29,374 nt of DNA from a virus. This document shows positions 1 to 29,374 of this stretch, piece by piece; position 1 is the stretch's first letter; each line of letters starts with the position of its first letter. The position numbers and the translations under genes were made by a program. Under the pieces are notes generated by a model. It was not told where the DNA came from, ran no database searches, and saw nothing but the letters and a program-made list of their open reading frames with translations. The stretch spans positions 1-29,374 of the IMG/VR virus record IMGVR_UViG_3300042905_005794. The stretch is one strand, 5' to 3'.

Positions 1-785
1 GCTTTATTTTCCAAACCAAGTTCTTTTACTTGTTGCATAATTTTTTCTTTTAATATATTTGGATGATATTTTAATAGTCTTTCGGTATTTGCAGACTTTT
101 GACCATTTTGTTTAAATAGACATCTATTGATAATGTTTCCCAATCGTTTGCGAATTATTTTTCTATTTCTTACTTCTGCTCTATCAGCATTCCACTTGTA
201 ACAATTTTTACCACTTTTCTTGTTATTACCACAAATGCGACAATTTTCAATTTTATTGAAATTGAAAAGACCAGTTTTTGACATATTGCCGCAATGGCAA
301 ACGTATTCAATATATGTTCTATCATTATCTTTGTTTACAAAAGATCTTATGAATTTAAACTTTTTTGTTTCACATCGTTTTTTTAATTCTTCATCTGTAA
401 CTCTATTGCTTTCTGCAATCTTTCTTGCAGTACATTGATTGCATCTAGCTCCAGCTTTAATTGATGTTAAAGATATTACATCTTTTACACCGCATGAACA
501 TAAAAATTTCATAGGCGTATTATTGCTTGTGTATTCTTTTTCAAGAAGGACACAACCATTGTCTTCAAACACAGTTTTTACTTGGTCGTATGAAAACTTA
601 ATATTACCAGCACAGAATCTACAACCTTGACCTCTTTGAAAATTATTCCATGTAATTGTTGTTGCGTGACCATTGCCGCAAATAGCACTAATCTTAGTTT
701 GTGAATTAACATACTTATCGGCAAGTGCTGTCCACCCACGATTAGCAAACTGATCTCTAACATACTCGATTGTAATCTTTGACAT
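1..785 (-). CDS. Zinc-ribbon, HNH-type homing endonuclease candidate (partial, C-terminus outside window)
   Basis: An uninterrupted frame reads leftward from an ATG at 785 to the window edge (261 codons, no stop). A clear AGGAG lies 7 nt before the ATG. The protein shows three successive zinc-ribbon-like modules with paired cysteines: CGNGH...CRFC, CSCG...CNQC and CHCG...CRIC, at about residues 30-60, 90-120 and 165-190. A basic stretch GKNCYKWNADRAEVRNRK follows, then a helical region with RTE-like 'ANTERLLKYHPNILKEKI'. That ending resembles the region just before the HNH motif in phage HNH homing endonucleases with zinc-ribbon N-termini (family knowledge). The catalytic H-N-H residues would lie beyond the window, so nuclease activity is inferred. 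It sits just downstream of the gp23 terminator with its own promoter, as free-standing homing endonucleases of T4-like phages often do. It could instead be a zinc-ribbon DNA-binding protein. Confidence 0.6.
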   Translation of the reverse strand, partial: MSKITIEYVRDQFANRGWTALADKYVNSQTKISAICGNGHATTITWNNFQRGQGCRFCAGNIKFSYDQVKTVFEDNGCVLLEKEYTSNNTPMKFLCSCGVKDVISLTSIKAGARCNQCTARKIAESNRVTDEELKKRCETKKFKFIRSFVNKDNDRTYIEYVCHCGNMSKTGLFNFNKIENCRICGNNKKSGKNCYKWNADRAEVRNRKIIRKRLGNIINRCLFKQNGQKSANTERLLKYHPNILKEKIMQQVKELGLENK

Positions 786-805
786 GATGTTCTCCTGTTG
801 AATCT

Positions 806-833
806 ATTATAACACAGACTCAATTCAAATCAA
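806..833 (-). promoter_or_regulatory. Host-type (sigma70) promoter of the zinc-ribbon gene
   Basis: On the minus strand TTGATT (828-833) is separated by 16 nt from a perfect TATAAT (806-811), with a TGT just before it as in an extended -10. The predicted start near 799 gives a short leader that includes the AGGAG site. Confidence 0.6.
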
Positions 834-904
834 GACGTTTTACGATAATAAAAAAACTTTTAACTTTGTACGACAGTTTGACTGTTTCTAACTTAGTTAA
901 ATAT

Positions 905-935
905 AAAAAGAAACCGCTTGGAAACAAGCGGTTTC
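905..935 (-). terminator. Intrinsic terminator after major capsid gene
   Basis: A perfect 11-bp stem (910-920 with 925-935, 4-nt loop) is followed on the minus strand by a short T run (905-909). It lies 26 bases beyond the gp23 stop, at the end of the leftward head operon. Confidence 0.85.
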
Positions 936-960
936 AGTAAAGTTAGACGTTATGAAAAAA

Positions 961-2418
961 TCATACTCTAAAATTGGCTATTGATAATCTTGCGTAGAAT
1001 TTAGCACCTTCGCGTAATAACTTTTTTCCGTATCGAACAAGCAAACCACGTCTTGGGCAGAAGGACTCTGGGTCGAGTACAACTGGGGTCTGGGTGAGTG
1101 GAACGTATGGGCAGTAGAAGTAACCGCTGTCCATGTAGCTGTCGCCCTTATAACCCATAAGCAACTGGTTGCTTGGGAAGAGTGGATCTTTGTATAGACG
1201 ATAACGGTTAGCGACCGTACCGACATATTGAACGCCGAGTGAGCTTGTGAAGGTCTCAGAAGGAGCAGGAGCGAAACCAGCGGTTGCTGTTTCGAAGATT
1301 GAAGCAACTTCAGGTGAGGTCACGATGAAGTTTGCGCCGCCACGGAGGGTCTTTCTGTGGATGACGTTAGAAACTTCGATGATCTTAACATAAAGGGCTT
1401 CGTACTTTTCCTTGATGGTCTGACCGATTGCAGTTGAGAAGTCCCAAGCTGAAACCGTACCTGCGTTGTTACGAAGGTCACCAAGAACTTCACGGTCGAT
1501 TTCGAGGTTGATTTCCTGTGCAAGAACAGCGGTCAACTCAGCTTCAGCATCAAGATTGTGCTGACTACGGAGATCCTGCTGTGCTTCATAAGACCATACA
1601 GCCTTGAGCTTACGGGTCTTAGCAACGATATCTTCTGATTCAATTACGAGATTGATTTCAGGAAGATCCTGATTGCACTCCATATTGTACTCATAAGAGA
1701 TTGTGCAGTTGTTTGGACCGGGTGCATTATCCCAAGTGAGTGTGAATTCGCCAGTGGTAAGATCGATGCTACCAGCTGTTGCTCTGTTAGTAGGTGAACC
1801 GATTGCGGTAAAGCTGAAGGTGCCGTTTGAAGAGACAACGAATGTCTGAACAGCGGTTGAACCATCATAGACAGTACCAGTGATGGTGCCTGCGAGGATT
1901 GGAGTGTGTTCAAGTGGGCTGAATACGCTATTAACATCTGCGCCTGCATCGGTGCTGGTTGATTCGTTGTTAATAAACTGTGAAGAATAATAAACATCGA
2001 GGTTAGCAGTACCATCAGCAAGCTGCTGGAGTGAATTAATATCGTCTCCGGGGAAACCACCGTTGTTGCTAGCTCCACGAACGCTACCCTTGTTGGAAGA
2101 ATAACGGAAACGGAGATAGTACACCAAACCAGTTGGTCCGAGTAGTGGCTGAACGCTTACAATCTTGTTAGCGATAAGCTGTGGGTAAATTCTGCGCACG
2201 AGAGGAATTGAAATCCTCTTGAACTGTGCGACATCTGCGGTGTCGGTTGACACTTCGTTAAATAGCTTTTCTCTTTCGAGCATTAGGCGTTGGTTCTCAA
2301 GAAGCACTGCGGTTGCAGCACGGGTATGAGTATCTTCGATACCCCTGAGAAGACCAGTTTTTGCCCAACGGCTCTCCAGTTCTTTAGCTTCGTTCAAATA
2401 AGTTGAATTGAGACTCAT
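961..2418 (-). CDS. gp23: Major capsid protein, gp23-like
   Basis: 485 residues, close to the usual gp23 length. It builds the hexameric faces of the T4-type capsid shell. The N-terminal 55 residues are helical and charged, ending FNE. This is followed by a region that includes LVRRIYPQL and a VQPLLGPTGLVYYLRFRY block, both typical of T4-type capsid proteins. By analogy with T4, gp21 would cut after a glutamate near residue 55 during maturation (inferred). Residues about 160-250 carry a beta-rich, Ser/Thr/Gly-rich insertion (AGTITGTVYDG, LTTGEFTLTWDN) where gp23 proteins have their surface insertion domain. The C-terminal HK97 core includes GGANFIVTSPEV, MGYKGDSYMDSGYFYCPYVPL and RYGKKLLREG. 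An AAAGG site lies 10 nt before the ATG, and a TATAAT element lies upstream. It is last in the gp20-gp21-gp22-gp23 series and is followed by a terminator. Confidence 0.97.
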   Translation of the reverse strand: MSLNSTYLNEAKELESRWAKTGLLRGIEDTHTRAATAVLLENQRLMLEREKLFNEVSTDTADVAQFKRISIPLVRRIYPQLIANKIVSVQPLLGPTGLVYYLRFRYSSNKGSVRGASNNGGFPGDDINSLQQLADGTANLDVYYSSQFINNESTSTDAGADVNSVFSPLEHTPILAGTITGTVYDGSTAVQTFVVSSNGTFSFTAIGSPTNRATAGSIDLTTGEFTLTWDNAPGPNNCTISYEYNMECNQDLPEINLVIESEDIVAKTRKLKAVWSYEAQQDLRSQHNLDAEAELTAVLAQEINLEIDREVLGDLRNNAGTVSAWDFSTAIGQTIKEKYEALYVKIIEVSNVIHRKTLRGGANFIVTSPEVASIFETATAGFAPAPSETFTSSLGVQYVGTVANRYRLYKDPLFPSNQLLMGYKGDSYMDSGYFYCPYVPLTQTPVVLDPESFCPRRGLLVRYGKKLLREGAKFYARLSIANFRV

Positions 2419-2445
2419 TGTAGTTACCTTTCTTTATTATAAAAC

Positions 2446-3327
2446 TTACTTAGATTTCTTGACTCCTGAAAGAACGAGAAGATCGTTGTCCACATTCGCT
2501 GAGTTTGATTCAGAAATAACCTGAACATTCTCAGTTACTAACTGACCTCTCCCGCTTGCAACTCTTGCTTTCATACCACGCTCTTTCTGCTCACTGATGA
2601 CTCTTCTTGTGCGATCAACACGATGTTCACCAATGACTTCAGAAGCTCTACGAACACTTTCATTCAACTTCGTATTCTCGGTTGAAAGACGAATGTTCCT
2701 TGCTTCCATGATTCTTAGCTGACCCTTAAGATCTTCTGTAGACTTGCGAGCTTCTTCAAGCTTGCCGGAAGTTGAGAAGAATTGTTCATCGCCAGCGATA
2801 TAATCAGAAGCGATATTAACGATCTTATCGAGTGCAACTTTGTGTTCAACAATACGAGGATCAGCAAGAAGATCTCTCTTCGCCTGCTCGTAAATTTCAA
2901 CACCCTTGACTTGAAGGAATTCGTCAACCTTGTCAACGATATATTCTTTCATTTCTTTAAGCTTACCATCATACTCTTCGTATAGGTCGCTTTCAACGCT
3001 ATTCTTATTGCTTCTTTCTGCAAGAAGCATCTGATAAGCTTCTTCGTAACCTTCTTCAAGAGCGTTCTCAAACTCAGCCTTCTGAGTTCCGATTCTTTCC
3101 TGAAGGTCATTAATGATAGCATAAGCTTCGTTATAACCATGGTAGGCGGTCTTTTCAGCCTGAGAAAGTTCATTTGTAAGCTGCATATAAGCTTCTTCTA
3201 AGTTCTTATTATATTCAGCTTCCATTTCCTTCTTAGATTCTTCTAGCATCTCGTTAACAGACTGAGCAACTTCGTTGATATGCTCTGCTGGAAGAAGTTT
3301 CTTTAATGAATTGAAAATCTTGTTCAT
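2446..3327 (-). CDS. gp22: Prohead core scaffolding protein, gp22-like
   Basis: 293 residues, mostly predicted helix rich in Glu, Lys and Ala, in long coiled-coil stretches (about 20-110 and 190-250). It has the composition and place of the T4 gp22 scaffold, which forms the prohead core on which gp23 assembles and is then degraded by gp21. Sequence conservation in this family is low, so the call rests on position between gp21 and gp23, length and helical acidic character. The ATG is 1 nt after the TGA of gp21 (TGAGATG), so translation is probably coupled. A GGGAG lies about 8 nt upstream. The C-terminal 50 residues are more basic and of lower complexity (RVISEQKERG, ARVASGRGQ). Confidence 0.88.
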   Translation of the reverse strand: MNKIFNSLKKLLPAEHINEVAQSVNEMLEESKKEMEAEYNKNLEEAYMQLTNELSQAEKTAYHGYNEAYAIINDLQERIGTQKAEFENALEEGYEEAYQMLLAERSNKNSVESDLYEEYDGKLKEMKEYIVDKVDEFLQVKGVEIYEQAKRDLLADPRIVEHKVALDKIVNIASDYIAGDEQFFSTSGKLEEARKSTEDLKGQLRIMEARNIRLSTENTKLNESVRRASEVIGEHRVDRTRRVISEQKERGMKARVASGRGQLVTENVQVISESNSANVDNDLLVLSGVKKSK

Positions 3328-3328
3328 C

Positions 3329-3973
3329 TCACAGTCTCCCTATTATATTACTGGTTTTATTCTTAATTAGCCCGCCTAAACAAGCTATTAATGCGTCCTT
3401 ATTAACAGTATGTATGCTTCTGCTTTCATTTTTTGTGGAAAAATTACTAGGATTATAATTTTCTTTAGTAATTTTCCTTTGAAATGCCTGATAAGTTGAA
3501 GGATCTGCAACTGCGTCAAATGTAATGAGCTTGTATGATTCTGTGATCATCAAGATACCTTTATCATTTGTTGACCCGTTGCCGACACCTCTGGATGAAA
3601 TTCCCACACGGACACCATCGTTGATAAGAGCTTTGAGGATCTTACCATGTGGAGTGTTAAGAATTTCTCCTTCTCCCATCAAGGACTTGCCTTCCCACCA
3701 TAATTTTGTTACGACATGGGAAGCTTTTTCAAAGTGAATAATGGAATCAGAGGGATGATCTAATTCACCAACCAAACCTCTTGCGCTAACGCATTCCACT
3801 AAATCGTGCATATTTTTGTCTAGCACATCATAACTGTAACATCTGTTGTTTTTATTTATTTCATCGGCTTGTTGAAATTTACCACGGAATCTGGTGAGTC
3901 CGCTAGTTGCAGACTCATTCAAATTCATATGAATACCGCCGTTGGAACAGCAATCTACAAGTAGCATACTCAC
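3329..3973 (-). CDS. gp21: Prohead core maturation protease, gp21-like (peptidase family S77)
   Basis: 214 residues, the usual size for gp21. It cuts scaffold, capsid and internal proteins after Glu during head maturation. The fold markers are visible: KNNRCYSYDVL near residue 45, GELDHP with the catalytic His at 73, a GEGEIL strand, VGISSRG with the nucleophile Ser at 126 or 127, and FDAVADPS near 155. The frame opens with GTG at 3973, which has a GGGG about 5 nt before it and overlaps the end of the preceding gene. An ATG two codons on (MLLVDCC) is an equally possible start, and both give the 'LLV' start strand expected of the family. It is tightly packed between the 593-residue gene and gp22. 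Confidence 0.93.
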   Translation of the reverse strand: MSMLLVDCCSNGGIHMNLNESATSGLTRFRGKFQQADEINKNNRCYSYDVLDKNMHDLVECVSARGLVGELDHPSDSIIHFEKASHVVTKLWWEGKSLMGEGEILNTPHGKILKALINDGVRVGISSRGVGNGSTNDKGILMITESYKLITFDAVADPSTYQAFQRKITKENYNPSNFSTKNESRSIHTVNKDALIACLGGLIKNKTSNIIGRL

Positions 3974-3974
3974 A

Positions 3975-5756
3975 TCAACCCCTTTCGCTGCCTTTAAGCA
4001 GTTTGAAACTATGAGCCAATGTCATTCCATTTGAAGGAATGTAAGGATTTTTTAACTTGTCCCAAGTTCCGGGACCATCATTGTAACCAAGAACATCGCT
4101 ATCTGAATCAATAGTCTTTTCTCCATGAATCTTATAATCGCCAGCCTTGGGAACATAAGGATTCTTGACATTTGGGTAAACATCAGAACCATCATGAGTC
4201 AAATAACCCTTCCTAAGATCTTCAACACCTTGCTTGTCGTAAGATTTGCCATCACTAACGAATGGTGATCTTGTTGAAGCATACTTGCCGGGACTTCCGT
4301 CAATTTTGCCGTATCTTGACATAGATTCGATATCACCTGTTACAGTGTTACCAACTTTATCAGACACATGCCAATCGCCACTCATAGGAAGATTAGCGGC
4401 AGCTTTAAGCATAGCAGCTGCTTCTTCAAGAACATCAATATCGAAAGCTTTCTTGCCAGTTAGCGCATTTTCAATATCGCCCATATAACCAGCAATTTCG
4501 TGCTTAATGGAAGCATCTCCGAAATGTTCAGCAAGACCTGCAAGACTGTTAAGTGCTTTGTAAGTATCTTCAAAAGCCATCTTTTCGGTCTTTGAAACTT
4601 CGTTAAGCTTGTCAACCATGATTTCAGAAGCATGCTTGAAGCCTTCGTAACTATCAGATTCAAACATGTCAGCTATTTTAAAGATCTGATTGACTTTATC
4701 TTTATATGTTTCATAGCATGTTCTTAGAACACCTTCAGCTAAGAACACACAAGAATCATCATCAAAGTTCTTTACATTTTCTCTAACTAAAGTGTCGCTA
4801 ATTAGCCTAGCAAGTTCACCTTCAGTAAGGTACACAACACTTGGGAAAGCAGCTGCAACATTTTCAATAGTTTCTTGAAGTTTAGATGAATCGCTCATAG
4901 CGTTGCACTTCTTCATGTCTTTGCAAGCAAGACCCCAGTGAGCATTATGAGCAAGAAGTCTCATAAGATCTCTTTGGTGCATTACATCTGTATTAAGCGT
5001 CTTCCAATTGAATGAAAGAATCTTAGCTTCATTCTTAATTTGTGAGCGAGGAATAGCAACAGTAATAACATTACCAAGCTTGTCTTTAACAGTTTCGCTC
5101 AAAGTTGGAGCGCCAAAAGTCCTAAAATCAACATAGTCAAGAACATTCTTGGAAACAGTTGCCCATTCTTTAACAACCTTAGCATTAGCTTTTTTAGCAA
5201 TAAATGCCATCTTATTTGAAGAATGCTTTTTGACTAATTCTTCACGTTTGTCATCTTTCTTGCCTTTATTGCCTTTTTTGCCTTTCTTGGCTGCCTTCTT
5301 CTTGAGATAGGCTGCAAGCTGAGGAGGCATCTTGCCTTTATGCCTCTTAGATTCGTTGATTACACCTTCTTGAAGATTTACACGAATGTAAGGAAGGCTA
5401 AAGTAATTTGAAAACAAATCACTTGCATTTTCTTTGTTATCATCAAGAATGGAATCAACCATTCTATCAATGATATTTTTGCCTTCATTAATTTGAGAAG
5501 TCTCATCAACAACCAATTCTTCGATATTTTCAAGCAAAAGCTTGGAATCATCTATGATATAAGTTGCGTGAACAAGTGTACCTTGATCAGTGGCAAAAGT
5601 AGCTTCGTTTTCAGTGATACCAAACAAAGCAATATTGTCTTTATCAAGAGCTTTGGCAATAGCATCAGCAGCTTCATTTAATTCTTTTTCAGCTGTCTGG
5701 AGAAACTTGCGCTCAATCTGCTTGAAGACATCATAATCGATGAGTTTTCTCTTCAT
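3975..5756 (-). CDS. Unassigned head-cluster protein, 593 aa (possible prohead core or internal protein)
   Basis: I do not recognise a family. It lies where T4 has the small core genes 67 and 68, between portal and protease, but is far larger. The N-terminal 130 residues are acidic and helical and end in LQE, which matches the (L/I)-x-E consensus for gp21 cleavage. A strongly basic run follows (about 152-170, Lys/Gly-rich). The middle (about 190-460) is mixed helical. The C-terminal 130 residues are Gly/Asp/Tyr-rich with a loose repeat ending NPYVPKAG and NPYIPSNG. A GGGGAG about 6 nt before the ATG at 5756 supports the start. It ends against gp21 with the stop overlapping the gp21 start region. 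A role in the prohead core or as a packaged internal protein is inference from position and the basic segment only. Confidence 0.8.
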   Translation of the reverse strand: MKRKLIDYDVFKQIERKFLQTAEKELNEAADAIAKALDKDNIALFGITENEATFATDQGTLVHATYIIDDSKLLLENIEELVVDETSQINEGKNIIDRMVDSILDDNKENASDLFSNYFSLPYIRVNLQEGVINESKRHKGKMPPQLAAYLKKKAAKKGKKGNKGKKDDKREELVKKHSSNKMAFIAKKANAKVVKEWATVSKNVLDYVDFRTFGAPTLSETVKDKLGNVITVAIPRSQIKNEAKILSFNWKTLNTDVMHQRDLMRLLAHNAHWGLACKDMKKCNAMSDSSKLQETIENVAAAFPSVVYLTEGELARLISDTLVRENVKNFDDDSCVFLAEGVLRTCYETYKDKVNQIFKIADMFESDSYEGFKHASEIMVDKLNEVSKTEKMAFEDTYKALNSLAGLAEHFGDASIKHEIAGYMGDIENALTGKKAFDIDVLEEAAAMLKAAANLPMSGDWHVSDKVGNTVTGDIESMSRYGKIDGSPGKYASTRSPFVSDGKSYDKQGVEDLRKGYLTHDGSDVYPNVKNPYVPKAGDYKIHGEKTIDSDSDVLGYNDGPGTWDKLKNPYIPSNGMTLAHSFKLLKGSERG

Positions 5757-5858
5757 TTTTTACTCCCCAAAAAAAACAATGTTAAATAACATAAAGTGAG
5801 AATTTTTTTGAATCCTAACTCATATCTATGCAGAAGCATTTAAAAAAAGAAGGTAAAC

Positions 5859-6185
5859 ATGCAAACATTTACAGATTTTATTAATCAAAGATTTGGATTT
5901 AAGGAAAATTTTGATCAAAATCAACAAAAAGTTCCGTCAAAAATGGAAAAAAAAGTTAATCGATTAAAAACTATCATTGGTTTTATTTTAGAAAATCCAA
6001 ATTATTTTAAAAAATTTGTTGATGTGACTAAAGAATTTGTTGAAGAAATTAGAGATGAACATTTGAAACGAGAGATTGAAAATTTTGAAGAAGAGAATAA
6101 AGACGATGAAGAAGACAAGGGATTAGCACAAGAAACAGGAATTTTGGATAGGGCAAATAATCTACCACCAAATATGGGTGGTTAA
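5859..6185 (+). CDS. Small protein with T4-style capsid-targeting N-terminus (hypothetical)
   Basis: 108 residues on the opposite strand to the head operon. GAAGG lies 5 nt before the ATG. The N-terminus MQTFTDFINQRFGFKE follows the pattern M-x-T-[FY]-x-x-F-[IL]-x(n)-E seen in the capsid-targeting sequences of T4 internal proteins (MKTYQEFIAE), which gp21 removes. The rest is a helical basic centre and an acidic tail (ENFEEENKDDEEDK) ending in a short Asn/Pro/Gly stretch. It ends in a TTAA shared with the stop of the convergent 255-residue gene. Function is unknown. An internal head protein delivered with the DNA is the inference drawn from the N-terminus; an ordinary small early protein is the alternative. 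Confidence 0.7.
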   Translation: MQTFTDFINQRFGFKENFDQNQQKVPSKMEKKVNRLKTIIGFILENPNYFKKFVDVTKEFVEEIRDEHLKREIENFEEENKDDEEDKGLAQETGILDRANNLPPNMGG

Positions 6186-6949
6186 TTCCTTTCTTCTCTT
6201 AACTTAATCCAATTTTTAAATTTAGTAAAATTGTTGTTGTCACCTTGCAACATACTTCTATCCCAAGGAATATGGATGTTTGATTTTGTCTTTAATGCAC
6301 TCGGAATAATATTCTGAGGTTTTTCTCCAGACTGTAATTCACCGACAGTAGTATGATATGTTTTGTCAAAATTATGATCATATATGTCTAAACTTGTTGT
6401 AGGGCTAGCAGTATCACGACCTACAATTTCATCAACAATTTTTAAAATATCTTTCGCTTTACTTTGTTCCCATCCACAAAGTTCAAAACTATTCTGTCTA
6501 ACAACAATATTTCCTTTTTCACAACCCCAAAGAACAGGATTTTTAAACCCTTTAATTGTCTTTTCGTTATCTTCTTTAAACTTATTATAAGAAGATGGAT
6601 CAACTGTTTCTAATTCCCTCAAAAAACTTTGAAATTCATCTGGATTAAACCCGTGATCATTATTGCCAATATCTTTTACATTTATGTTAAACTTTTCTAA
6701 AAAATCTTCTTGATCGACTGTTAACTGATCTTCTGGCAATGTCTCTAGATGTTCTTTTACATTTTTTGCGAGTTCAATTGTGTCTTCATATAACTCACTA
6801 ATAATTTGTTGAAGAAAATATCCTTGATGACCACCAGAATCATCAACATTGCTATCTGCGCTTGTTAATTGACGACCATCCCAAACATATTCTCCATGAA
6901 GTCTTGTTTCTTCTTGTTCTTCAATGTCTTCATAATCTTCTTCGCTCAT
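6182..6949 (-). CDS. Hypothetical acidic protein downstream of portal
   Basis: 255 residues, family not recognised. The first 16 residues are almost all acidic (EEDYEDIEEQEE), followed by a Trp/Arg strand (YVWDGRQL), an acidic helical region (about 45-110) and a mixed C-terminus with HIPWDRSM. It is 8 nt downstream of the portal stop, with AAGGTG before the ATG, so it is in the portal transcript. In T4 the gene right after portal is gene 67, a small acidic prohead core protein. An analogous core role is possible from position and acidity, but I see no sequence similarity that proves it. Its 3' end overlaps the convergent 108-residue gene by 4 nt. Confidence 0.75.
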   Translation of the reverse strand: MSEEDYEDIEEQEETRLHGEYVWDGRQLTSADSNVDDSGGHQGYFLQQIISELYEDTIELAKNVKEHLETLPEDQLTVDQEDFLEKFNINVKDIGNNDHGFNPDEFQSFLRELETVDPSSYNKFKEDNEKTIKGFKNPVLWGCEKGNIVVRQNSFELCGWEQSKAKDILKIVDEIVGRDTASPTTSLDIYDHNFDKTYHTTVGELQSGEKPQNIIPSALKTKSNIHIPWDRSMLQGDNNNFTKFKNWIKLREERN

Positions 6950-6957
6950 TATTCACC

Positions 6958-9528
6958 TTATTCTATGCTATAATCTTGGCTTTCGTTGTCTTCTTCGCTG
7001 GCGTAGTCTTTAATACCAAGGTCATATTTTTCAATATCTTCTTCTTTTGGTTCTGGAAGAGGCGCTCCACCAGAAGTAGATGGCGCTGACGATCCCATTT
7101 CGGGTGATGTTGCTCCAGTAGGAGCGGAAGGATCAAGAGGAGCTTCAGGAGTTGTTTCTGTTGGGACTTCAAGTTGGTTATTTGGTCCTTTATCTGTTGC
7201 TCCAACTTGTTCATCTTCTTGTGAAGGAATACCAACACCAAGAAGTTGTGGATTTTGTTGCAATACTTGCAATCTCGCATCTTCAAGTTTTTGCAACTTA
7301 ATCCTAGCAAGCATATCTTTTGTTTCTTCTTCTGTATAATGCATCCAAAATCGCATTAAGTCATAATCACTAATTATCCCAGCAGATTTAAGCGTTGTAA
7401 CATTCTGAATTCTATTGTTGACAATTTCAGCTCTACTTAGTTCTCTCCATTCGCTTGGAGGAGTCATGTTTATTTTCAAGTCATCATATGTTTCAGGTGG
7501 AAATCCACGCATATGTAAATGTCTTTGTGCTATTTCATAAATTCCATCTTCCAAAGAAGATTGATATCTTTCAACAGTTCTTGCAAATTTTACGTCTTGT
7601 GAAGACAAAGTAATCTTGGTTTGTGCTGGATCGTCAACATTTAGATAATTCTTAGGAAAATTGAGAGCAGTCATTAGTTTTAATCTAAAATAAATGGCAT
7701 CATCAATTTCACCAAGGTTCTGAGCACCTTGAAGAGTTTCAACTCTAGTATTTGAATTTGGTCTTGTTGGAATCCAAAAGTCTTCTTCAACTGCTGGTGG
7801 TTGGTATCTTTCTTCAACAGAAGAAGAACCAGAAAATCCATTTTGATTTAAGCTAATTTTTCTTTTACGGAATTGATCTTTCATTCTTTCAATGAATGCT
7901 TCTGCCTTGAATCCGGGAAGTTGACCTACATCGATATAAAACACTCTTCTTTCAGGCGCTCTGGCAAGACGATATGTTAACATACTGTCTTCCATCAATC
8001 TTAATTGATATGCTGGTCCTCTGGCTGGCTCAGCAATTGAACTGCCATATGGATAGAATTGCCTTCTATCCTCATTAATTCTCACATGGACGACTTGTTC
8101 TGGAGCAAACCTAATTGCGGTTGCCATTTGAATTTCTTGATCGCTAGCCACTGTTACGGGCGCACGAACCAATGATTGATAATCTGGTCCTTCTTTTGAT
8201 TGTTGGAATTCAATAACTTTTCCTTTAGTTGTTTCAATCCGATAAATACTTTCAGGAGGAAGTCTTTGAATTTTCAAAATACCTTCATTGGGAGAATCAA
8301 GATCGGTAACAAGTTCGTAAAACAAATCTCCATATAGCAAGAGGCTTTTAAAATCTGCCCATATTCTTTTATTGAAGTTAAGCATTTGTCTAGACATTAG
8401 CAAAAATTCAACTTCTTTTTTTACATCATCATTTTCAACTTCTATTTTTAAAACATTTCCATATTCATCTTTTTGACAATTGTGAACAATGGTGTGATCT
8501 GTTGCAAAATTATGATGTTCTTCAACTGTCAAATCATAAACATCTTGTTTAATTCCTTTAAATTTTCCAATTATTTTTCTTCTGTCGCTTTTATTCTTTG
8601 CAAGGTATTTAAGTTCTTGGTAGGTGAAACCGGCTTTCTTTAATCTTGCTTTAACTGTTATCCAAGTTTCTTCGACCATGGCAATAATATTGTCCATTGA
8701 CATGCCTTGGTTGATTAATCTTGTGTAAAAATTAATTGATTGATACTTTTCTATAGGTTTACCAGTACGCCATTCATCAACAAGTTGTCTTTCTGTAACC
8801 CAACCGTTATTAAACGTAAATATTCTTGGGAATTGACCGCTTATAAGATTATTATGTGTGGTGTCTGGTTTTTCACGATAGAAAGGCATCAAATCATCGC
8901 CAACCTTTAAATTCTCTGCTTGAATCCATTCTCCAGAGCGCAGAAGTACTTTATGATCTGGAGTACATTCTAACTTTCCACCATTATCAAAGATAATTTC
9001 AATAGTTTCTGATGTTTTAGTTTTTCTGGGGTTGTGTGCCCAGCCTAAAGTGTAATCTTTTTTCTTAAAATCATAACAATAAACTAAAAATTTGTCAGTA
9101 GCATTTTCTTCTGCTAGTGCTTTGATGGTTTTAAAACCAAAAGGTGTTGCAACTTTGGTGTTTCCAGAAACACATGCTTCATCTGCAAATATAGTTAAAC
9201 ATGTTTCAATTTCAGGAACAGCTCTTAGTCTCTCGTATTCTTTATATCTTGAAATTCTATTGCTTACTGTAGACAAATCAACAAAATCTTGAGATTCACG
9301 AAGTCTGATGAGTCTGTTATCTTGACCATTCCAATAAGAACCATCGGGAGAAATGCTTGGGATAGAATCTGGGCTGATAATACCAGCGCCAACAATTTCT
9401 TTAGATTGCAATCTCCTGCTTAGCGGATCTTTTTCAAACGCATAAGTAAAAGTCTTAAAAATATCTGACCAAAGTGGTGTAGGCATAATTACTTTTAATT
9501 CCTGATCTATTGTGTCAACCAAGGACAC
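6958..9528 (-). CDS. gp20: Portal vertex protein gp20-like, interrupted by an in-frame intein
   Basis: 856 codons. Removing the intein (residues 119-350) leaves a portal of 624 residues, in the T4-like range. The portal is the dodecameric ring through which DNA enters the head, and it nucleates head assembly. Portal signatures include PEIETCLTIFADEA | CQKDEYGNVLKIEV across the splice point, FNKRIWADFKSLLLYGDLFYELV, RAPERRVFYIDVGQLP, FWIPTRPNSNTRVETL, GEIDDAIYFRLKLMTALNFPKNYL and LSSQDVKFARTVERYQ. The last 100 residues are Pro/Ser/Glu-rich and low complexity. The frame opens with GTG at 9528; no strong Shine-Dalgarno is seen, and an in-frame TTG (codon 3) or ATG (codon 15, MPTPLW) cannot be excluded. 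An ACTAAATA late-type element lies at 9544-9551. Confidence 0.95.
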   Translation of the reverse strand: MSLVDTIDQELKVIMPTPLWSDIFKTFTYAFEKDPLSRRLQSKEIVGAGIISPDSIPSISPDGSYWNGQDNRLIRLRESQDFVDLSTVSNRISRYKEYERLRAVPEIETCLTIFADEACVSGNTKVATPFGFKTIKALAEENATDKFLVYCYDFKKKDYTLGWAHNPRKTKTSETIEIIFDNGGKLECTPDHKVLLRSGEWIQAENLKVGDDLMPFYREKPDTTHNNLISGQFPRIFTFNNGWVTERQLVDEWRTGKPIEKYQSINFYTRLINQGMSMDNIIAMVEETWITVKARLKKAGFTYQELKYLAKNKSDRRKIIGKFKGIKQDVYDLTVEEHHNFATDHTIVHNCQKDEYGNVLKIEVENDDVKKEVEFLLMSRQMLNFNKRIWADFKSLLLYGDLFYELVTDLDSPNEGILKIQRLPPESIYRIETTKGKVIEFQQSKEGPDYQSLVRAPVTVASDQEIQMATAIRFAPEQVVHVRINEDRRQFYPYGSSIAEPARGPAYQLRLMEDSMLTYRLARAPERRVFYIDVGQLPGFKAEAFIERMKDQFRKRKISLNQNGFSGSSSVEERYQPPAVEEDFWIPTRPNSNTRVETLQGAQNLGEIDDAIYFRLKLMTALNFPKNYLNVDDPAQTKITLSSQDVKFARTVERYQSSLEDGIYEIAQRHLHMRGFPPETYDDLKINMTPPSEWRELSRAEIVNNRIQNVTTLKSAGIISDYDLMRFWMHYTEEETKDMLARIKLQKLEDARLQVLQQNPQLLGVGIPSQEDEQVGATDKGPNNQLEVPTETTPEAPLDPSAPTGATSPEMGSSAPSTSGGAPLPEPKEEDIEKYDLGIKDYASEEDNESQDYSIE
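8479..9174 (-). mobile_element. Mini-intein in portal gene (232 residues)
   Basis: Protein-splicing element at portal residues 119-350. The N-terminal block A starts CVSGNTKVATPFG right after ...FADEA. Block B is ECTPDHKVLL with the Thr-x-x-His pair. Block F is DVYDLTVEEHHNFAT, and block G ends TIVHN with the His-Asn pair before Cys+1 of the C-extein (CQKDEYG). All residues for class 1 splicing (Cys1, TxxH, penultimate His, terminal Asn, Cys+1) are present, so it should be active. The roughly 100-residue middle has no LAGLIDADG or HNH motif. It contains a helix-turn-helix-like stretch (MDNIIAMVEETWITVKARLK), which may be a remnant of an endonuclease DNA-binding part (inference). Confidence 0.93.
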
Positions 9529-9543
9529 ACCATCTAACCAAGT

Positions 9544-9551
9544 TATTTAGT
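9544..9551 (-). promoter_or_regulatory. Late-promoter-like element upstream of portal
   Basis: ACTAAATA on the minus strand. With T4 late spacing the start would fall near 9538, giving a leader of about 10 nt before the GTG. Confidence 0.45.
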
Positions 9552-9606
9552 CTTTTTTTTAAAATTTCCTATCATTAAAAACAGTTTGTCAAATTGATAA
9601 AGCGAA

Positions 9607-9614
9607 ACTAAATA
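9607..9614 (+). promoter_or_regulatory. Late-promoter-like element abutting start codon (9620)
   Basis: ACTAAATA, then a 5-nt spacer, then ATG. No Shine-Dalgarno is present. T4 late geometry puts +1 on the A of the ATG. Confidence 0.5.
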
Positions 9615-9619
9615 ATAAT

Positions 9620-10159
9620 ATGGAAAGTTTTTTCGTCATAAGCTATCATGGATCATCTCACAATAAGCTTGATAAAACGCTTTCTTCTCATGGTAAATTG
9701 CAAAAAGTAATAAAAGATAATACAATAAAAACAACATATTTGAATTGTCATGATGTTGGAGAATTACGAAAAAACCACAAATATAAGTTTGGTGGTGCTT
9801 GGTTTTACGATGTTTGTTTGGAAAATTATGAAGTAGCATCTACAGATATTTTGAAAAAACATTTTTTTATATTTTATTTAGATGATATAGTCGGCGAAGA
9901 AAACCCATCATATATTAATTACCGTTTACGAAGAATATATGAAATGCTTCATTATTGTGAAGATTGTATTATTCATTTTAATAATGGAAATAATTTTCAT
10001 AAACTTTTAAATAAAATAGAAAAAAGATTAGAAATTGATGAAAAGCTTGTAGATCCTAAAGAATATTCTGTCAAAATAGAAAAATGTTTTGACAATAAAA
10101 GTGATTATTACTTTTCTCTTATTAAAGATAAATTTAAAAGTAAATTATCAACCAGCTAA
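9620..10159 (+). CDS. Hypothetical protein, 179 aa
   Basis: No family recognised with confidence. The N-terminus FFVISYHGSSHNKLDKTL has the layout of the beta-strand plus glycine/serine loop that opens sulfotransferase-type P-loop proteins (typical form SYPKSGNTWLR), but the usual Lys/Arg and Thr of the PAPS loop are not in place. A central strand FFIFYLDDIVGEENPS and a basic helical C-terminus follow. It is isolated between two leftward transcripts, lacks a Shine-Dalgarno, and overlaps the 3' end of the convergent 103-residue gene by 12 nt. The weak resemblance to the sulfotransferase-like protein at 23833 is an inference that needs structure comparison; otherwise function unknown. Confidence 0.65.
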   Translation: MESFFVISYHGSSHNKLDKTLSSHGKLQKVIKDNTIKTTYLNCHDVGELRKNHKYKFGGAWFYDVCLENYEVASTDILKKHFFIFYLDDIVGEENPSYINYRLRRIYEMLHYCEDCIIHFNNGNNFHKLLNKIEKRLEIDEKLVDPKEYSVKIEKCFDNKSDYYFSLIKDKFKSKLSTS

Positions 10160-10459
10160 GAATTGATTTTCATCAGAGATTGGTTTATTCTTTTCAGGTT
10201 TTTCTAACTTCTTATTTTCTAAGGCAATCAATCTGTCTAATTCTTTCAAAGATAATTTTGCTGCATTGATATCCATATGACCAGATTGAGGAACATTTTG
10301 TTGAGTTTTTTCTCTTCTTATTCTTTTGTTTTGAATTTCTTTCATTTCATTTATTGCTTTGCGAAAATAAGTTCTAGCATTTTGCAATGCAAAATCATCA
10401 GGTATTTCAAAGTATATTTTTTCCAACTTACCAATCGTTTCGCTAATGTTTTTTTTCAT
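10148..10459 (-). CDS. Small helical protein, third gene of the AAA operon
   Basis: 103 residues, function unknown. It is almost all charged helix with coiled-coil potential (about 1-50 and 65-95), net basic, with an RIRREKTQQNVPQSG linker. Its ATG overlaps the stop of the 250-residue gene by ATGA, so translation is coupled and the two products are probably made in similar amounts. It closes the BCS1-like AAA operon. Confidence 0.7.
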   Translation of the reverse strand: MKKNISETIGKLEKIYFEIPDDFALQNARTYFRKAINEMKEIQNKRIRREKTQQNVPQSGHMDINAAKLSLKELDRLIALENKKLEKPEKNKPISDENQFLAG

Positions 10460-11208
10460 ATTTTGCCTATATTAGTGACCTGAATTGGTTCATTTGTAAT
10501 TGAAAACTCATTTTCATCATCATCAACAGTTTGATTACCAATAAATTTTAATTTGTATTTTCCTGTCTTTTTAGAAAGACTCGTTATGCCTTCGAGTGGT
10601 ATTGCTTTAAGAAAAAGTAATCTTCTGCGATTTTTCTTTTCATCTGGTATTTCGTCAGTATAACCAGTTTTCATGAATTTACTGATAATTCTTTTATTAA
10701 AATAATTTGACATGTCATCGTCACCATCAATTCTTAATCCACCACGCACAATTGTAGCTTTGCAAACATTTCCGTTACAAATCATCTTAAACTTTTTTAT
10801 TGGCAAATATGTATCTTCTTCTTTTTCTGGAAATGGAAATATTTTATATGAAGAAAATTTTCTATTGTTACAACTGAATTCATTGATTAATTTTTCCAAT
10901 ATGCTAGCGTAGTAAGAAGTCTTCTGATATGTTTCATGAATATTGTTTTTTATAAAATCAGTTTTATTTTCTTCAAAATTAATTATATGTTCTGGAACGC
11001 AATTTAATTTGTTTTTATTTTTATACAAAATAATGTTTTCTATTAGATTGCCGTTGCTAACAACATCAATGTTGTTTTTAGTTTTAAAATAAGACTGAAA
11101 AATTTCTGGATAATTGGTTGTATTGGCTAACCATTGTTCATCATTAGATGAAGAAATTAAAGCCATGTGGTAATCTTCTAAAAATATTTTAACTTCACTG
11201 ATTTTCAT
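10456..11208 (-). CDS. Hypothetical protein, second gene of the AAA operon
   Basis: 250 residues, family not recognised. The sequence is mixed alpha/beta with a basic, strand-rich C-terminal half (FKMICNGNVCKATIVRGGLRIDG, RRRLLFLKAIPLEG, GKYKLKFIGNQTV) ending in an acidic stretch (DDDENEF). There are no signal peptide or membrane segments. It starts 3 nt after the stop of the BCS1-like ATPase and overlaps the next gene by 4 nt. The compact arrangement makes it a candidate partner or substrate adaptor of the ATPase (inference from operon structure only). Confidence 0.7.
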   Translation of the reverse strand: MKISEVKIFLEDYHMALISSSNDEQWLANTTNYPEIFQSYFKTKNNIDVVSNGNLIENIILYKNKNKLNCVPEHIINFEENKTDFIKNNIHETYQKTSYYASILEKLINEFSCNNRKFSSYKIFPFPEKEEDTYLPIKKFKMICNGNVCKATIVRGGLRIDGDDDMSNYFNKRIISKFMKTGYTDEIPDEKKNRRRLLFLKAIPLEGITSLSKKTGKYKLKFIGNQTVDDDENEFSITNEPIQVTNIGKI

Positions 11209-11211
11209 AAT

Positions 11212-12417
11212 TTATTTATTCATTTCGTCAAATTGTTGACAAGCTTTCAAAAAATCATCGTCAGCATTGCCTTCAATGTTATTTAGGAGGCGATCTTCAT
11301 ATATTTTTCTTGCAATATCAAAAACTTCTTGCGGCAATGACAAAGACAACATGCTTAAACTCTTGCTTAGAGTATATCCTTGATTCTTAAATTCTGCCAA
11401 TCTAATTAATTGATCAAAATTAACATCTTTAACATGGTTATTCCAAGGCTCAGGTATAAACTTGTCAATTATTTCTTTGTTGGGATCAGGAAACTCTCTA
11501 ACTATTTTGAATCTTGATGGTCTGTGCTTAAGAGATTCATCAACTTTTTCAATATCATTTGCAGTCAATATAAAAACAGTTTTATCAAATGAAGTGTAAA
11601 CCCCATCAAGCGAATTAAGAATTGTGTCAAATGTAAATTTTGGAGCATTGATTCCAATTGACGAGTTCTGCATTACACATGTTCTTTTATTGAAATATGA
11701 ATCAAAATCTTCTAATATTACAAGTGATCTGGCTGGGATTTGAGAAAACATTATCATTAAATGAATGTTGTCGTATTCAGGGGAGAATGTCACATAATAT
11801 GTTGGTAATTTGTATTTTTCTGAGACATATTTGATAAAGCTTGTCTTTCCGTTACCCGGCTTGCCATGAAGAATAAGACCTAACTTTTTATCATCTTCAC
11901 TCAGACAAAGCTTAATTTGCTCTTCAATGTCTTTCCACACTTCTTTAGGTTGAATCGGAACAATTGATCTGCTTTTAATCTTACCAATATTATCAACATA
12001 GTGCGGAGTTAACACATAAACAGGCATTTCTGTTCTGTGGTTGATTGTATAGTCACAAAGATCTCTTAAGAATTTTCTTACTTTGCTATATTGCCATCGC
12101 ATGAAAGTTATTCTTGTTGTTTGATCTTTTCCTTGCCATCCTGCATTAAGAAGTCTTTCTCCATGATTAACCCAGAAAAAAGGTGATTCCTTGTACTTGA
12201 TAATTGCTGAAAACTCTAAAGCGGATCTATTTTCAATTTTTATTTCTTCTGAAAATATTATTTTACAAGTAGCAACATCAAGAGAACTGTATATGTGTTT
12301 GAATATTGCTGGTTCCAAACGCATTTCCATCATTATGACATATCTGAAAAGCGCCCAAATACTTACAAGCGCCGTTCCAAAAGTTAAAACCAACGTGAAT
12401 AAGTTTTGTGTAAACAT
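11212..12417 (-). CDS. BCS1-like membrane-anchored AAA+ ATPase
   Basis: 401 residues. A single hydrophobic segment (about 5-27) suggests an N-terminal membrane anchor. A 130-residue region (about 30-150) including GERLLNAGWQGKDQTTRITFMRW matches the type of BCS1-specific N-domain seen in this family. The AAA+ module has Walker A GKPGNGKT (185-192), Walker B LVILEDFD (232-239), FDTILNSLDGV (263-273), sensor-1 TAND (285-288) and HRPSRF with candidate arginine fingers (299, 302). BCS1 proteins are membrane-bound translocases or chaperones for folded proteins in mitochondria; bacterial and phage relatives are poorly understood. No Shine-Dalgarno is seen; an ACTAAATT element sits 5 nt before the ATG. 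It heads a three-gene operon. Confidence 0.88.
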   Translation of the reverse strand: MFTQNLFTLVLTFGTALVSIWALFRYVIMMEMRLEPAIFKHIYSSLDVATCKIIFSEEIKIENRSALEFSAIIKYKESPFFWVNHGERLLNAGWQGKDQTTRITFMRWQYSKVRKFLRDLCDYTINHRTEMPVYVLTPHYVDNIGKIKSRSIVPIQPKEVWKDIEEQIKLCLSEDDKKLGLILHGKPGNGKTSFIKYVSEKYKLPTYYVTFSPEYDNIHLMIMFSQIPARSLVILEDFDSYFNKRTCVMQNSSIGINAPKFTFDTILNSLDGVYTSFDKTVFILTANDIEKVDESLKHRPSRFKIVREFPDPNKEIIDKFIPEPWNNHVKDVNFDQLIRLAEFKNQGYTLSKSLSMLSLSLPQEVFDIARKIYEDRLLNNIEGNADDDFLKACQQFDEMNK

Positions 12418-12422
12418 AATTT

Positions 12423-12430
12423 AATTTAGT
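12423..12430 (-). promoter_or_regulatory. Late-promoter-like element of AAA operon
   Basis: ACTAAATT on the minus strand, 5-nt spacer, then the ATG at 12417. It has one mismatch from TAAATA. Confidence 0.4.
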
Positions 12431-12444
12431 AACTATTTTAGATT

Positions 12445-12756
12445 ATGAATGAAACTAAATTGAAACAAACTATTCAATCAGAATTTGAAAATGACGGGAA
12501 GTGTTCTGTAGTAATATTAACAATTGTCATTACCGTTGTTGAAATTTTTATTTTTCTTTATAAAAATTGTAATACAGCGAAAGGACTGATAAAAAGATCT
12601 GCTCAGAAAAAAGGATTTTTGTATAAAAAGTTTCTTAAAACCCATGTTTACCCAAAATTGCAAGATTCAAATCTCTCGGAAGAAGATAAAGAAATTGCAA
12701 TTGAAAAAGTCCGGCAATTAATTATTGAAGATAAATTGGATGAATTTATTAATTGA
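12445..12756 (+). CDS. Small single-pass membrane protein
   Basis: 103 residues. An acidic N-terminus (about 1-17) precedes a hydrophobic segment VVILTIVITVVEIFIFLY (about 22-39). A strongly basic helical region (KGLIKRSAQKKGFLYKKFLK) and an acidic C-terminus follow. The charge pattern suggests an N-out/C-in bitopic protein. It is divergent from the BCS1-like AAA gene with only 27 nt between the start codons, so both may be controlled from the same short region. It could be a partner of that membrane ATPase, a virion protein or a lysis accessory; nothing in the sequence decides. There is no Shine-Dalgarno; ACTATTTT lies 5 nt before the ATG. Confidence 0.7.
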   Translation: MNETKLKQTIQSEFENDGKCSVVILTIVITVVEIFIFLYKNCNTAKGLIKRSAQKKGFLYKKFLKTHVYPKLQDSNLSEEDKEIAIEKVRQLIIEDKLDEFIN

Positions 12757-12763
12757 ATTTCTC

Positions 12764-13264
12764 TTATTCCAACTCTTCATCGTTTTCCATTTCTTCGCCA
12801 GTGTAATAATAATCAATGTCTTTGTCTGCATATTTGCTAGCAATATTCGTAGCCCTTGCTAGCAAACCGCAGATGAATGTTGGATTGCCACTTGCTTCTA
12901 AAACAATATTTTCGACATTTGAATGTTCCATCATAACAAAAGCAAATGTAATAGTTTTTCTTTTTTTTAATTCATCCAACATTTGTCCAATAGTCACTAA
13001 AGATAAATCTGGAATAATTCCTTCTTTTTTCTTACCATCAAAAAGTTCAATAAATTTTTTATATTCATGTCTGTGTAAACAAAATAACATTTTAGTTCCA
13101 TCACTGTGAAGTGATAGAAAATTATCTGAATCATTAGCAATTTTAGTTATTTTTACAACTAAGTTTTCTTTGGTAATGTAAAAGTAAACTTTATCTTCTT
13201 CTATCAAAGATACGGTTATGCCATCAATATTTGAAAGCCACTTTGCAAATTCTTTAGTTATCAT
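12764..13264 (-). CDS. Hypothetical protein, 166 aa
   Basis: Not recognised. Mixed alpha/beta with a strand-rich N-terminal half (GITVSLIEEDKVYFYIT, FLSLHSDGTKMLFCLHRHEY) and a helical, acidic end (YYYTGEEMENDEELE). Its ATG overlaps the stop of the upstream beta-rich gene by 4 nt (ATGA), so both are translated from one mRNA. No domain, signal or membrane segment is visible. Confidence 0.7.
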   Translation of the reverse strand: MITKEFAKWLSNIDGITVSLIEEDKVYFYITKENLVVKITKIANDSDNFLSLHSDGTKMLFCLHRHEYKKFIELFDGKKKEGIIPDLSLVTIGQMLDELKKRKTITFAFVMMEHSNVENIVLEASGNPTFICGLLARATNIASKYADKDIDYYYTGEEMENDEELE

Positions 13265-13857
13265 GCTGGAGTATTAAAACCTATTACGGTCCCTTCGAAA
13301 TCACATGTGATTGCATTATTATTGTAGTATATTACTTGAATTAATATAACGCTTCCAGCATTAACTTCAAAAACTGGCGTATTAAAATATAGCATTCCAT
13401 CAAGATTGGCATTAGTTGTTCTTAAAGTGTATACTGCTAAAGCATCTATGAAAACTGTAAATTTAGCACCTAAATCACCACTTACCTTGCATCCCAAGAA
13501 AGAAAATATTGTTGAAGAAGGGACTGTATAACTAACAACTGTTGTGCCAGAATTTGGAGAGATTCCCGCAGCACTATCAAACACATTTACAGAATTATCA
13601 TAAGCTCTAATTATTGGCTTAACGGTTACGCCGTACTCATCACCAATAATGTTGTTATTGGTTACACTGCATATTTCATAAGCTCCTTGACCAGCAATAA
13701 CGAATCTTGATCGTTTCCTGTAAACAGGAGCACCGGGAGGTAATGGATAAGGATTTGTAATGGGTGCAACATCGCCGTAATCAACGGCAGTTTCATCCAT
13801 TATGGAACCTTGTTCCCCTATATTCAGTTGTGTAAAGCTATTTGGATCTATTGGCAT
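13261..13857 (-). CDS. Beta-rich virion-type protein (hypothetical)
   Basis: 198 residues. The N-terminal 45 residues are extended and Pro-rich (ITNPYPLPPGAPVYRKRSRF). After that, Ser/Thr/Val/Asn-rich strands alternate through to the end (SYTVPSSTIFSFLGCKVSG, GSVILIQVIYYNNN), typical of jelly-roll or fibre-type structural proteins. I cannot name a family. A virion decoration or fibre-associated role is an inference from composition. There is no Shine-Dalgarno; AATAAATA stands 5 nt before the ATG. It is co-translated with the following 166-residue gene. Confidence 0.75.
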   Translation of the reverse strand: MPIDPNSFTQLNIGEQGSIMDETAVDYGDVAPITNPYPLPPGAPVYRKRSRFVIAGQGAYEICSVTNNNIIGDEYGVTVKPIIRAYDNSVNVFDSAAGISPNSGTTVVSYTVPSSTIFSFLGCKVSGDLGAKFTVFIDALAVYTLRTTNANLDGMLYFNTPVFEVNAGSVILIQVIYYNNNAITCDFEGTVIGFNTPA

Positions 13858-13862
13858 AAATC

Positions 13863-13870
13863 TATTTATT
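13863..13870 (-). promoter_or_regulatory. Late-promoter-like element abutting start codon (13857)
   Basis: AATAAATA on the minus strand, spacer GATTT, then ATG. This is the same geometry as at 28653. Confidence 0.55.
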
Positions 13871-13897
13871 AAATAAAGTGTATTTTTAAGTTCAAAT

Positions 13898-13905
13898 CAT
13901 AAATA
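13898..13905 (+). promoter_or_regulatory. Late-promoter-like element deciding the start at 13911
   Basis: CATAAATA, spacer TGATT, then the ATG at 13911. An in-frame ATG at 13905 overlaps the element itself, so the second ATG is preferred. Confidence 0.5.
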
Positions 13906-13910
13906 TGATT

Positions 13911-14129
13911 ATGTTATCATTCAAAAAATTTTTCCAATTGTCAGAAATAGCTACAGATTCATGGTTAGAGCCACCACTTCAGCCAACAGCAGCATTAATC
14001 GCTGTTTATAATGGTCCTATACAAGGCATTCATAGAGGTGGAGAGGAGCCAATTGGATCGGTTAAACATTATATCGACCCATCAATGACTCCTGTGAAAA
14101 AAGGAAAATTTAAAAGAAAAAAGAAATAA
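13911..14129 (+). CDS. Small protein with T4-style capsid-targeting N-terminus (hypothetical)
   Basis: 72 residues from the ATG at 13911; an upstream in-frame ATG at 13905 would add two residues but lies inside the likely promoter. It begins MLSFKKFFQLSE, matching the M-x-x-[FY]-x-x-F-x(n)-E form of T4 internal-protein capsid-targeting sequences, where gp21 cuts after the Glu. A Pro-rich centre (SWLEPPLQPTAALIAVYNGPI) and a very basic C-terminus (KKGKFKRKKK) follow, suited to DNA binding. I infer a small packaged basic protein, but no homologue can be named. It is isolated and divergent from the beta-rich gene, and its 3' end faces the acidic 75-residue gene. Confidence 0.65.
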   Translation: MLSFKKFFQLSEIATDSWLEPPLQPTAALIAVYNGPIQGIHRGGEEPIGSVKHYIDPSMTPVKKGKFKRKKK

Positions 14130-14143
14130 ATATTATTTATATT

Positions 14144-14371
14144 TCAATCTTCGTCTTCATCGTCATCATCGTTTTCTTTATAATCAGTCCATGAATGATT
14201 TTCATCATCATCGTCGTGATCATCTTCTTCACCCCAATAGTCATTATCATCTTCGTCAATGTCTTCGTTTTCATCATCCTCACCACCGATGTCATCGTCA
14301 TCATCGGTAGTGATGGCAGAATAAAACACTTTGTCTAAATAATCTTCCAAATCATAACTACGCATAATCAC
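14144..14371 (-). CDS. Highly acidic 75-residue protein
   Basis: More than half of the residues are Asp or Glu. After a short start (MIMRSYDLEDYLDKVFYSAI) come long DDDD/EDDE runs with scattered Trp, Tyr and His, reaching to the C-terminus. GAGGTGA precedes the ATG, 5 nt after the metalloprotease stop, so it is in that transcript. Such proteins can mimic DNA, bind metal ions or chaperone basic proteins; none of these is shown here. The run of GAT/GAA codons gives a low-complexity nucleotide repeat, so slippage variation is likely. Confidence 0.7.
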   Translation of the reverse strand: MIMRSYDLEDYLDKVFYSAITTDDDDDIGGEDDENEDIDEDDNDYWGEEDDHDDDDENHSWTDYKENDDDDEDED

Positions 14372-14376
14372 CTCAA

Positions 14377-15921
14377 CTAGTTAGCACATGCACTAACTCT
14401 TGTGTTAGCACACTTGATAACATAGTTTGAAGAACAATTATTTTTTACTATTGGCGCAACTTTTTCTTCAATTTCAGGGCACCCATAAGGTCCGCCACAG
14501 CCACATCCACTAATCCTGTATTTCCAGCACTTACCATATTCAGGCGAGTTAGGGAGCGTGCAATTGTTTATAAAACCATCACAACTAATCATTGTTCTTC
14601 TTAATAACCCATTTTCATCAATTCTCCAAGTTTCATCAAGTAAATTATTGTAAATAATATATTTTGCTGCTTGTTGTCCGCATTTAATTGATTCATCAAT
14701 GTCAGAATCAATCATACCCATCACGCCATTACCAGCATCATATGTTAAGTCATCAACAGGCAGTCTAATTTTAAGATTTTTGTACCTGTCATCTTCAACA
14801 TGAAGAATGTCACTAAGACTAGCTTGATATTCAAACTTCATCATCGTGAACATTTCATCCTTTTCCTCTCTCAACTTAATTTTTTCTTTATTTTCATGAA
14901 TATTCATTTTTACAGATATAGGCATCATGTTTTTTGCAACAAAAACATTTTTGGCAATTTCTGCAAGTTGAGGATTGATTGTTTTGCCAAAATCATAGAA
15001 AACTTTAGCAAATGCGGTGTAAAAATTTGGAACTGATGGCACAAGTTTAATACAACGGAACAAAGTGTCACGAACAAAATCACGAGCTAATTTGACAGAT
15101 GCAACATTCTTGCCATTTACAGTGTAAATTTCAGCAAAAATTCTATATAATGCTCCACTCATAACTCTTGAGAAGTTATGAGGTTGTTTTGTCAAAGCTT
15201 CTTTATTTGTACTTGCATTCGCCAAAGTGCTTGGGTTTGCATAATTAAGATCATTGTCAACATTTCTCAAATACCCATTCATGCCAATTCCAGTGCCAAA
15301 TTGTTCAGCTAACTTGGAAACTATGCTGCTTTCAAATAGGTTTCCTTTTGTTTCGTTGATCATGAAGTTAATTATTGTATCATGATGCAAAGAAGCTAAA
15401 AACGCAAACACATCACCAAATGCTTCATGAAATGCCCAAATTTCTATAGACCCAACTGACCAAAAATCTGGTCTTAAGCAATCAAGAACAGCATGACCAA
15501 GTTCGTGAGTGATAACATCGGCTGACAAAGCCGTGTAAATCTTTTTTCCATCTCTGCCGTTAAACCAGAAAAAACTAAGACCTACTCTGTCGTAGTAAGC
15601 ATTTGGCATTTGACCAGCATTTGGTTTAATTATTAGTGTTTTAGTCTTTGACCACGCATTTATTTTGTTGGGAGAATAATTATTGTAAAAATTATTCATG
15701 GCAAACATCAAAGTGCCCAAAGCATTTGATGCTAAACCAGCATTAGTATCAAATTTTTCATTGGGTCCAGTATATCCAACAGTGCTAAATAACGTAGAAG
15801 GGGCAAAGTTAATCACTTCTGTTAAAGTTGGAGTAGTCGGATCATTCAAATAATATTTTATATTTTGTTTCGTAACATTAGCAGGTTTATTATTTGTCGT
15901 ATTATTTTTTTTAATAGCCAT
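14377..15921 (-). CDS. Thermolysin-type zinc metalloprotease (gluzincin)
   Basis: 514 residues. Zinc motif HELGH at 139-143 is followed 22 residues later by FHEAFGD with the third ligand Glu at 166. This matches the M4 pattern HELTHAVTD...NEAMSDIFG and gives metal binding plus catalytic Glu140. The upstream VGLSFFWFNGRDGK and the downstream helix FLASLHHD fit the same fold. There is no signal peptide, so it acts in the cell or as part of the virion. The C-terminal 75 residues are Cys-rich (CDGFINNC, CWKYRISGCGCGGPYGCPE) and may form a second metal or disulfide site. AAGGAGG is 5 nt before the ATG, and a perfect T4 late element TATAAATA lies 29 nt upstream. It is followed by the acidic protein. 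Target unknown. Confidence 0.88.
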   Translation of the reverse strand: MAIKKNNTTNNKPANVTKQNIKYYLNDPTTPTLTEVINFAPSTLFSTVGYTGPNEKFDTNAGLASNALGTLMFAMNNFYNNYSPNKINAWSKTKTLIIKPNAGQMPNAYYDRVGLSFFWFNGRDGKKIYTALSADVITHELGHAVLDCLRPDFWSVGSIEIWAFHEAFGDVFAFLASLHHDTIINFMINETKGNLFESSIVSKLAEQFGTGIGMNGYLRNVDNDLNYANPSTLANASTNKEALTKQPHNFSRVMSGALYRIFAEIYTVNGKNVASVKLARDFVRDTLFRCIKLVPSVPNFYTAFAKVFYDFGKTINPQLAEIAKNVFVAKNMMPISVKMNIHENKEKIKLREEKDEMFTMMKFEYQASLSDILHVEDDRYKNLKIRLPVDDLTYDAGNGVMGMIDSDIDESIKCGQQAAKYIIYNNLLDETWRIDENGLLRRTMISCDGFINNCTLPNSPEYGKCWKYRISGCGCGGPYGCPEIEEKVAPIVKNNCSSNYVIKCANTRVSACAN

Positions 15922-15950
15922 GGTCCTCCTTAAATGGTTATATAATTACT

Positions 15951-15958
15951 TATTTATA
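15951..15958 (-). promoter_or_regulatory. T4-consensus late promoter of metalloprotease gene
   Basis: TATAAATA, the exact T4 late consensus, on the minus strand 29 nt before the ATG. The implied leader of about 24 nt keeps the AAGGAGG ribosome-binding site. Confidence 0.65.
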
Positions 15959-15964
15959 ACAGCC

Positions 15965-16480
15965 ATGCAAAACATTGAAGAAAAAATTGTTGAAATACGG
16001 ATGGCGGAAGCAATACAAAAAGATTTATTCGGGCAAACAGGCAAAATATCAATAATTTCAAAAGTTTTCGGTTCTGAAATTATCCAAGATAATTTTTCTA
16101 GCAATCCTATCAGTTTTATATATGACGATATAGAAGAAGAAAAAGTTCCAGAATTTGATATAGGACATACTAGTTATGTTATAGGTTATCATTTTGATGG
16201 ATTGCGGTTAGGTATTCAGCTAGAAATTATTCAAAAAGATTATGATAATAGTTTGAAAGTATTTTGGCAAAATAGAGTAGTTTATGAGGAATCTGATGGA
16301 GAACTAATCTCTTACAATCCATTGGATGAGTGGGAAAAGAACATTGATAGTTTGTATAAGAGGGCTGAGAAGAAAATTGGAAAAGAAAAAAAAGAAAACA
16401 AAGAAAATATTGATGAACAAATGAAAAAAGAAGAAGATAAAGAGGTAGCAAGGCTTAAAGAAAAATGGGGCATCTTCTAA
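15965..16480 (+). CDS. Hypothetical protein, 171 aa
   Basis: Not recognised. The ATG at 15965 is chosen because the longer frame back to 15920 would start inside the Shine-Dalgarno region of the divergent metalloprotease gene and add a hydrophobic stretch with no ribosome-binding site. The N-terminal two thirds is alpha/beta (EKIVEIRMAEAIQKDLFG, TSYVIGYHFDGLRLGIQLEIIQKD). The last 40 residues are a highly charged helix (KKIGKEKKENKENIDEQMKKEEDKE). No Shine-Dalgarno is visible. It is followed 9 nt later by the GT9-like gene in the same direction, probably in one transcript. Confidence 0.7.
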   Translation: MQNIEEKIVEIRMAEAIQKDLFGQTGKISIISKVFGSEIIQDNFSSNPISFIYDDIEEEKVPEFDIGHTSYVIGYHFDGLRLGIQLEIIQKDYDNSLKVFWQNRVVYEESDGELISYNPLDEWEKNIDSLYKRAEKKIGKEKKENKENIDEQMKKEEDKEVARLKEKWGIF

Positions 16481-16489
16481 TATACAATT

Positions 16490-17359
16490 ATGTATTATGA
16501 AAAACAATATCTTGAAATAAAATCATGGATATCTGAGGTTGAAGGAAAAATATTATTTTGTTCTGGTGCATTTGGCGATCTGTTCATCGGTATAGATGCT
16601 GCATTGAAGAACAATTTGCCAATTATTTATTGGAGTAAACCAGCCACACATGAAATTTCTTTAAAATTTCTTGAAGCGTTTAATATGAAATATCATGTTG
16701 TTGACACAGGGAAAGAAATTTGGCGTGATTCAAACACATGTGAGTTTTCTAATAAAATAAAAGATTTGTTGACAAATAAAGGGTTTAGAACGCACGGAAA
16801 TAACAAGTGTAATTTGCCATTTATTGGTTTTAATCCAGATGTATTATGTGAAAAATACAATAGTTTTAAAGAATTTAAGTTAAACTTACCCAAAAATTAC
16901 GCTTTGATTTGTCCTTGTGGCAGCACTGTTAGCAATATATCTAAAAGATTTTTTACGAATGATGAAATTGAAAAAATTACAACAATTCTTTTGAATAAAA
17001 ACATAGAACCAGTTATTGTAGGAAGTGATAGACAACTTCAAAGTTACGACAAACGAAAAAAGTTTAAATGGTTACAGTTTGAAAAATTTGAAAATCAAAA
17101 AATAACCGTTGGTCATTTTGTAGAAGCAATAAGATCATGTATGTTTGCACTGTCTCCAGACACATCTCTTAAAAGTTTATCTGCCGCAATGCATGTCCCA
17201 ACTTTTGTTCTGAAAAATAGAAATTCTAGTAACATATTCGTCAAAGGCAGTTGGGACTACATATTTCTTGATAAAAACAAATGGAAAACATTGGAAGTTT
17301 TCACTTTTAGTGAATTAATTAATAAATTAAACAAATTTTATCCATTAAAAATGATTTAA
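16490..17359 (+). CDS. GT9-like (heptosyltransferase-fold) glycosyltransferase
   Basis: 289 residues with a GT-B layout. The N-terminal domain has a Gly-rich start (ILFCSGAFGDLFIGIDAALK). The C-terminal domain has the diagnostic pieces of ADP-heptose LPS heptosyltransferase-type enzymes: ICPCGSTVSNISKRFF (about 140-155), a strand-loop PVIVGSDRQ (174-182), and SPDTSLKSLSAAMHVPT (222-238), equivalent to the family's D-[ST]-x-x-x-[HK]-x-x-A-A-x-x-x-x-P nucleotide-sugar site. The donor and acceptor cannot be told. It is shorter than bacterial heptosyltransferases (about 320-350). With the sugar genes at 21450-28647 it suggests phage-driven glycan synthesis. No Shine-Dalgarno before the ATG. Its stop shares a TTAA with the convergent structural gene. 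Confidence 0.75.
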   Translation: MYYEKQYLEIKSWISEVEGKILFCSGAFGDLFIGIDAALKNNLPIIYWSKPATHEISLKFLEAFNMKYHVVDTGKEIWRDSNTCEFSNKIKDLLTNKGFRTHGNNKCNLPFIGFNPDVLCEKYNSFKEFKLNLPKNYALICPCGSTVSNISKRFFTNDEIEKITTILLNKNIEPVIVGSDRQLQSYDKRKKFKWLQFEKFENQKITVGHFVEAIRSCMFALSPDTSLKSLSAAMHVPTFVLKNRNSSNIFVKGSWDYIFLDKNKWKTLEVFTFSELINKLNKFYPLKMI

Positions 17360-18180
17360 ACTGGTCCAATTAAGTCACCACTTGAAATTATATATGGAAT
17401 TTGACAAACACCAACCAAATCAGATCCATCATATTCATAAGTAGTCTTTAGTGCAGCATCACCTTCAGAAGCACCAGCAGGATATTTTATCTCAGCAACA
17501 ATCAAACCACTGGTGTAAATCTTCTTTGTGAACATGTACTGGTCATTACAACCCTTAAGAAGCTGCCAATCTGCACTTGGAGCAGAATGGTCAAATCCAG
17601 CAGCATCTATGTAATCAGCTTCAATTGAATTACTTGTGTCTAATAAAATAACTCTTTCCGAACCAAGATCAGGAAAATTAAATCTTTGAGAAATATCATA
17701 TCTTGTAAAATAAGTTGGCAATTCTACAATAGGTGCATTTTTATTAAACTGAATAAATCCTTCTGCACTTGAATTTACAACATATGATTTAAAATTAGAC
17801 TTTGGTTTCTTTGACTTAATAAGAACTTTGTTTTCAGTTACACCAATAACATTAGTTTTAAAAACTGATGCTGTAAAGAATGTGGAAAACATATTATCTG
17901 CATTCAACTTAGTTACAACTTCTAAAGCTGTTGTTTCAGAAGCAGTAGATCCAGATACATCAACAGTAACACTTGCGTAATTGACCTGTTCTGTATCGTA
18001 GCAAAAAGATATTGTTAAATTAGTTTCGCTTGAAAAATCATATGGCTCAGCGTTTCCACTGAGAATATAATCTGATCTATTAGTATTTGCTTTGACTTTA
18101 AAAGTTTGTTGGTATTGTCTATCTGCTGATAGCAAACTACCACGAAATTCAAAATCAAAAACATTCATGAAAAATGGCAT
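17356..18180 (-). CDS. Beta-rich virion-type protein (hypothetical)
   Basis: 274 residues, Ser/Thr/Asp/Tyr-rich with regularly alternating strands. It opens MPFFMNVFDFEFRGSLLSADRQYQQTFKV. Later parts include VTVDVSGSTASETTALEVVTKLN, FTRYDISQRFNFPDLG and TTYEYDGSDLVGVCQIPYII. The composition is typical of phage structural proteins; I cannot assign it to a named tail or head part. AAGGT is a few nt before the ATG, and it follows the ferritin-like gene's promoter-distal side by 9 nt, so the two may form one unit, with this gene reading first. Confidence 0.75.
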   Translation of the reverse strand: MPFFMNVFDFEFRGSLLSADRQYQQTFKVKANTNRSDYILSGNAEPYDFSSETNLTISFCYDTEQVNYASVTVDVSGSTASETTALEVVTKLNADNMFSTFFTASVFKTNVIGVTENKVLIKSKKPKSNFKSYVVNSSAEGFIQFNKNAPIVELPTYFTRYDISQRFNFPDLGSERVILLDTSNSIEADYIDAAGFDHSAPSADWQLLKGCNDQYMFTKKIYTSGLIVAEIKYPAGASEGDAALKTTYEYDGSDLVGVCQIPYIISSGDLIGPV

Positions 18181-18189
18181 AGGTTTACC

Positions 18190-18636
18190 TTAATAATTTA
18201 GAAGCCTCTTATATTTATCTACATCACCTTGACTTTTTTCTATTTGTTTCTCATAAAAAACTTCTAACCACTTTTTTATGACCTTGTCATTCAGATGATC
18301 AAGAGACTCAATTCTGTTTACATAGTTATCTACGACTTCTTCTTCCATTGTTAAAGCATATTTTAAAGATTCATTAGGAGATGTGAAAATTTCAAATTTT
18401 TCGTGACCATGAGCTTCTGTACAATTAAGATCACCGCCAATTCCAACAATCATGTCTTGAAACTCTTTAACATGTTTCATTTCTTCTTCTGCTTCATCCG
18501 CAAACATTTCAATATATTCTATTGCATCAATTCCTTTAATTGAACTACAATTAGAAAGATAAAACAACATATGTTTGCGTTCATTACGCAAATCCAAATA
18601 CAATAAACTCATGAATTCATCGCTAAGTTTTGCCAT
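18190..18636 (-). CDS. Ferritin-like diiron four-helix protein
   Basis: 148 residues from the ATG at 18636. The GGAGG 9 nt upstream decides this start; a longer GTG start would contain the site. Four helices carry a ferritin-type di-iron pattern: Glu19 in LRNERKHML, Glu52-x-x-His55 in EEMKH, Glu99/100 in MEEEVVDNY, and FYEKQIEK with Gln131/Glu133, which lines up with the F-x-x-E-Q-x-E-E helix of ferritins of the FtnA type rather than the E-x-x-H of bacterioferritin. The length is near ferritin (about 165) but slightly short. Iron oxidation or storage, or protection from peroxide, is the family role; function in a phage is inferred. Some ferritin-like proteins have other redox roles. Confidence 0.8.
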   Translation of the reverse strand: MAKLSDEFMSLLYLDLRNERKHMLFYLSNCSSIKGIDAIEYIEMFADEAEEEMKHVKEFQDMIVGIGGDLNCTEAHGHEKFEIFTSPNESLKYALTMEEEVVDNYVNRIESLDHLNDKVIKKWLEVFYEKQIEKSQGDVDKYKRLLNY

Positions 18637-18682
18637 TTTCAACCCCTCCACAATAAATATAGCTTATTTTCTGAAAATAATT

Positions 18683-18690
18683 ACTAAATA
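18683..18690 (+). promoter_or_regulatory. Late-promoter-like element of terminase gene
   Basis: ACTAAATA, 7 nt before the ATG at 18698, with no Shine-Dalgarno. A second match, AATAAATA, is at 18652-18659 on the same strand. Confidence 0.45.
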
Positions 18691-18697
18691 ATTATTA

Positions 18698-20464
18698 ATG
18701 AGCATTTGGAAAAATAAGTACAAGACATTAAAACAGTATTATACCAACGAGTATGATCCAGATTTTTTTCAATTAGAAAAATTTCAAATTGAAATAGATC
18801 CTGATGAAACACTTGATGATTTAAATTTATATACACAGCAACAGCAAGAAGAAGAAACATACAAGTGTATAAAGTCGTTTTCTTATTTTTGTCATAAATT
18901 TGTTAAGATATTACATCCAACAAAAGGATTGGTGCCTTTTGTAAATTTTAAATATCAAAACAGAGTTACTAGTGATTATGAACATCATAGATTTAATATT
19001 ATTTCAAAATTCCGTCAGGGTGGATTAACAACTGTAACTCTTCTTTATGGTTTGTACAAAGCTTTATTTACGCTTGATTTTTCAATGATGCTTATTTCCA
19101 AATCAGACCGTGAAGCTGTAGAAGCAGGATACATTGTAGACAGAGCTGTTGAAAACTTACCAGATTGGATAAGACCTAAAAAAGATGGTAAATGGAATGA
19201 CCACCTTAAACAAGTCACAGAAACTGGAGGAAGCCTTAGATTCTATTCTCCTGAAGCTGCTCGTGGAAAATCTGTAGCATTTATTTGTTTGGATGAAGCT
19301 GCATTTATTGATGACATGGATAAGCACTGGAGAGCTATGTATCCAGTGCTTTCAACTGGAGGTAGATGTTCAATCATTTCCACAGTAAACGGTACAGGCA
19401 ATTATTATTACGAACTTTACATGGGTGCCAAAGAAAAAAGAAATAAATTTCATATTATTGATATCGATTATGATGAACACCCATTTTACAATTCTAAAAA
19501 AAATCCAGAATGGGCAGAAGAACAAAGAGCGCAGTTAGGCGAGAAGGGTTTCTTACAAGAAATTTTAAGAGTATTCCTTGGATCAGGTGATACATATATA
19601 CCCGGTAAAGAACTTGCCCGTTTAGATGAAGAGACAAAAAACAATCATCCAAAAAGAAAATTATTCTCAAAATACCAAAATAAAAATAAAAATGATGATC
19701 CTGAGATGAATGATGAAAACAAAGGAGCATTATGGATTTGGAAAGAACCAATTGCTAGTAAAGAATATATTTTTGGAATAGACTCGTCTGAAGGTGTAGG
19801 CGCAGATAATTCTTGCATTCAAGTATTCGACGTTGAAGCAAAAGAACAAGTTGCTGAATTTTATTCAAACATTATAACACCTTATGAATTTGCACAAGTA
19901 ATATACGAACTTGCAATTCTTTATAATAATGCTTTGCTAGTTATAGAAGAAATGTCTGCTGGACTTTCTGTCATCAATACCCTTCAAAATGAATTGTATT
20001 ATGATAACTTCTTTTATAATAATCCTGATTCCAAAAGCGCAAGAGTTGGCATCAAAACTACCTCTGCAAACAGACCTTTAATCCTCACAAGCTTTCAAAC
20101 TGCAATTTTGCAAAAGTCAGTTAAAATTAATTCGATTCGACTTTTACAAGAAATGAATTGTTTTGAATACAACAATGCAACTAAAAGACCAGAAGCTCAA
20201 AAAGGCAAACATGATGACGCAATTATGGCACTGTCTATGTGTTTGTATGTCATGGGAATGCAAAATAAAAATCATCCAGCAGGATTTGATGGTAAGAAAA
20301 ATGCCGCAATACTTATATTAGAAGACATCAAAAGCGAATTAAGAGATAATATTAAATCAAATATAAAATTAAAATTTTCTAGACCAAATGAAGACTTAGA
20401 ACAAAAAGAATTAATAAATATTTATCGACCTAAACATAGTATGCTCAAAGAATTTGGGTGGTAG
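18698..20464 (+). CDS. gp17: Terminase large subunit, gp17-like packaging ATPase/nuclease
   Basis: 588 residues, close to T4 gp17. It is the motor that translocates DNA into the prohead through the portal and cuts it. ATPase domain: P-loop region SKFRQGGLTTV (103-113), Walker B VAFICLDEAAF with Asp199-Glu200, and coupling motif STVNG (228-232). Nuclease domain: FGIDSSEG with Asp362, LLVIEEMSAG with Glu417/418, and KHDDAIMAL with Asp506/507, the RNase H-type acidic triad. The usual GK[ST] lysine is absent (GGLTT); the nearest Lys is 104, in the position used by lambda-type deviant P-loops. The last 70 residues are basic and variable. There is no Shine-Dalgarno; a late-type element is adjacent. 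No small subunit (gp16) is visible nearby. Confidence 0.96.
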   Translation: MSIWKNKYKTLKQYYTNEYDPDFFQLEKFQIEIDPDETLDDLNLYTQQQQEEETYKCIKSFSYFCHKFVKILHPTKGLVPFVNFKYQNRVTSDYEHHRFNIISKFRQGGLTTVTLLYGLYKALFTLDFSMMLISKSDREAVEAGYIVDRAVENLPDWIRPKKDGKWNDHLKQVTETGGSLRFYSPEAARGKSVAFICLDEAAFIDDMDKHWRAMYPVLSTGGRCSIISTVNGTGNYYYELYMGAKEKRNKFHIIDIDYDEHPFYNSKKNPEWAEEQRAQLGEKGFLQEILRVFLGSGDTYIPGKELARLDEETKNNHPKRKLFSKYQNKNKNDDPEMNDENKGALWIWKEPIASKEYIFGIDSSEGVGADNSCIQVFDVEAKEQVAEFYSNIITPYEFAQVIYELAILYNNALLVIEEMSAGLSVINTLQNELYYDNFFYNNPDSKSARVGIKTTSANRPLILTSFQTAILQKSVKINSIRLLQEMNCFEYNNATKRPEAQKGKHDDAIMALSMCLYVMGMQNKNHPAGFDGKKNAAILILEDIKSELRDNIKSNIKLKFSRPNEDLEQKELINIYRPKHSMLKEFGW

Positions 20465-20472
20465 TAAAACAC

Positions 20473-20500
20473 TTGACATAAATTCCAAGTTTGTTACAAT
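20473..20500 (+). promoter_or_regulatory. Strong host-type (sigma70) promoter
   Basis: TTGACA (20473-20478), a 16-nt spacer and TACAAT (20495-20500), with TGT as an extended -10. It is just after the terminase stop and drives the repeat protein at 20534, consistent with early expression by host polymerase. Confidence 0.75.
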
Positions 20501-20533
20501 GATCTTTTAGGGATACCACCAGAAGGAGCATAT

Positions 20534-21280
20534 ATGTTTACCCACAAAAGAGACAATCATATCAAGCGTGGCACCATCCGTGAAGATGGTAAAGTATTTT
20601 GGACTTACCGAAAAGGTAAAGAAGTTTGGGCGACAAAAGAACAGTATGAGAAAAGAGAAAATACAAGAAAAGCATATGTTCGTATGTGTCAACAAGAATA
20701 TAGAAAATCACAAGCAAAGAAATTACCACATGAAAGAAATTATCTTGGTAAATATGATTGTTCCAGAAATTTGTACTTCATTAGTATTTCTACCGCAGGT
20801 AAAGAAGTATGGGGAACCAAATTTCAACTTGAAAAACATAGAAAAAGACTGAACGATAGAAGAAAGGATATGACCAAAAGACTTAAAGAACTTCAAACTA
20901 ATCTTAAATTTGGTGATCCTAATCCAAATAATCCAGAAGAATTTGTCTGCTTCTTTATTGGTAAAAAACCATATTTTGGTTCAGCAAAAAAATTAGAAGA
21001 AAGAAAAAAAAGCAGAGCAATATCTTATAGAAAATTAGACATGTTTTACAAGACAAAAAGAATGATGGCACTACAAGCTTTGAACAAAAGACTCCGCAGA
21101 GGAACTATTAATGAAGAAACTGGTTTAATATTCTGGGAATACAATGAAGCTGGAAAAGAAAAATGGTTTTCAGAAGAAGAATTTAAATTAAGACAAGAAA
21201 AAGAAAAAATAAGAAGAAAAAAATATAGGAAAAAAACCACACATAACGTGTGCAATAATTCAATTTTCAATCATGTGTGA
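20534..21280 (+). CDS. Basic protein of four tandem repeats (likely nucleic-acid binding)
   Basis: 248 residues, very rich in Lys and Arg. Four copies of a roughly 45-60-residue unit can be aligned by eye: about 11-60 (RGTIREDGKVFWTYRKGKEVW), 70-125 (YLGKYDCSRNLYFISISTAG), 125-175 (degenerate, FVCFFIGKKPYFGS) and 188-240 (RGTINEETGLIFWEYNEAGK). The core is G-x(4,5)-D/E-x-G-x-[FI]-F-W-x-Y-x(2-3)-GKE-x-W followed by a basic helix. The first and fourth copies are most alike. Units of this small beta-hairpin plus basic-helix type are seen in phage DNA-binding and homing-associated proteins, so DNA or RNA binding is a reasonable inference. AAGGAG is 5 nt before the ATG, and a strong host-type promoter lies upstream, so it is probably early. 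Confidence 0.8.
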   Translation: MFTHKRDNHIKRGTIREDGKVFWTYRKGKEVWATKEQYEKRENTRKAYVRMCQQEYRKSQAKKLPHERNYLGKYDCSRNLYFISISTAGKEVWGTKFQLEKHRKRLNDRRKDMTKRLKELQTNLKFGDPNPNNPEEFVCFFIGKKPYFGSAKKLEERKKSRAISYRKLDMFYKTKRMMALQALNKRLRRGTINEETGLIFWEYNEAGKEKWFSEEEFKLRQEKEKIRRKKYRKKTTHNVCNNSIFNHV

Positions 21281-21299
21281 TAAATGCTACTTTGCCAAG

Positions 21300-21407
21300 T
21301 CATTTATCATCAGGTTTTTTTTCTTCAGGCTTGATAGGCTTAACATTTATTATTTTTCTAGACCTTGATTTATTAGGTTTTGTTTTTTTTGATCTTCCAC
21401 AACACAT
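21300..21407 (-). CDS. Very small Cys-start basic protein (35 aa)
   Basis: Reads MCCGRSKKTKPNKSRSR and ends in a Lys/Pro/Glu-rich tail (KPEEKKPDDK). AGGAG lies 5-6 nt before the ATG, which is unusually good for this region and supports a real gene. A second copy of its first seven codons with a strong ribosome-binding site occurs at 23805. Function unknown. The paired cysteines at positions 2-3 with a basic tail might bind metal or be a lipidation or membrane-contact site, but this is speculation. It is convergent with the repeat protein and divergent from the aminotransferase gene. Confidence 0.6.
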   Translation of the reverse strand: MCCGRSKKTKPNKSRSRKIINVKPIKPEEKKPDDK

Positions 21408-21436
21408 AAAAACTCCTGATTAATTAAAAATTATAC

Positions 21437-21444
21437 CATATATA
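21437..21444 (+). promoter_or_regulatory. Late-promoter-like element abutting start codon (21450)
   Basis: CATATATA, spacer GATAT, then ATG. It has one mismatch from CATAAATA. No Shine-Dalgarno. Confidence 0.4.
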
Positions 21445-21449
21445 GATAT

Positions 21450-22520
21450 ATGATTAATATCAATAAACCCTATCTTCCAGATATAAATAAATATATAGAT
21501 AAAATAAAAACTATTTGGGATACAAACCATTTAACCAACTACGGTCCACTTCATAAAGAACTTGAAGCAAAACTATGTAAATACTTGGATGTTAAAGACT
21601 TGTGTTTGGTCAATAGTTGCAGCAATGGCTTGCTGATGTGTTTGAATGAATTTGATCCTGATTGCGAAATTATAACAACACCATTTTCTTTTATTGCTAC
21701 AACATCTTCAATCGTTTGGTCAAAACTAAAACCTGTTTTTTGTGATATAGATCCAGAATATCTGTTTATTGACATAAACAAAATAAAAAGTTTAATTACA
21801 CCTAAAACAAAAGCTGTCCTAACAACTCATGTTTATGGCAATACAGGAAACTTGGAAGAACTAGAAACAATCTGCAAAGAAAATAATATTAAATTAATTT
21901 TTGATGCAGCGCATGCATTCGGCGTAAAATATAAAGAAAAATCAATATTAGAATATGGTGATATGTCTATACTTAGTTTTCATGCTACAAAAGTTTATCA
22001 CACCATTGAAGGTGGAGCAATTTATGTAAAAGATGAAGAAAAAATGGCAGAAATGAAAACAAAAGGAAATTTTGGGTATAAAAATTATCAGATAGAATCA
22101 TTAGGCATAAACTCTAAAATGTCAGAATTCAATGCAGCTATGGGTCTGTGTTCATTAGAAGAAATTGATGATATTATAGATAACAGAAAACAATCATTTG
22201 AATATTATGATAAGTTATTGTACAAATCATACAAAAGAAATTACATCAGGAAGCCAAGGAAAAATGTAAATATAAAAGAAAATTATTCTTATTATCCAAT
22301 CATTTTTAATAATGAAAATGATTTGTTAATTTGTGTAGAAAAATTAAATTCTAAAAATATATTTCCAAGAAGATATTTTTATCCTTCATTGAATACAATT
22401 AACTATTTGCAAAATGTAGAAATGCCTATATCTGAAAGCATTTCAAAAAGAATACTTTGTTTGCCTTTATTTATGGGAATAAGCAAAGTTGATATAGAGA
22501 CTATAACTGATCAAATATAA
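21450..22520 (+). CDS. DegT/DnrJ/EryC1/StrS-type PLP sugar aminotransferase
   Basis: 356 residues. It adds an amino group to a nucleotide-linked keto-sugar, using PLP and usually glutamate. Family signatures appear in order: TNHLTNYGPLHKELE (25-39), VNSCSNGLLMCL (54-65), ITTPFSFIATTSSIVWSKLKPVFCDID (75-101), TTHVYGNTG (125-133), IFDAAHAFGV with PLP-contact Asp152, and SFHATKVYHTIEGGAI with the Schiff-base Lys181. The length is slightly below the usual 370-390 because the C-terminal domain is compact. The exact sugar (4-amino or 3-amino) cannot be read from the sequence. It is next to glycosyltransferases and a sulfotransferase, so it probably supplies an amino sugar for a phage-made glycan. 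It lacks a Shine-Dalgarno. Confidence 0.9.
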   Translation: MININKPYLPDINKYIDKIKTIWDTNHLTNYGPLHKELEAKLCKYLDVKDLCLVNSCSNGLLMCLNEFDPDCEIITTPFSFIATTSSIVWSKLKPVFCDIDPEYLFIDINKIKSLITPKTKAVLTTHVYGNTGNLEELETICKENNIKLIFDAAHAFGVKYKEKSILEYGDMSILSFHATKVYHTIEGGAIYVKDEEKMAEMKTKGNFGYKNYQIESLGINSKMSEFNAAMGLCSLEEIDDIIDNRKQSFEYYDKLLYKSYKRNYIRKPRKNVNIKENYSYYPIIFNNENDLLICVEKLNSKNIFPRRYFYPSLNTINYLQNVEMPISESISKRILCLPLFMGISKVDIETITDQI

Positions 22521-22546
22521 TTGATATTCTATTTTTGTTATTTGCT

Positions 22547-23731
22547 CTAAAAGCTATTTAATATATTTACTTTTTGTTCAAATGTTTTATTTTCCATCAA
22601 AATATTAAGATGATTTAAATCTCTACCCAATTTGTATTTACCCGCACCAATATTAATTAAAGATTTTATTCTTGCGTGAGGAGACTTTTTATACCAATAC
22701 GGTGTTTCACTTATTACACCACATTTTAAACATTCAAATCCTATAGTGGCATGATCTGTATCAAATTCACCATTATTGTTATTCAAATAATCTGCATCAT
22801 AATCGACTTGATATAACTTCTTATATTTACCAGAATTTATATTCTTCACTGTAAATTTCATAAATTCTTTGTCATTTGTATAATTTATGGGTTGCTCCCC
22901 ATCAATCAATCCGTTTATTACAAAACAACAGTTTCTATGTTTTGTGTTTACTTTAAAATCGAAATTTATGCTTGATCCACCTAAATAATCTCCTTTATTG
23001 TGCATTATTCTTGCCATTACATTTTTAATCATTGGTATTTCTACTTTTTTGTTGTTGCGCAAATAATATTCTTCAAGCCTTGCATTTAAGTCTAGATCAG
23101 CATAATGTCTTGTGTTAGTTACTACCTCATCTATTCCATTAACTTCCAACCACAAACTTCTATCTATGCAATAATGACCCCAACAAGAATTGTTAAATTT
23201 ATAAGTTTTTGATTCTTCCAATAATATTTTCGGAAATATGCCTTCTTTGTACATTTCGTTTGCTTCATTAACTGATATTGTCATTGTATGGTTTTCATGA
23301 TTATTGTTTTTAACACTACAATCATCTTTATAAAGTATTTGCCATTCAAATCCAACAAAACTAAAATTACTCATTTGCCTTAAAATTTTGATTAATTCTG
23401 GATGACAAAACCTCCAATCTTGAAATGTAATAATTTTATTTGTATGCGCCATCAAAACAGCATTGTTGAATATACCATAATCAAATGATTTAGGGACATT
23501 TGGATTAACTACATAAGGGAAATGGACAACATGGTACTGAAGTGTTTTACTAAATTCTGATAGCCAAGATCTTTTAGAATAATGAGGATCTGGAATAACA
23601 ACTTCAAAAGACTTATCTGTTTGATAATTCAAATTGATTAATTGGGATTTCAATAATTCATCATTGCCTATAAGGTAAAATGGAGCCATGATGAAACTAT
23701 AATCAATATTACGACGTTTGTAACGCATCAT
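22547..23731 (-). CDS. GT2-like (GT-A fold) glycosyltransferase with C-terminal extension
   Basis: 394 residues. The N-terminal part (about 10-110) is a GT-A nucleotide-binding fold: YSFIMAPFYLIGNDELLKSQLINLNYQTDKSFEVVIPDP, then FNNAVLMAHTNKIITFQDWRFCHPEL, where QDW takes the place of the DxD metal site. The acceptor part has SCWGHYCIDRSLWLEVNGIDEVVTNTRHYADLDLNARL, the 'W...R..F...GG.DE......DL...R' pattern of family 2 enzymes. The last 180 residues add a unit with a CLKC pair, a possible zinc site. The missing canonical DxD makes the metal dependence uncertain. It is convergent with the aminotransferase, an ideal neighbour for use of the amino sugar. AATATATA is 5 nt before the ATG. Confidence 0.82.
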   Translation of the reverse strand: MMRYKRRNIDYSFIMAPFYLIGNDELLKSQLINLNYQTDKSFEVVIPDPHYSKRSWLSEFSKTLQYHVVHFPYVVNPNVPKSFDYGIFNNAVLMAHTNKIITFQDWRFCHPELIKILRQMSNFSFVGFEWQILYKDDCSVKNNNHENHTMTISVNEANEMYKEGIFPKILLEESKTYKFNNSCWGHYCIDRSLWLEVNGIDEVVTNTRHYADLDLNARLEEYYLRNNKKVEIPMIKNVMARIMHNKGDYLGGSSINFDFKVNTKHRNCCFVINGLIDGEQPINYTNDKEFMKFTVKNINSGKYKKLYQVDYDADYLNNNNGEFDTDHATIGFECLKCGVISETPYWYKKSPHARIKSLINIGAGKYKLGRDLNHLNILMENKTFEQKVNILNSF

Positions 23732-23736
23732 TTTAT

Positions 23737-23744
23737 TATATATT
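23737..23744 (-). promoter_or_regulatory. Late-promoter-like element abutting start codon (23731)
   Basis: AATATATA on the minus strand, 5-nt spacer ATAAA, then ATG. Confidence 0.4.
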
Positions 23745-23745
23745 A

Positions 23746-23805
23746 TTAACTACAAAAATAATACAATATAGAAAATATTATATTTTTTGATCTGCCACAA
23801 CACAT
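23746..23805 (-). pseudogene. Truncated second copy of the MCCGRSK small gene
   Basis: AGGAGGA and an ATG at 23805 open a frame MCCGRSKN that leaves the homology after seven codons and stops after 19 residues. The first seven residues are identical to those of the gene at 21407, and 22 of 23 nt match over the start region. It is a remnant of duplication or insertion, or an unrelated mini-protein that reuses the start. Confidence 0.5.
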
Positions 23806-23832
23806 TTGTCCTCCTCGTTAATATATTAAATT

Positions 23833-24495
23833 ATGAATGTTTTAGTATCAACTGTGCCACGATCAGGAAGCACATTATTATTTAATATGTGTCGCTTATT
23901 ATTTGAAAAAGCTTATGGGAAAGAAAAAATATATTCTAATTGGTATCAATTTTATAAAACAAACGATGAAAAAGAATATAATATAAAAAAAATACACGAC
24001 AGAGTTCAAAAAGATGTTCAGTGGTCAGACAAAATTGTAACAACAGTAAGAGATATAAGATACATAATGGCAAGTTATTACGATTTTAACAAAAAATTTG
24101 ATATTAATAATAAAGAAAAATTAAAAAATGCCTGCAAAGGTTTTATTGAAATGATGGAATCAAATATACCAATTTCTAGCTATGTTTTTAAATATGAAGA
24201 TTTTTTTTCAGACAAAGCTAAAGTTATATCAGAATTAGCAAGTGCTTTAGAAATCGCAAAAAACAAAATTAATATTAACTTTGTAATTGACGAAATAGAA
24301 AAAATCAAAACAGCAAAATATCTAAAATTAGATAAAAATTTAACACAAATGCATCCTAACCACATTAGCCCGAAAACATCTGAAGATATAAAAAACAGAC
24401 TAACAAAAGAACAATTGTCTTTCATAGAAGAAAACTGTTCTTGTTTTTTAAGAAAACATAACTACAAATTAATTAGTTCTATAAAGATACTTTGA
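23833..24495 (+). CDS. PAPS-dependent sulfotransferase-like protein
   Basis: 220 residues. It would transfer sulfate from PAPS to a hydroxyl or amine of a sugar or other acceptor. The 5'-phosphosulfate loop PRSGSTLL (9-16) follows the first strand. The 3'-phosphate motif VTTVRDIRYIMASYY supplies Arg73 and Ser81, and SYVFKYEDFF is the usual 'YEDL' strand. A C-terminal HPNHIS stretch fits the family's last loop. It is small for the family but complete. No membrane segment, so probably cytoplasmic. It follows the sugar genes and is 6 nt before the next gene in the same direction. AATATATT is 5 nt before the ATG and no Shine-Dalgarno is seen. Confidence 0.85.
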   Translation: MNVLVSTVPRSGSTLLFNMCRLLFEKAYGKEKIYSNWYQFYKTNDEKEYNIKKIHDRVQKDVQWSDKIVTTVRDIRYIMASYYDFNKKFDINNKEKLKNACKGFIEMMESNIPISSYVFKYEDFFSDKAKVISELASALEIAKNKININFVIDEIEKIKTAKYLKLDKNLTQMHPNHISPKTSEDIKNRLTKEQLSFIEENCSCFLRKHNYKLISSIKIL

Positions 24496-24501
24496 TAAAA
24501 C

Positions 24502-25116
24502 ATGGAACTTAAAAATAAAGAACTTTGTGGAAAAAACATCTATTTTGTCAAAAGATCAAATAGGTTTTCCATGTATTTCAATGACAAAAAAGTAGGAGAA
24601 ATAGAACTAAATAACGAAGGCAATATTATTGCTCTAAAAGCATATAATAAAAAATATGTCAAAAATTTAATTTATTATATAGATTCTCATAAAAATTTAA
24701 CAATAGATGATATAAATGGATTTCCAAATAAATATGAATATTTAGAAAAAATAAAAGATAGAATGCATCCAGATCTTCTTATGAAACACGCAATATTAGC
24801 AAATAGCACTACGCTTGCTAGATATGCCTTAGAAAGAGAAGCTTGCTTAACTAAAGAAACAATTATAAGTTCTGCTATAAATAGTTCTAAGATATTAGAG
24901 ATTCATATTAGCAACAATGTTGGATATTTAGAAGAAGCTATGGAAGCAGCATTTGAAAATAAGAACTATGGAAGCATAAAAGTACTTATTAAAAAGACAA
25001 AAAATATTAATGAATATATTAACAGATGCAATGAAGAAGATAAGTACCAATTAATAAAAAAATATTTAATACAAGAATTAGTCAAGAGAAATAAAAAAAG
25101 CAATATTGACATTTGA
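24502..25116 (+). CDS. Hypothetical helical-repeat-like protein, 204 aa
   Basis: The N-terminal 55 residues are strand-rich (KNIYFVKRSNRFSMYFNDKKVGEIEL). From about residue 85 on it is a series of helices with a rough 30-35-residue period (HAILANSTTLARYALEREA, SSAINSSKILEIHISNNVG, EAAFENKNYGSIKVLIKK). This suggests ankyrin-type or other helical repeats, but the ankyrin consensus is too weak to be sure. Its spacing from the sulfotransferase (6 nt) makes it part of the same transcript. Function unknown. Confidence 0.7.
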   Translation: MELKNKELCGKNIYFVKRSNRFSMYFNDKKVGEIELNNEGNIIALKAYNKKYVKNLIYYIDSHKNLTIDDINGFPNKYEYLEKIKDRMHPDLLMKHAILANSTTLARYALEREACLTKETIISSAINSSKILEIHISNNVGYLEEAMEAAFENKNYGSIKVLIKKTKNINEYINRCNEEDKYQLIKKYLIQELVKRNKKSNIDI

Positions 25117-25119
25117 TGT

Positions 25120-25127
25120 TCTAAATA
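25120..25127 (+). promoter_or_regulatory. Late-promoter-like element of SWIM-like gene
   Basis: TCTAAATA. With T4 spacing +1 is near 25133, giving a 16-nt leader that contains AAAGGA before the ATG at 25149. Confidence 0.45.
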
Positions 25128-25148
25128 GTACAAAGACAAAGGAATAAT

Positions 25149-25655
25149 ATGAATGACTTGTGGTTGGTTGAAATGGATCTTTCATCATTATTGGCTAATA
25201 CAGAAGTTCACCATCATGGTAGAATTACTGCGGCAAATGATGTTGAAGTAAATCATGTTGAATATGAATTGCTTCCTCCTAATACTTTTATGATCAGAGG
25301 AACTATTGGAGGATTGACTGACAGTTACAAAGCAATAATAAAATTTCCTGAAGTAAAAATGAAAGGCAGAACTCCTGTTAACACAATTACAGGTATACAA
25401 AAAATATCTAAAATAAATGCCAAGAATGGTAATGTAGAAGTATTTTGCACTTGTGAATTTTTCAAATGGGCTTTCAATACATCAAACAATAAAGTTAAAG
25501 CGTTATTCGACCCATCAAGTAATTTGAGAAAAGAACAACCAATTGGTTCACCACGAGGTCGATCACCCAATCCAACTGGTGTTCCGGGTTTATGTAAACA
25601 TTTAGTTGCTTTAACCAATTATCTCAAAGATGCAAAAATTATTTTCAAGGTATAA
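25149..25655 (+). CDS. SWIM-like zinc-binding protein
   Basis: 168 residues. The C-terminal half has Cys100-x-Cys102 in VEVFCTCEFFKWAFN and Cys149-x-His151 in GVPGLCKHLVALTNYL, the C-x-C...C-x-H arrangement of SWIM zinc fingers. A long Pro/Gly/Arg loop separates them (SPRGRSPNPTG). This form with an F-x-W-A-F strand and a 'GxCKHL' end occurs in many tailed phages as a virion-linked protein of unknown role (family knowledge, not searched). The N-terminal half is strand-rich and may be a second domain. AAAGGA before the ATG supports the start. A nucleic-acid or protein contact role is inferred. Confidence 0.72.
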   Translation: MNDLWLVEMDLSSLLANTEVHHHGRITAANDVEVNHVEYELLPPNTFMIRGTIGGLTDSYKAIIKFPEVKMKGRTPVNTITGIQKISKINAKNGNVEVFCTCEFFKWAFNTSNNKVKALFDPSSNLRKEQPIGSPRGRSPNPTGVPGLCKHLVALTNYLKDAKIIFKV

Positions 25656-25660
25656 AATTT

Positions 25661-26521
25661 TTACATAAATAATTTGAATTTTGAAGAATCATTGTTTCTG
25701 TTAATGTACCAATCTTTCACAAATTCATAATATTTGTTTTTTGGAAAATTATTCAAATTAATTTCATGAATTTTTCTCTTGTCAAATATCCTGTCACATG
25801 AATAATGACAAATATAATGACTGTCAGATAAACTCGTTTCAGGAGGAACGTGACACCAATCTCTGGCAATAAGATTAACATTGTTGTTGGCACAAGCAAC
25901 TTGAAATGAATACATTCCAGACCACCAACGAATTGATTCAAGATTACTAGCCGGATTGTCTTTAACAATCTTAACGTGAAAATCAATCCAATCATCTAAA
26001 ATCTTTTTAAATGTTTTTGCTTTACCAACTAATGGAACAAATCCGCCATTGTAATCACCATGATTTGGTTTTAAATATTTTTCTATCACATGTTTGTTAC
26101 TAGTAAGACTTTTTAAATGCCAATTTTCGTAAATCGCAGAAACGTAAATTTCATCATCTTTAGGTCTAACATCAGGATGTGGTTTAATATGAAACATATC
26201 ACAATCTAAAACTTCTATTATTTCATCATCATCAAAACAATGAATTATCTGTTTTAATCCATATTGTATATTTAGAGGAACAAATATAGGATCTTTTATA
26301 TCTTTCTCAAACTCAAAAAATGGTTTGCAAATTTCATAAGTAATGTCAATATTCCAATCAAAACTTTTAAATTCTGGCTCATTAATGGTGTTTCTTTCCA
26401 CTATTACAGCAAAAGCTTTTTTATTAGCTTGTTCCCCATAAACTTTTTTGTGAGAACGCCAAAACAAACTTAATTGCCATTTAAAAGTGTCATTGTAAAC
26501 TGCTATAGGTATACTTATCAT
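25661..26521 (-). CDS. GT-A glycosyltransferase, HPAT/SERGT-like
   Basis: 286 residues. The metal motif Asp106-Cys-Asp108 sits in EVLDCDMFHIKP after a long GT-A nucleotide fold. DYNGGFVPLVGKAKTFKKILDDW (156-178) and RWWSGMYSFQVACANNNV (198-215) follow. The last block resembles the 'W...MYA[FY]S.A.A' segment of hydroxyproline-arabinosyl and serine-galactosyl transferases, so a protein-linked sugar is a possible acceptor, but this is inference from a short motif. Its ATG overlaps the stop of the upstream GH130-like gene by 4 nt, so it is translationally coupled with that protein and probably works on the same glycan. Confidence 0.8.
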   Translation of the reverse strand: MISIPIAVYNDTFKWQLSLFWRSHKKVYGEQANKKAFAVIVERNTINEPEFKSFDWNIDITYEICKPFFEFEKDIKDPIFVPLNIQYGLKQIIHCFDDDEIIEVLDCDMFHIKPHPDVRPKDDEIYVSAIYENWHLKSLTSNKHVIEKYLKPNHGDYNGGFVPLVGKAKTFKKILDDWIDFHVKIVKDNPASNLESIRWWSGMYSFQVACANNNVNLIARDWCHVPPETSLSDSHYICHYSCDRIFDKRKIHEINLNNFPKNKYYEFVKDWYINRNNDSSKFKLFM

Positions 26522-27543
26522 AAAACACTCACCATTGTATTCAAAAGGTCTTGTAATCCATATTCTGCAATTTTAACAGAAGAATCATTATCACCATAAC
26601 TTATTATAACTTTGTTTTTTTCATATATCATTCCTAAAGGGAAGTTACAAACTATTTCATTCTCTCTTCTAAAATGCTTTTCACAAGCAGCCTCTGCTGG
26701 CAGATATGTCCTGTTAGCACACTTCAAAACATTAAAAGGAGGCTTGCCAGAAAACAAATAACATCCATTGTCATAATGTCGAATATTATTATGATGTACA
26801 GATGTGTGAAAAGTTGCTAAATAATTACCATCTGGTAAAAGAACGGCATTTGTGTTTCCTCTAAGCGGCTCTTTAATCAACCAAGGACTTTTCCATTCAG
26901 TATGACAGATTTTATTGCAATTTTCACCATCTTGTAACTCATAAATTATATGAGGACAAACGGATGCTATAAGATATATCTTATCATTATAATTAAAAGG
27001 CATCCAGTTTTTTTGTCTACCTTCTAATTCATGTGGACTTACTCTAAAAGAAGAAGAATTAACAAAATTGCCATTATTCCTATTATCCATTATAACACAA
27101 CCACGAATATGTTCTTTTTCAAAACCAACTTCGTCAATTGATGCGTAAAACAAAATTAATTGATCTTTTTCGTTCCACAAAATTCTTGGATCTGCACAAT
27201 TTTTCATGTCAAGATCATAATAACTATCTTTTATTACATTGTAATTTTGGTCTAAATAACATGCTACAAATCTTTGTTCATCAGATCTAAAAACACACAC
27301 AATTTTGTTGCCGTCACATTGAGCAATAGCTCCATTAAATGAACCATTTTCTTTTAACTTAATACGATGAAACTTACCGTTAACTCTTGTAAAAAAACGA
27401 GCATTAAGCCTTTTATTGTTTTTGCATTTGTCATTATCAATTATTTCATTTTCAATAATGTAATTTAACGTATTGACATCAACATTATTATTCTTCTTTT
27501 TAGCAACTTCTAACAATTTACTTATTTTGAATCTATTGTTCAT
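26518..27543 (-). CDS. GH130-like five-bladed beta-propeller, copy A
   Basis: 341 residues. It has the pattern of the GH43/GH130 propeller clan, where GH130 members cut or phosphorolyse beta-mannosides and related proteins act as mannosyltransferases. Visible landmarks: FNGAIAQ...CVFR (69-86), CADPRILW (116-123) at the place of the family's EDPR, KNWMPFNYNDKIYLI (178-192), a RGNTNAVLLPDGNYLATFH block (228-246), YDNGCYLFSGKPPF, and VCNFPLGMIYEKNKVIISYGDND (298-320). The first 50 residues are a helical extension outside the propeller. The nearest full-length relative in the window is copy B. It is co-translated with the GT-A gene. Whether it hydrolyses, phosphorolyses or transfers cannot be told. 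Confidence 0.75.
   Translation of the reverse strand: MNNRFKISKLLEVAKKKNNNVDVNTLNYIIENEIIDNDKCKNNKRLNARFFTRVNGKFHRIKLKENGSFNGAIAQCDGNKIVCVFRSDEQRFVACYLDQNYNVIKDSYYDLDMKNCADPRILWNEKDQLILFYASIDEVGFEKEHIRGCVIMDNRNNGNFVNSSSFRVSPHELEGRQKNWMPFNYNDKIYLIASVCPHIIYELQDGENCNKICHTEWKSPWLIKEPLRGNTNAVLLPDGNYLATFHTSVHHNNIRHYDNGCYLFSGKPPFNVLKCANRTYLPAEAACEKHFRRENEIVCNFPLGMIYEKNKVIISYGDNDSSVKIAEYGLQDLLNTMVSVL
26671..26778 (-). repeat. Near-identical 108-nt block, copy A
   Basis: Matches 27766-27873 at 106 of 108 bases, by direct reading. It lies in the 3' part of both propeller genes, far more alike than their 5' quarters. The constant offset of 1,095 also holds for other matching stretches. Confidence 0.9.
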
Positions 27544-27612
27544 GTTATTGCTCTTAATAATAAAAATTAATTGTTTTAATATGCATTCGTACTCTTTGAT
27601 TGCATTGTTTTT

Positions 27613-28647
27613 TTATTTAACGACAACCATTGTATTAAGCAAATCTTTTAAATCATATTCTACTATCTTAACCAAAGTATCATTATCACCATAACTTATT
27701 ATAACTTTGTTTTTTTCATATATCATTCCAACAGGAAAATTACAAACTATTTCATTGGCTTTTCTAAAATGCTTTTCACAAGCAGCCTCTGCTGGCAGAT
27801 ATGTTCTATTAGCACACTTCAAAACATTAAAAGGAGGCTTGCCAGAAAACAAATAACATCCATTGTCATAATGAAATTTGTTTTTGTATTTCATGGCTGT
27901 ATGGAAAGTGGATAAATAATTACCATCTGGCAGAAGAACAGCATTAGTGCTTCCCCTAAGCGGCTCTTTAATCAACCAAGGACTACTCCATTTTTCTTCA
28001 TGTAATTTACAACTATCTCTGTCGTCTTTTAACTCATATACAACATGAGGATTTACATGAGCAATCAAATATATCTTGTCATTATAATTAAAAGGCATCC
28101 AGTTTTTTTGTCTATCTTTAAAATTTGCACTACTTACTCTAAAAGCTGGTCTATCAACAAATTTACCACTTTTTCTGTCTTCCATTATTACAGAACCACA
28201 AATGCATTCTCTATTAGATTTTGAATAATCAAAAGAAGCATAAATTAAAATCAACTCATTCTTATCATTCCATAAAACTCTTGGATCAGCACCTTTTTTT
28301 ATATTAAATTTATAATAACTATGTTTTATTGGATTATAATTGTTATCAAGATAACATGCAGTGAAATTATCCTCATTCGGTCTGTACACACAAATCAATT
28401 TTTCATCATCATACCTAACAATACCAGCATTAAAAGAACCTTTTTCGGGCATATGAATAGAATGAAAATTACCATCAACTTTAGTCAAAAACTTTTCACT
28501 CAATCTTGGTTTATTTAAACCTTCTAGCTTTGTCATTTTTATCATGTTTAATGTCTCTTCTGGAGAATTAATTTTATTAACACCAATTGATTTGACTATT
28601 TTGTTTTTTTTGTAAGGAGATTCACTTACTTTATAAACTTTTATCAT
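27613..28647 (-). CDS. GH130-like five-bladed beta-propeller, copy B
   Basis: 344 residues, a tandem paralogue of copy A. Landmarks are shared: FNAGIVR...CVYR, GADPRVLW, KNWMPFNYNDKIYLIAHVNPHVVYEL, RGSTNAVLLPDGNYLSTFH, and NFPVGMIYEKNKVIISYGDND. The C-terminal third is almost identical to copy A, while the first 50 residues are unrelated (IKVYKVSESPYKKNKIVKS), so the two probably have different N-terminal contacts or acceptors. CATAAATA stands 5 nt before the ATG with no Shine-Dalgarno. It may be the first gene of a leftward transcript through copy A and the GT-A gene, with 69 nt between the two copies. Confidence 0.75.
   Translation of the reverse strand: MIKVYKVSESPYKKNKIVKSIGVNKINSPEETLNMIKMTKLEGLNKPRLSEKFLTKVDGNFHSIHMPEKGSFNAGIVRYDDEKLICVYRPNEDNFTACYLDNNYNPIKHSYYKFNIKKGADPRVLWNDKNELILIYASFDYSKSNRECICGSVIMEDRKSGKFVDRPAFRVSSANFKDRQKNWMPFNYNDKIYLIAHVNPHVVYELKDDRDSCKLHEEKWSSPWLIKEPLRGSTNAVLLPDGNYLSTFHTAMKYKNKFHYDNGCYLFSGKPPFNVLKCANRTYLPAEAACEKHFRKANEIVCNFPVGMIYEKNKVIISYGDNDTLVKIVEYDLKDLLNTMVVVK
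27766..27873 (-). repeat. Near-identical 108-nt block, copy B
   Basis: Partner of 26671-26778, with 2 mismatches. This is recent duplication or gene conversion between the two propeller genes. Confidence 0.9.
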
Positions 28648-28652
28648 ATTTC

Positions 28653-28660
28653 TATTTATG
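28653..28660 (-). promoter_or_regulatory. Late-promoter-like element abutting start codon (28647)
   Basis: CATAAATA on the minus strand, spacer GAAAT, then ATG. No Shine-Dalgarno. Confidence 0.55.
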
Positions 28661-28767
28661 CAGCTTATAATATGATTAAATCTTAACTATAAAAAAATAT
28701 TGTAAAAATTTATCAATTATGTATTTTAACTGTATATAAATAAAACAGAAACAACATTCAGAATAAC

Positions 28768-28798
28768 AAAAAAAAAGGAGGGGAATAAATCCCCTCCT
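28768..28798 (-). terminator. Intrinsic terminator after tail-fibre gene
   Basis: A perfect 8-bp G/C-rich stem (28776-28783 with 28791-28798, 7-nt loop) is followed on the minus strand by nine Ts. It is 22 bases beyond the fibre stop. Confidence 0.9.
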
Positions 28799-28820
28799 CT
28801 ATCTTAAACTAAATCATAAA

Positions 28821-29374
28821 TTAACTAACATATTCAGTAATTGTCAACATTGCCTTTGATTTGTCCACTGTCAACACATCTTCTCCAGTCAACATAGCAG
28901 CTTGAACAGCAATAGTTGTCTCCGCTGCTGTAGCATTCTGATACAAGTAAGAAACTGGGAACAATACATTTCCACGAATATCCGAAGCACCGGGTGAACC
29001 TGAAGCGGCAAATGCCTGAGTCCTAGTAATTATAGGACTGCCACTTACCATAATTCTTGATCCAAAACTATCTCCACCTGAACCATCAATTGTATAATTA
29101 GCATCAAAACCAACTACAATATTGGTTCCAGAACGAACTGGTGTGTAACTAACTGACATAATATTAGTATATGTACCACTAATACTGGTATATGTCCCAG
29201 TACTTACATTCAATGATGTGTTCAACAATTGACCAGTACCATTACCACGAATAACTCCAGTTGCAGAAATATTACCGCTAACTGTTACTGCACCGTTAAT
29301 ATTAGCACTAGCGGCATTAATCGCACCACTAGATGTAATTGCACCTACAGCTATAATATTACCGCTAACTGTTA
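28821..29374 (-). CDS. Tail-fibre-like protein with TVSGNI repeats (partial, N-terminus outside window)
   Basis: 183 residues are visible, open at the right edge. An in-frame TTG at 29228 is not needed as a start, since the frame continues upstream to the edge. The right part is a repeat of short strands, TVSGNIIAVGAITSSGAINAASANINGAVTVSGNISATGV, of the kind that forms trimeric beta-helical shafts in phage fibres. The C-terminal 130 residues (LNVSTGTYTSISGTYTNIMSVSYTP...) are beta-rich and look like a head or tip domain. Identification as a fibre or whisker-type adhesin is from repeat type and composition. A strong terminator follows the stop. Confidence 0.8.
   Translation of the reverse strand, partial: TVSGNIIAVGAITSSGAINAASANINGAVTVSGNISATGVIRGNGTGQLLNTSLNVSTGTYTSISGTYTNIMSVSYTPVRSGTNIVVGFDANYTIDGSGGDSFGSRIMVSGSPIITRTQAFAASGSPGASDIRGNVLFPVSYLYQNATAAETTIAVQAAMLTGEDVLTVDKSKAMLTITEYVS
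29268..29287. repeat. 20-nt direct repeat in fibre gene, copy 1
   Basis: The same 20 bases recur at 29355-29374. The period of 87 nt is 29 codons and keeps the frame, encoding TVSGNI twice. Confidence 0.9.
29355..29374. repeat. 20-nt direct repeat in fibre gene, copy 2
   Basis: Partner of 29268-29287. It runs to the window edge, so more copies may follow. Confidence 0.85.

Follow-up and report, generated by a model that had tools for sequence, protein, structure and literature searches.

A recombining glycan cassette in a T4-like phage, with an HPAT-family transferase whose relatives are tied to protein hydroxylases

The stretch of DNA analysed here at its full length of 29,374 bases (IMG/VR record IMGVR_UViG_3300042905_005794, referred to below as the window) belongs, by its head and packaging genes, to a T4-like phage and carries an island of predicted sugar-processing genes, which sequence comparison identifies as a recombining glycan cassette. 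A recurrent GH130-GT2-methyltransferase module in large phages, to which this island is related, was recognized from gene neighbourhoods, and no description of such a module was found. We give a probability of roughly one half to the reading that a virion protein receives from the cassette a decorated oligosaccharide, built up on its hydroxyl side chains.

Source of the DNA and gene content

Pfam and profile annotation of the window gave the major capsid protein gp23 (E 2e-86), a prohead protease of family S77, the gp20 portal with an intein, and the terminase. The cassette lies between the terminase gene (TerL) and the contig end, in the same window as gp23, gp20 and the S77 protease. The terminase shares 46% identity with its counterpart in a 595-kb uncultured phage and relatives of the cassette are borne on contigs of up to 436 kb, so that the window probably comes from a large phage; all the contigs compared are metagenomic fragments. 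Neither Rfam families nor tRNA genes were found in the window, and the T4-type late promoter TATAAATA occurs in it at a frequency no higher than chance. The features of interest are the following:

16490..17359 (+), possible GT9-like (heptosyltransferase-type) glycosyltransferase; weak match under the cut-off, E 0.049
21300..21407 (-), ORF for a 35-residue peptide beginning MCCGRSKK; recurs next to the cassette in L003, L008 and L054
21450..22520 (+), DegT/DnrJ/EryC1 sugar aminotransferase; Pfam E 4.2e-80
22521..22546 (no strand), deletion junction; a Methyltransf_24 gene of about 0.6 kb lies exactly there in L008-L010
22547..23731 (-), GT-A/GT2-like glycosyltransferase
23833..24495 (+), PAPS-type sulfotransferase, Sulfotransfer_1; Pfam E 1.2e-9
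24502..25116 (+), conserved protein, labelled ankyrin-like without Pfam confirmation; adjoins the sulfotransferase in the window, L003, L008 and L054
25149..25655 (+), SWIM-zinc-finger-like conserved protein; weak Pfam match, cassette-linked in relatives
25661..26521 (-), HPAT-family (PF23452) GT-A glycosyltransferase; Pfam E 4.9e-10, 4-bp overlap with the copy b gene
26518..27543 (-), GH130-type five-bladed propeller, copy b; Glyco_hydro_130 E 5.4e-7
27613..28647 (-), GH130-type five-bladed propeller, copy a; Glyco_hydro_130 E 8.1e-10

Pfam confirmed the DegT, PAPS-type sulfotransferase, HPAT and two GH130-like genes at the places where a sequence-only reading of the same DNA had put them. 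The aminotransferase scored 270 bits against a gathering cut-off of 19.8, and its nearest NCBIfam models, all matched under their equivalog cut-offs, are the 4-keto-6-deoxy-sugar aminotransferases DesI, FdtB/WecE and PseC; its relatives in L008-L010 are 90-99% identical. The sulfotransferase contains an invariant 5'-PSB loop (PRSGSTLLF) and a conserved 3'-PB motif (RDIRYxxASY) among the three sequences compared. This family is rare and is therefore no core part of the module.

The gene that had been called GT2-like has no Pfam match of its own, and the label holds only through its relatives: the profile built from the ORF also picks up L055:8939-10006 (Pfam Glycos_transf_2, 1.7e-7). The motifs FQDWRFCH and RHYADLD are invariant in six relatives. 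The GT9-like enzyme proposed 4 kb from the island is uncertain by its own score, and a 58% relative occupies the same place in L010. The island had further been said to lie beside a fibre gene; the ORF concerned (28821-29374, truncated by the contig end) encodes a repetitive Gly/Ser/Ala-rich product that gave no Pfam or PHROG family match, and the name was not borne out. The two interleaved genes at 24502-25116 and 25149-25655 were missing from the earlier list. Methyltransf_24, PglD, pyruvyl transferase and P4H genes were searched for inside the window, and none was found.

The HPAT-family transferase

The HPAT protein scored 39.7 bits (gathering cut-off 23.9) with PF23452, a family that comprises hydroxyproline arabinosyltransferases and serine galactosyltransferases of plants and algae (GT95/GT96). 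Its DxD metal motif, DCD106-108, is invariant across 24 sequences. Structure-based family assignment had been proposed as a check, and the AlphaFold model (pLDDT 90.8) found its best structural match in glycogenin, a GT-A enzyme (Z 15.8, rmsd 3.5, 220 aligned), with Z 14.0 for the Skp1 alpha-galactosyltransferase 6mw5. By this model the protein is a predicted glycosyltransferase of GT-A fold carrying the DxD motif. The profile gave no true match when compared with PDB sequences, and the structural support therefore comes from fold comparison only.

The GH130-type propellers

The same check applied to copy a (AlphaFold model, pLDDT 85.4) gave Z 26.2, rmsd 2.9 and 268 aligned residues against the GH130 mannoside phosphorylase 4udg, and Z 22.3 against the GT108 mannosyltransferase MPT-2, the predicted structure being a five-bladed propeller of the GH130/GT108 superfamily. 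Residues N73, R89, D121, R123, K181, H249, Y260 and D323 are invariant in 20 relatives. The catalytic Asp lies in a DPR element (D121-x-R123) that was aligned with the EDPR of 7fip by profile alignment and not by superposed coordinates. Between the two copies a stretch of about 180 bases near the 3' end shows 93-98% nucleotide identity against mostly 57-75% elsewhere, which suggests gene conversion between them.

A viral scan with the two paralogues alone found nothing; the wider GH130 alignment, used as query, gave 35 loci in viral contigs. In L014, L016 and L078 GH130 belongs to a fusion protein, in which it follows a GT2-like part.

Linkage and recombination of the cassette

Relatives of HPAT, GH130, DegT and GT2 were collected from viral contigs. 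When GH130 was grouped into 16 lineages, with one representative each at 85% identity and the remote unfused sequences (L071-L077, L079, L080, L084 and L085) left out, a GT2-type transferase and a Methyltransf_24 gene were found a few genes from GH130 in all lineages but one (15/16; exception L060). The genes are thus not scattered in relatives, the finding that had been named beforehand as the one that would speak against a linked island. DegT, sulfotransferase, PglD-like and pyruvyl transferase genes accompany GH130 in some lineages, and in L059 about 6 kb hold GH130, a Sulfotransfer_2 protein, a PglD/NeuD-like acetyltransferase, GT2, Methyltransf_24, DegT and a pyruvyl transferase. HPAT is a member of the GH130 module in three cases only, namely the window, L003 and L004, each time directly behind GH130. 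A search of 50,697 annotated phage records found no homologues of HPAT, GH130 or GT2.

The comparison of the window with contig 3300032305_002837 (L008) showed 83-90% identity in the flanks, 98.6% in DegT and 95.4% in GT2; from the sulfotransferase through the next two genes the identity is 69%. L008 has no HPAT. The Methyltransf_24 gene that stands between DegT and GT2 in L008, L009 and L010 is precisely missing in the window, from which it was recently lost by a clean deletion. Where dS was not saturated, dN/dS of the island genes against their relatives was 0.09-0.32, and the genes are therefore maintained. Such a mosaic pattern would be expected of a variable surface decoration.

HPAT relatives and protein hydroxylases

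The HPAT scan of viral contigs gave 35 loci. In nine checked phage contigs, belonging to two separate HPAT clades, the start of HPAT abuts or overlaps the end of an intact prolyl 4-hydroxylase (P4H) gene about 380 codons long. Every one of these P4H genes (9/9) retains HxD...H...K, the ligands of iron and 2-oxoglutarate. The C-terminal domain of the L039 protein matches the Chlamydomonas prolyl 4-hydroxylase P4H-1 (E 1e-40), and the gene order of this contig is terminase (TerL), portal, P4H, HPAT, major head protein. Homologues follow the same order in L026, L027, L042 and L047, and the other P4H-HPAT contigs show the portion of it that they cover. Since these phages share one terminase-portal-capsid background, they represent few independent events, and the independent support for the tie between HPAT and hydroxylases comes from fused, divergent and bacterial architectures.

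Among the phages, HPAT forms one protein with 2OG-oxygenase domains in L007 and with Methyltransf_24 in L005, and in L019 a P4H-like gene runs divergently from HPAT, beside a baseplate wedge gene. Two kinds of HPAT fusion came from the scan of bacterial genomes: gammaproteobacterial MAGs join it to a JmjC/Cupin_8 hydroxylase domain (JMJD5-like, E 3e-33), and two Planctomycetes MAGs (L089 and L091) to PF11397, the family of the Skp1 hydroxyproline GlcNAc-transferase. Several architectures therefore tie the HPAT family to protein hydroxylases or to a hydroxyproline transferase, and several of the hydroxylase-tied ones in phages lie among virion genes. From the pairing of HPAT with a prolyl hydroxylase within the block of capsid genes it would seem that some phages hydroxylate their own proteins and afterwards glycosylate them. 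No oxygenase was found near HPAT in contigs L006, L020, L032, L036, L038 and L043, and no prolyl hydroxylase (PF13640) in the 29-kb window or in the L003 and L004 records, all of which are fragments. The earlier hint that the HPAT-like enzyme glycosylates a virion protein receives strong indirect support from the hydroxylases between the portal and capsid genes of other phages and from the oxygenase fusions; for the window phage it is a hint only.

Proposed pathway and alternative explanations

The families, motifs, folds, linkage and recombination described above can be combined into a pathway in which the sugars, the order of steps and the acceptor are conjectural. The DegT enzyme, whose class is clear, would form a nucleotide-linked 4-amino-6-deoxy sugar from a keto-sugar. 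The HPAT-type transferase would then attach the initial sugar to a virion protein, at Ser/Thr or at a hydroxylated residue, and the GT2-type transferase may extend the glycan. The GH130 propellers would add or trim a mannose-type sugar, acting as GT108-like transferases or as phosphorylases in the synthetic direction, a direction proposed because GH130 is fused to glycosyltransferases in relatives. The sulfotransferase would finally cap an acceptor sugar with sulfate, and exchange of alleles within the cassette would make the surface glycan of the phage variable. Where a relative of HPAT has a prolyl or JmjC hydroxylase as its partner, the hydroxylase probably creates the acceptor hydroxyl. 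As the window contains no hydroxylase, its first sugar may be added to Ser/Thr, in the manner of SERGT, or to a residue whose hydroxylation depends on a gene outside the window, and hydroxyproline is only a possible acceptor in the window phage.

It is tempting to extend this scheme to tailed phages and some bacteria: a 2OG or JmjC oxygenase would hydroxylate a virion protein and a translationally coupled HPAT would glycosylate the new hydroxyl, in a manner like that of plant extensins or Skp1, the window phage having built HPAT into a larger cassette that adds amino and sulfated sugars (methyl or pyruvyl groups in relatives). We offer this wider proposal tentatively.

The sequence-only reading had suggested that the genes produce a sulfated or amino glycan and attach it. 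This agrees with the enzyme families, with their linkage in relatives and with the lack of polytopic membrane genes in the window; the chief rival concerns the target of the glycan. This holds that the cassette remodels the LPS or capsule of the infected cell, with superinfection exclusion or pseudolysogeny as the benefit, and we consider it unlikely, though deserving of serious weight. DegT, glycosyltransferases, PglD, pyruvyl and sulfotransferases are typical of LPS and capsule loci, the glycosyltransferase clusters of jumbo cyanophages are read as host-surface modification in PMC7824862, and the mosaic exchange in the island fits surface-antigen variation as well. No acceptor protein or sequon was identified, which counts against a virion-protein target, as do the absence of a hydroxylase from the window and from the L003 and L004 fragments, the HPAT contigs with no oxygenase close by, and the lack of a family for the ORF that had been called fibre; the cytoplasmic enzymes of the cassette could equally act on lipid-linked or LPS sugars of the host. 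However, the window, a fragment, holds no ORF with at least two predicted membrane segments, and with it no flippase, polymerase, GtrA-like or other polytopic membrane protein as in an LPS or capsule locus; moreover, HPAT is partnered by hydroxylases, and its neighbours in phages include several capsid, portal or baseplate genes.

That the island might be unrelated cargo in a recombination hot spot, serving no joint pathway, would agree with its mosaic identity, gene loss and tandem duplication with conversion; it is made improbable by the recurrence of the same families together in distant phages, in 15 of the 16 lineages, and by the overlapping reading frames and gene fusions. Recycling of host sugars, which had been entertained for the island, is not favoured. 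GH130 proteins are best known as mannoside phosphorylases, and the Z of 26 to such structures would suit an enzyme that phosphorolyses host mannosides while the remaining genes make its products usable in phage metabolism, but what is found beside GH130 or fused to it are glycosyltransferases and a methyltransferase, not kinases or mutases, and the sulfotransferase and aminotransferase have no obvious place in such a route, which we regard as quite improbable. Glycosylation of modified bases in the phage DNA, a common role of phage glycosyltransferases, as in T4, gains some colour from the arabinosyl-hydroxymethylcytosine present in some T4-like phages. It appears very improbable here: no hydroxymethylase or base-modification partner was recognized among the annotated genes, the HPAT partners are prolyl or JmjC hydroxylases, and a sulfotransferase, DegT and pyruvyl transferase would be unusual for DNA.

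Relation to known systems and significance

DNA or host LPS is usually named as the target of phage glycosyltransferases. Freeman et al. (2023, as cited in PMC12619734) reportedly described mycobacteriophage virions with glycans on the capsid and tail-tube protein. The hosts are other ones, the enzymes are, as far as is known to us, different, and we know of no hydroxylase or HPAT in that system. The sugar and LPS clusters of P-SSM2-type T4-like cyanophages, whose proposed target is the host surface, resemble the window in the type of phage, in combining several glycosyltransferases with sugar-modifying enzymes and in being polymorphic between related phages (PMC7824862). In the part of this source consulted they differ in that no HPAT, GH130 or sulfotransferase is described, and in carrying epimerases, sugar kinases and nucleotidyltransferases, none of which was recognized in the window (PMC7824862).

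Compared with the solved GH130 phosphorylases and GT108 mannosyltransferases, the window GH130 conserves the fold, the catalytic Asp and flanking residues at only about 11-16% identity, and its kind is embedded in, or fused to, phage glycosyltransferase cassettes. The O-arabinosylation of hydroxyproline in plant extensins (P4H and HPAT, GT95) and SERGT (GT96) share PF23452 with the window HPAT, and other phages carry the extensin enzyme pair, P4H and HPAT, as neighbouring genes; the similarity of the window HPAT to the plant enzymes is remote (E 5e-10), the virus is prokaryotic, and no P4H was seen in the window. In the Dictyostelium Skp1 system (P4H, Gnt1/PF11397 and further glycosyltransferases) a cytoplasmic hydroxylation is followed by glycosylation, as is proposed here, and the bacterial HPATs fused to PF11397 recall it, with different domains and order.

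A search of open-licence literature for phage and hydroxyproline arabinosyltransferase, or for phage together with prolyl hydroxylase, glycosyltransferase and sulfotransferase, found no papers, and we know of no earlier phage route to hydroxyproline-type glycosylation. If true, the coupling of P4H and HPAT amid the portal and capsid genes would represent the first route of this type known to us in phages, and would bear on receptor binding, immune recognition and the origin of the eukaryotic enzymes of hydroxyproline glycosylation.

Small peptide ORFs, tandem copies and other genes of the window

An ORF for a peptide beginning MCCGR[SP] recurs adjoining genes of the sugar-enzyme cassette, both in the window and in three viral contigs with relatives of these genes (L003, L008 and L054):

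window 21300-21407 (-), MCCGR[SP] peptide ORF
window 23805 (-), second copy, truncated
L003:19347 (+), MCCGR[SP] peptide ORF
L008:13067 (-), MCCGR[SP] peptide ORF
L054:12628 (+), MCCGR[SP] peptide ORF

The two window copies have a 23-bp repeat in common. The peptides comprise 33-37 residues, with a tail rich in Lys. Within the cassette, the tandem GH130 copies, compared at 26531-26830 versus 27626-27925, are near-identical over one 3' stretch, for which gene conversion is the probable cause. Other genes of the window were the following:

3-785 (-), HNH endonuclease-like ORF, incomplete at the contig end, adjoining the gp23 gene
6958-9528, gp20 portal gene with an intein (PF14890)
14377-15921 (-), thermolysin-like M4 metalloprotease domain (motif HELGH...EAFGD), the C-terminal part of the ORF being Cys-rich; 82-90% conservation among relatives
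18190-18651 (-), ferritin-like protein (PF00210, E 9e-12), adjoining the terminase gene

HPAT relatives in bacteria and other phages

The HPAT domain was found fused with a JmjC/Cupin_8 hydroxylase in gammaproteobacterial MAGs (L090, L092, L093) and with a PF11397 GlcNAc-transferase in Planctomycetes MAGs (L089, L091), the L091 fusion additionally containing an FkbM methyltransferase. In nine phage contigs (L039:6865-8849, L025, L026, L027, L028, L035, L042, L047 and L048) a prolyl-4-hydroxylase (P4H) gene abuts or overlaps the HPAT gene, and the pair sits between portal and capsid in those whose coverage includes terminase, portal and capsid. The comparison of L039 with L042 or L047 gave a capsid protein identity of about 99%, whereas that of P4H and HPAT was only 77-84%; the modifying pair is therefore diverging much faster than the capsid.
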